NCBI GenBank assembly: GCA_031291685.1
Contig: JARLIP010000172.1
Span: 1-51,354 of the forward strand
Source: Caulobacteraceae bacterium
Lineage (GTDB): Bacteria > Pseudomonadota > Alphaproteobacteria > Caulobacterales > Caulobacteraceae
Direction: 5' to 3'
DNA: 51,354 nt
Part shown: piece by piece, positions 1 to 51,354 of the stretch
How the letters are laid out: each line of letters starts with the position of its first letter
Numbering within the stretch: position 1 is the stretch's first letter
Program-made: the position numbers and the translations under genes
The notes under the pieces: model-generated
Told to the model about the DNA's origin: nothing
The model's database searches: none
Seen by the model: the letters and a program-made list of their open reading frames with translations, nothing else

Positions 1-2
1 AG

Positions 3-116
3 ACCTGCGCCAAGCTCAACATCTCCTTCTGGCGCTTCCTCGGCGATCGCTTCAACGTCCCAGGCGCCGACTGCGTCCCCAGCTTGCCAAGCCTCCTCAG
101 CCTCGCCGCCGTTTAA
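3..116 (+). CDS. C-terminal fragment of a possible transposase (5' end outside window)
   Basis: Open frame from the window edge: TCAKLNISFWRFLGDRFNVPGADCVPSLPSLLSLAAV*. Resembles C-terminal tails of some IS transposases; family not assigned. Confidence 0.4.
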   Translation, partial: TCAKLNISFWRFLGDRFNVPGADCVPSLPSLLSLAAV

Positions 117-259
117 AGCACGGGAATTTGCCCCGCTTACAGACCCTATTCGATTGATGGCCGCTCACGCGCCATTTGAAGGCGGCGGCGGTCCGATCCG
201 GTTTTTGCCGCCCGTCCGGCCCGTTTTTGGACTATAGACGCGGCGGTATTGGAGCGCCC

Positions 260-1345
260 ATGCGGATTTTAATCTTCGCCACCCACCACGGCGATTACTC
301 GATCGAACTGGGCGCCACCCTGGCGCGGCGCTCGCGGGTGACCGTCCTGATGGACGAGGGCCAGGCGAAGAACGACTGCGGGCCGGAACAGATCGAAGCC
401 TTCTCCAAGGTGGGGAGCTTCAGGATCTTCTCTTCACGCACGATCCTGCGCCTCAAGAGCACCCTGACGGTGCTGGGCGCGGTCCTGACGCTGCGGCCGG
501 ACCTGGTGATCGCCCACGCCCACTACGGCCCCTTCACCCTCTTCCTGCAGAAGCTGCTGTCCCGGTTCTGCCCGATCTATCTGATCGTGCACGACCCTGC
601 CCCCCACACCGGCCGCGACGCCGAGGTCTCCAGCAAGTCGGCCAGGCTCGATCGCCAGGGCCGCGAACTGGCCTCGGTGTTTCTGGTGCATGGGGCCTTT
701 TGCGCCGGCCAGTTGCGGGACACCGGCGTCGTCGGGGACCGGTCCATCGTCAGCGTGCCCCACGGCCCGATCCTTCGGCCCGAAACGCGCACCGCGCCGG
801 TCGATCCGCCCTTCGTGCTGATGTTCGGTCGGATGGAGGCCTATAAGGGTCTGGACGTGCTGCTGGCGGCCTGCCAGCGCCTGGCCGCCCGGGGAACCCC
901 GATCCGCTGCAAGCTGATGGGTCGGGGCGCCGAACTGGAACGGCTCAAGACCGCGTTCGAAGCCGCCGGGGCCGAGGTTGTCTGCGCGTTCATCCCCCGG
1001 AATGCGGCGATCCAGGCGCTGCGGGAGGCCTCGGCGGTGGTGGCGCCCTATACCGAAGCCACCCAGAGCGGGGTGGTGGCCGCGGCCTTCGCCGCCGGCC
1101 GCCCGATCGTCGCCTCCGCCATCGGCGGACTGGTGGACTTCATCCAGGATGGCGAGAACGGCCTGCTGGTCCCCGCTAACGATCCGGACGCCCTGGCCGA
1201 CGCCCTGCACCGGATCACCACCGACCCGGCCCTGTGGCGGCGTCTGGCCGCCGGCGCGCAAGCCACGGCCACGGGCGCCATCAGCTGGGAGCGGTTCGCC
1301 GAGGCCATCTACGCCACGGCCGCGGCCCGGTCCGGCCGCGCCTAA
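260..1345 (+). CDS. Glycosyltransferase family 4 protein
   Basis: ORF 176..1345 with probable start at ATG 260 (MRILIFATHHGDYSIELG). GT4/GT-B features: FGRMEAYKGLDVLLAA, GLVDFIQDGENGLLVPANDPDALADAL. Confidence 0.85.
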   Translation: MRILIFATHHGDYSIELGATLARRSRVTVLMDEGQAKNDCGPEQIEAFSKVGSFRIFSSRTILRLKSTLTVLGAVLTLRPDLVIAHAHYGPFTLFLQKLLSRFCPIYLIVHDPAPHTGRDAEVSSKSARLDRQGRELASVFLVHGAFCAGQLRDTGVVGDRSIVSVPHGPILRPETRTAPVDPPFVLMFGRMEAYKGLDVLLAACQRLAARGTPIRCKLMGRGAELERLKTAFEAAGAEVVCAFIPRNAAIQALREASAVVAPYTEATQSGVVAAAFAAGRPIVASAIGGLVDFIQDGENGLLVPANDPDALADALHRITTDPALWRRLAAGAQATATGAISWERFAEAIYATAAARSGRA

Positions 1346-2847
1346 CCGGCCCCCTTGGCCAGGCCCAGCCGCTTCAAGGGAAGCTTCGAGACCACGAAGG
1401 CCTTTTCCGGCGGGCGCAGCAGGAACAGCCAATAGGCGGCTGCGAAGATCAGGCACACGCCAATGGCGCCGGGCACGGCCACCAGCAGGGATCGGGCGAA
1501 GAAGTGCTCGAGGAACAGTCGCCAGACATGGGCGATCGCCAGGCAGGTCAGGGGCGGATAGAGGTCCGCCCACTCCGCGTCCATGCCCTGGGTGAACCGC
1601 GCCGACAGCACCGCCCGCACGATGTTGACGAAGGCGTAGCCCGCCGTGATGGCGATGGCCACGCCATTGGCGCCGAACCGGGGGGCGGCCCAGACGCAGC
1701 CGGCGATCGAGCCGACCAGTCCGATGATCAGCACCGCGAACTCGCGCCGATGGCGGCCCGTCATGGACAGGGACACTCCCATGGGACCCAGCACGCCGCT
1801 CAGATAATAGGCCAGGGCCAGGTTGAACGAGAGGCTGGCCTGGAAATGGTATTTGGGGCCGAACAGCAGATCGAGCCAGGGGCCGAACACCGCGAGCCCC
1901 GCGAAGATCGGCGAGGCCAGCAGGGAAGCCTTGCGCAGATAGTCCCCCAACTCCCGGCGCATCCCCGCCAGGTCTCCTTGGGCGTAGAGCCGCGCCACGG
2001 CCGGCGCCAGGGTCTGGCTGAGGGCGAAGGGATAGATCTGGATGATCTGGGCCAGGCCGCTGAGGGCGGCGTATTCGCCGACCTCCTTGGAGGGACGAAA
2101 CCGGCCCAGCACCAGGATGTCGATATTGCGCAGGATGCCGTAGGCCAGCAGCATGGAGGCCAGCCAGGCGCTGTAGCCATAGACCCGGCGCAGGGTCGCG
2201 CGATCCTGGGGCTCAAGCTTGTGAGGGGGCGTCTTTTCCCGGCGCAGCAGCAGAAACAGCGCCACGCTCATGGTCACCATGGACACGGTGACCCCCACAG
2301 TGGTGGACAGGATCACCCCGATCAGCCCCATGCCCATGACCAGGAACAGGATCAGGGCCCCCAGCCGGGCCAGGGGCTGGAGATAGAGCGAGGCGATCGC
2401 CTGGAAGGCCGGCCTGTTCAGCGCCCGCAAGGTCGCGGCCAGGATCGCCACATCGGCGGCGAAGGGCAGGGACAGGAAGGTCAGAGACAGATAGAGGCTG
2501 AAATGCGGGTGGGGATAGAACCGCGCCTCCACCCAGGGTCCGATGACGAGGAAGACCGCCAGCACCACCAGGCAGTTGACGATCGCGGTGATCACCCGGA
2601 AGGCGCCGACCTGGGCCATGGCCCGGGGCCGATCGTGATCATTCTCCCCCAGATGGCGCAGAAGAGACAGATCAAGACCCAAAGGCGCCAGGATCAACGC
2701 CACCGTATAGACGTTGCGGACCAGACTGAGGACGCCATAGTTGTCGGGACCCAACCAGCGCGCGACGAACACGCCGGACGCGAAGGTCACGATCTGCTGG
2801 AGCAGCGTCCCCACGAAAAAGAGCAATACGTCTCTGGTCTTGGTCAT
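1342..2847 (-). CDS. Polysaccharide biosynthesis flippase (Wzx/MATE-like oligosaccharide flippase)
   Basis: Multi-TM protein MTKTRDVLLFFVGTLLQQIVTFASGVFVARWLGPDNYGVLSLVRNVYT, typical of Wzx flippases; ORF extends to 2892 but ATG 2847 is the likely start. Confidence 0.85.
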   Translation of the reverse strand: MTKTRDVLLFFVGTLLQQIVTFASGVFVARWLGPDNYGVLSLVRNVYTVALILAPLGLDLSLLRHLGENDHDRPRAMAQVGAFRVITAIVNCLVVLAVFLVIGPWVEARFYPHPHFSLYLSLTFLSLPFAADVAILAATLRALNRPAFQAIASLYLQPLARLGALILFLVMGMGLIGVILSTTVGVTVSMVTMSVALFLLLRREKTPPHKLEPQDRATLRRVYGYSAWLASMLLAYGILRNIDILVLGRFRPSKEVGEYAALSGLAQIIQIYPFALSQTLAPAVARLYAQGDLAGMRRELGDYLRKASLLASPIFAGLAVFGPWLDLLFGPKYHFQASLSFNLALAYYLSGVLGPMGVSLSMTGRHRREFAVLIIGLVGSIAGCVWAAPRFGANGVAIAITAGYAFVNIVRAVLSARFTQGMDAEWADLYPPLTCLAIAHVWRLFLEHFFARSLLVAVPGAIGVCLIFAAAYWLFLLRPPEKAFVVSKLPLKRLGLAKGAG

Positions 2848-3116
2848 CGGTAACGCAAGTCCTGGGTCTCCAGTGGCCGTCGCCCAAGCCACCGCGAACG
2901 GCTCGTCCGGGTGACCCTATCGCAGTTTTTCGGGCGCCGGTCCGGCGATGTGGGAACCCCCACGCGGACGGCGCCGACAATGCTCAGTGACGCGAAATTT
3001 GATCTACGACTTGAAGTCGCAGCCTTTGGCGGGGCAGGATCGGCCATGATCCTCACCCGGACCACCGCGCCGCACGCCCCGTCGCCGCCTCCAACCCAGC
3101 AGGCCCATTTCGGTTC

Positions 3117-4136
3117 ATGAACCGTCGGCGCAACCTGATCATCCTCATCACGCTTGGACGGCTGGCGGGATGGATCATGCTCGCCGTGGCGGCGACGTGT
3201 CTGGCCATCGGTCTGCTGGGTCAGGCCGGGCGGCTGGATTTTCGGCTGGATCTGCTCAATCAGCTGTGCCCGCTCTGGCTGGCGCCAGGTTTGGCCGCCG
3301 CCGCCATCGCCGTTCTCAGCGGCGGGCGCCGGCGCCTGCCCGGCGCGATCATCGCCGGCGCCCTGATCCTGATTGGCGGGATCCTGCTGGGTCCGGACCT
3401 GCTGGCCCATCGCACCCGATCCGCCCCCCGCCACGACATGCTGCGGGTGGTTCAGTTCAATGTGATGAAGGAAAACCAGGACACCATCAGCGCCGTGGAC
3501 TGGATCATCGCTCAGCACGCGGACGTTATCGTCCTGGAGGAGGCCGCCGGAGACGCCGGCGCCATCGCCGACGCGCTCAAGCGCCTCTATCCCTACGCCG
3601 CGGACTGCTCCACCAACGGCCTGTGTTCGACCATGATCCTGTCCCGCCTGCCGCCCACGGACAGTCGCCCCCTCGCCCGGGACGATCCGGAGAACCGCAG
3701 GGGCCTGTCGGCGGTCTGGGCCAGCTTCGCCTCCCCGGCCGGGCCCTATACGGTGGTGGGCGTCCATCTCATGCGGCCCTGGCCCATGGGGAAGCAGCAC
3801 GACCAGTTGCGGGAACTGGGCGACGACATCGCCGGCCTTCCCTCCAACCGCCTGATCATCGCCGGAGACTTCAACGCCTCGCCCTGGTCCATGGCCCTGC
3901 GGGAGGAGGATCGCCGGTTTGGCCTGGAGCGGCGCACCCGTCTGATCCGGACCTGGCCCGCCCGATTCGACGACGCGCGGCAGCAATCGACGCCCTTTCC
4001 GCTGCTGGCGCTGGACCAGATCTATGCGGGGCCCGGATGGGCGACGGTGTCCATGCGCCGAGGTCCAAGCCTGGGCTCCGACCACTATCCGCTGGTGATC
4101 GACCTGGCGCCGATTTCGGCCGACAAAACCCACTGA
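3117..4136 (+). CDS. Endonuclease/exonuclease/phosphatase family membrane protein
   Basis: N-terminal TM segments, then RVVQFNVMKEN, DVIVLEEA, GVHLMRPWP, IIAGDFNASPWS, GSDHYPLVIDL: EEP superfamily motifs. Confidence 0.85.
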   Translation: MNRRRNLIILITLGRLAGWIMLAVAATCLAIGLLGQAGRLDFRLDLLNQLCPLWLAPGLAAAAIAVLSGGRRRLPGAIIAGALILIGGILLGPDLLAHRTRSAPRHDMLRVVQFNVMKENQDTISAVDWIIAQHADVIVLEEAAGDAGAIADALKRLYPYAADCSTNGLCSTMILSRLPPTDSRPLARDDPENRRGLSAVWASFASPAGPYTVVGVHLMRPWPMGKQHDQLRELGDDIAGLPSNRLIIAGDFNASPWSMALREEDRRFGLERRTRLIRTWPARFDDARQQSTPFPLLALDQIYAGPGWATVSMRRGPSLGSDHYPLVIDLAPISADKTH

Positions 4137-4146
4137 ACCGCGCCGC

Positions 4147-6390
4147 TCAGGCCGGGTCGCCAAGGGTCGCGGCGAAGGCCTGAAGCTCCAGGTGGGCGGC
4201 GACCACGTGATAGAAGGTGCTGGCGGGAATGGCCTCTTCGACGAACACCCCGGTCCGCGGCAGGCGATCGCGCCATCCGCCCCGGATCGGAACCTCCAGA
4301 TAGGCGAAAATCGACGTCAGGGCCTGGTCAGCCTGCTCCAGATAGAGGGACCGGTCGGCATCGTGGCGGGCGGCCAGGATCACGGCGGCCTTCAGTCGTT
4401 CGGTTTGCGGCCAGAAGCGGGCGCTGGCCACGCGGATCGAAAAATCGTCCAGCATGGAATCCACGGCGACATTGCGTTGCCGGTCGATACCCTTAAGGCC
4501 AGCCTGGAACAGGCGGGCGGCGGCCTGACGCGCATCCTTGCGGTCCCGTAGGCGCCCCCACCGCTCCAGCAGCCAGGCCCACTCGAACTGGTGGCCCGGC
4601 TCCAGAATTCGGCCGGGCTCTCCCGTGGCGGGGGTCCAGTCGGGGTTGAAGAACTCCCGGATCGCGCCCAGGGGGGCGTCGATAAAGGCGTTTAGCGCCA
4701 ACCGGACGATCTCGTCCGCCAGATCGCACCAGACCGCGGCGCCGGTTTCGGCCTCCCAGGCCAAGGCCGCTTCCAGAAGGTGCATGTGAGGGTTGGATTG
4801 GAAGGGCTGCTCGGCGCTGGCCTCGATGAAGCCGCCAGCGCCATGGCGCATGGCCGCCAGGGGACCGCTGACCAGGGCCTCGGCCAGGGCCTGGGCGCGC
4901 GGCGCCTCGACCCCGATGCGGTAGGCGCTGGACAGGGCCAGCAGGACAAAGGCGTGGTCGTAAAGGAACGCCGTCTCGTTCAGGGGCGCGCCGTCAGCGC
5001 TAACCAGGGTGCGAAAGGCGCCGTCCGGCCGCTGATAGCCGTTGATCATGGCGTTCAGCCCCCCGGCGACGATCCGGCGGGCGTCCCCATCCCATCCCGT
5101 GGCCGCCGCGGTGGCGAAGGCGAAGATCTGGCGGGCCTGGACCCGCAACCGCCGCGGATCGCGGCTTGGCCGACCGTCCAGCTCCAGGGTCTCGTTGAAA
5201 CCGCCATTGACCGGGTCCGCCCCGAGGCTCGCCCACAGGGGATAGGCCGCCGTCCGCATCCATAGATCGAGCGATCGGGCGCCGGCGCCCAGGCTGCTCT
5301 CGCGGGCGGCGTCCGAGACCGGGGCGGCGGACCGCCTGGCGCGCAGATCGGCGACCTTGACGACGGCGTCCTTCACCGACTGGCTGGCGCCCAGGGCGCA
5401 GACCAGGATGTCCCGCCCCTCGACGACCACGGCGATATTGGCCAGGCCGATGGCGGCCACGGTGGTGTGGTCCGGCGCCCGGACCAGCACGTTCTCGCAA
5501 TCGATCAGGATCACATCCGCGGAAGCTGCGTTGCCGGCGCCGTCCTTGACCGAGGCGGTGTGCACCGCGTCCCAGGCGCCGAGGTCCGACCAGCTGAACC
5601 CCACCGGCACCACGCCGACCTTGTCGCTCTTTTCCACCAGGGCGTAGTCGATGGAGATCTTGGGCGCCGTGCGAAAGGCCTCGCCGAGCACCCGCACGCT
5701 GTCGCTGAGACCGCCCTCGTCCAGAGCCTTGGTCACGGCGGCGATCACATCCGGCGCATGGCGGTGCAGATCAGCGGTCAAGGCCGCGGCGGAGAAGATG
5801 AAGGTGCCGCTGTTCCACAGATAGCCGCGGTCGACATAGGACTGGGCGATCTCGGCGGAGGGCTTCTCCACGAAGGCCTCGACCTGACGCACCCCCTCGG
5901 CCAAGGCCTGGGCGCCGGGATTGATGTAGCCAAAGGCCGTTGAGGGAAAGCTGGGCTGTACGCCCAGGGTCACCAGATAGCCGCCGGCGGCCACCGGACG
6001 CGCCAGATCCACGGCGGCGCTGAAGGCCTCCCAGTCGGGGATCGAATGGTCGGAGGGGGCAATGACCACGACGCCCTCGGGATCGTCCCGCAGCACCTGC
6101 AGAGCCGCCGCGGCGATGGCCGGGGCCGTATCGCGCCCGATCGGCTCGACCAGGATCAGAGCGTCCTGGCCAAGCTCGGCCAACTGGCGGCGAACCAGGT
6201 CCAGATAGGCGTGGCCCGCGACCACCATCGGCCGGCCGGCGTCCTTTAGCTGACCCATGCGCAGAATGGTGTCCTGAAACATAGAGCGCTCACCCAGCAG
6301 GGGCACAAATTGCTTGGGGTGAGCTTCATTGGACGCGGGCCAGAGCCGCGTGCCGGACCCGCCGCAAAGAATGACCGGGTGAATCGCCAT
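4147..6390 (-). CDS. Mannose-1-phosphate guanylyltransferase fused to an AGE-type (N-acylglucosamine 2-epimerase-like) isomerase/epimerase domain
   Basis: Start ATG 6390: MAIHPVILCGGSGTRLWPASNEAHPKQFVPL (GMP nucleotidyltransferase). C-terminal half has RLRVQARQIFAF, NPHMHLLEA, EPGHQFEWAW, WPQTERLKA, IPASTFYH (AGE family). Confidence 0.85.
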   Translation of the reverse strand: MAIHPVILCGGSGTRLWPASNEAHPKQFVPLLGERSMFQDTILRMGQLKDAGRPMVVAGHAYLDLVRRQLAELGQDALILVEPIGRDTAPAIAAAALQVLRDDPEGVVVIAPSDHSIPDWEAFSAAVDLARPVAAGGYLVTLGVQPSFPSTAFGYINPGAQALAEGVRQVEAFVEKPSAEIAQSYVDRGYLWNSGTFIFSAAALTADLHRHAPDVIAAVTKALDEGGLSDSVRVLGEAFRTAPKISIDYALVEKSDKVGVVPVGFSWSDLGAWDAVHTASVKDGAGNAASADVILIDCENVLVRAPDHTTVAAIGLANIAVVVEGRDILVCALGASQSVKDAVVKVADLRARRSAAPVSDAARESSLGAGARSLDLWMRTAAYPLWASLGADPVNGGFNETLELDGRPSRDPRRLRVQARQIFAFATAAATGWDGDARRIVAGGLNAMINGYQRPDGAFRTLVSADGAPLNETAFLYDHAFVLLALSSAYRIGVEAPRAQALAEALVSGPLAAMRHGAGGFIEASAEQPFQSNPHMHLLEAALAWEAETGAAVWCDLADEIVRLALNAFIDAPLGAIREFFNPDWTPATGEPGRILEPGHQFEWAWLLERWGRLRDRKDARQAAARLFQAGLKGIDRQRNVAVDSMLDDFSIRVASARFWPQTERLKAAVILAARHDADRSLYLEQADQALTSIFAYLEVPIRGGWRDRLPRTGVFVEEAIPASTFYHVVAAHLELQAFAATLGDPA

Positions 6391-6546
6391 TGTGACTGGT
6401 CGCCTTCTAGTCCACTCGCCATGACCCGCTTGATAGAACGGCGGGTCTTCAGTCTTTGGGGCGTTCGCCCCGATCGTCCCGGTCGGCGCCTCGCCCCTCA
6501 CGCCCAGCTTGGCGGGTGGCCGATGCACGCGGCGGGGGAACTCGCT

Positions 6547-7863
6547 CTAGTCTGACGTCCATCGCCCCTCCAACCTCAAGAGTTCGCTAAAGGCGAGGAA
6601 CAGATGGTAAAATGTGCTGGCCGGGATCTTGTCGACCTTGGCCGAACCATCCGCCCTCAGATGATCGATCCAGGCGCCGGGAACCGGCCGATCGACATAG
6701 CGATCCAGAATATTGGCCGTGATCTCGGCCACGCGGCCGTCCAGCGCGCGGCCGCCGAACTCGATTTCGGCCAGATGCGCCTTCAGCGCCTCGGTCTGCG
6801 GCCAGGCCCGGTAGTCCGGATCGTGCGCCGTCCCGTCGTCCAGCACAGCATCGACGGACAGGCCGGAGCCCTGATCGACCCCATGGCGCTCGGCGAAGGC
6901 GAAGAGCCCGCCCGCCATGGGGGCGAAATCCCGCCCGGTCAAACGGGTCAGGTGGCGCAGTATCCAGGACCATTCGAAATGGTGTCCCGGCTCGATGATC
7001 CGCCCGCGCACCCCTGGCGCCCGGCGCCAGGCCTGATCGTAATATTCAGCCAGGGAGCCGGTGCTCGCATCGAAGAAGGCTGTTCGCGCCAGCTCGGCCA
7101 CCTCAAGGGCGCGCACGGCGAAGCGCTCGGCGCCAGTGGCTTCATGGAGGGCGATCAGGGCCTCAAGCATGTGCATGTGCGGGTTCTGCACCGCCTCGGC
7201 CGGATGCGGCGCCTCGGCGTGCCAACCGCGCCGATCGTCCCGACCAAGCCGGGCGTCGATCGCCTCAAGGGTCCGGTCCGCCCAGCTGACCGCGCCTTGA
7301 TCGCCGCTGGCGCGTATCCACCAGGCGGTGGCGAACAGGGCGAAGGCCTGGTCATAGAGATCGATGGTCGGATCGACCACGCCGCCAAAGCGGCCCATGC
7401 GGCGGGCCCAGCCCCCGGTCTCCATCCAGCCATGGCGGGTCATGAAGGCCCAGCCGTTCTGCGCCGCGGCAAGCCCGGGACCGTAGCCCAACAGGGCTGC
7501 GTGGCTATAGACATAGATCTGCCGCGCCTGGACCCGCAAGCGCTTGAAGTCCACCTCGGCGGGGCGCCCCTCCAGGGTCAGGTGCTCGACAAAGCCGCGG
7601 TCGGCGTCGGTCCCCACCCCGGCCCAGAGGGGCAAGGCGCGGTCGAACAGAAAGGCGCGCACGTCGTCAAATCGCGGGGATATCGCCGTGGCCGGGCCCT
7701 GCGCGCCATGGGCTGGGCCTTCGCCTTCACAAGGCGCCGAAGATGCGTTTGCCGCGCCGAACTGGCCAACCGTCGTCAAAGACTTCTCTCTATTTTCTCG
7801 AACCGGCGCCCGTCGCGTCAGAACCTTCGCGGGCAAACTAGCCGGACCATCGGCGCGGGCCAC
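6547..7863 (-). CDS. AGE family epimerase/isomerase
   Basis: RLRVQARQIYVYSHAA, NPHMHMLEALIALHEATG, EPGHHFEWSWI, WPQTEALKA, IPASTFYHLFLA. Exact start uncertain. Confidence 0.8.
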   Translation of the reverse strand: MARADGPASLPAKVLTRRAPVRENREKSLTTVGQFGAANASSAPCEGEGPAHGAQGPATAISPRFDDVRAFLFDRALPLWAGVGTDADRGFVEHLTLEGRPAEVDFKRLRVQARQIYVYSHAALLGYGPGLAAAQNGWAFMTRHGWMETGGWARRMGRFGGVVDPTIDLYDQAFALFATAWWIRASGDQGAVSWADRTLEAIDARLGRDDRRGWHAEAPHPAEAVQNPHMHMLEALIALHEATGAERFAVRALEVAELARTAFFDASTGSLAEYYDQAWRRAPGVRGRIIEPGHHFEWSWILRHLTRLTGRDFAPMAGGLFAFAERHGVDQGSGLSVDAVLDDGTAHDPDYRAWPQTEALKAHLAEIEFGGRALDGRVAEITANILDRYVDRPVPGAWIDHLRADGSAKVDKIPASTFYHLFLAFSELLRLEGRWTSD

Positions 7864-8046
7864 GAAAAAAGCCGTCGGCGCGCGCGCGTCGTCAAAGCCT
7901 GCCCTGAATTGCTCAAAGTTTTCCCTGTTCCCATCGCCTGGGCGGCTTGCCGCGCCCGTCGCTCAGCGCGCGGCGGACCCAGGCCGCAAGCAAATGCGCA
8001 AACAGCCTAAGCGTTCCGCGCCTGGGCCGAACTATCGGGGGCCGAA

Positions 8047-8727
8047 CTAACGGGATCCGCGCCGCCGCAGCACGGCGGGCACGGTCATGACCAGGATCTT
8101 GACGTCGAGAACCAGGCTCTTGCTATGGGCATAGACGGTGTCGATGGCCACCCGGCGGCGATAGGAGACATCGCTGCGCCCGCTGACCTGCCAAAGGCCG
8201 GTGATGCCGGGACGGACCGAGCAATAGGCCCTGAAGCGGCGTCCATAGCGTCGGGCCTCGGCCTCGACGATGGGCCGCGGTCCGACCAGGCTCATCTCGC
8301 CGCGCAGCACGTTGAACAGCTGCGGCAATTCATCAAGACTGGAGCGGCGCAGGAAGTCCCCCAGGCGGGTGATGCGCGGGTCGTTGCGCAGCTTGTGGTC
8401 CCGCTCCCACTCCTGACGGGCGGCCATATCGCAGGCCAGCAGATGCTCAAGACGCTGTTGAGCGTCCGTGGCCATGCTGCGAAACTTCAGACAGGGGAAC
8501 TGGCGACCGCCCCGGCCGATCCGGCGATGAGCGAACAGGATTGGGCCACCGTCCTGGATGAAGACCCCAAGGGCCACCAGCAGCATCAGGGGGGCGAAAA
8601 AGATCAGCAGCCCAAGGGCGAGACCGGCGTTGATCGCATATTCAGCGTCCAGCCCCCTCAGACCCGCGAACCACGACCGTGAGTCGAATGCGGAGCGCTG
8701 TAGCTCTGTCGACCCGAAATCAGACAC
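8047..8727 (-). CDS. Sugar transferase (undecaprenyl-phosphate sugar phosphotransferase, exopolysaccharide initiation)
   Basis: [89 protein letters not shown]: bacterial sugar transferase domain. GTG start at 8727 with AGGAGG upstream. Confidence 0.93.
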
Positions 8728-8747
8728 ACACGCCTCCTAAACGGCCA

Positions 8748-8764
8748 ATGCTGCATTGCAGCAT
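8748..8764. promoter_or_regulatory. Perfect 17-bp palindrome ATGCTGCATTGCAGCAT, matching the CTGC-N3-GCAG PhaR/AniA-type operator pattern
   Basis: Read directly; 21-37 nt upstream of the sugar transferase start. PhaR assignment is inference from the pattern. Confidence 0.5.
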
Positions 8765-9045
8765 CGCATGCTTGAATGACACTTTCCAGATCACGGAACG
8801 ATGATCAATGGAATTCTCCGATCCGGCGAGCCGAGTTCGACAGCCGATCGGGCCGCGCGCCCTTATCCCACAAGGCTTTAGCTAAGCCTTTGCATTATAC
8901 ATATTTTTTTGATGTCCGAGCCAGGGAACCGCAGAGCTCTGGACCGAGTTAATCCTGGTTAATATCTGGTCAACTCAAAGCCGCGCCCCAAGCGCGACCG
9001 CCCAAGGCGACCCGCGCCGCAGGGCCTACCATCGAGTGACTGGGG

Positions 9046-9180
9046 TCAGGCGCGGGGTCCGGTCACGAGACCGATAAACCGGATGATGTCCATCCACAGG
9101 AGCAGATTCAGCGAGAGGGCGGCGAGCAGCTCCCGACGCCAAATATCCAAACGCTGAACCGGCGATCGCGGCCAATCCAT
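9046..9180 (-). CDS. Possible small single-TM protein (44 aa)
   Basis: MDWPRSPVQRLDIWRRELLAALSLNLLLWMDIIRFIGLVTGPRA; plausible hydrophobic helix, no family recognised. Confidence 0.35.
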   Translation of the reverse strand: MDWPRSPVQRLDIWRRELLAALSLNLLLWMDIIRFIGLVTGPRA

Positions 9181-9331
9181 CTGCGCCTCCCGGACCGAGG
9201 CAGCCCTATGGTGGCTCGCCTTAACCCAGACTCGGTCATGGGGCGAATGAGGAATCAAGCCAATTCACCCGATGCGATCCAATGTTCGCTTGTGACTCCA
9301 GGGCGAAAACAGACGAAATCGCAAGCTCAAG

Positions 9332-10114
9332 TCAGCCCGCGCTCGTCTGGAGAAACGCATGTTGCTCACCTGTGAGTTTGACAGATGACAACAGGCCGGT
9401 GGCGTAGGCGCCGGTGTCGATACCTATGCGGGTGCGTCCGATGAAGGGCTTTTCGGTCGGCGTATGACCGTGAACCACGATCTTCTCCTGGGGAACCGGC
9501 TCGTTCAGGAACTCGCCACGGATCCATAGAAGGTCTTGCTCCGCCTGCTCCGCCAAAGGCACCCCGGGGCGGACGCCCGCGTGCACGAACAGATAGTCGC
9601 CGACGATCAGGCAAAGCTCCAGGTCTTGATAGAAGGCCAGGTGGCTGGCGGGCAGAGCCGCGGCGAAGGCGTCGCGGGCCGCTATCCAGCCCTCGGTGTC
9701 GGACCGCATCTGGGGCGGCGCCACGCCATAGGACATCAGGGTAGGCCCGCCGCCGTGCCCAACCCAGCTGGGGCCAAAACCCGGATCCTCAAGGAACTGC
9801 AGCAAGGCCTGCTCGTGGTTGCCTTTGAGGCAACGCACCTCGAAGCCCGGCTGGGCGCGCAAGGCCATGATGTAGTCGATCACCCCTCGGGAATCCGCGC
9901 CACGATCAACATAGTCCCCCAGAAACACCAGGAGCGGCCGTTGCTTGAGGGTCATGGCGGCCGCGTCGTTGGCGATGCTCCGCGCCAGACGCCGCAGCAG
10001 ATCCAGGCGGCCGTGGATATCGCCGATGGCATAGACTAACCGCCCGCCGGTGGAGGGCGCCGGCGCTGGCGATTCCGCGGCCTTGGCGACTGAACGAAAT
10101 GGCCAAAACGCCAC
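9332..10114 (-). CDS. Metallophosphoesterase / serine-threonine phosphatase-like protein
   Basis: YAIGDIHGRLDLL, FLGDYVDRGADSRGVID, CLKGNHEQALLQF, FVHAGVRPG, VVHGHTPTEKP: calcineurin-like PPP motifs. Likely GTG start 10114 (ORF reaches 10246). Confidence 0.9.
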   Translation of the reverse strand: MAFWPFRSVAKAAESPAPAPSTGGRLVYAIGDIHGRLDLLRRLARSIANDAAAMTLKQRPLLVFLGDYVDRGADSRGVIDYIMALRAQPGFEVRCLKGNHEQALLQFLEDPGFGPSWVGHGGGPTLMSYGVAPPQMRSDTEGWIAARDAFAAALPASHLAFYQDLELCLIVGDYLFVHAGVRPGVPLAEQAEQDLLWIRGEFLNEPVPQEKIVVHGHTPTEKPFIGRTRIGIDTGAYATGLLSSVKLTGEQHAFLQTSAG

Positions 10115-10401
10115 GCTTGTCGGCTCCTGATCCGGTCTGACCCTGGTAGCCCGGGCCCGGGTGGCGCGGGAAGGGAAGAATGGCGCCGGATAACCGCCAC
10201 CGCCCTCTTTGGGAGGACGCATTGCAAGAATAGCGCCTAGCCCCACACGAAGGGAACCGAAGATGGTGAAGCCCAGATATTGGGCGCCCTTCCGAGCGCA
10301 TCCGACCGGGATTCCATCAAAGATGGACTTGATGCCGGTTATGACGGTTCCCTACCCAACCCACTATGTTAGCTAGAACTTTCAATCAAACGCCTGGTCG
10401 C

Positions 10402-11259
10402 ATGTCGTCATCTCCACAGATTCTGTGCCGGAAAATAACTGAACGGGATCTGGTCTCGGTGGCGGAGCTTCTGACTTTGGGCTTTCCCTCGTCCGAACGT
10501 CAGTACTGGGATCGCGGCCTGGAAAGGCTGAAGGCCCGACCCGCGGTGGAGGGCTGCCCCAGGTTCGGATACTTGCTTGAGGCGGATGACGCCATCGTGG
10601 GCGTGATCCTGCTGATCTTCAATGAGCCCCCCGGACGTCCGGCCCAATGCAACGTCTCAAGTTGGTACGTTCAGCCCGAATTTCGCGGCTACGCCACCCT
10701 CTTGATCTCCATGGCCCTGAAGCTGAAGCAGGTGACCTATCTGAACATCTCGGCTTCGCGGCATACCTGGCCGATCCTCGAAGCCCAGGGATACCAGCGC
10801 TACAGTCAGGGCCAACTGATCGCCCTGCCCTGGCTAAGCCTGGGCCGCGCGGGCGTGCGGCGCGCCCGCTGCTTCGATGGCGCCCGGGCGGATCGGGCCC
10901 TGCCGGAATTCGATCTCATCACGGATCACCAGAAGGCGGGCTGTATCGTTCTGATCTGCGACACCGCCGAGGGTCCGCTTCCCTTCGTCTTCGCCCGCAG
11001 CCGCACCCGCCTGGCGCCGCTGGATCTGGCGCAGCTGATCTATGCCCGGGACACCGAGAGCCTTGTGCGGTGCGCCGGCGCCCTTGGCCGGCGGTTGGCG
11101 CGGGAGGGCATGCTGTTCATGACCATCGACGCCGAGGCTCCTGTTCCCCGTCTGCCCGGGGTTTATCTGAAGGACCGGCGGCCGCGCTATTTCAAGGGCC
11201 CTGTCCGTCCCCGGCTGAACGACCTGACCTATACCGAACTGGTGCTGTTCGGCGCCTAG
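10402..11259 (+). CDS. GNAT-like N-acyltransferase
   Basis: ITERDLVSVAELLTLGFPSSERQYW, VSSWYVQPEFRGYATLLISMALKLK, YLNISASRHTWPILEAQGYQRY: acyl-CoA N-acyltransferase fold signatures. ORF starts at 10366. Confidence 0.6.
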   Translation: MSSSPQILCRKITERDLVSVAELLTLGFPSSERQYWDRGLERLKARPAVEGCPRFGYLLEADDAIVGVILLIFNEPPGRPAQCNVSSWYVQPEFRGYATLLISMALKLKQVTYLNISASRHTWPILEAQGYQRYSQGQLIALPWLSLGRAGVRRARCFDGARADRALPEFDLITDHQKAGCIVLICDTAEGPLPFVFARSRTRLAPLDLAQLIYARDTESLVRCAGALGRRLAREGMLFMTIDAEAPVPRLPGVYLKDRRPRYFKGPVRPRLNDLTYTELVLFGA

Positions 11260-11270
11260 AGCTATCCGGC

Positions 11271-12368
11271 TCAGACCTTGCCGGCGCGATGCCGGTAGAG
11301 GGTGCTGCGATGCACCCCGAGCCGGCGCGCGGCCAGGCTGATATTGCCGCCGGCGGCCTTCAGGGCGGCCTCGATCACGGCGGCCTCGACCGTGCGCAGG
11401 GAAGGGATGTCCGCAGCGGTCTCAGGCGTTGAGGGCGCCGCCCCCAACGGAGAATGATAGGCGCCTTGCCCGCCAGCACGGCCCGCCCGGCAAAGACGGG
11501 CATGGAGCAGGCGGCCGTCCGGCGCCCGCAGCTGGGCGAGCGCATCCAGCCGCGACAGCCGCTCCAGGAACAGGTCGCCAAAGGCTGTGCGGTCCAGACT
11601 GTCCCAGCCCGCCGCCACCATCTCCAGGCCTCGCCGATTGGCCGCCACCAGACGGTCGTCGCGGAACACCAGGATTCCCTCCCGCGCCGCCCCCAGCAGG
11701 GCCGGATCGGTATGGGTCCGCAGCACGTCGCAATCCTCGAACCCCTCGTCGAAGAACCGGTGTTCGATCTGATCGACGGCCATCCGCACCAGACCGAGAG
11801 CATGGGTATGGGCGACGGAGGCGTGACCGGACAGGTCCAGAATGCCGGCCACAGCCCCCCGGGGATCCAGGATCGGCGCCGCCGCGCAACTCAACATCCC
11901 GTGGGGCTCGAAATAGTGCTCGCCCCCATGCACGGCCACGGGGCGGCGTTCAGCCAGGGCCGCGCCGATGGCGTTGGTGCCCGTGCTGGCCTCGCTCCAG
12001 ACCACGCCGGGTCGAAGGGCCACCCCAGCCGCCCGACCAGCAAAACCGCTGTCGCCCACCACATCGAGCAACAGGCCCTCGCCATTGGTCAGGATCACCA
12101 CCCCGCCGGTGGCCTGGGCCTCGCTGTGCAGGGCGTCCAGTTCCGGGCGACTCAGCCGGCGCAGACGCTCGTGACGTTCGCAGGCCTCGCGCAGGGAGGC
12201 GCCCGAGAGGGGCTCGATCCGCGGCGAGGACTCGACGTCCAGGCCCAACTCCGCGCACCGCAGCCAGGAGCGCAGGATCGGCTGCGGCAACTGATCAGCC
12301 GGCAACTCCCCGCGACCGAAGAAGCTTTGCCGAGCCGAAGAAATCACCGGTTGCGTGGCGGCATCCAT
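11271..12368 (-). CDS. AcoR-like transcriptional regulator: GAF-like sensor plus Fis-type HTH, no AAA+ sigma-54 interaction domain
   Basis: ILRSWLRCAELGLD, WSEASTGTNAIGAALAERRPVAVHGGEHYFEPHGMLSCAAAPILDPRG (AcoR-type GAF); C-terminal AAVIEAALKAAGGNISLAARRLGVHRSTLYRH (Fis HTH). No GETGTGKE or GAFTGA. ORF track starts at 12437; ATG 12368 (MDAATQPV) leaves the palindromes upstream. Confidence 0.8.
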   Translation of the reverse strand: MDAATQPVISSARQSFFGRGELPADQLPQPILRSWLRCAELGLDVESSPRIEPLSGASLREACERHERLRRLSRPELDALHSEAQATGGVVILTNGEGLLLDVVGDSGFAGRAAGVALRPGVVWSEASTGTNAIGAALAERRPVAVHGGEHYFEPHGMLSCAAAPILDPRGAVAGILDLSGHASVAHTHALGLVRMAVDQIEHRFFDEGFEDCDVLRTHTDPALLGAAREGILVFRDDRLVAANRRGLEMVAAGWDSLDRTAFGDLFLERLSRLDALAQLRAPDGRLLHARLCRAGRAGGQGAYHSPLGAAPSTPETAADIPSLRTVEAAVIEAALKAAGGNISLAARRLGVHRSTLYRHRAGKV

Positions 12369-12382
12369 TACCGTTTCCAGAG

Positions 12383-12399
12383 TGTCGCGGTTTGCGACA
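12383..12399. promoter_or_regulatory. Inverted-repeat operator TGTCGC-GGTTT-GCGACA
   Basis: Perfect 6-bp arms, 5-bp spacer, in the divergent region between the AcoR-like regulator and the ALDH gene. Confidence 0.6.
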
Positions 12400-12413
12400 G
12401 CCAGTTGTTCCAC

Positions 12414-12430
12414 TGTCAGTATTGGCGACA
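12414..12430. promoter_or_regulatory. Second operator copy TGTCAG-TATTG-GCGACA
   Basis: Same 17-bp architecture, 31 bp centre-to-centre (about three helical turns) from the first copy. Confidence 0.55.
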
Positions 12431-12599
12431 GCCTCAATCGTGATCTAGATCAATTCTCCGAATTTTTACAGGGCGCGGGCGCCGCCCGCGTTGACGCAGG
12501 CCCCCTGCTGGCCTTCGATGATCCTCAGGACCGCGGCGACAACGCCGGGTCGCCGACGCGCTGAATTCAGAGCGCGCGCCATTCAGGGAGGATCTTGTC

Positions 12600-14117
<1,518 letters not shown>

Positions 14118-14133
14118 AAGGCCTCGGCCTGGA

Positions 14134-14153
14134 CCCGGCGCCGCGGCGCCGGG
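14134..14153 (+). terminator. Intrinsic-terminator-like hairpin between ALDH and DUF779 genes
   Basis: Perfect 20-nt palindrome CCCGGCGCCGCGGCGCCGGG followed by TTTT. Confidence 0.6.
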
Positions 14154-14173
14154 TTTTCGCCAGGAGGACACAC

Positions 14174-14554
14174 ATGTCGCCTGAACCCCTCGAACGGGTC
14201 ACCGCCACCCCCGCAGCCCTCGACCTGATCGAGACCCTGAGCCGTGAATACGGGCCGGTGATGTTCCACCAGTCCGGGGGCTGCTGCGACGGCTCATCGC
14301 CCATGTGCTACGCCGTGGGGGACTTCATGACCGGCGACAGCGACGTGCGCCTGGGGTCCATCGGCGGGGCGGATTTCTTCATGAGCCGGTCCCAGTTCGA
14401 CTATTGGCGCCACACCCAGCTGATCATCGACGTGGTGCCCGGGCGGGGCGGCATGTTCTCCCTGGATAACGGCCGCGAGGTGCGCTTCCTGACCCGCTCG
14501 CGGGTGTTCGGCGACGACGAGACGGACCGGCTGGCGGCGGTGGATGGCGAATAA
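14174..14554 (+). CDS. DUF779 domain-containing protein
   Basis: GPVMFHQSGGCCDGSSPMCY...DVRLGSIGGADFFMSRSQFDYWRHTQLIIDVVPGRGGMFSLDNGREVRFLTRSR: DUF779 family, often beside AcoD-type ALDH. Confidence 0.9.
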   Translation: MSPEPLERVTATPAALDLIETLSREYGPVMFHQSGGCCDGSSPMCYAVGDFMTGDSDVRLGSIGGADFFMSRSQFDYWRHTQLIIDVVPGRGGMFSLDNGREVRFLTRSRVFGDDETDRLAAVDGE

Positions 14555-14555
14555 T

Positions 14556-14766
14556 ACCAACGGCCATTGAGCTTGGCCGCTAGCGTCCGCATTCATACCG
14601 TCATCCTCGACACGCAGTGTCGGGGATCCATGCCGTTCAGCCGACGCCGCGAAGGGCTTTCAGACTGAATCCCACGCACATTGACCCGGTCTCGTTCACG
14701 GAATGGATCGCCGCGAAGACGCGGCGATGACGGCGAGTAGGATTCAGCGGTCAGTCTTAACGACCT
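14556..14766 (+). repeat. MITE-like dispersed repeat, copy 1 (intact left terminus, degenerate right terminus)
   Basis: Left terminus ACCAACGGCCATTGAGCTTGGCCGCTAG; core CCGTCATCCTCGACACGCAGTGTCGGGGATCCATGCCGTTCAG...GTTCACGGAATGGATCGCCGCG...GCGGCGATGACGG shared with 28322 and 43828 copies. Confidence 0.8.
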
Positions 14767-14796
14767 CCGGCATAGCGGACGGAATTTGTTATTCTT

Positions 14797-14828
14797 CCGC
14801 TCATCCTCGCCTGCGCGGGAATGAGCGG
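14797..14828. repeat. REP-like palindrome in convergent intergenic region
   Basis: CCGCTCATCCTCGCCTGCGCGGGAATGAGCGG: arms CCGCTCAT / ATGAGCGG; could act as bidirectional terminator. Confidence 0.5.
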
Positions 14829-14841
14829 ATTCGAATGGGGC

Positions 14842-15645
14842 CTAACCCACGGTCTCGGCGCTGTAGCGGGCGATCAGGCCGGTCCGGAGGGCGTAGCGAT
14901 AGACCCCGGCGAAGGTCAGACAAGCCAGGACCAGATAGGCGAGCGACAGGCAAAGGGCGATGGCGAGCTGATCCGCCGGCGCGCCCTTGCCCGCCACGAT
15001 CGACCTCATGCCCTCGAACACATAAGTGGGCGCCAGGCCGTGGGCGACGACCTGCATCCACCGGGGCAGGGTCGCCAGGGGGTAGAAGACCCCGACAAAG
15101 GGCGAAATCACCGAGGGGATCGGCCAGATCAGCCATTCCGAGGCCGGGCCGAACCGCAGCACAATGGCCGCGCCCAGGATGCCCTGGGCTATGCCGGACA
15201 GGAACAGCACCATGACGAAGGGCACGATGGCCGCCCCATAAGCCAGGAACGACAGCCCAAACGCCAGGGTCGCCAGGATCAGCATGGCGGCCAGGCCCAG
15301 AAGGCTGGTTCCCACCCCGGTGATCACCAGGCCCGCCAGATATTCCGACACCCGCAGGGGCGTGGCGAACAGGTTGAGGAAGTTGCGCGACCAGACGTCC
15401 TCGAAAAAGGACGTGGTCACGCCCTGCATCACCCTGGCCAGGAAGTCCCACAGGAGCACCGCCCCCAGGATCGCCGGGACGAAGTTGAAGCCCGGCGAGG
15501 CGACACTGTTGAGATAGCGGGTGATGAAGCCCCACAGCACGATGTCGATGGCCACCCAGGCGATCATGGGCAGCAGCCGCACCGGGCTGCCCCGCAGCAA
15601 ATAGACCTGGCGGATCACGATGGCCGCCACCCGGGAGACGCGCAT
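14842..15645 (-). CDS. ABC-2 type transporter permease
   Basis: MRVSRVAAIVIRQVYLLRGSPVRLLPMIAWVAIDIVLWGFITRYL...FFEDVWSRNFLNLFATPLRVSEYLAGLVI; multi-TM. Start ATG 15645 overlaps the ATPase stop. Confidence 0.88.
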   Translation of the reverse strand: MRVSRVAAIVIRQVYLLRGSPVRLLPMIAWVAIDIVLWGFITRYLNSVASPGFNFVPAILGAVLLWDFLARVMQGVTTSFFEDVWSRNFLNLFATPLRVSEYLAGLVITGVGTSLLGLAAMLILATLAFGLSFLAYGAAIVPFVMVLFLSGIAQGILGAAIVLRFGPASEWLIWPIPSVISPFVGVFYPLATLPRWMQVVAHGLAPTYVFEGMRSIVAGKGAPADQLAIALCLSLAYLVLACLTFAGVYRYALRTGLIARYSAETVG

Positions 15646-16430
15646 CAGGCCTGGCCCCCGGCGCCGGCGGTCAGGTCCTCGTGGGCCACGCTGACGAACA
15701 GATCCTCCAGGGTCGCGGCCCCATGGTCGCGGATCAGCTGGCCGGGCTCGCCCTGCAACAGCACCCGGCCCCGAGCCAGGAACAGCACCCGATGGCAGAC
15801 CTCGGCCACCTCGTACATGTTGTGGCTGGTCCACAGCACCCCGCCCAGGTCCCTGGCGGCGAAATCGCGGATGCGGGCGCGCATGTCCCGGGCCGTGGAG
15901 GGATCGATGGCGGCGGTGGGCTCGTCCAGCAACAGCAGGCGCGGCCGGTTGAGCATGGCCTTGGCCAGGGTCACCCGGCTCTGCTCGCCGGAGGACAACA
16001 GCCCGCACTTGGCGCCGCGCAGGCGGTGAAGGTCGAACTCGGCCAGCAGGGCCTCGATCCGCGCGGAGAGGCCCGCCACCTCATAGATCATGCCGAACAC
16101 CCGCAGGTTCTGCTCAACGGTCAGGTTGCCGGGCAAGGGGGCGTGGGCGGCGGCGAAATTGGTGTGACCCAGGGCCTCGCTGCGCCGCCGGGCCACGTCC
16201 AGCCCGGCGATGGTCACCGACCCCGCCGACGGCTCCAGCACCCCCAGGATCATGCTGATGATGGTGGTCTTGCCCGCCCCATTGGGCCCGACCAACCCGA
16301 CGATCTCGCCCGGCAGGACCTCGAAGGAGACCTCGTCCACGGCGACCATGGCCCCAAAGGTCTTGCGCAGGCCCTGAACGGACAGGACGGGCTCTTGGAC
16401 CGTGGAATCTTGGGCGGGCGCGGGGATCAC
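15645..16430 (-). CDS. ABC transporter ATP-binding protein
   Basis: GPNGAGKTT (Walker A), LSSGEQSRVTLAKAMLNRPRLLLLDEPTAAIDPSTA. Likely GTG start 16430, overlapping the upstream stop. Confidence 0.93.
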   Translation of the reverse strand: MIPAPAQDSTVQEPVLSVQGLRKTFGAMVAVDEVSFEVLPGEIVGLVGPNGAGKTTIISMILGVLEPSAGSVTIAGLDVARRRSEALGHTNFAAAHAPLPGNLTVEQNLRVFGMIYEVAGLSARIEALLAEFDLHRLRGAKCGLLSSGEQSRVTLAKAMLNRPRLLLLDEPTAAIDPSTARDMRARIRDFAARDLGGVLWTSHNMYEVAEVCHRVLFLARGRVLLQGEPGQLIRDHGAATLEDLFVSVAHEDLTAGAGGQA

Positions 16431-17347
16431 ACCACCGTTGTAGCCGCCACCTGCCGCGCGATCCAGGCGCCAGCCTCGTCGATGGCCCGGCGGCCGGCGG
16501 CGAGCTGCTGGTGGAAGATGGGCCACACATGGATCATCTCCGGCCAGACCTCCAGGCGAACCGAAACCCCGGCCAGGGCCGCCCGCTCAGCCAGGGCGGT
16601 GGAGTCGGTGAGCAAGGCCTCCTCAGAACCCACATGGATCAGGATCGGCGGCAGGCCGGCCAGGTCGCCATGCACCGGCGAGACCAGGGGATCGGTGACC
16701 GCCGCGCCGGCCCGGTAGAGGTTCGACATCCCGTTCAGTTCATCGATGGTGATCATCGGGTCGCAGTGGATCTTGGCCTGATAGGCCGCCCCCGACTGGG
16801 CCAGATCGGTCCACGGACTGATGGGATAGAGGGCCGCCGGCAGGGGCGCGCCCTGCGCCTTGAGGGCCAGTGCCGTGGCCAGGGTCAGGCCACCCCCCGC
16901 GGAATCGCCGGCGACGACGATACGGTCCGCTGAAAAGCCCTGGGCCAGGAGCCAGCGATAGGCGGCGGTCGCGTCCTCCACCGCCGCCGGATAGGGGTGC
17001 TCCGGGGCTAGGCGATAGTCGACGTTAAGGGCGATGGTCCCCGCCGCCTGGGCCAGACGAGCCACATAGTGGCGATGGCTGCGACTGCTGCCGGCCACAT
17101 AACCGCCCCCGTGCAGATAGAGGATCACCTTGGTCGGATCGGCGCCCTGAGGGGTCAGCCGCTCGACGGCGACACCGTCCACCGTCAATTCCTCGAACCC
17201 GCATCCATTCGGCAAGGGCACGCTGAGGCCCCAGGCGTCATTTCCCGCCCTCTGCTCCTCGATGCTGGCCCGGGCCCCGCCCGGCTCGCCGACCATAGCC
17301 TTCAGAAGCTCGCGAAAGCCGTCGATATCCGGATCCTTGGCGCCCAT
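16427..17347 (-). CDS. Alpha/beta hydrolase, HSL-type esterase
   Basis: VILYLHGGGYVAGSSRSHRHYVARLA, VVAGDSAGGGLTLATALALK: HGGG oxyanion motif and GDSAG nucleophile elbow. Confidence 0.93.
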   Translation of the reverse strand: MGAKDPDIDGFRELLKAMVGEPGGARASIEEQRAGNDAWGLSVPLPNGCGFEELTVDGVAVERLTPQGADPTKVILYLHGGGYVAGSSRSHRHYVARLAQAAGTIALNVDYRLAPEHPYPAAVEDATAAYRWLLAQGFSADRIVVAGDSAGGGLTLATALALKAQGAPLPAALYPISPWTDLAQSGAAYQAKIHCDPMITIDELNGMSNLYRAGAAVTDPLVSPVHGDLAGLPPILIHVGSEEALLTDSTALAERAALAGVSVRLEVWPEMIHVWPIFHQQLAAGRRAIDEAGAWIARQVAATTVV

Positions 17348-17536
17348 GAACTTGGTTCTCCCTCAACTCTGAATTCCTGGCATCTATTCACGTCGGATCG
17401 ATCGCCGCCAGCCGTCGGCGCTTTCCCCGGCCGCGCAAGTCCTGATAAGGAACTCACGATAAGGATCAATGTCCGATATTGGCCGGCGCATACCGCCGCC
17501 GCGAAACGGGCGTGGACGGAAGCGTGAAAGGCCCCG

Positions 17537-18856
17537 GTGGACAGCACCCCAGACATCCCAAGGTCCCCAGAGCCCGAGTCCACAGAACCCGAATCCGCCG
17601 AAGCCGCTTACGAAAAATTCGTCTGGGACAACCTGCCGCGAAACTACGCCGGCAACTACATCCACGGCATGCTGGGCATGACCGGGTTTCGGCTGCTGAG
17701 CGCGCCGACCTTTATTCCTGTCTATCTGCACGATCTGTCGGGCTCGGCGGCCATGGTCGGCCTGGGCACGGGCCTGCAACAGCTGGGCGCCCTGATCTCG
17801 CCCATCGTTAGCGCCTCCCAGATCGAGCATCGCAAGAAGGTCATGCCGGCGGCCATGCTGATCGGCACGCTCATGCGCGTGGCGGTGCTGGGCATGGCCA
17901 TGGTCAGCTGGATGATGCGCGGCGCGCCCCTCCTGGCCTCGATGCTGGTGCTGCTGTTCCTGTTCGGCGTGTTTTCCGGCGCCCAGAGGGTGGCGTTCCA
18001 GTTCCTGCTGGCCAAGGTGATCCCCATCGCCCGGCGGGGCCGGTTGCAGGCCTGGCGCAACCTCACCGGCGGGGCCATAGCCGCGGTCCTGACCTGGGCG
18101 GCGGGGCGCTACCTGATCGGCCGCAACCTGTTCGGCCACGGCTATTCCCTGACCTTCCTGGTCACCTTCGCCCTGACCAGCCTGGGCCTGACGGCCTTGC
18201 AGATGCTGCTGCGCGAGCCGGAGCCGCCGACCCTGCGGGCCAAGGTCAGGATCGTGGACCGGCTGAAGGACTTTCCCGCCCTGCTCAGCGGCGATCCTGG
18301 CTTTCTCTATTTCATGATCGCCCAGACCCTGGCGGTGGCCGGGCGGATCGCGGCGCCCTTCTATGTGCTCTATGCGCAAAAATCGATCGAGCTGACCGGA
18401 CCAACCCTGGGCCTGCTGGGCCTGGCCTATCTGGGGGCGGACACCGCCTCCAACCTGCTCTGGGGTTATCTGGGAGACCGGTCGGGCTTTCGCGGCGCCT
18501 GCCTGATCTCGCTGGGACTGTGGATCGCCGCCACCCTGCTGCTGCTCGAGGCGCACAACCTGCCGCTGATCGCCCTGGCCCTGGCGGGGCTGGGGGCCGC
18601 CCAATCGGGCTATAATATGAGTTCGCAGACCATGGTGCTGGAATTCGGCCTGAGGGAGGACATCGCCATGCGGCTGGCCTTCTCCAGCACGGCCGAGGGC
18701 CTGACCGCCGCCCTGGGCCCGGTGATCGGCGGGGTGATCGCGGCGGCCTTTGGCTATCCCCTGTTGATGTGGATCTCGATCGGCTTCGTGGTCGCGGCCC
18801 TGGCGGTGCTCGTGGGCCTGGTGGAAGAGCCGCGCCTGAGACGGGGCGCGGCTTGA
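17537..18856 (+). CDS. MFS transporter
   Basis: ~12 hydrophobic segments; GMTGFRLLSAPTFIPVYLHDLSGSAAMVGLGTGLQQLGALISP; LLWGYLGDRSGFRGACLISLG. Confidence 0.85.
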   Translation: MDSTPDIPRSPEPESTEPESAEAAYEKFVWDNLPRNYAGNYIHGMLGMTGFRLLSAPTFIPVYLHDLSGSAAMVGLGTGLQQLGALISPIVSASQIEHRKKVMPAAMLIGTLMRVAVLGMAMVSWMMRGAPLLASMLVLLFLFGVFSGAQRVAFQFLLAKVIPIARRGRLQAWRNLTGGAIAAVLTWAAGRYLIGRNLFGHGYSLTFLVTFALTSLGLTALQMLLREPEPPTLRAKVRIVDRLKDFPALLSGDPGFLYFMIAQTLAVAGRIAAPFYVLYAQKSIELTGPTLGLLGLAYLGADTASNLLWGYLGDRSGFRGACLISLGLWIAATLLLLEAHNLPLIALALAGLGAAQSGYNMSSQTMVLEFGLREDIAMRLAFSSTAEGLTAALGPVIGGVIAAAFGYPLLMWISIGFVVAALAVLVGLVEEPRLRRGAA

Positions 18857-18964
18857 TCGGCCCAAGCTCCAATTCCCAGCAGGCTTGACCGTCTTGCCCA
18901 TTGCCCGCGCGCTGAAAACCGCCTCTAGTATGGGTTGCACGGTTTGGACGCCGGAGGGGCCTGA

Positions 18965-19615
18965 GTGTCGAGTGGGGGTGGCGAGGCGATCCAGCCGGTG
19001 ACGGCGGACGCGGTGGCGCGTGCGCACCAGGCCCTGCTTCGCCAGACCGACCTGCAATTCGCCTTTTCCTTCGAAAAGCCGCCCGAGCCCCCGGACTGGG
19101 CGAAGGCCTTCGGGCGCTGGCTGGGTCACGTGATCGAGGCCTGCGCCCCGGCGATGAAATTCGTGTTCTGGGGCGGGCTGGCCCTGATCCTGGCGGCGGT
19201 GCTCTATTTCGTCCTGCGCGAGGTGGTCGGGGTTCGCCTGGGCGGCAAGCGCAAGGTCAAGGCCAGGCCGGTCGATCTGGACGCCGATTGGCGTCCCGCC
19301 GCCGCCCGGGCCCGCACCCTGTTGGAGGACGCCGATCGTCTGGCCGCCGAGGGCCGCTTCGAGGAGGCGGTCCACCTGCTCCTGTTCCGCAGCATCGAGG
19401 ATATCGATGCCCGCTGGCCGCGCCTGATCCAACCGGCCCTGACCAGCCGCGACATCGCCGTCCACGCCACCCTGCCACCGGCCGCGCGGGAGACTTTTTC
19501 CGCCATCGCCCGCACCGTTGAGGCCAGCTATTTCGGCGGCCGCGCGGTGGGGTCCGCCGACTTCGCCGCCTGCCGCGCCGCCTATGAGGCCTTCGCCCTG
19601 CCGGCGCGATCATGA
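18965..19615 (+). CDS. DUF4129-like membrane protein, first gene of MoxR/DUF58 operon
   Basis: Central TM helix, then ARTLLEDADRLAAEGRFEEAVHLLLFRSIEDIDARWP; gene context. Confidence 0.55.
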   Translation: MSSGGGEAIQPVTADAVARAHQALLRQTDLQFAFSFEKPPEPPDWAKAFGRWLGHVIEACAPAMKFVFWGGLALILAAVLYFVLREVVGVRLGGKRKVKARPVDLDADWRPAAARARTLLEDADRLAAEGRFEEAVHLLLFRSIEDIDARWPRLIQPALTSRDIAVHATLPPAARETFSAIARTVEASYFGGRAVGSADFAACRAAYEAFALPARS

Positions 19616-20830
19616 GCCAGGCTCCACCCGCAACCGAGACGCCGACCTTCTCGCCCATCATAGTGGCCTGGCTGGTGGTCGCCGGAGTGTTCGCCTTTTG
19701 CGCCTTCGTGGTGCTCAGCGCCTTCGCCCCGGATCTGGAAGGCGGGCTCGACGGCGCCCCCCACGCCCTGTCGCGATCCGCGGTCGGCTATGCCGGCCTG
19801 GTGCGGCTGCTCAAGGCCGAGGGGGAGATCGCCCTGATCAGCCGCCGCGAGCCGGCCCGGGGCGAGGCTCCGCCGGCCCTGACCGTGGTCACCCCCAGTG
19901 TGGCCTCCGACGGCGACGCCCTCAAGACCCGGATCGCCCAGGGCCGGGTGCTGATCATCCTGCCCAAATGGGCGGTCACCCCCGATCCGGCCAATCCGGG
20001 TTGGGTGCGGCCGTTCGGCCTCTATAAGGACGACCAGATCCGGCTGCTGCTGAAGGCCGCGCTGGGCACGGTGAGGACCGCGCAGCGCCCTGACCGGGGC
20101 GCCGTGCGTCTGGCCGGCGACAGCGCGCCCGCCGCCGGCATGGTCACAGGCCCCATCGACCATCTGCAGACCATCGTGGCGGCGGAAAACCTCGATCCGA
20201 TCCTGTCCGATCCCCGGGGCGGAGTGGTGCTGGCCGCCACCGACGACCACCGGATCTATGTCCTGTCCGACCCGGACCTGCTCAACACCCAGGGGCTGAA
20301 ATCCCTGGCCAACGCCCGGGTGGCCAGCGCCCTGATCCGGGGCCTGAAGGTCAATGCCGGCGGGCTCGTGTTCGACGTCACCGTCAATGGCTACAACAGC
20401 CCCCCCAGCCTGCTCAAGCTGGCCTTCCAGCCGCCCTTCGTCGGCGCCACCCTGTGCCTGTTCGCCGCCGCCCTGCTGATGGGCCTGCATGGCGCCAATC
20501 GCTTCGGCGCCCCGCGCCGGGTGGGGCGGGCCATCGCCCTGGGCAAGCTGGCCCTGGCCGACAATTCCGCGGCCCTGATCCGACTGGCCCGGCGGGAGCA
20601 CCGGATGGCGCCCCGCTATCTGGACCTGACCCGGGAGGCCGTGATCAAGGCCCTGGGGATCGGCCGCCTCTCCAGCGCCGAGGCCGACGCCGTGCTCGAC
20701 CGCATCGCCGAACAGATCGGCGCCAAGGACCGTATCGCCGACCTGACCAAGACGGCCGCCGCCGCCAAGACCCCCGCCGACGCCGTCGCCGTCGCCCGGG
20801 ACCTGCATCATTGGAGACTGGAGATGACTC

Positions 20831-20844
<14 letters not shown>
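19612..20844 (+). CDS. DUF4350 domain-containing protein
   Basis: N-terminal TM, LSRSAVGYAGLVRLLKAEGEIALISRRE, C-terminal TM; context between DUF4129-like and MoxR genes. Confidence 0.7.
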
Positions 20845-21787
<943 letters not shown>

Positions 21788-21803
21788 GCGAGCCCCTCGC
21801 CCC

Positions 21804-23120
21804 ATGCTGATCTATCCCACCGCCCGGGCCGTATTCGCGGCCGCGATCGGCGCGCCGGTTGCGGCGGCGGCGGCCATGGCCGCGCCCCAGGCCTGGCTGA
21901 TCGGACCGGCGTGGCTGATCCTGGTCCTGGCCCTGGTCCTGATCGATGCGGGGCTGGCGGCCAAGCCCAGCGGCGCGAGCCTCAGCCTGACCACGCCCGC
22001 CGCCCTGCCCATCGGCGGCGAGGGCGAGGCCCTGGTCCAGGCGGTATTCGATCGCCGGAGCGCGCCGACCAAGGTCGAGTTCGCCATGGAGGGCGATCCG
22101 CGCCTGACCGTCGAGCCCGAGCGGCGGGTGGCGGCGGTGTCCGAACGCATGGCCGGGGCGCGCCTGGGTCTGAGGCCGGTCCGGCGCGGAACCGCGATCC
22201 TGCCGCGGGTCTGGGCGCGGTGGCGCGGCCCCCTGGGCCTGGTCTGGCTGCAAAAGACCGAAATGACGGCCCGGGCCGTGCCGGTGACGCTGAATATCGG
22301 GGGGATCAAGGACGAGGCCATGCGCCTGTTCTCCCGCCAGGCCCTGAGCGGGGCGCGGGTCCAGCCGGACCTGGGCGGCGGGGCCGAGTTTCACGCCCTG
22401 CGCGGCTTCCTGCCCGGCATGGACCGGCGGACCATCGACTGGAAGCAGTCCGCCCGCCACGGCCTGCTGCTGGCCAAGGAATTTCGCGCCGAGCGCAACC
22501 ACCATGTGATCCTGGCGGTGGATACGGGGCGGTTGATGTGCGAGCCCGTGGCCGGGGCGCCTCGGGTGGACCACGCCCTGAACGCCGCCCTGCTCCTGGC
22601 CTTCGTCAGCCTCAAGAACGGCGACCGGGTGGGGATGTTCGGGTTCGACGCCAAGCCGAACCTGGCCACCGGGGTGCTGGCCGGGACTGGCGGCTTTGCT
22701 CACCTGCAGCATCTGGCCGCCGCCATCGACTATAGCGAGGCGGAGACCAACTACACCCTGGGCCTGACCGCCCTGGCGGCGCGGCTGCAACGCCGCTCCC
22801 TGGTGGTGGTGTTCACCGATTTCGCCGACACCACCAGCGCCGAGCTGATGCTGGACAATGTCGGCCGGCTGCTGGGCCAGCATCTGGTGCTGTTCATCGT
22901 CATGCGCGACGACGAGCTGGAGACCCTGGTCCGCCGCACCCCGCTCACCCCCCAGGACGTCTCCCGCGCCGCCGTGGCCGCCGCCCTTTTGCGCGAGCGC
23001 GAACTGGTGATCGAGCGGCTGCGGCGCCTTGGGGTGGAGATCCTGGAGGCGCCCGCCGACCGTATCGGGCCGGCGCTGCTCTCGCGCTATTTCGACATCA
23101 AGCGGCGGGGGGTGCTGTGA
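21804..23120 (+). CDS. DUF58 domain-containing protein
   Basis: FHALRGFLPGMDRRTIDWKQSARHGLLLAKEFRAERNHHVILAVDTGRLM: DUF58 signature. Confidence 0.93.
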   Translation: MLIYPTARAVFAAAIGAPVAAAAAMAAPQAWLIGPAWLILVLALVLIDAGLAAKPSGASLSLTTPAALPIGGEGEALVQAVFDRRSAPTKVEFAMEGDPRLTVEPERRVAAVSERMAGARLGLRPVRRGTAILPRVWARWRGPLGLVWLQKTEMTARAVPVTLNIGGIKDEAMRLFSRQALSGARVQPDLGGGAEFHALRGFLPGMDRRTIDWKQSARHGLLLAKEFRAERNHHVILAVDTGRLMCEPVAGAPRVDHALNAALLLAFVSLKNGDRVGMFGFDAKPNLATGVLAGTGGFAHLQHLAAAIDYSEAETNYTLGLTALAARLQRRSLVVVFTDFADTTSAELMLDNVGRLLGQHLVLFIVMRDDELETLVRRTPLTPQDVSRAAVAAALLRERELVIERLRRLGVEILEAPADRIGPALLSRYFDIKRRGVL

Positions 23121-23137
23121 GCGGGATCATGCGATGG

Positions 23138-23295
23138 AACCCTTCCCCCTCGATGGGGGAAGGGCAGGGTTGGGGGTGCGCGCGGACAGATCGGGCGAAT
23201 GGCGCGGTTTGGCGCCGGCGCCCATCGGCGTCCATCCGGCGACTGATCGCCAACACCCCCATCCCAACCCTTCCCCCATTGAGGGGGAAGGGCTT
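23138..23295. repeat. Paired REP-type palindromes in inverted orientation inside the MoxR operon
   Basis: AACCCTTCCCCCTCGATGGGGGAAGGGCAGGGTTGGGGGTG and, inverted, CACCCCCATCCCAACCCTTCCCCCATTGAGGGGGAAGGGC. Confidence 0.8.
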
Positions 23296-23309
23296 TATCG
23301 GGTGCGCCC

Positions 23310-24320
23310 ATGGCTGAGTTGAGGCTGAAGAGTTCGCGCTTCCGCGCCGAGCGGGAGGCCGACTGGCGCAGGCTGGAGAGCCTGTTGTCTCGAGCGGAAC
23401 GCAACGCCGCCGGCCTGTCCGACGAGGACCTGCTGGCCGCGCCCCTGCTCTACCGCTCGGCGTTGTCGTCCCTGTCCGTGGCCCGGGCGACGTCCCTGGA
23501 CCAGAGCCTGGTGGACTATCTGGAGAGCCTGAGCACCCGGGCCTATTTCTTCATCTATGGCGCCCGCGCCCGGGTGACCGAACGGATCGCCCAGTTCTTC
23601 GCCCGGGACTGGCCGGACGCGGCCAAGGCGCTTTGGCGCGAGACCCTGGTCTGCTTCCTGTTGATGGTGCTGGGCATAGCCGTGGGCCTGATCCTGTGCC
23701 TGCGCGATCCCGACTGGTTCGCCGCCTTTGTCCCGGCGCAGTTGATCCAGGGCCGGGGCCCCGCCGCCTCGGCCGCGGCCCTTCGCGCCACCCTGTTCAG
23801 CAGTGGGCACGGCCATCAGGAATGGCTGACCACCTTCGCCACCTATCTTTTCACCCACAACGCCAGCGTCGCCCTGATGGCCTTCGCCCTGGGGTTCGCC
23901 CTTTGCGCGCCCACCGCCATGCTGGTGACCGCCAATGGTCTGACCATGGGCGCCTTCACAGCCGTGTTCATCTCCCACGGCCTGGGGGTGGAGGCCGTCG
24001 GCTGGCTGATGATCCACGGGGTGACCGAGAACTTCGCCATCACCCTGGCCGGGGCGGCCGGAATGCGGATCGGCTGGAGCCTGGCCTTTCCCGGCGAGCG
24101 CACCCGCCTGGACGCCGCCGCCGCCGCGGGACGCGGCGCCTCCATCGTCATGGGCGGGGTGCTGGTGATGCTGTTCTGCGCCGGCCTGCTGGAGGGGATT
24201 GGCCGGCAGGTGATCCAGGTCACCTGGATCCGCTACGCCATCGGCCTGGGGACCGGCGTGCTCTGGCTGGCCTATCTCTACGGGCCGCGCGCTATCCGGC
24301 GGAGGACGGCCCTTGGCTAA
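23310..24320 (+). CDS. Stage II sporulation protein M (SpoIIM)-family membrane protein
   Basis: FSSGHGHQEWLTTFATYLFTHNASVALMAFALGFALCAPTAMLVTANGLTMGAFTAVFISHGL...WLMIHGVTENFAITLAGAAG; SpoIIM/DUF95 pattern. Confidence 0.88.
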   Translation: MAELRLKSSRFRAEREADWRRLESLLSRAERNAAGLSDEDLLAAPLLYRSALSSLSVARATSLDQSLVDYLESLSTRAYFFIYGARARVTERIAQFFARDWPDAAKALWRETLVCFLLMVLGIAVGLILCLRDPDWFAAFVPAQLIQGRGPAASAAALRATLFSSGHGHQEWLTTFATYLFTHNASVALMAFALGFALCAPTAMLVTANGLTMGAFTAVFISHGLGVEAVGWLMIHGVTENFAITLAGAAGMRIGWSLAFPGERTRLDAAAAAGRGASIVMGGVLVMLFCAGLLEGIGRQVIQVTWIRYAIGLGTGVLWLAYLYGPRAIRRRTALG

Positions 24321-25215
24321 GGTCGCCAAAGTCAGGACCCGTCCGACCCGCCCGTCACAGCCGGCCTCGCCGGAGCGTCATCTGATCACCCCGGAAGGCG
24401 TGGACCTGCGCCTAACCCTGGCCTCGGCCGGCGAGCGGGCGGGGGCCTTCCTGATCGACATCGCCATCCTGGCCGGCAGCCTGATCGTTTTCACCATCGT
24501 CGCGGCCCTGGCCGCGATCGGAGCCAAGGGCCAGGGCGCGCCCTTCATCGCCGCCATCTGGCTGATCGGCGCCTTCGTGCTGCGCAATCTCTATTTCATC
24601 CTGTTCGAGCTGACGCCCCGGGCGGCCACCCCCGGCAAGCGGATCCTGGGGCTGCGGGTGGCGGCGCGGAACGGCGGGCGGCTGACGGCGGACGCCATCT
24701 TCGGCCGCAACGCCATGCGCGAGCTGGAGGTGTTCCTGCCCCTGACCTTCCTGCTGGTCCAGGCCGGGGCTATCGACGCCTGGATCTCCCTGATGGGCCT
24801 GATCTGGTCCGGGGTGTTCCTGCTGCTGCCCGTGTTCAACCGCGACCGGCTGCGGGCCGGCGACATCGCGGCCGGAACCTGGGTGGTCAAGGCGCCCAAG
24901 CGCAAGTTGCTGCCGGACCTGGCCGAGCGGGACCTGACCCCCAGCCGGGTGATCCAGTTCACCCCCGACCAGCTGGACGCTTATGGCATCAAGGAACTGC
25001 ACGTGCTGGAGGACGTCCTGCGCCGCTACGAGTCCAAGACGGTCAAGGCCGTGGCCGAGCGGATCCGGGGCAAGATCGGCTGGCCGGAGGGTTCGGGCGA
25101 AGGGGATGGCGAATTCCTGGACGCCTATTACCGCGCCCTTCGCGGACGCCTGGAGTCCCGCCTGCTGTTCGGCCGCCGCCGCATCGACAAGTTCGACCGG
25201 GATGAAGGCGCATGA
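24313..25215 (+). CDS. RDD family membrane protein
   Basis: LASAGERAGAFLIDIAILAGSLIVF, LFELTPRAATPGKRILGLRVAARNGGRLTADAIFGRNAMRELE. Confidence 0.88.
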   Translation: MAKVAKVRTRPTRPSQPASPERHLITPEGVDLRLTLASAGERAGAFLIDIAILAGSLIVFTIVAALAAIGAKGQGAPFIAAIWLIGAFVLRNLYFILFELTPRAATPGKRILGLRVAARNGGRLTADAIFGRNAMRELEVFLPLTFLLVQAGAIDAWISLMGLIWSGVFLLLPVFNRDRLRAGDIAAGTWVVKAPKRKLLPDLAERDLTPSRVIQFTPDQLDAYGIKELHVLEDVLRRYESKTVKAVAERIRGKIGWPEGSGEGDGEFLDAYYRALRGRLESRLLFGRRRIDKFDRDEGA

Positions 25216-25526
25216 AACGGGCGCTTCTCTATGTGCGCTTGACCGCGATCGTGATCGTGACGTGCGGCCTTATCTTCGCCTTGGCCGCGCCCCTTCACAC
25301 AATCTCGATCAAGGTCGATCTGCCGCCGGCCGCGGTCGGGCCAGAGTCCGAACGGGCCAAGGCCTCGCCAGCAGCCTCACGGGCCGAACCCTATTTCGCC
25401 CTGGTCGGCCAGGGCTTCGAAGCCCTGGTGATCATCGGCATCCTCGCCGACGGGGTCTTCACCGCGCGCTATCTGATCCGGCGGTATCGCTGGGAGACCG
25501 AGACCAGGCAGGACGAGCCGCAGTAA
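25212..25526 (+). CDS. Hypothetical membrane protein, tail of operon
   Basis: ATGA overlap with RDD gene; two hydrophobic segments. Confidence 0.5.
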   Translation: MKRALLYVRLTAIVIVTCGLIFALAAPLHTISIKVDLPPAAVGPESERAKASPAASRAEPYFALVGQGFEALVIIGILADGVFTARYLIRRYRWETETRQDEPQ

Positions 25527-25547
25527 GGCGCACCCCCGCCAGTTATT

Positions 25548-25586
25548 TTACCCGGATATTATTTACATCTCGAATTACCCGGGTAA
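25548..25586. promoter_or_regulatory. Operator-like array: TTACCCGG half-site and 12-bp palindrome TTACCCGGGTAA upstream of DUF2239 gene
   Basis: TTACCCGG at 25548-25555; TTACCCGGGTAA at 25575-25586; 27-bp phasing; AT-rich between. Confidence 0.55.
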
Positions 25587-25611
25587 AACCTCTCCTCGAG
25601 AGGACCTCACC

Positions 25612-26145
25612 ATGGGCGCCGACAAAACCTTCACCGCCTTCCTGGGCCACCAACGCCTGGGTAGCGGACATCTGGACGAAATCCTGGACCTGATCCGGGA
25701 CCAGGGCGTTCTCGGCGCCCTCGTCTTCGCCGATGACACCGGCGATCTGGTCAAGCTCAGCACCGCCGCCGAGGTTGAGGCCGCCCTGGCCGCGCAGGAG
25801 CCCCAGTCCCGACCCTCGGCGTCCACGCCCGTGGAGATGACGACGCGCTTCCTGCCCCGCCATCTCCGTTGGCTGGAGGCCCAGCCCGGCGGCCCCGCCG
25901 CGGCCCTGCGACGTCTGGTGGACGCCGCCCGCCACGGGGATGGCGATCCCGCGCGGCGGGCCAAGGAGGCGGCCTATCGGTTCATCTCGATGACGGCTGG
26001 AGACCTGCCCGGTTTCGAGGCCGCCACCCGGGCCCTATTCGCAGGGGACCGAAGCGCCTTTAACAGCGCCATCGAGGCCTGGCCGGGGGATCTTGGCGAC
26101 TATGGCCGCCGGCTCGCCCTGCCCGCGCTCAATCCCGCCCCTTGA
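25612..26145 (+). CDS. DUF2239 family protein
   Basis: TFTAFLGHQRLGSGHLDEILDLIRDQGVLGALVFADDTGDLVKL ... MTTRFLPRHLRWLEAQPGGPAAALRRLVDAAR: DUF2239 pattern. Confidence 0.8.
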   Translation: MGADKTFTAFLGHQRLGSGHLDEILDLIRDQGVLGALVFADDTGDLVKLSTAAEVEAALAAQEPQSRPSASTPVEMTTRFLPRHLRWLEAQPGGPAAALRRLVDAARHGDGDPARRAKEAAYRFISMTAGDLPGFEAATRALFAGDRSAFNSAIEAWPGDLGDYGRRLALPALNPAP

Positions 26146-26199
26146 CCCAAACCGCCGGCCGGGCATGGTCGCGACCCTGAAGAGCGCAGGAGTTCGCCC

Positions 26200-26499
26200 A
26201 TGTCCCGCCCACCCCGTCTCGGCGCCGCCGCCGTCCTGCCGAACCTGCCCGGCTGGGCCGAGGCGCCTGACCAGGACGCCATCGTCAAGACCTTCAAGTT
26301 CAAGGACTTCAACGCCGCCTTCGGCTTCATGACCCGCGTCGCCCTGGCCGCGGAAAAGCTCGACCACCATCCCGAATGGTTCAATGTTTACAACCGCGTC
26401 GAGGTGCGCCTGACCACCCATGACGCCGGCGGGGTGACCGAACTGGACGTGGCCATGGCGAAGATCATGGACGAAGCGGCCCCAGCCGGTTCAAACTAG
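26200..26499 (+). CDS. phhB: 4a-hydroxytetrahydrobiopterin dehydratase (pterin-4a-carbinolamine dehydratase)
   Basis: [68 protein letters not shown] motif with HHPEW and TTHDAGG. Confidence 0.93.
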
Positions 26500-26530
26500 T
26501 GTTTGAACCATAGATCTGGAGGAGACACCC

Positions 26531-27319
26531 ATGGCGCAGAGCGCAGGCGGCCGCGTGGCCGGCAAGAAGGCTTTCATCACCGGCGGCGCCCAGGGGCTGG
26601 GCGCGGCGGCGGCGTGGCGGCTGGCCGAGGAAGGCGCCAAGGTCAGCCTGGCCGACATCAACCATGAAGGCGCGAAGCAGACCGCCGAGGCGATCAACGC
26701 CGCCCTGGGCGCCGGAACCGCCTTCGCCTTTCCCCTGGACGTGACCAAGGAAGAGCAGTGGACCTACGCCCTGGAAGAGGCCGACTCGGCCATGGGCGGC
26801 ATCTCGGTCCTGCTCAACAACGCCGGCATCTCCATCGGCGGCGACATCGAGCACCTGTCCCTCGATGACTGGAAGAAGGTGATGAGCGTCAATGTGGACT
26901 CGGTGTTCCTGGGAACCAAGCACGCCCTGAAATATCTGCGCCAGAACCAGCCCGGCTCGATCATCAACATCTCGTCCATCGCCGGCCTGATCGCGGCGCA
27001 CAATTCGCCCTCCTATAACGCCTCCAAGGCGGCGGTCTGGCTCCTGTCCAAGAGCATCGCCCTGCATTGCGCCAAGCAGAAGCTGGACGTGCGCTCCAAC
27101 TCCATCCACCCGACCTTCATCGACACGCCGATCCTGGATCCCCTGCGGCAGATGTTCGGCAAGGAAGAGGCCGAGGCCAAGCTGGCCCGTCAGGTGCCTC
27201 TGGGTCGGATCGGCGAGCCGCGGGACATCGCCAATGCGGTGCTTTACCTGGCCTCGGACGAGAGCCGCTTCATGACCGGCGCCGAACTGAAGCTGGATGG
27301 CGGCATTTCGGCCATGTAA
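26531..27319 (+). CDS. SDR family oxidoreductase
   Basis: GKKAFITGGAQGLGAAAAWRLAEEGAKV, LLNNAGIS, IINISSIAGLIAAHNSPSYNASKAAVWLL, FMTGAELKLDGGISAM. Confidence 0.95.
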   Translation: MAQSAGGRVAGKKAFITGGAQGLGAAAAWRLAEEGAKVSLADINHEGAKQTAEAINAALGAGTAFAFPLDVTKEEQWTYALEEADSAMGGISVLLNNAGISIGGDIEHLSLDDWKKVMSVNVDSVFLGTKHALKYLRQNQPGSIINISSIAGLIAAHNSPSYNASKAAVWLLSKSIALHCAKQKLDVRSNSIHPTFIDTPILDPLRQMFGKEEAEAKLARQVPLGRIGEPRDIANAVLYLASDESRFMTGAELKLDGGISAM

Positions 27320-27342
27320 CGCAAAGTTCGCTGCTGGGCCGT

Positions 27343-27741
27343 TCAGTTGACCAGGATCGTGCCCAGCAGCAGCTTGCCCCCCGGCTTGCCCAGCACCCGG
27401 TCGGTCTCCTTTTGCAGGACCCGGGCGATGTAGTCGGCGTCCGGGGCTCCACCCGGGCCCAGGCCCGAGGCGTAGGCCTGCAGCATCTGGATATAGGCGG
27501 CCCGCAGGCGGGGCAGGGAGATCTGGGCCTTGGCCCGCAGGGCGCCGTCCGGAATGTCCACCCCGACCTCAACGGTCATCACCCCACGATGGCCGTCCCC
27601 CCGCAGGACAGTGGCGGTCAGGGTCGACATCTGCACGAAGGTGATGCCGCCCCCCTTCTTCTTCTCTTCACCGGCCATGGCCAGGCCCGGGCCGGCGATC
27701 AGGGCGAGAGTCAGAAACATGAAGGTGCGACGGGACGTCAT
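27343..27741 (-). CDS. Conserved hypothetical exported protein
   Basis: MTSRRTFMFLTLALIAGPGLAMAGEEKKKG signal peptide (Tat-like SRRTFMF), conserved-looking 130-aa body. Confidence 0.6.
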   Translation of the reverse strand: MTSRRTFMFLTLALIAGPGLAMAGEEKKKGGGITFVQMSTLTATVLRGDGHRGVMTVEVGVDIPDGALRAKAQISLPRLRAAYIQMLQAYASGLGPGGAPDADYIARVLQKETDRVLGKPGGKLLLGTILVN

Positions 27742-27840
27742 GGGGCACGTTGTGGCGCGGGGGGAGTTGACGCCCCATTTACAGGACCGACGCGATCGGT
27801 TCTATCGAACCGGCGTTTCGTCGCGCCAAGGAAGGCCTAG

Positions 27841-28245
27841 ATGGCTCAGCATAATCTCTGGAGCGGCCTCAGCCGCGGGTTCATGGGCCATTGCCCCAAC
27901 TGCGGACAGGGCGCGCTGCTGCACAGCTACCTCAAGGTCACGCCCACCTGCGCGGCCTGCGGCCATGATAATGGCCGTTATCCCGCCGACGACGCGCCGC
28001 CCTATTTCACCATTCTGATCGTCGGCCACCTGGTGGTGCCGCCGCTGGTGCTGTTCCCGGGACTGTGGACCCTGTCGCCATTCCTCCTCCTGGGGGTCGC
28101 CCTGCCTCTGGTCGCCCTCCTGACCCTGGTGCTGCTGCCTCGGATCAAGGGCGCGGTGATCGGGGTGCAGTGGGCCATCACCAAGACCGAGGGCAAGGTC
28201 CCCGGCCAGAACGACGAAGGCGCCTGGGTCGAACCCAACCCCTGA
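27841..28245 (+). CDS. DUF983 domain-containing protein
   Basis: GLSRGFMGHCPNCGQGALLHSYLKVTPTCAACGHDNGRYPADDAPPYFTILIVGHLVVP: two CxxC motifs and TM helices of DUF983. Confidence 0.93.
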   Translation: MAQHNLWSGLSRGFMGHCPNCGQGALLHSYLKVTPTCAACGHDNGRYPADDAPPYFTILIVGHLVVPPLVLFPGLWTLSPFLLLGVALPLVALLTLVLLPRIKGAVIGVQWAITKTEGKVPGQNDEGAWVEPNP

Positions 28246-28321
28246 GAGGGGGAGCCAGAGTCAAATGTTTAAGCACGTTCCCATCGCAATACCGGCCCAC
28301 CTTTGCGGAACGCGCCCTGAC

Positions 28322-28498
28322 ACCAACGACCGTTGAGCTTGACCACTAGAGTCCGTGTTTCTCACCGTCATCCTCGACACGCAGTGTCGGGGATCCATGC
28401 CGCTCAAGCGACGCCGCGACGGGCTTTCAGACTGAGTCCCACGCGCGATGACCCGGCCTCGTTCACGGAATGGATCGCCGCAAGCGGCGATGACGGCC
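28322..28498 (+). repeat. MITE-like dispersed repeat, copy 2 (left terminus plus core)
   Basis: ACCAACGACCGTTGAGCTTGACCACTAGAGTCCG...CCGTCATCCTCGACACGCAGTGTCGGGGATCCATGCCG...ATGGATCGCCGCAAGCGGCGATGACGG. Confidence 0.8.
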
Positions 28499-28537
28499 AA
28501 GTTGGCTGCAGCTGTCGGCCGCAAAGGCCGATCCGCC

Positions 28538-28933
28538 CTAAGCGTCGACAATGGTCACGCCGACTGGCGCGAGAGCGATCCGCGCCAGCTTGAAGTGCTG
28601 CAGGCCGAACGGAATGGTCACGATCAGCAGCATCAGGACGACTCCGGCCACCAGATGGGCCAGGGCCAGGTACCAGCCCCCCAGCAGGAACCAGATCACA
28701 TTGAGCAGGAACCCGATCGGGCCGGTCCCCAGGTCCTGACGCCCGCTGACCAGGGAGCGATCCACCACACGGCGGCCGAAGGGCCACAGGGTGAACAGGC
28801 CGATACGCGCCGCGGCGGCGGCCCAGGGCAGGCCGACCACGGTCAAGGCCAGCAGGATGGCGCTGAAGAACCAGGCGACCCCAGCGACAAGGCCGCCGAA
28901 CACCAACCAGAGAAGATTCAGAACTACGGTCAT
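28538..28933 (-). CDS. YccF domain-containing membrane protein
   Basis: MTVVLNLLWLVFGGLVAGVAWFFSAILLALTVVGLPWAAAAARIGLFTLWPFGRRVVD...LLNVIWFLLGGWYLALAHLVAGVVLMLLIVTIPFGLQHFKLARIALAP. Confidence 0.92.
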   Translation of the reverse strand: MTVVLNLLWLVFGGLVAGVAWFFSAILLALTVVGLPWAAAAARIGLFTLWPFGRRVVDRSLVSGRQDLGTGPIGFLLNVIWFLLGGWYLALAHLVAGVVLMLLIVTIPFGLQHFKLARIALAPVGVTIVDA

Positions 28934-29088
28934 CGGCGGCTCCAGGGGCGAGGTCTTCGACAGTAACCGCTCCCCCGCGGCGGGAACACATCTGCGACAA
29001 TAGGTCGCGTACAATGGGCCCTAACATTAACGCGGCCTTCCGCCGCAGGAGTAGAAATTGCTTCCGACACCACGTGGAAACGAGGCCG

Positions 29089-31599
29089 ATGGTCGAACTC
29101 TTGGGCGATGAGGCGCCCAGCATCGACAGAGGGATAGACGCAGCGGCGCGTCCAAACCGCTTGCTCGCCCTGGCGCGTCCCATCGGCCTCGGTCTTCTGG
29201 TGTTCGTCCTGGCGGCGATCACAATCCTGCTGGGCCGGATCACCGGGCGCGCCTCAGCGGTATGGCCCGCCAACGCCTTCGTCCTGGTCAGCCTGATCCG
29301 GTCCGAGCGGCGTCGTTGGCCTGTCTTCCTGGCCTGCGCCTTCATCGGCAACCTCACCGCCAACCTGCTGGGAGGAGACGCTCCCGTCCCGGGAGCCGTC
29401 CTGGCCCTAAGCAACACCCTGGAAAGCCTCATCTGCGCGACAGGGCTCCATCTGGTCCTCGGCCCAGGCCTGGACCTGACCCGCCGCAAGGACACCTGGA
29501 CCTTCGTCGGCATCGCCGCCGTCGTCGCCATCGCGTCAGGCCTGGTCGGCGTTGGCCTGGTGCGGTTCTATGAACGCCCCGATCCGGTCCACGCCGTGGT
29601 GATGTGGAGCCTAGCGGACCTGCTGGGGCTCACCGTGGTGGTTCCGGCCCTGTTGCTGATCAACCGCGCATCAATCGCCAAATTACTGGAACCACGGGTC
29701 GTGGCGGTGAATCTGGGCCTGCTCGCCCTGCTGGCGGGCACGATCACCTATGTCAGCCTGGCGACGCGGTTTCCATTCCTGTTCCTGATCACCCCCGTGC
29801 TTCTGTCGATCACCTTCCGCATGGAAGGCGTCGGCGCGGCCCTGGGGGTGCTGATCACCGCCACCACCCTGTGCGGCTTTGTCTTCGCCGGGCACGGCCC
29901 GATCGCCGTCCTGTTCCAGGACAAGACCTATCAGAACCTGAGCCTGCAACTGTTCCTGCTGGCCTCGGTCGGAGTGGTGTTTCCGGTCGCGGCCACCCTG
30001 GCGGAACGCCGCCGCCTGCGCGCGTCCCTGAAGAACAGCGAGACCCGCTACCGTGAGTTGGCGGACGTCTCCAGCGACATCATCATCCGCACCAACCTGA
30101 ACGAAACAATCCACTACGTCTCTCCCGCCTGCCGGCAGTTCGGCTATGAGCCCGGTGAACTGGTGGGCCGCTCGGCTTACGAGCTGATCCATGCCGACGA
30201 CATACCCGGCATCGCGGAGTTGGCCGACGCCCTTGCCGAAGGCGCCGTGGGCGCGGCCACGCGGCGGGAATACCGGGTGCGCAAGGCCGATGGCGACTAC
30301 GCCTGGGTCGAGGGCAACCACGCCATCGTCCGTCACGAACAAGGTCCCGACGACGGAGTCGAAATCATCGCCTATCTGCGGGACGTGACCGAGCGCCGGG
30401 CGCTGGAGGACGAACTGCGCGGCAAGCGCGCCGAGGCCGAGGCCGCCGCCGTGGCCAAGGCCGAATTCCTGGCCAATATGAGTCACGAGATCCGCACCCC
30501 ACTAACGGCGATCATGGGCTTTTCCGGCCTGCTGGACGGCGTCGAAGGCCTGTCGCCGGAGGCCGAGCTCTACGGCCGGCGCATCGCCACCGCCGGCCGC
30601 TCCCTGATGGCCGTGGTCAACGATATCCTGGACTTCTCCAAGCTGGAGTCCCGGCAACTGGAGCTTGATCCTCACCCGCTCAACCTGCGCGCCTTCGTCG
30701 AGGAGACCCTGGAGCTGAACGGCGCCCAGGCCCAGATCAAGGGCCTGACTCTGAGCGGCGGATTCGCCGACGACCTGCCGACGGACGTTCTGGTGGATGG
30801 CGGACGCCTGCGTCAGATTCTGCTCAATCTTCTGACCAACGCCATCAAGTTCACGGAAACGGGCGGGGTTGAGATCTTCGTCGATCACCTGCCCCCCGGC
30901 CTGCTGCGCATCGCCGTGGGCGACACGGGGATCGGCATTCCCGAGGATCGTCGGGACCGGCTGTTTCAGCGTTTTTCCCAGGTGGACGGTTCGGTCAGCC
31001 GCGAGCACGGCGGCAGCGGCCTTGGCTTGGCCATCTGCCGCGGCCTGACCGCCCTGATGGGGGGCGAGATCGGGGTGGACAGCGTCGAGGGGCGGGGATC
31101 GACCTTCTGGTTCACCGTCGCCGCCCTGCCCGTCGATGCGTCCGAGCCAATTCGCGCCACGACCATCGACTACGACGACGCCTTCGTCCCCGCCCGGATC
31201 CTGGTGGTGGACGATGTGGCGGTAAACCGCGAGCTGATGCGCGCCATGCTCAGCCCCTTCGGGCATATCCTGCAGGAGGCCAGCTGCGGCGCCACGGCGA
31301 TCGAGGCCGCCCACGTGACGGCCTTCGACCTGATCCTGATGGATCTGCAGATGCCCGGCATGGACGGGTTCGAAACCGCCCGGGCGATCCGCGCGTCATC
31401 TGTGCTTAACCATGACACCCCTATCGTGGCCGTGAGCGCCAATGTGCTCGTCCAGCACGTGGCCGCGTGTCACGCCGCTGGGATGAACGACCATATCGCC
31501 AAGCCGATTCAACCCCTGGAGCTCCTCGCCAAGGTCATGGCATGGACTCAGGGGATGGGGCCGGAGACCGGCGAACCTGAGACGGACACCGCGCTATGA
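29089..31599 (+). CDS. Hybrid sensor histidine kinase: MASE1-like membrane domain, PAS, HisKA, HATPase, receiver
   Basis: Multi-TM N-terminus ([20 protein letters not shown]); [38 protein letters not shown] (PAS); [45 protein letters not shown]...[16 protein letters not shown] start 29014; ATG 29089 more likely. Confidence 0.93.
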
Positions 31600-31994
31600 A
31601 TACGCAGCAGGACTGGAAGCCCCCGGTGATGGTGGTCGAGGACGACCCCCTGATCGGTGAACTGCTGAGCCTGAAACTGAAGTCCGCCGGCTATAACCCC
31701 ACCCTGGTCAAGAACGGGGTCGAGGCGCTGAAGCGGGTCGGAGAGATCAAGCCGCGGATGGTGTTGCTGGACCTGGGTCTGCCAAAGGTGGACGGCTTCC
31801 AGGTGCTGGAGAGCCTGCGCCGGGATCTGCGCTTTCCGCGCCTGCCCATCGTGGTGCTGACCGCGCGGCAAGGGGGCGAGGAGGTGCGGCGGGCGATCAA
31901 GCTGGGCGCCAGCGACTATGTGACCAAGCCCTTCGACCTGTCGGCCCTGCTCAAGCGGCTGGCGGTCCATTTGCCGGCCTGCGCCACGGCCTGA
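31596..31994 (+). CDS. Response regulator, single receiver domain
   Basis: PPVMVVEDDPLIGELLSLKLKSAGYNPTLVKNGVEALKRVGEIKPRMVLLDLGLPKVDG...VTKPFDLSALLKRL; ATGA overlap with the kinase. Confidence 0.93.
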   Translation: MNTQQDWKPPVMVVEDDPLIGELLSLKLKSAGYNPTLVKNGVEALKRVGEIKPRMVLLDLGLPKVDGFQVLESLRRDLRFPRLPIVVLTARQGGEEVRRAIKLGASDYVTKPFDLSALLKRLAVHLPACATA

Positions 31995-32128
31995 GCCGCC
32001 CTCCAAACCCGGCCGCCCAAACATGGCCATCCGTGCACGGAGGCCTAGGCGCCGCCGCGGCGTTTTCAAGACTTGCAATCGGCGAGAGTCTGCGCTTTGA
32101 GCCTACGCGTTCAATTCACGGAGACCCG

Positions 32129-32482
32129 ATGCAAGAACCGAAGAGGGCGAGTTTTGCCGATCGCCTGGCGACAGCCGCCGAGGCCAAGAAGGCCCGGCTC
32201 GCCAAGTTCACCCCCAAGCCAACCGTAACCGATCCCAACTTCCAGAACCGCCAGCAGCGTCGCGCGGCCGAGATCGAGGCGGTCAGGGCCGCCCGCGAGG
32301 CCGAACGCGAAGCGGCCCGGCTGGCTCAGCTCGAAGCCCAGCAGGCCGCCCATCAGGCCAGCCTGGAGGCCGAACTGAGCGAGCTGGACGCAAAGCGCCA
32401 GGAACGCAAGGATCGCAAGGCCCAGGTCAAGGCCGAGGCCCGCGCCAACCGCGAAGCCAAGGCGGCCGATCGCCGCAAATAG
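32129..32482 (+). CDS. DUF6481-like charged protein
   Basis: MQEPKRASFADRLATAAEAKKARLAKFTPKPTVTDPNFQNRQQRRAAEIEAVRAAREAERE...; Ala/Arg/Glu-rich helical protein. Confidence 0.65.
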   Translation: MQEPKRASFADRLATAAEAKKARLAKFTPKPTVTDPNFQNRQQRRAAEIEAVRAAREAEREAARLAQLEAQQAAHQASLEAELSELDAKRQERKDRKAQVKAEARANREAKAADRRK

Positions 32483-32510
32483 GCTCGCTGAAAATAGACT
32501 GGTCGATTGC

Positions 32511-32543
32511 GTGAAATCAGGGCCGCACCGGCCCTGATTTCAC
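32511..32543. terminator. Bidirectional terminator-like hairpin between convergent genes
   Basis: GTGAAATCAGGGCC-GCACC-GGCCCTGATTTCAC: perfect 14-bp stem, 5-nt loop. Confidence 0.75.
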
Positions 32544-32555
32544 GTCGCCATGCTT

Positions 32556-33926
32556 TCAGAAGTGCGTATGCAAGCGGACGGCCACGACGGGGGCCGGGCC
32601 GCGATCCGCGTTGTACCCGGGGTGATCGATCACCTGACCATCGAGGCTGAGACTGACCGCCGGGGTCAGGGCGGCGCTGTAATAGACCTCGACGGCCTCC
32701 TCCGCGCTGGCGTGGGGCAAGCGCCCGTCACCCACCAGGATGCCGACGCCGCCGGCGGCCAGATAGGCCTTGTGGATCGACGAGACGCCATTGATCACGG
32801 CGCCGAGGCCCACTGTATCATTGGACCGCCCCCAGCCCCGGCCATCCAGGGACAAACCCATGGCGAAGGTGCGATCGACGTCCGTGAACTCATAGGCCTC
32901 TGCGTCACCGCCAGCGACACCCGCGCGGGCGAAGAGACCCAGGCCCGGTCTCAGCTCCTGCTCCAGGTTCAGGCTGACGCCCCCACGATTGCGGTAGTCG
33001 CGGACCGCCGCGGTGCTGGGGGTCTGGTTGGTGGCCGCGCCCAGGGCGATGGCCTGATCGTAGAGCCCCATCCGCCCGCGGGTCAGGAAACCCGTGACCG
33101 CGAGCTTGCCGGGATGGCCGGCCAGTTCGTGGCGCTCCTCGATTTCCCCGATCAGCTGGAACTGGCCAAAGCGCCCGTCCAGATGCTCGCTGTTAGGCAC
33201 GATGGACAGGTCATAGCCCCCCGCCCGCAGGGTCCAGCGCCCCTGGTACCATTCCGCCGCCGCCCCGACGCTATAGCCCCAGGCGTCGGCGGCGTAGTCG
33301 AAGGTGCCGGTGTCGATCAGGGTCCAGTTGAGGAAGTCGGCCCTGGGATCATGGGCGTATTTGTTGGTGTCGAAGATATCCCCGACCCCCATCTTGCCGA
33401 TGGTGATCACCAGACGGTTTTCGGTCTGATGGCCCGCCATCTGGTTGATGTCGGCCTCGACCGCCTTTTCCTCGCCCCCCAGATTGATGGTCTGGCGCAG
33501 GAACACCCGCTGCAGTCTCAGATAGGGATCGCGCTTGCCGACCTTGTAGGCCTCGCCGCTGGGAAAGCCGGCGGCGCCCAGGGTGTCGCTGAGGCCAAAG
33601 CCCTGGTCGATCTCGGGATTGATCCACAGCTCCGCCCCGCGCCAGGGCCGCAGGCCGGCATAGAGGGTGGCGTCGAAGGTCTCACGCCCCCGCGTCCCGG
33701 GGTCCAGGCTGTTGGCGCCGCGATAGGGCGAGGGAAAGGCGATGGTCGCCTGCTCCACCACCGTGGCCTGCCCATGCACGGCCCAGATCAACGTATCGTT
33801 CGGGGCGGGGGCGGACGTATCCGCCCGGGCGCCGGACGCGGCGGCGAGGGCAAGGGTTCCGAACAGACCAAGGAGGCCTTTGGCGCGCGTCAGAGAGGCG
33901 CGCCGAGTGGGCGGGGTGGAAATCAT
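32556..33926 (-). CDS. Carbohydrate-selective porin (OprB-like)
   Basis: Signal peptide; HGQATVVEQATIAFPSPYRGANSLDPGTRGRETFDATLYAGLRPWRGAELWINPEIDQGFGLSDTLGAAGFPSGEAYKVG...LRLQRVFLRQTINLGG; terminal beta-strand VAVRLHTHF. Confidence 0.85.
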   Translation of the reverse strand: MISTPPTRRASLTRAKGLLGLFGTLALAAASGARADTSAPAPNDTLIWAVHGQATVVEQATIAFPSPYRGANSLDPGTRGRETFDATLYAGLRPWRGAELWINPEIDQGFGLSDTLGAAGFPSGEAYKVGKRDPYLRLQRVFLRQTINLGGEEKAVEADINQMAGHQTENRLVITIGKMGVGDIFDTNKYAHDPRADFLNWTLIDTGTFDYAADAWGYSVGAAAEWYQGRWTLRAGGYDLSIVPNSEHLDGRFGQFQLIGEIEERHELAGHPGKLAVTGFLTRGRMGLYDQAIALGAATNQTPSTAAVRDYRNRGGVSLNLEQELRPGLGLFARAGVAGGDAEAYEFTDVDRTFAMGLSLDGRGWGRSNDTVGLGAVINGVSSIHKAYLAAGGVGILVGDGRLPHASAEEAVEVYYSAALTPAVSLSLDGQVIDHPGYNADRGPAPVVAVRLHTHF

Positions 33927-34276
33927 CTGAGGCTCTAGATCTGGAAGATTTCGGGATTGACGGCGGAGGAACCCGGCGCGGCGATAGCAGTCCCTGGATG
34001 GGTTTGCATGGGAAGGTTGGATAAAGGTGATAAAAGGCCGTCCTCAAAAAACAGAAATGACGCGGCGTTTAAGCTTCCTTCGATGCGCGACATCGCCCCC
34101 AACTTGGCGCCCTTCGACGACCGTCTGGTGACAGGATCACGCGCCCTTTGATGTGTTGGCGGATCATTTCGGATCACCTACGGACCCGGCGCCAAGGCGC
34201 CATGGAAGCTGTTGAGGACAAGGGCCACGCCAAGGCCATTCCGAACGTGTCGGATGACATCAGCTAGCGGTGGTGA

Positions 34277-34295
34277 TATACCCTACTGGAGTATA
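34277..34295. promoter_or_regulatory. Candidate CsoR/RcnR-family operator TATAC-CCTACTGGA-GTATA
   Basis: Inverted repeat 19-38 nt upstream of the regulator start at 34315. Confidence 0.5.
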
Positions 34296-34314
34296 GGTCA
34301 AGGAGACGTCAGAC

Positions 34315-34593
34315 GTGCCGCACATCGCCACGGAAAAAATCAAATTGCTCAATCGGCTCAAGCGGTTGCGCGGGCAGATCGAGGCGATTGAGCGGCTGGT
34401 CCATGAAGACGCCGAGTGTGCCCGGGTGTTGCAGCAGGCCACAGCCTGCCGCGGCGCGCTGGAGGGATTTATCGGTGAGGTGATCGAGGACCATATCCGC
34501 GAGCACATGGTCGACCCCGCCGCGCCACGGGACGATCCCCGCGTCCAGGCCGCCGAGGAACTGGTGGCGATCGTCCACTCCTACCTGACCTGA
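34315..34593 (+). CDS. Metal/formaldehyde-sensing transcriptional repressor, CsoR/RcnR/FrmR family
   Basis: MPHIATEKIKLLNRLKRLRGQIEAIERLVHEDAECARVLQQATACRGALEGFIGEVIEDHIREHMV: DUF156 family. GTG start. Confidence 0.9.
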   Translation: MPHIATEKIKLLNRLKRLRGQIEAIERLVHEDAECARVLQQATACRGALEGFIGEVIEDHIREHMVDPAAPRDDPRVQAAEELVAIVHSYLT

Positions 34594-34614
34594 CCCCTGC
34601 CCCAGATTTGGCGA

Positions 34615-36213
34615 TCAGAGGGTCTCCAGCGCGCCGCCCGGGACGGACCCGGCATCGCCCAAGGCCCGCCCCCGGGTCTCCCTGCCGAACAGCAGCACCA
34701 GCACGGCCGCCGCGGCCACGGGGGCGGCCATCATCCAGGCCGCCAGACCCAGGGCGGGAACCAGGGCCGCCAGGCTCAGCCCCTGGGCGACCAGACCGCC
34801 GGCCTTGCTGGCCCCCGCGATCCAGCCCGAGCCGCGCCCCCGCATCGCCAGGGGATAGTTCTCCGCCGAATAGGGCAAAAGCACCGCGATCACGCCGTTG
34901 GAGCCGACGATGAGGAGAGCGATGGCCAGGACGGGATTGGCCAGCAGCCCCCTGCCCGCCCCCGTCTCCAGGCCCAGGACCGCCCCTAGCCCCGCCGCCG
35001 TGATCAGCAGCATGGCCACCAGCGCCCCCTTGCTGCTCCAGCGGCTGTAGAGCAGGGCCGCCAGCGCCACGGTGGGCAGGGCGACGAAGGCGGACCTGGC
35101 CAGGAGGCCGCTGGCCGTGGCGGCGCTATAGCCCTTGGCCACCAGGTCTCCCGGCAGCCACAGGAGCAGGCCGAAATTGATCAGGCCCCAGGCCAGGCCG
35201 GTCACGGTCAGGGCCAGGGTCACGCGCCACAGGCCCGCCGCAGCCACCGGGGCGCGGGCGGCGCCCTGGGCCGAGGTGGGCGGCGCCGATGAGGACACGC
35301 GCACCTTGGAGCCGAGCCGTTGCAGAACCGCCGCCGCCTCGGCCTGACGGCCTTGCAGGATCAGAAAGCGGGGAGATTCGGGAATGAACCGGTTGAGGGT
35401 GACCAGCAGCACCCCGGTGGGCAGGCCCAGGAACCACAGGATCCGCCAGCCGAAATGGCCGATCAGCAGGCTGGAGCAGGTGCTGGCCGCCAGATATCCC
35501 CCCACCAGACCCAACCCACCCACCAGCACCAGGACCCAGCCCCGATGGCGGGCGGGAATGGTCTCGGCCAGCAGGGTGTAGGCGATGGGCATCAGCCCTC
35601 CGGCGGAGGCGCCCATCAGAAAGCACATGACGAGGTTCCAAGCGAAGGACGGCATGGCGCCACAGATGGCGGTACCCACGAACATGATCGCCGCCAGCAG
35701 GATCGAGGCCCGTCGCCCGAACAGATCCGCCAGCACCCCCCAGACCAGGGAGCCGATCACCGTGCCGGTCAGGGCGGTAAAGGGCAGGAGGGCCGCCACG
35801 GCCTTGGTCAGGCCGTACTCCCGCGCCACCCCGGGGGTGACGAAGCCCAGGGTCGCCGGCTTCATGGTGTCGATCACCAGGGCCAGGGTCAGGACCGCCA
35901 TCAGCATCAGGTGGCGGCGGTTCAGCCGCACGGCCTCGTCGGTCTCGACGATCAGGGTGGGCGCCAAATGGACAGCGCTGTCATTTTTCGGAAGCAAAGA
36001 CCAGCCGGACAGGACCGCGCCCGCCACGATCAGGGCCATGCCCAGGACCATACCGGGATCGGTGGGCATGCCGGCCATCTGGTAGCCCATGTCGGCGCAG
36101 GCCAGGAACATGGGGATGTGCAGCAGCACGCCCGTGGCCACCATCAGGCAGCCGCCCCAGAAGGCGGCCAGGCGCCCCCGTCCGTCGATCGCCGCCCCAG
36201 CAATGGTGGTCAT
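34615..36213 (-). CDS. MFS transporter
   Basis: 12-TM pattern; LVWGVLADLFGRRASILLAAIMFVGTAICG; MPIAYTLLAETIPARHRGWVLVLVGG; RFIPESPRFLILQGRQ. Confidence 0.88.
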   Translation of the reverse strand: MTTIAGAAIDGRGRLAAFWGGCLMVATGVLLHIPMFLACADMGYQMAGMPTDPGMVLGMALIVAGAVLSGWSLLPKNDSAVHLAPTLIVETDEAVRLNRRHLMLMAVLTLALVIDTMKPATLGFVTPGVAREYGLTKAVAALLPFTALTGTVIGSLVWGVLADLFGRRASILLAAIMFVGTAICGAMPSFAWNLVMCFLMGASAGGLMPIAYTLLAETIPARHRGWVLVLVGGLGLVGGYLAASTCSSLLIGHFGWRILWFLGLPTGVLLVTLNRFIPESPRFLILQGRQAEAAAVLQRLGSKVRVSSSAPPTSAQGAARAPVAAAGLWRVTLALTVTGLAWGLINFGLLLWLPGDLVAKGYSAATASGLLARSAFVALPTVALAALLYSRWSSKGALVAMLLITAAGLGAVLGLETGAGRGLLANPVLAIALLIVGSNGVIAVLLPYSAENYPLAMRGRGSGWIAGASKAGGLVAQGLSLAALVPALGLAAWMMAAPVAAAAVLVLLFGRETRGRALGDAGSVPGGALETL

Positions 36214-36336
36214 GCCCGCCTCCCAGACACGCCCGGCCAGAGTCCCGGGCCCGGAGGTCGTTCAGCGCCTCCACGATATAGCGGTAACACGACTTTTGCG
36301 GGCGCCCAAGGCCGGACCTGGGCGCGCCGCTACCCC

Positions 36337-38418
36337 CTACGGCTTGGTCGGCGCGGCGTAGACCTGATGGCCGCGGAACCAGGTTTCCAGCACCTTGGTC
36401 TTGGCGATGTCCGCGGCCTTGCCGGCGTCGGCCAGGGCGATGATGTCCTGGTTGAGCAGGATGAAGTCGGCGGACTTGCCCACGGCGATGGAGCCGAACT
36501 CGTCGGCCCGGCCCATGGCCCGGGCGCCGTTGATGGTATAGGCGTCGATCAGGTCGCGGATATCCAGCCGCTCCTGCGGATTAGCCGGGGGCAGGTCGGC
36601 CCAGGCGCGGGTGACGCCCACGGACATGTTCACGAAGGGCTGGGGATCGCGGGTGTTGACCGGCGCGTCGGAACCCGCCGCCAGGATGCCGCCCGCCAGC
36701 TTGGTCGACTTGGCCGGATAGAACTGCTTTTCGTAATAGCTATTGGGATCGTGGAAGGCGGCGAAGCTGTTGCCGCTCACGTGCTCGAAGAAGGGCACGA
36801 CGCTGATGTCGTATTCCGGGTTCGCCGTGGCCCAGGAGTAGGTGTAGGCCAGATAAAGGTGGTCCTTGCCGATCCGGACCACGTCTTCCGGCGCCACCAC
36901 CTGAAGATGGGCGATGGTGTCGGGGGTCTTGTCGTTGCCGTCGGCGGCCCGGGCGCCCTCGATGGCGTCCACGGCGGTGCGCACGGCCTCATCGCCGATG
37001 GCGTGGATATGCAGGGTGAAGCCGGCCAGGTGGGCGGCCTTGGCGTAGTCCAGGATCACCTGGCGATCATGCTGCAGCTTACCCGAGGATATGGCGCACT
37101 GGTCCGGGTGATAGCCGTTGGCCTTCATGAAGGCGGCGACGGCCTGGGGATCGGAAAACTTGGCCGTATCCGCCCGCACCGAGACGCACAGGGGCGATTG
37201 CAGGTCGACATAGCCCTTCACCGCCAGCTTGCCCGCCGCGTCGGGGCCGAAGATCGGTTGCAGATAGGGCTTGATCGAGGGGGAATCCGGCAGGGTCGGC
37301 GGGGTGGCGTAGGGATTTCCCTCCAGCACGCCATCGGCGAAGATCTTCAGGGCGTCGGCGCGGATCAGGTCGGACCCGGCGTACTTCTTGTGCACCGCCA
37401 GGGCGCCGGCCAGCAGCCTGTCATAGTCGATATGACCGTCGGCGGCCTTGAACGCCTCGGGCAGGTAGAGCTGCATCAGGTTGACCCGGACGGTGAGTTT
37501 CCCCTCCGCCGCCAGGGTGTCGTAGAAGGGCAGGATCTCCGGCGTCACCAGGGCGTCCTGCATGGCGGTGATGCCGACGCTGTTGAGCCGCTCGGGCACC
37601 TTTTCCGGGGTCTTCATCAGGGCCTGGAAATTGACCGCGAGCAGGTCCGGGGCGCCCAGGGTGTCGCGGGCGTCCTCATTGACGGTGCCGTTGGGCTCGC
37701 CGGCGGCGTCCACGCCGATCAGCTTGCGGAACTGGGGAAAGTCGCTGGCCAGGGTGGCGCGGCTATAGCCCACCGCCACGCCCTTGGCGTTCTTGGCCTT
37801 GGCCAGGGCCAGGCTGTTGAAGGCGCCGTGATGGCCGTCATTGCCCAGCAGCGCGATGGGGTTCTGGCTGGAGGCCCGGTCCAGGGCCGCGCGCAGGGTG
37901 GGCGCCACGGCGCTGGGTTCATTGCCGCCGGTGAAGTTCCATTGCTGCACGATCACCCAGTCGCCCGGAGCGATGTGATAGCGCTTGATGCAGTCCTGGA
38001 TGAAGGGCGCCATAGCCTCCAGGCTGATGTTCTGGCTCTCGAAGCTGCACACATCCAGGTCGGCGATGCCGGTGGGATGGATGTGGGCGTCCACCAAGCC
38101 CGGCAGCACCAGCCGCCCCGCGCCCTGCTCCACCTGGGTCTTGGGCCCGGTGAGGGCCTTGGCCCCTTCGGCCGAACCCACATAGATGATCTTGCCGTCC
38201 TTCACCGCCAGGGCCTGGGCGGTGCTGTGGGCGGCGTCCTCGGTATAGATCTTGGCGCCCGTGAGCACATAGTCCGCCGGGGGCGGCGCGGCCAGGGCCG
38301 GAGAGGCGGCCAGCATCGTCGCCCCGAACAGGGTGGAAAGGGACAGGGCGGACGAGGACAGGGCGGCCAGGGTCAGGCGGGTCATGGAGAGGCGGGTCAT
38401 GCGAGACGATCTTCCCAA
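36337..38418 (-). CDS. Amidohydrolase family protein (YtcJ-like), with signal peptide
   Basis: ADYVLTGAKIYTEDAAHSTAQALAVKDGKIIYVGS, RLVLPGLVDAHIHPTGI, FTLHIHAIGDEAVRTAVDAIE, LDIRDLIDAYTINGARAMGRADEFGSIAVGKSADFILLNQD. Confidence 0.92.
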   Translation of the reverse strand: MGRSSRMTRLSMTRLTLAALSSSALSLSTLFGATMLAASPALAAPPPADYVLTGAKIYTEDAAHSTAQALAVKDGKIIYVGSAEGAKALTGPKTQVEQGAGRLVLPGLVDAHIHPTGIADLDVCSFESQNISLEAMAPFIQDCIKRYHIAPGDWVIVQQWNFTGGNEPSAVAPTLRAALDRASSQNPIALLGNDGHHGAFNSLALAKAKNAKGVAVGYSRATLASDFPQFRKLIGVDAAGEPNGTVNEDARDTLGAPDLLAVNFQALMKTPEKVPERLNSVGITAMQDALVTPEILPFYDTLAAEGKLTVRVNLMQLYLPEAFKAADGHIDYDRLLAGALAVHKKYAGSDLIRADALKIFADGVLEGNPYATPPTLPDSPSIKPYLQPIFGPDAAGKLAVKGYVDLQSPLCVSVRADTAKFSDPQAVAAFMKANGYHPDQCAISSGKLQHDRQVILDYAKAAHLAGFTLHIHAIGDEAVRTAVDAIEGARAADGNDKTPDTIAHLQVVAPEDVVRIGKDHLYLAYTYSWATANPEYDISVVPFFEHVSGNSFAAFHDPNSYYEKQFYPAKSTKLAGGILAAGSDAPVNTRDPQPFVNMSVGVTRAWADLPPANPQERLDIRDLIDAYTINGARAMGRADEFGSIAVGKSADFILLNQDIIALADAGKAADIAKTKVLETWFRGHQVYAAPTKP

Positions 38419-38430
38419 TAAATTGTCATT

Positions 38431-38450
38431 CCAACGGCCATTGAGCTTGG
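38431..38450 (+). repeat. Solo terminus of the MITE-like repeat
   Basis: CCAACGGCCATTGAGCTTGG, identical over 20 nt to 14557-14576, without an adjacent core. Confidence 0.7.
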
Positions 38451-38491
38451 CTCCAAGGCCTTGTGATCGGGGCTTGGCCCGCTCCTACCCG

Positions 38492-38607
38492 CTCTCCCCG
38501 GCGAAGGCCGGGGTCCAGATCATAGAGCGCGGCGGCTGGCCGGTCTGAGCGTTTTTCCTCGTAGGGACAAAGCCTTGTCATCTGGATCCCGGCATTCGCC
38601 GGGAGGA
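38492..38607. repeat. Inverted pair of REP-like palindromes
   Basis: CTCTCCCCGGCGAAGGCCGGGGTCCAGAT and, inverted, ATCTGGATCCCGGCATTCGCCGGGAGGA, between amidohydrolase and TonB receptor genes. Confidence 0.7.
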
Positions 38608-38688
38608 TCGGTTGAGGGCGCCGAGTCCAGAGATCAAACATCAGCGCCATGGTGTCGCCCACCCGGACGTCCCGGGCGGGCGTGATGG

Positions 38689-41046
38689 TCAGTAACGATA
38701 GGCGGCGGTCAGGCCCACGGTGAGGGGCCGGAAGGTGAAGTCCCGATGCACGGGATTGCCCAGAACCTCGGAATAGCGGGTCAGGTTGGGGTGCTCGTTG
38801 GTCACGTTGTCGATGAACAGCGAGACGTCATAGCCCGACCAGCGCAGCCCGCCCCGCAGGGTCAGGTAGTTGGTGGACGGGGTCGGCAGGGCGGCCGGAT
38901 CGTAGCTGCCGTTCGCCGGGTCACGGTTGGACGTCAGGGCCGATTTGCTGTGATAGGTGTAGTCGGCGCGAACAAACCCATCATAGTCACCGAACACCTT
39001 AGCGTCATAGGTCACCCCCAACGTCCCGCTCCAGGGTTGGGTCTCGATGTGATCGCCCTTTTGCACCAGCGTCTTCACCGATTTGCTGAAGGTGGCGTTG
39101 GTGTAACCGACAGAGGCTTCGATTGTCAGGCCATCAATTGGATGGGCGGCGAGTTGCACGTCGAACCCATCGCTGCTCGCCTGACCCAGGTTATCAACGA
39201 ACTGCTGCGCACAATGGCTGAGATACACAACCTGCTGAATACTCTTCCAGTCTATATGATAGATACTGCTGTTTATTTCCAACTTTCGATTGAATAATTT
39301 GTTCTTGGCGCCCAGCTCATAACTCCAAACGCTGTCAGAAGCGAAGGTGTTTGGCATAGAATTGTAGCCTTGAGCAGTCAAATCAGCGCCACACGAGTCC
39401 CCAACTGGAGAATTCGCCCCACCGATACGGTAGCCCTTTGCAGCTGATACATAGAGCAGGTTGTTATTATCATACTGATAGGAAATTCCGAATTTCGGCG
39501 TAACTGGCGTCTCAGTCGTCTTGGACGCAGGCTGGACAATCGGTTGCCCGACAAAGGCGCCAGTACCAAAACCCTCCCCCATGAATGAGGCGCGGGCGAC
39601 CCGAAGGCCTGCCGTCAGCTTGATCTGCTCGGTCAAATGATAGTTAACTTCTCCAAACAAGGCCGTCTGCCGATCAACAGCTTTACCAGCAGCAATCAAA
39701 GAATACTTATTATCAATTAGAGGCATACCCCAAAATTCTTGAACCGAAAGTCCATATATTCCGGTAATTTCGCCGAGTCTCGGATCAACGATGTTTTCAT
39801 AGGCCTTTTGTCTCGATTCCGACATGAACAGCCCAGCCACCCACGTCACCCTCGACGTCTTGTCCGACGATTGAAGGCGCAACTCTTCGGTCCACACCGA
39901 CTGTTTGTTCACCATGCGCGCATAGGCTGAATAGCCTGTGTCGCCTGGCACGAAATTTCCAATCGCAAGTTCGGGCGGCACTAGGCTAGACGCCACCGCC
40001 GGGACCAAGGTCGAATAATCGTCCTGAAGAGTGTCCTTGCGCTGGTACATGGAGGTGTTCGAGATCAGGGTCATGCCGCTGAACTCGTACTGGATCTTCA
40101 GGGCCGGCAGGATGAAGCGGTCGTGGTCCGGCTGGGCCAGGGGCTGGCCATTGACGAACTTGCCGGCGCCGGCGGCGGAATAGCCCTCCCAATAGGTGCC
40201 GATGTCATGCACCTGGCGGTCCTGATAGAATAGGGACGGCGTGATCGTCAGATGGGCGAAGGGGGCGTAGGTCAGGGCCAGGCGCGCCACCTGGGTGTCG
40301 CTCCAATTGGCGTTCTTCTCCACCGGGGCCGCGCCGTTCAGGTCCGGATTGGCGTTCTTGCGGTCCACATAGCCGCCGTCATGGCGGTCCCAGATGCTGA
40401 GCCTAAAACCCAGGACGTCCTGCTTGATCGGCCCGCCCACGGCGACGCCGCCCTCATAGCTAGGATCGCCGCCCTTGGTCCCGCTGACCTCGGAGCGGAC
40501 ATAGGCGCTGTACTTGGTCAGGCTGGGCTCGGGGGTGATGAAGCGGATGGTGCCGCCTTCCGAGCCGCTGCCGAACAGGGTCCCCTGGGGCCCGCGCAGC
40601 ACCTCCACCCGGTCCAGGTCGAAGACCAGGGGATAGGTGTTGGTGGCCGAATAGCCGACGATCCGGGTCTGGATCGGGGTGTCGTCGATATAGATGCCGG
40701 TGGTGGCCGCCCCGACCTGGGAGCTGATGCCCCGGATCGAGATGTCGGCCTGGGAGCCGAAGCCGTTTGGATTGAGCTCGATCCCCGGGGTCAGGCGCGA
40801 GATGTCGGCGACCCCCTTGATGCCGCGAACGTCCAGGGCCTTTTCATTCAGGGCGGTGACGCTCTGGGAGACCTTAGACAAGACCTCGGCCTGGCGGGTG
40901 GCGGTGACCACGATTTCGCTGATGCCGTTGTCGGCCTTGCCGTCCGCGGCGCCCTGCGCCATGGCCGGCGCCGCCAGAGATAGCAGAGCCGCTGACAGCA
41001 AGCCCTGATTTAACAGCCAGCTCTTGTACGTCCGATGATGCGTCAA
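38689..41046 (-). CDS. TonB-dependent receptor
   Basis: Signal peptide, ISEIVVTATRQAEVLSKVSQSVTALNEKALDVRGIKGVADISRLTPGI (plug), VEVLRGPQGTLFGSGSEGGTIRFITPEPS, C-terminal beta-strand FRPLTVGLTAAYRY. Confidence 0.95.
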   Translation of the reverse strand: MTHHRTYKSWLLNQGLLSAALLSLAAPAMAQGAADGKADNGISEIVVTATRQAEVLSKVSQSVTALNEKALDVRGIKGVADISRLTPGIELNPNGFGSQADISIRGISSQVGAATTGIYIDDTPIQTRIVGYSATNTYPLVFDLDRVEVLRGPQGTLFGSGSEGGTIRFITPEPSLTKYSAYVRSEVSGTKGGDPSYEGGVAVGGPIKQDVLGFRLSIWDRHDGGYVDRKNANPDLNGAAPVEKNANWSDTQVARLALTYAPFAHLTITPSLFYQDRQVHDIGTYWEGYSAAGAGKFVNGQPLAQPDHDRFILPALKIQYEFSGMTLISNTSMYQRKDTLQDDYSTLVPAVASSLVPPELAIGNFVPGDTGYSAYARMVNKQSVWTEELRLQSSDKTSRVTWVAGLFMSESRQKAYENIVDPRLGEITGIYGLSVQEFWGMPLIDNKYSLIAAGKAVDRQTALFGEVNYHLTEQIKLTAGLRVARASFMGEGFGTGAFVGQPIVQPASKTTETPVTPKFGISYQYDNNNLLYVSAAKGYRIGGANSPVGDSCGADLTAQGYNSMPNTFASDSVWSYELGAKNKLFNRKLEINSSIYHIDWKSIQQVVYLSHCAQQFVDNLGQASSDGFDVQLAAHPIDGLTIEASVGYTNATFSKSVKTLVQKGDHIETQPWSGTLGVTYDAKVFGDYDGFVRADYTYHSKSALTSNRDPANGSYDPAALPTPSTNYLTLRGGLRWSGYDVSLFIDNVTNEHPNLTRYSEVLGNPVHRDFTFRPLTVGLTAAYRY

Positions 41047-41369
41047 ATCCCCATACCCCCCAAAACCGTTATGGCGCGCGCCCCTGTGCGGTTCCGTCCG
41101 CGGAACCCGCCTCGCATGCGACCGAATGACACAATGATCAAGCGGCCACGGTCAAGTGTGATCTCAGATATGAACGAATTGTAACCAAAATCAGCAGGCG
41201 CCCACCAAACAGGCAAAAACTCTGCGCACGAGTCCTGACGGACACGCTCCGCGCCCGGCATCCCCCGCGCCAGAGAGGAGCCTTGCCAAGCCTGTTGTGG
41301 CCGGGCCAAGTCCCGGCGGGACGAAAACGCCACCTCACGATACGCCGACAGGGCGAGGGGAACCACCGT

Positions 41370-42767
41370 ATGAGCGCCAAGCCGCTGCGATTCTGGGACC
41401 TGGCGCTCTACGCCGTGGGCATGACCCTGTCCCTGCGCTGGGTGGCGACGGCGGCGGCGGCGGGACCCGCCGCCCTGCCCCTGTGGGTGGCGGCGGTGAT
41501 CGGCTTCATGGCCCCCCTGGTGATCGCCACGGCGGAGCTGGTCAGCCGGTTCGAGGGCGAGGGCGGCCTCTATGTCTGGAGCCGGGAGGCCTTCGGTCCC
41601 TTCGCGGGGTTCCTCTGCGGCTGGCTCTACTGGACCTGCAACATCCCCTTCTTTTCCGGCCTGCTCTATTTCATCGTCAGCGTCCTGGGGGCGGCCCTGG
41701 GCCCCGGGGCCCAGGCCGCGCTGAAGGACCCGACCCTGTTCGTCCTGGTCTGTCTGGCCATATCGGTGGTGGTGGCGGGACTGCACCTCCTGGGGCTCGG
41801 CATGGGCAAGTGGCTGTCCAATTTCGGCGGGGCGGCGGGATCGGCCCTGCTGGTGGTGCTGGTGGCGGCGGGGATCGCCGGCGCCCTCAAGCACGGATCG
41901 GCCACCGACTTCGTCCACGCGAACTACGCTCCGCCCCTGACCGCCGACGGGGCGATCCTGTGGAGCACCATGGTCTTCGCCTTTGGCGGGCCCGAGGCCC
42001 TGGCCTTCCTGCGCGACCAGGTCCAGGGGGGCATCCACCAGATCCTGAAGGTTCTGGCGGTGGTCGGCGGGCTCTTGACCCTGGCCTATGTGGTCGGCAC
42101 CGGCGCCATGCTGATGGTGCTGTCCCCCGCCGAGGCCACCCGTCTGGCCGGCCTGCCGGACGCCCTGACCCTGGCCCTGACGCGGATCGGGCTTGGGGGC
42201 CTGGCGCCCTTCGCCCTGTTGATCCTGGCCCTGTCCCTGCTGGGCGCTTACAGCGCCTGGTTCGGGGTAGCGGCCCGCCTGCCCCTCAGCGCCGGGGTGG
42301 ACCAGATGCTGCCCGCCGTCTTCGCCCGCCTGCACCCCAGGACCGGCGCCCCGGTGGCCGCGATCCTGGCCCAGGGCGCGGCGGTGATCGTCTTCCTGCT
42401 GCTGAGCCAGGCGGGCGCCAGCCTCAAGGCCGCCTATGACTTCCTGGTGGCCATGAGCGTGATCTCCTACACCCTGCCCTTCGTGTTCCTGTTCGCGGTC
42501 TATCTGAAGGTCCAGGGCCGGCCCCTTCCGCGGGGCGCCTGGTCGCCGCCGGGAGGGCCAGTCACCGCCCGCGCCATCGGCTGGCTGGGCTTGGTCGTGG
42601 TGATCAGCGCCATTCTCTGCACCCTGGTCCCCAGCCCCGATGCGACCAATGGGCTAGCGGCCATCCTGAAACTTGTCATCGCCTCGGCGGTGCTGATCCT
42701 ATGCGGCGTCGCCGCCTATGCCTGGGGCCTGCGCAAGCGCGCCCTGATCGCCGGAACACAACCATGA
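41370..42767 (+). CDS. APC family amino acid/amine permease
   Basis: LRFWDLALYAVGMTLSLRWVATAAAAGPAALPLWVAAVIGFMAPLVIATAELVSRFEGEGGLYVWSREAFGPFAGFLCGWLYWTCNIPFF; ~12 TM. Confidence 0.9.
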   Translation: MSAKPLRFWDLALYAVGMTLSLRWVATAAAAGPAALPLWVAAVIGFMAPLVIATAELVSRFEGEGGLYVWSREAFGPFAGFLCGWLYWTCNIPFFSGLLYFIVSVLGAALGPGAQAALKDPTLFVLVCLAISVVVAGLHLLGLGMGKWLSNFGGAAGSALLVVLVAAGIAGALKHGSATDFVHANYAPPLTADGAILWSTMVFAFGGPEALAFLRDQVQGGIHQILKVLAVVGGLLTLAYVVGTGAMLMVLSPAEATRLAGLPDALTLALTRIGLGGLAPFALLILALSLLGAYSAWFGVAARLPLSAGVDQMLPAVFARLHPRTGAPVAAILAQGAAVIVFLLLSQAGASLKAAYDFLVAMSVISYTLPFVFLFAVYLKVQGRPLPRGAWSPPGGPVTARAIGWLGLVVVISAILCTLVPSPDATNGLAAILKLVIASAVLILCGVAAYAWGLRKRALIAGTQP

Positions 42768-43816
42768 ACGCCCCCACCCAGCCCGCCATTGAGACCCTGC
42801 CCGCCAGCGTCTATCGCGACCCGGCCCTGTGGCCGCAGGAGCGGACCCGCATCTTCGCCGCCAGCTGGCAGTTCGTCACCCACGACAGCGCCCTTGCCCA
42901 GGCCGGGGACTGGGTGGCCGAGGCAGTCGCCGGCTATCCGGTGGTGGTGGTCCGTGGCGAGGACGGGGCGATCCGCGCCTTTCATAATGTCTGCCGCCAT
43001 CGCGCCGGCCCCCTGACCCAGGGGGACAGCGGCCACTGCGAGGGGGTTCTGACCTGCCGCTATCACGGCTGGACCTATACCCTGGACGGACGGCTGCGGG
43101 CGGCGCGGGATTTCGGGCCCAGCCCCGATTTCGACCCCCGGGCCTTCGGTCTCTATCCGGTGCGGGTGGAACTGTGGCGGGGCCTGGTGTTCGTGGCCCT
43201 GGATTCGGCCATCGCCCCCCTGGCCGAATGGCTGGCGCCCCTGGAGCGGCGCCTGGGCTCCGCCGACTGGAGCGGGCTGCACATCGCCGGCAAGCGTCAG
43301 CACCTGATCGCCTGCAACTGGAAGACCTATGTGGAGAACTATCTGGAGGGCTACCACGTGCCCCTGATCCACCCGACCCTGGACGCCGAGATCGATTCCG
43401 CCCGCTATTCGGTGACCATGGAGGGCCGCATCGCCCTGCACGAGGCGCCCCTGCGCAAACCGGACGCGGTCTATGAGGGGCTGTGGGCGTGGCTGTGGCC
43501 CAATATCGGGGTCAATATCTATGGCCGCGGCCTGATGATGGAGCGCATGTCCCCTATCGGGCCCAGCCAGACCGGCGGCCCCGGCCAGACCCGGCTCGAC
43601 TACATCTATCTGATGCCAGAGGGCGAGACGGTCAGCGAGGAGACCATGGCCATGTCCGACGTGGTGGTGGCCGAGGATCTGTGGGTGGTGGAGCGGGTGC
43701 AGCAGAACCTGGACGCCGACGTTTACACCACCGGACGACTGTCCTCGCGCCACGAGGGCGGGGTGGCGGCGTTCCAGGCCTTCTACCGCGAGGCGATGGG
43801 CGGGTTGGCGGGCTGA
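42764..43816 (+). CDS. Rieske non-heme iron aromatic ring-hydroxylating oxygenase, alpha subunit
   Basis: FHNVCRHRAGPLTQGDSGHCEGVLTCRYHGWTYTLDGRL (Rieske CxH/CxxH), NWKTYVENYLEGYHVPLIHPTLDAE (catalytic domain). ATGA overlap with permease. Confidence 0.95.
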   Translation: MNAPTQPAIETLPASVYRDPALWPQERTRIFAASWQFVTHDSALAQAGDWVAEAVAGYPVVVVRGEDGAIRAFHNVCRHRAGPLTQGDSGHCEGVLTCRYHGWTYTLDGRLRAARDFGPSPDFDPRAFGLYPVRVELWRGLVFVALDSAIAPLAEWLAPLERRLGSADWSGLHIAGKRQHLIACNWKTYVENYLEGYHVPLIHPTLDAEIDSARYSVTMEGRIALHEAPLRKPDAVYEGLWAWLWPNIGVNIYGRGLMMERMSPIGPSQTGGPGQTRLDYIYLMPEGETVSEETMAMSDVVVAEDLWVVERVQQNLDADVYTTGRLSSRHEGGVAAFQAFYREAMGGLAG

Positions 43817-43827
43817 TGCGAGGGGCT

Positions 43828-44030
43828 GGTGAGCCTGACCTTCGCATTCCATCTTTCCCGCCGTCATCCTCGACACGCGGTGTCGGGGATCCATGCCGTT
43901 CAGCCGACGCCGCGACGGACTTTCAGACTGAATCCCACGCGCAATGATCCGGCCTCGTTCACGGAATGGATCGCCGCAAGCGGCGATGACGGAGAGCAGG
44001 CCCCAGCGGTCAGCCTCAAGGGCCGTTGGT
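43828..44030 (+). repeat. MITE-like dispersed repeat, copy 3 (intact right terminus, degenerate left)
   Basis: Core CCGTCATCCTCGACACGCGGTGTCGGGGATCCATGCCG...GGAATGGATCGCCGCAAGCGGCGATGACGG; right end AGCGGTCAGCCTCAAGGGCCGTTGGT at 44005-44030 is the inverse of the copy 1 left terminus. Confidence 0.8.
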
Positions 44031-44163
44031 GTAACCTTGAGACCAGAGCCCTCCGGCACGGCCCTTGCGAGCCCCCTTTCCCGAGAGCCGCGATGAAACA
44101 CTGCTTTTCAGCTGGCGGCCGAAGTGGTTAACAGGTCTTAACGTCCAGTCTTGGGGATCCGCC

Positions 44164-44463
44164 GTGCTTCTGTCCGTTCTCGCCCTTATCGCCGCCACGG
44201 CGACCGCGCCACAGACCAAGCTGGATCACCTGACCCAGGACCCCGCCCCCCAGATGGTGGCCGCCGAGAACGTCACCATCGTCTATCTGGGCTGCCAGAT
44301 CCGCCAGACCGCCCTGGCCGAATGCCAGGTGGTCAACAATGATCCCGTCGAGCCCGGCGCCGCCGCCGAGGCCATGAAGCTGGCCGCCGGCATGAGCGTG
44401 CCCCAGGCCCTGGCCGACCGCCTGGGCGGCCACATCGTCGTCAAGTTGAACGTCAAGCAATAG
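44164..44463 (+). CDS. Small exported protein with TonB C-terminal-like domain
   Basis: GTG start with VLLSVLALIAATATA leader; VTIVYLGCQIRQTALAECQVVNNDPVEPGAAAEAMKLAAGMSVP resembles TonB-C-like secreted proteins. Confidence 0.45.
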   Translation: MLLSVLALIAATATAPQTKLDHLTQDPAPQMVAAENVTIVYLGCQIRQTALAECQVVNNDPVEPGAAAEAMKLAAGMSVPQALADRLGGHIVVKLNVKQ

Positions 44464-44473
44464 GCCGCGAGGC

Positions 44474-45640
44474 CTATCGCGCGGCGCCCGACGCCGCGTC
44501 ATAGACGGCCCAGATCGGCCCGCACTCCACCAGCCGGCCCTCGGCCATGGCCTGGTCGATGGCCATCACCGTCAGACCCGCCTCCAGGGAATCCTGGGCC
44601 GTGACCGGGAACGGGGCTCTGCCCTCCAGGGCGGCGAGCAGATCCAGCGCCATGGCCTGATCGGCGCCGTTGTGATTGTCCTCGGTGCGACCGCCATAGT
44701 CGATCCGCTCCGGCCGGCCCCGGTCCAGGGCGCCGCGGATCATCAGGCGGTTGCGCACCAGATCGGCGATCAGGGTGGCTTTGGTTCCGGCGATATACCA
44801 GCGCCGCTCCTGCAGGCCGCTGAGGGTGTTGGAGTGGAAGGACAGCCGCACCCCATTGGCGTACTCCACCAGGGCCACCTGATGGTCGGTGACGTCCATG
44901 TCCGACTGGAAGGCGTCGTTGGAGCCCGCCCAGCCCGGATCGGCCATGACGAAGGCCTGGGATCCGTCCTCATAGACCCGCGGCTCGACCGCACGCTCGG
45001 GGGTGAAGATGCGCCGCCCGCCGAAGCTGGCCACCCGCTCCGCCCGGGCGCCGACGATGCGGCTGAAGATATCGAAGTCGTGGCAGACCTTGTCCAACAG
45101 GTAGGAGCCGCCCCAGTCCTGGCGACGGCGCCAGTTGCGGGCCAGATAGCCCCCGTGTTCGGCGGGCAGGTGCTCGGTGGCGTCGATGGAGATCACCTGG
45201 CCCAGGGCCCCGGAATCGACCCGGGCGATCACCTCCCGCACAATCGGCATGGAGCGCATGACCAGGCCGATATGCAGGGGCGGCGTCTGGCCGTTGGCCA
45301 GGATGGCGGCCAGTTGATGGCTCTCCTGCGGCGTCCGCACGATCGGCTTTTCGGCGAAGATCGGATAGCCGGCCCCGAAGGCGGCCAACAGGTGCGGCAG
45401 GTGCAGGTGGTTGGGCGAGCCGATCATCACCAGGTCGAAGGGGCCGGCGCCGAGCAAGTCAGCCTCGTCCGCGAAGGCCCTGCCCGGATCGATCCCCGCG
45501 GCCTCCAGGATCGGCAGGCCGATGGGAGCGGGATCGGCATAGCCGGCCACCCGCAGATCCCAGCCCACATCCTTCATGGCCGCCAGCACATGGGCGATCC
45601 TCTGGCCCAGGCCAATGACGCCGATCCGGTATGTTTTCAC
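44474..45640 (-). CDS. Gfo/Idh/MocA family oxidoreductase
   Basis: KTYRIGVIGLGQRIAHVLAAMKDVGWDLRVAGYADP, LVMIGSPNHLHLPHLLAAFGAGYPIFAEKPIVRT, GGSYLLDKVCHDFDIFSRIVG. Confidence 0.94.
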   Translation of the reverse strand: MKTYRIGVIGLGQRIAHVLAAMKDVGWDLRVAGYADPAPIGLPILEAAGIDPGRAFADEADLLGAGPFDLVMIGSPNHLHLPHLLAAFGAGYPIFAEKPIVRTPQESHQLAAILANGQTPPLHIGLVMRSMPIVREVIARVDSGALGQVISIDATEHLPAEHGGYLARNWRRRQDWGGSYLLDKVCHDFDIFSRIVGARAERVASFGGRRIFTPERAVEPRVYEDGSQAFVMADPGWAGSNDAFQSDMDVTDHQVALVEYANGVRLSFHSNTLSGLQERRWYIAGTKATLIADLVRNRLMIRGALDRGRPERIDYGGRTEDNHNGADQAMALDLLAALEGRAPFPVTAQDSLEAGLTVMAIDQAMAEGRLVECGPIWAVYDAASGAAR

Positions 45641-45760
45641 GTCCTAACGCCCCCTCGAAAGCCCAAGGGCGATTTTCGAGCCGCGCGCGGCGATCGCCTA
45701 TGGACCAATAGCTTCGCTGTATGGTTGTGTGCGATTTGCATCAAGGGCGGAGCTTAGGAA

Positions 45761-46507
45761 ATGACGACGATCACGACGAGTCCAGGCTTCGACATGGGTC
45801 GCGTGATCCAGCGCACCTTCGACGTGCTGGGTCAGAATATCGGGCCATTCCTGATCATCAGCGTGCTGTTCATCGCCCTGCCGACCGAGCTGTCAGGTCT
45901 GACTCAGACGCAAAAGGGCGGCGGCCTGATCAAGTTCGTCCTGTTCCTCATCCAACTGGCCGCGTCCTCGGCGGGCCAGGCGGCGGCCATCTGGGGGGCT
46001 GTCAACGCCCTGGACGGAGGCAAGGCCGATGTTCAGGAATGGATCCGCCAAGGCGCTCCCCACTGGTGGCGGGTGATCGCGATCAGCCTGCTGACCGGTA
46101 TCGCCATAGCCCTGGCCTCGGTGTTGTTCCTGGCGCCGGGCCTTTATCTGTTGACCCGGATGGTGGTCGCCGTTCCCGCTCAGGTGTCGGAAAACACCGG
46201 CGTGTTCGTCGCCTTCAGCCGCAGCGCCGATCTGACCAAGGGACGGCGCTGGGCGGTGCTGGGCCTGGTGCTCCTGCTGTTCGTTCCCTTGACGATTCTT
46301 GAGTTCCTGCTGATCGGCTTCGCCAACCAGTTTCATGGCGGCCTCACCGCCGCGGTGAGCAGTCCGGTCACGCGGCTGGTGGTCCTGCCCCTCTTCGTGT
46401 GCGTGACCACCCCGATCAGCCTGGCCGGCGTCGCTGCGCTCTATGTCGAGCTGCGGGCGGGGCGCGAAGGGCCTGGCGCCGGGCGTCTGGCGGCGATCTT
46501 CGATTGA
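45761..46507 (+). CDS. Hypothetical multi-TM membrane protein (glycerophosphodiesterase-membrane-domain-like)
   Basis: FDMGRVIQRTFDVLGQNIGPFLIISVLFIALPTEL...GLYLLTRMVVAVPAQVSENTGVFVAFSRSADLTKGRRWAVLGL. Confidence 0.6.
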   Translation: MTTITTSPGFDMGRVIQRTFDVLGQNIGPFLIISVLFIALPTELSGLTQTQKGGGLIKFVLFLIQLAASSAGQAAAIWGAVNALDGGKADVQEWIRQGAPHWWRVIAISLLTGIAIALASVLFLAPGLYLLTRMVVAVPAQVSENTGVFVAFSRSADLTKGRRWAVLGLVLLLFVPLTILEFLLIGFANQFHGGLTAAVSSPVTRLVVLPLFVCVTTPISLAGVAALYVELRAGREGPGAGRLAAIFD

Positions 46508-46689
46508 GGCGCGATCGCGGTTCGGGAGGACCGGAACAGGACTGTCCACAAGACCGTTGATCGCCTTAGTGCGAACACAAGGGACTGGAAAACCGATCAA
46601 ATCGGTCGTGACCGACATTGCCCGGCGCATCCTTTGGCCGTCTGGGGAGTTGTTGGGTTCGGCGGTTCCATGTACACGCAAGTCAGGTC

Positions 46690-47052
46690 ATGACAGTTCA
46701 ACTCGATTTCATCGGCGCTTCGGGCGTCGCCTATCGCTACGTCGCCCGCGAGGGCCAACGTGTATCGCCCAGCGGCGGCAACTTCGTCTTCGTGCGCGAA
46801 ACCCCCGAGGGCATGGCCGTCATCTATGTCGGTGAGGCCGAAAGTCTCAGCGCCCTGGACGAGGCGCCCTGGGCCGAGGCCCAGTCCCGGTTTGGCGCCA
46901 CCCACGCCTTCGTCCGCCTGAATGTGACCGCGGCGATCCGCCGAAGCGAGCGCAACGATCTGCTGGCCGCCTACGACCCGCCCCTGAACGCCGTCTATCG
47001 GGACGCCACCGAGCGTGGGTCCGATCCGGCGCCGGATGCTCGCCAAGGCTGA
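46690..47052 (+). CDS. Small conserved protein, degenerate GIY-YIG-like
   Basis: GNFVFVRETPEGMAVIYVGEAESLSALDEAPWAEAQSRFGATHAFVRLNVTAAIRRSERNDLLAAYDPPLN. Confidence 0.5.
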   Translation: MTVQLDFIGASGVAYRYVAREGQRVSPSGGNFVFVRETPEGMAVIYVGEAESLSALDEAPWAEAQSRFGATHAFVRLNVTAAIRRSERNDLLAAYDPPLNAVYRDATERGSDPAPDARQG

Positions 47053-47108
47053 ATTTCCGGGCAATATACGCTTCGGCTGCGCCGTGAACAGCGCAACCGC
47101 CGGAGGGC

Positions 47109-48587
47109 ATGCCCATGAGCGCGCTAACCCGCTTCTTCGATTCGGCGGGATTTCTGCCGCACGGCTATTGTCTGCTGTGGCGGCCGGATCTGCTGGCCCT
47201 GCACGCCCTCTCCGACCTGCTGATCGCCTGCGCCTATTTCAGCATCCCCCTGGCGATCATGACCTTCGTGCGCCGCCGGAGCGACCTGGCGGCGGAGCAC
47301 AAGCGCATCGCCATCCTGTTTTCGACCTTCATCCTCGCCTGCGGCATGACCCACGTGATGGGATTGGTGGTCCTGTGGCGCCCCCTCTACGCCCTCGACG
47401 GCGGGATCAAGGCCTTCACGGCGGTCATATCGATCATGACCGCGGCGCTGCTCTGGCCGGTCATTCCAAGGCTCCTGGCCTTGCCCTCCACCAGCCAGTT
47501 GGCGGCGATCAACGGGGCCCTGCGCGCGGAGGTCTCCGCCAAGCTGGAGGCCCTGGCGGCCCTGGACGCGATCCGGGGAGATCTGGAAACACAGGTCCAA
47601 CGCCGCACCCACGAGGTCGAGGCCCTGGCCCGCCGTTTCGAAATCGCCACGGCCGGATCACGGGTCACGGTCAGCGAGCAGGACGACCAGCTGCGCTATA
47701 CGTGGCTGCATAATCCGCGCGCGCCCCTGACCGCCGAAGCCATTGGCCGGTCGGACCTGGAGGCGATGGTTCCTGACGCCGCCGCGGTGCTGGAGCCACT
47801 GAAGCGGCGGGCGCTGGGTACGGGCTTGGCCGCGACCCATGAGGTCATCCTGCCCCTGGCCGACGGCCCCCGGCATTTCGAGATGTTCCTTACCCCAACC
47901 GAAACCGCCGATGGCGTGCGGGGCCTTTTGACGGCCTGGGTCGATATCACCGAACAGAAGCGCCAACACGAGCGGATGCAGGTGATCGTCCGGGAGCTGG
48001 CCCACCGGGCCAAGAACGTCCTGGCCCTGATCGAGGGCCTGGCCCGCCAATCGGTCAAGGCCGAGAACCTGCCCGAGGCGGTGATCATCCGCTTCAGCGC
48101 CAAGCTGGCCGCCCTGGGCGCCGCTCACGACCTGCTCTTGGACAGCGACTGGCAGGGGATTGAACTGCGCGGCCTGGTCGAGGCGCAATTGGCGCACATC
48201 ATGCCCGAGCCGAGGGTCGGGGTGACCATTGAGGGGCCATCGGTGATGCTCGGCCCAGAGGCGGGTCAGTACCTGGCCCTGGCCCTGCATGAGCTGGCCA
48301 CCAACGCCGCCAAGTTCGGGCGCCTCGGCCAAGCCGGCGAGACCGACATCCGCATCGCCTGGACCGCCACGGACGGCATGAACGGCGAAAAATATATCGA
48401 TTTCAACTGGATCGAACGGGGATCGCCGATCGCCCCACCCGCCCGCCGCGGCTTTGGCCGACTGCTGCTGGAGACCATCCTGCCCCGCGCCCTGCGCGGC
48501 GCCTCACAGCTGGAATTCGGCGAGGCCGGCCTGTCCTGGCGGGTTTCTTTTACTCAGGAGTTGCGACAATTCAGCGCAGGGCTGTAA
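47109..48587 (+). CDS. HWE-type sensor histidine kinase with ethylene-receptor (ETR1)-like transmembrane sensor and PAS domain
   Basis: N-terminus ALSDLLIACAYFSIPLAIMTFVRR...FSTFILACGMTHVMGL resembles ETR1 [22 protein letters not shown]...FGAFIVLCGATHLINL. C-terminal VIVRELAHRAKNVLALIEGLARQSVK and LALHELATNAAKFG are HWE/HisKA_2-type. Confidence 0.88.
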   Translation: MPMSALTRFFDSAGFLPHGYCLLWRPDLLALHALSDLLIACAYFSIPLAIMTFVRRRSDLAAEHKRIAILFSTFILACGMTHVMGLVVLWRPLYALDGGIKAFTAVISIMTAALLWPVIPRLLALPSTSQLAAINGALRAEVSAKLEALAALDAIRGDLETQVQRRTHEVEALARRFEIATAGSRVTVSEQDDQLRYTWLHNPRAPLTAEAIGRSDLEAMVPDAAAVLEPLKRRALGTGLAATHEVILPLADGPRHFEMFLTPTETADGVRGLLTAWVDITEQKRQHERMQVIVRELAHRAKNVLALIEGLARQSVKAENLPEAVIIRFSAKLAALGAAHDLLLDSDWQGIELRGLVEAQLAHIMPEPRVGVTIEGPSVMLGPEAGQYLALALHELATNAAKFGRLGQAGETDIRIAWTATDGMNGEKYIDFNWIERGSPIAPPARRGFGRLLLETILPRALRGASQLEFGEAGLSWRVSFTQELRQFSAGL

Positions 48588-48639
48588 GCTGACGGAATGC
48601 GCGGTTAGTGGGCGCATGGTTGAGTTTGGTCTCTTGTGC

Positions 48640-48996
48640 ATGGCCCGTGTGCTGATCGCCGAAGACGAAGCCTTTACAGCCCTGGCCTTGGTCGATCTGC
48701 TGACTGAACAAGGCCACACCGTTCAGGACGCCCCCGACGGCGCCATCGCCATCGACATGCTGCGCAGCTTCGAAGCCGACGTCCTGATCACCGACCTGAT
48801 GATGCCCAACATGTCCGGCGACGACCTGATCCGCCAGCTTCGCGCCCAGCCTGGGCGTCAGATCGCGGTGATCCTGATCAGCGGGGTGCCCGAGGGACGC
48901 CTGCCGGACGACATCCCCTACGACTCCTATCTGAGCAAGCCCATCGACCACGTCGCCCTGGGCCACCTGGTCAAGCGGCTCGCGCCGAACGCCTAA
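48640..48996 (+). CDS. Response regulator, single receiver domain
   Basis: MARVLIAEDEAFTALALVDLLTEQGHTVQDAPDGAIAIDMLRSFEADVLITDLMMPNMSGDDLIRQLR...YLSKPIDHVALGHLV. Confidence 0.93.
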   Translation: MARVLIAEDEAFTALALVDLLTEQGHTVQDAPDGAIAIDMLRSFEADVLITDLMMPNMSGDDLIRQLRAQPGRQIAVILISGVPEGRLPDDIPYDSYLSKPIDHVALGHLVKRLAPNA

Positions 48997-49008
48997 AAGC
49001 TCAGACTG

Positions 49009-49653
49009 TTAAAAGTTCAGGCCCGTGGCGGCCTCCAGGGCGGCCAGGGCCTGGGCCTCGTTCTCCACCTTGATCGCGGTCATGCCCAGCTGGGCCGCCG
49101 GTTTGCAGTTGATCCCCAGGTCGTCGAGATAGACGCAGGCCGCCGGCTCAACGGCCAGCAACTCGCACATCATCAGATAGATCTTCGGGTCGGGCTTGCG
49201 CAGGCCAACCTTGGAGCTTTCGATCACAGCGTCGAACTGGGACATGATCTCGGCCACCTGGGCGGCCTTTTCCGAGGTGGCGGCCATGCCCGATCCATGA
49301 CCGGCGCTGGCCATGTTGTTGGTGATGCAGCCGACCTTGAAGCGGGCCTTGCAGGCCTTCAGGGCGCCCACCACCCGGGCGCGCACATCCCCCGACAGCA
49401 GGGGCAGGACATCGGCGCCGCGCACATCGTGGCCCAGGACGCGCGCCTCCTCGGCGAAGCGCACGTCGAACCCGGCGGCGTCGATTTCCGCCCGCTCGAA
49501 CAGGGCCCAGGCGTTATCGTGGGGATTGGCGGCGTTGATCGTGCGGATCAGGTCCCGGGGCAAGCCCCGCTGGGCCTCATAGCGATTGAAGGCCTCGAAG
49601 GGCGAGGTGGTGAACACGCCGCCAAAATCCCAAACCACCGCCTCGATCGCCAT
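49009..49653 (-). CDS. HAD family hydrolase
   Basis: ATG 49653: MAIEAVVWDFGGVFTTSPFEAFNRYEAQRG; GCITNNM; SSKVGLRKPDPKIYLMMCELLAVEPAACVYLDDLGINCKPAAQLGM. Confidence 0.92.
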   Translation of the reverse strand: MAIEAVVWDFGGVFTTSPFEAFNRYEAQRGLPRDLIRTINAANPHDNAWALFERAEIDAAGFDVRFAEEARVLGHDVRGADVLPLLSGDVRARVVGALKACKARFKVGCITNNMASAGHGSGMAATSEKAAQVAEIMSQFDAVIESSKVGLRKPDPKIYLMMCELLAVEPAACVYLDDLGINCKPAAQLGMTAIKVENEAQALAALEAATGLNF

Positions 49654-49802
49654 CCGCGCCTCATCCCGTCCCTGAATTTGGCCGCAAGCTAGAGACTTTT
49701 CCCGGGCAGGCAACCGCCCTGCAGACGACTGCTCTGGCCGCCCTTGGCCGATCTCTTGCGGATGACGGCGCGACCGTCCGATAACGAGACCGCCCAAGCC
49801 CC

Positions 49803-49913
49803 ATGCCCAACCGATACGGCCCGTTCCGGACGCGATACGAACTTGTCCTGGCGGTGATCGCCGCCCTCGCCTTCCTGATCCTCGCCGGCCTGACCCTGCT
49901 GGGATCGTCCTGA
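49803..49913 (+). CDS. Putative 36-aa single-TM small protein (not in ORF track)
   Basis: MPNRYGPFRTRYELVLAVIAALAFLILAGLTLLGSS*: basic N-terminus then one hydrophobic helix. Confidence 0.45.
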   Translation: MPNRYGPFRTRYELVLAVIAALAFLILAGLTLLGSS

Positions 49914-49951
49914 CGGTCGGCGCGCTTGCCAGGAGCAAACCGCCATGGCCC

Positions 49952-50731
49952 ATGAGGGCCATGATCCATGTGCCGACCTCGCCCTTGGCCCACGCGCCGT
50001 TCGACCTCTTGGCCTGGGCCTCGGGCCTGGGCTTGAGCGTCGTGCTTTATCGCTGGCGGCTCAAGGCCGCCGCCGAGCAGATCGCCCGCAAGGTCGATGG
50101 GGTCTATTTCCTGGCCCTGGCCCTCGGAGCGATCCCTGGCGCCTGGCTGGCCGGATCGCTCAACACCCTGCGCGGGCCGGCGCCCGCCCTGTCGCACAGC
50201 GTCGCCGGCGCCCTGGTGGGCGCCATCGTGGGGGTGGAGATCTATAAGGCCTTGCGAGGGGTGAAGGGGTCGACCGGAACCCTGTTCGTCGGCTCATTCG
50301 CCTTGGGGGTCGTGATCGGCCGCTTCGGCTGTCTGTTCGCCGGGCTCTCCGACCGGACCTATGGCGCGCCCACGTCCCTGCCCTGGGCGGTGGATCTGGG
50401 GGACGGCGTCGGCCGCCATCCGGTGGAGCTCTATGAAAGCGACGTGATGGCCGTCTTCCTCGCCGCCTATCTGATCGGGTTGGCCCGCCGTGCGCCCTGG
50501 GCCATGCGGCGGGGATTTTATGTTCTGTGCACGGTCTATGGCCTGCAACGTTTTGTGTGGGAGTTCCTGAAGCCCTATCCAAGGTTGTTGGGGCCGTTTA
50601 ATCTGTTCCAGCTTCTATGTCTGGGGTTGGTGGCCTATGGATGGATCTGGTTCGTCGGCGACCGGCGGCGAGAGCGCGACACGCAAGATCGCCCCCTATC
50701 TGTTCCTCGGCCAGACCACCAGCCTGTGTGA
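49952..50731 (+). CDS. Divergent prolipoprotein diacylglyceryl transferase (Lgt)-like membrane protein
   Basis: GVVIGRFGCLFAGLSDRTYGAPTSLPWAVDLGDGVGRHPVELYES...FYVLCTVYGLQRFVWEFLKPYPR: Lgt fold signatures, but the canonical GRxGN is GRFGC. Confidence 0.8.
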   Translation: MRAMIHVPTSPLAHAPFDLLAWASGLGLSVVLYRWRLKAAAEQIARKVDGVYFLALALGAIPGAWLAGSLNTLRGPAPALSHSVAGALVGAIVGVEIYKALRGVKGSTGTLFVGSFALGVVIGRFGCLFAGLSDRTYGAPTSLPWAVDLGDGVGRHPVELYESDVMAVFLAAYLIGLARRAPWAMRRGFYVLCTVYGLQRFVWEFLKPYPRLLGPFNLFQLLCLGLVAYGWIWFVGDRRRERDTQDRPLSVPRPDHQPV

Positions 50732-51354
50732 GACCTGCCTGGGCCTGGTTCCGGCCAAGATCATCGCCGAGGACAACCAGGTCTATTACCTCAAGCGCTG
50801 CCGCGAGCACGGGGTGCAAAAGACCCTGATCGCCGACGACCTCGGCTATTGGAAGGCGCAGAAGGACTGGCTGAAACCCGGCGACCGCCCTCTGGGGGTT
50901 CAGACCCGCACCGAGCACGGCTGCCCCTATGACTGCGGCCTGTGTCCCGACCACGAGCAGCATTCCTGCTTGGCCATCGTCGAGGTCAACGAGGCCTGCA
51001 ACCTGTCCTGTCCGGTCTGTTTGGCGGAAAGCTCCGTCAAGCACGAGGTCCACCGCCCCCTGGCCGAGATCGAGGCCATGTTCGACGTCTTGGTCGCCTC
51101 CGAGGGCGAGCCGGACTTGGTGCAGATCTCCGGCGGAGAGCCGACCCTGCACCCTCAGTTCTTCGAGATCCTGCGAGCCGCCCGCGAACGGCCCTTCCGG
51201 CACCTGATGATCAACACCAACGGCCTGCGCATCGCCCAGGAGGCGGGGTTCGCCGAACGGCTGGCCCAGTTCATGCCCAGGTTCGAGGTCTATCTGCAGT
51301 TCGACTCCCTGCGCCGGGAGGCCCTGATGAACCTGCGGGGGGCGGACCTGGTCA
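50637..51354 (+). CDS. Radical SAM protein, Tes/MJ0619-like, 3' truncated by window end
   Basis: Open frame missing from the ORF track because no stop lies in the window: MDGSGSSATGGESATRKIAPYLFLGQTTSLCETCLGLVPAKII...YYLKRCREHGVQKTLI...TEHGCPYDCGLCPDHEQHSCLAIVEVNEACNLSCPVCLAESS...LVQISGGEPTLHPQF. CNLSCPVC = CxxxCxxC. Confidence 0.88.
   Translation, partial: MDGSGSSATGGESATRKIAPYLFLGQTTSLCETCLGLVPAKIIAEDNQVYYLKRCREHGVQKTLIADDLGYWKAQKDWLKPGDRPLGVQTRTEHGCPYDCGLCPDHEQHSCLAIVEVNEACNLSCPVCLAESSVKHEVHRPLAEIEAMFDVLVASEGEPDLVQISGGEPTLHPQFFEILRAARERPFRHLMINTNGLRIAQEAGFAERLAQFMPRFEVYLQFDSLRREALMNLRGADLV

Follow-up and report, generated by a model that had tools for sequence, protein, structure and literature searches.

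A conserved pair of genes for an Lgt-like membrane protein and a Tes-like radical SAM protein, accompanied at many loci by small cysteine-bearing membrane proteins

Two overlapping genes at the end of a Caulobacteraceae contig

The DNA analyzed here (51,354 nt, referred to as the window) is one entire contig (positions 1–51354) of a draft genome (assembly 81% complete), the nearest named relatives of which are Caulobacter and Phenylobacterium. At its end lie a gene for an Lgt-like integral membrane protein (LG) and the beginning of a gene for a Tes-like radical SAM protein (RS). When the frames were re-read, both genes, and the 95-nt overlap between them, were found where an earlier inspection of the letters and their open reading frames (the sequence-only reading) had placed them. 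The features are as follows:

49952–50731, plus strand: LG, Lgt-like integral membrane protein, 259 aa (Pfam LGT, E. coli Lgt profile, alignment, AF2)
50318–50344, plus strand: LG signature GRFGCLFAG (GRLGNFING in E. coli Lgt; R143 kept, N146 replaced by C)
50637–50731, plus strand: overlap of the LG 3′ end and the RS 5′ end, 95 nt (reading frames)
50637–51354, plus strand: RS, Tes-like radical SAM protein, first 239 aa (Pfam/NCBIfam, orthologue L038, Tes 7tol, fold 7tom)
50727–50810, plus strand: RS rubredoxin-type site C31-x2-C34-x20-C55-x2-H58 (invariant in the RS set; Tes spacing)
50922–50954, plus strand: RS N-terminal auxiliary [4Fe-4S] site C96-x3-C100-x2-C103 and H106 (invariant; matches Tes)
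50997–51020, plus strand: RS radical-SAM cluster C121-x3-C125-x2-C128 (invariant; Pfam Radical_SAM)

The overlap recurs in relatives, as does the RS start MDG(S/T), of which MDG is kept in Caulobacteraceae; judged from this arrangement of the frames, translational coupling of both genes is probable. Because the window is the whole contig and ends inside RS, the gene is truncated in the source (full-length orthologues comprise ∼480 aa), and a search of the source assembly (81% complete) with the C-terminal half of an orthologue yielded no match that could be its continuation. Just upstream of LG, and divergent from it, a HAD-type phosphatase-like gene is located on the minus strand (49009–49962), the true start of which is probably internal because its longest frame overlaps the start of LG by 11 nt. 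Shortly upstream of the two genes, positions 47109–48996 contain a sensor-kinase-like gene and, after it, a response-regulator-like frame, neither of which was found adjoining the module in most relatives.

LG matched Pfam LGT over residues 21–234 (70.7 bits, cut-off 24.9; E = 1.6e-19) and the profile of E. coli Lgt (5azb, E = 2.2e-5), but stayed far below the cut-off of the NCBIfam Lgt equivalogs (32.8 bits, cut-off 334). Like Lgt (PDB 5AZB, 5AZC), it has seven predicted TM helices and the HPxQLYE segment; its AF2 model (pLDDT 89.5) consists of seven long helices, with the predicted equivalents of R143, E202, Y235, and R239 placed in TM4, TM5, and TM6, the helices where they are expected. In a Foldseek search of the PDB with this model, nothing reached E ≤ 0.001, and the 50 matches listed did not include Lgt; assignment of LG to the Lgt fold therefore rests on sequence and topology. 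Six residues of Lgt are kept (LG numbering in brackets), namely R143 (R124), G154 (G138), E202 (E162), Y235 (Y196), R239 (R200), and E243 (E204), whereas Y26 is replaced by H14, H103 by A, V, or I, N146 by C127, and R246 by Lys. Across 33 LG proteins, R124, G126, and C127 are invariant. E. coli Lgt requires Y26, H103, R143, N146, G154, and R239 (PMC13251419), of which LG keeps R143, G154, and R239 alone. R143 and R239 line the pocket in which the diacylglyceryl–phosphoglycerol bond (C3–O of phosphatidylglycerol, PG) is activated (PMC4728403); H103 and N146 vary in some distant Lgt proteins, and N146C as well as Y26H occur in distant homologues (PMC13251419).

From the GRFGC segment, the sequence-only reading had suggested that LG may not be an ordinary lipoprotein Lgt. 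The segment was read correctly, with Cys at the position of N146 in E. coli Lgt, but GRxGC alone does not show a role other than lipoprotein modification: as N146C is known in other distant Lgt homologues (PMC13251419), it is not diagnostic by itself, and it was rejected as proof of a new function. That LG is not the housekeeping copy follows from the presence of a separate canonical lgt gene in the source genome (contig C237, GRIANFINGELWG), the product of which reached 254.7 bits in a search where LG reached 70.1 bits. A distinct, better scoring Lgt was likewise present in all 20 further module-carrying genomes checked, so the notion that LG is the housekeeping Lgt was abandoned.

RS (50637–51353) matched Pfam Zn_ribbon_HMPTM (E = 2.8e-18) and Radical_SAM (E = 7.2e-15), and the cysteine motifs quoted in the sequence-only reading were all present (C31/C34/C55/H58, C96/C100/C103/H106, and C121/C125/C128). 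Orthologues in other Caulobacteraceae members are 76–84% identical (82% for L038). With L038 as the query, the closest solved structure by sequence was that of Tes (7tol, E = 5.6e-60). The fold was assessed on the orthologue from Caulobacter sp. BK020, using an AlphaFold2 model (pLDDT 79, with a weaker stretch at residues 360–420); the predicted structure matched Tes (7tom) over its full length (TM 0.78, E = 1.4e-33, 476 columns, 28% identity), while the next-best non-Tes structure gave a TM of 0.35. Besides this full-length fold, RS shares with Tes (GDGT-MAS, MJ0619; PDB 7TOL, 7TOM) the rubredoxin-type site (C9-x2-C12-x20-C33-x2-H36 in Tes), the N-terminal [4Fe-4S] cluster site (C73, C77, C80, and a His; PMC9433317), and the radical SAM cluster. 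Of the four Tes metal motifs, three show no variation among 31 diverse RS proteins; in distant actinobacterial RS, the Tes-type motifs are lost in part.

The C-terminal part differs from Tes. In the HMMER alignment (chain numbering being that of the paper plus 20), C438 of Tes corresponds to I or V, M439 to S or M, C455 to S, and C470 to D, leaving C456 as the only one of these cysteines kept; which of them bind the C-terminal cluster in Tes was presumed from their position. Tyr459, conserved in 1,000 archaeal homologues, is F in Caulobacteraceae RS sequences, and RS has invariant cysteines of its own (333, 404, 405, and 443). In a maximum-likelihood tree, all 48 RS representatives were split from MJ0619 and the acidobacterial Tes proteins (support 100/100, branch length 2.7), the depth of this split being unsure because long branches meet there. 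Scores against NCBIfam were 262–269 bits for Tes (NF045702, cut-off 450) and, as the best score obtained, 294–322 bits for TrsS (NF045646, cut-off 490), with which RS can also be aligned over its full length. The earlier assignment of RS to a Tes-like family is thus borne out as far as Tes is the nearest relative in structure (TM 0.78), and RS did not cluster with a characterized non-lipid family; it needs qualification in that RS branches apart as its own clade, in which the C-terminal ligands differ and Tyr459 is replaced. Identity with Tes was rejected on these grounds and because of the score below the NF045702 cut-off. Identity with TrsS was rejected because RS falls below the NF045646 cut-off and because TrsS loci, where read, have different neighbors, with no LG detected within 1.5 kb. 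Two loci of Bacillota (L222 and L219) encode intermediate RS-like proteins, each with an LG-like gene downstream; the C-terminus of the former is more Tes-like (CC..C).

Conservation of the gene pair and the small membrane proteins beside it

An even draw of 399 Pseudomonadota genomes, searched for RS at E ≤ 1e-20 and for LG at E ≤ 1e-25, gave the identical 13 genomes for both genes, which were adjacent every time; no genome had only one of them. Loci in which the RS N-terminus is intact numbered 100 and came from seven phyla (Alpha-, Beta-, and Gammaproteobacteria, Bacillota, Cyanobacteriota, Melainabacteria, Acidobacteriota, Verrucomicrobiota, and Myxococcota). LG was near RS in 97 of them; the other three (L079, L108, and L129) are cut off by a contig end at RS or close to it. 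Both genes were on the same strand in 96 of the 97 pairs (the exception, L132, is a poor frame), and they overlapped in 73, were within 100 nt in 15 and within 900 nt in 6, and were separated by longer gaps in two. The genes flanking the pair vary between genera while the pair itself stays, and its presence is patchy even within one genus. Plasmid records extend the module to Bacteroidota and Actinomycetota; it spans at least eight phyla. The pairing noticed in a single contig is hence conserved in relatives, and the two genes are a real, ancient unit.

The pairing is not a property of all Tes-family proteins, a notion that was rejected: within 1.5 kb, no LG was present at 27 genuine Tes loci and 4 long-form homologues (Acidobacteriota), and none was detected at the TrsS-type loci L196–L218. 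RS is always beside LG, Tes is not. The TrsS loci (Bacillota) carry, where read, neighbors of the methyltransferase, C_GCAxxG, and CoA-ligase type.

At most RS loci, the pair is accompanied by one to three genes for small membrane proteins (SMPs), located directly after RS, between LG and RS, or just before LG; in many loci, the SMP start codon overlaps the RS stop by ∼4 nt. An SMP was defined as a frame of 55–150 aa that has two or more hydrophobic helices and a Cys inside or next to one of them. By this rule, 44 of 48 non-redundant RS loci (below 85% identity) contained one, downstream in 36, and 4 did not, compared with 4.5% of random 760-bp windows from the same loci, a comparison in which the rule was made and tested on the same loci and the stretch scanned around a module can somewhat exceed the control windows in length. 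A stricter rule was satisfied at 31 of the 48 loci, vs 1.6% of random windows and 1.2% of positions after other long ORFs. Examples with one to three tandem copies are:

L036, 9886–10149
L038, 9583–9861 (genus-mate of the source; contains MTLCGICSAG)
L116, 5103–5877
L117, 3303–3623
L135, 3031–3718
L230, 5184–5956
L232, 3008–3866

In the source genome itself, the contig ends before the position at which a downstream SMP would lie, and no contig continuing RS was found.

SMPs have two to four TM helices and a conserved Cys where a hydrophobic helix ends, share common features across phyla without detectable sequence identity, and matched no family in Pfam or NCBIfam. A hydrophobic stretch followed by [GA]x?C was present in 53 of 61 SMPs, vs a mean of 22 (maximum 31 in 200 trials) when Cys was placed at random; the context of the Cys is [L/F]-x-G-[G/L]-C or NAAC, and its commonest forms (SGLC, GGC, and NAAC) do not strictly match a lipobox ([LVI][ASTVI][GAS]C after a signal-type helix). 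Crude hydropathy topology placed the Cys on the outer side in 67 of 112 scored placements, with several SMPs predicted the opposite way. Since dN/dS between close pairs was 0.09–0.70, SMPs are genuine genes under selection. Plasmid loci found later provided an independent check of the pattern, which held: the order is LG-SMP-SMP-RS in M. avium pS2b and M. branderi, SMP-LG-RS in Nonomuraea, and LG-RS-SMP in Chondrinema and Persicobacter. In RefSeq, each of the two mycobacterial loci has a pair of small hypothetical proteins annotated between LG and RS, every one of them carrying GxCTGxNP close to its C-terminus; for Chondrinema, one small hypothetical protein is annotated after RS.

Possible function of the module

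That LG, RS, and SMP belong together in one conserved module is well supported. The interpretation we favor, tentatively and with somewhat less than even confidence, is that this three-part module is membrane-directed and modifies lipids: LG would use PG with an altered acceptor, and RS would perform radical chemistry on lipid tails. Inclusion of the SMP as third component changes the most likely mechanism, for which we infer substrates, acceptor, order of steps, and product as follows. As the PG-handling arginine pair (R143 and R239) is kept, LG most likely still handles PG; like the Lgt from which it derives, it would bind the lipid and cleave the diacylglyceryl–phosphoglycerol bond, with an acceptor different from the usual lipobox. 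The best candidate for the diacylglyceryl acceptor would be the SMP Cys, which crude topology often places at the outer-leaflet end of an in-to-out helix, the side on which Lgt acts. RS would then apply the 5′-deoxyadenosyl radical to a hydrophobic substrate; most likely, it would join or modify acyl tails, either those of this lipid or those of the protein lipidated with it. Because RS is predicted to be cytosolic and Lgt acts on the outer leaflet, sharing a substrate would require either a flip or a membrane-spanning product. In its most specific form, which we consider unlikely as a whole, the Lgt-derived enzyme would load diacylglyceryl on the intramembrane Cys of the SMP, and the Tes-fold protein would join or cross-link the tails to yield a membrane-spanning lipid anchor or a membrane-spanning lipid bound to protein. 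Going by its residues, LG might also be a non-catalytic lipid binder, given the loss of H103 and N146, which are essential in E. coli Lgt.

The three-part module has to be weighed against a pathway of free lipids, in which RS would join or modify the tails of free phospholipids (compare Tes and Mss), LG would deliver or trim the head group, and the SMPs would be accessory or anchoring, the product being an uncommon membrane-spanning or tail-modified lipid. The fold and the N-terminal metal sites of RS are those of a lipid tail-coupling enzyme, the active site of Tes was occupied by E. coli phospholipids (PMC9433317), and a role in brGDGT synthesis has been proposed for bacterial Tes homologues (PMC8941075), with their function left open (PMC8941075, PMC11868695). 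Mss (with Ger; Thermotogota, Clostridia), a bacterial enzyme said to join lipid tails (PMC13274423), can be set beside RS by description, but it is a different protein, and its description contains no Lgt partner. What renders the free-lipid pathway a possible but rather doubtful explanation is that RS is altered in residues flanking what is the coupling site in Tes, namely the ligands of the C-terminal cluster and Tyr459, and that the conserved Cys and the tandem copies of the SMPs are left unexplained. In addition, membrane-spanning lipids are not known from Caulobacter, Sphingomonas, Bradyrhizobium, or Paenibacillus. A radical SAM gene with small, fast-evolving neighbors that are duplicated in tandem and encode a conserved Cys is, on the other hand, reminiscent of RiPP-like systems: SMPs would be precursor substrates of RS, modified by radical chemistry (e.g., at Cys), and LG would lipidate or anchor the product. 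We regard this as improbable, for RS resembles Tes over its full length, C-terminal domain included (TM 0.78 vs 0.35 for peptide maturases such as SkfB), and SMPs, with their several TM helices, have no visible leader/core layout.

Two further explanations were considered. LG could be a second lipoprotein Lgt of low activity, as is the LgtB-like protein MSMEG_5408, its vicinity to RS reflecting coregulation instead of one pathway. By description, LG is like this protein in carrying Y26H and N146C, both documented in distant Lgt homologues presumed to be of low activity (PMC13251419). However, no Tes-like radical SAM neighbor has been reported for LgtB-type proteins, and the full co-occurrence and adjacency with RS (13 of 399 genomes, several phyla), the overlap of the frames, and the constancy of the pair amid changing flanks make such a role most unlikely. 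Alternatively, RS could be an enzyme of the TrsS or pterin-methyltransferase type acting on a soluble substrate, with LG and SMP as mere membrane scaffold; TrsS being the best NCBIfam score of RS, and PF23545 being named after HMPTM, would accord with this. Yet the score is below the cut-off, and the MJ0619 family has proved to be a lipid synthase (PMC9433317). Methyltransferase and redox genes are the neighbors both at the TrsS loci and of the homologues found on plasmids of haloarchaea and M. vanbaalenii (no LG was detected within 1.5 kb of the former or is annotated beside the latter), so that we hold this explanation to be very unlikely.

Bearing on surveys of Tes homologues

In a literature search that covered only a minority of subscription papers and preprints, no published description of the LG partner, the SMPs, or the gene set was found. 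As to its parts, the module draws on known superfamilies; there is a smaller chance that the whole represents a new kind of lipid–protein modification. The module suggests that membrane lipids or membrane proteins are modified in a way not described before, and the genetic context is a specific, testable clue to the role of the enzyme, particularly as carriers occur in genetically established genera (Caulobacter, Sphingomonas, Bradyrhizobium, and Paenibacillus).

Sequence alone has been the basis for reporting "Tes homologues" in bacteria by the hundreds and for proposing them as brGDGT synthases (PMC8941075, PMC11868695). Cut-offs of that kind also admit the RS family, which bears on biomarker surveys: because it forms a separate clade, has altered C-terminal ligands, and has a constant Lgt-like partner, RS should not be counted as evidence for tetraethers or brGDGTs. 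Other Tes-family types were encountered alongside. A third type, which is neither Tes nor RS, occurs in Acidobacteriota (L150 and L193–L195) and has its C-terminus extended at length (open frames of ∼630–860 aa, ∼310–349 bits to NF045702). On haloarchaeal and mycobacterial plasmids, Tes-family genes (L227, 5971–8339; L228, 5980–8143; L229, 5983–8186) are directly followed by a methyltransferase gene, in some cases with thiol-redox genes nearby; such methyltransferase-linked plasmid genes may account for the halobacterial "Tes homologues" in strains without GDGTs.
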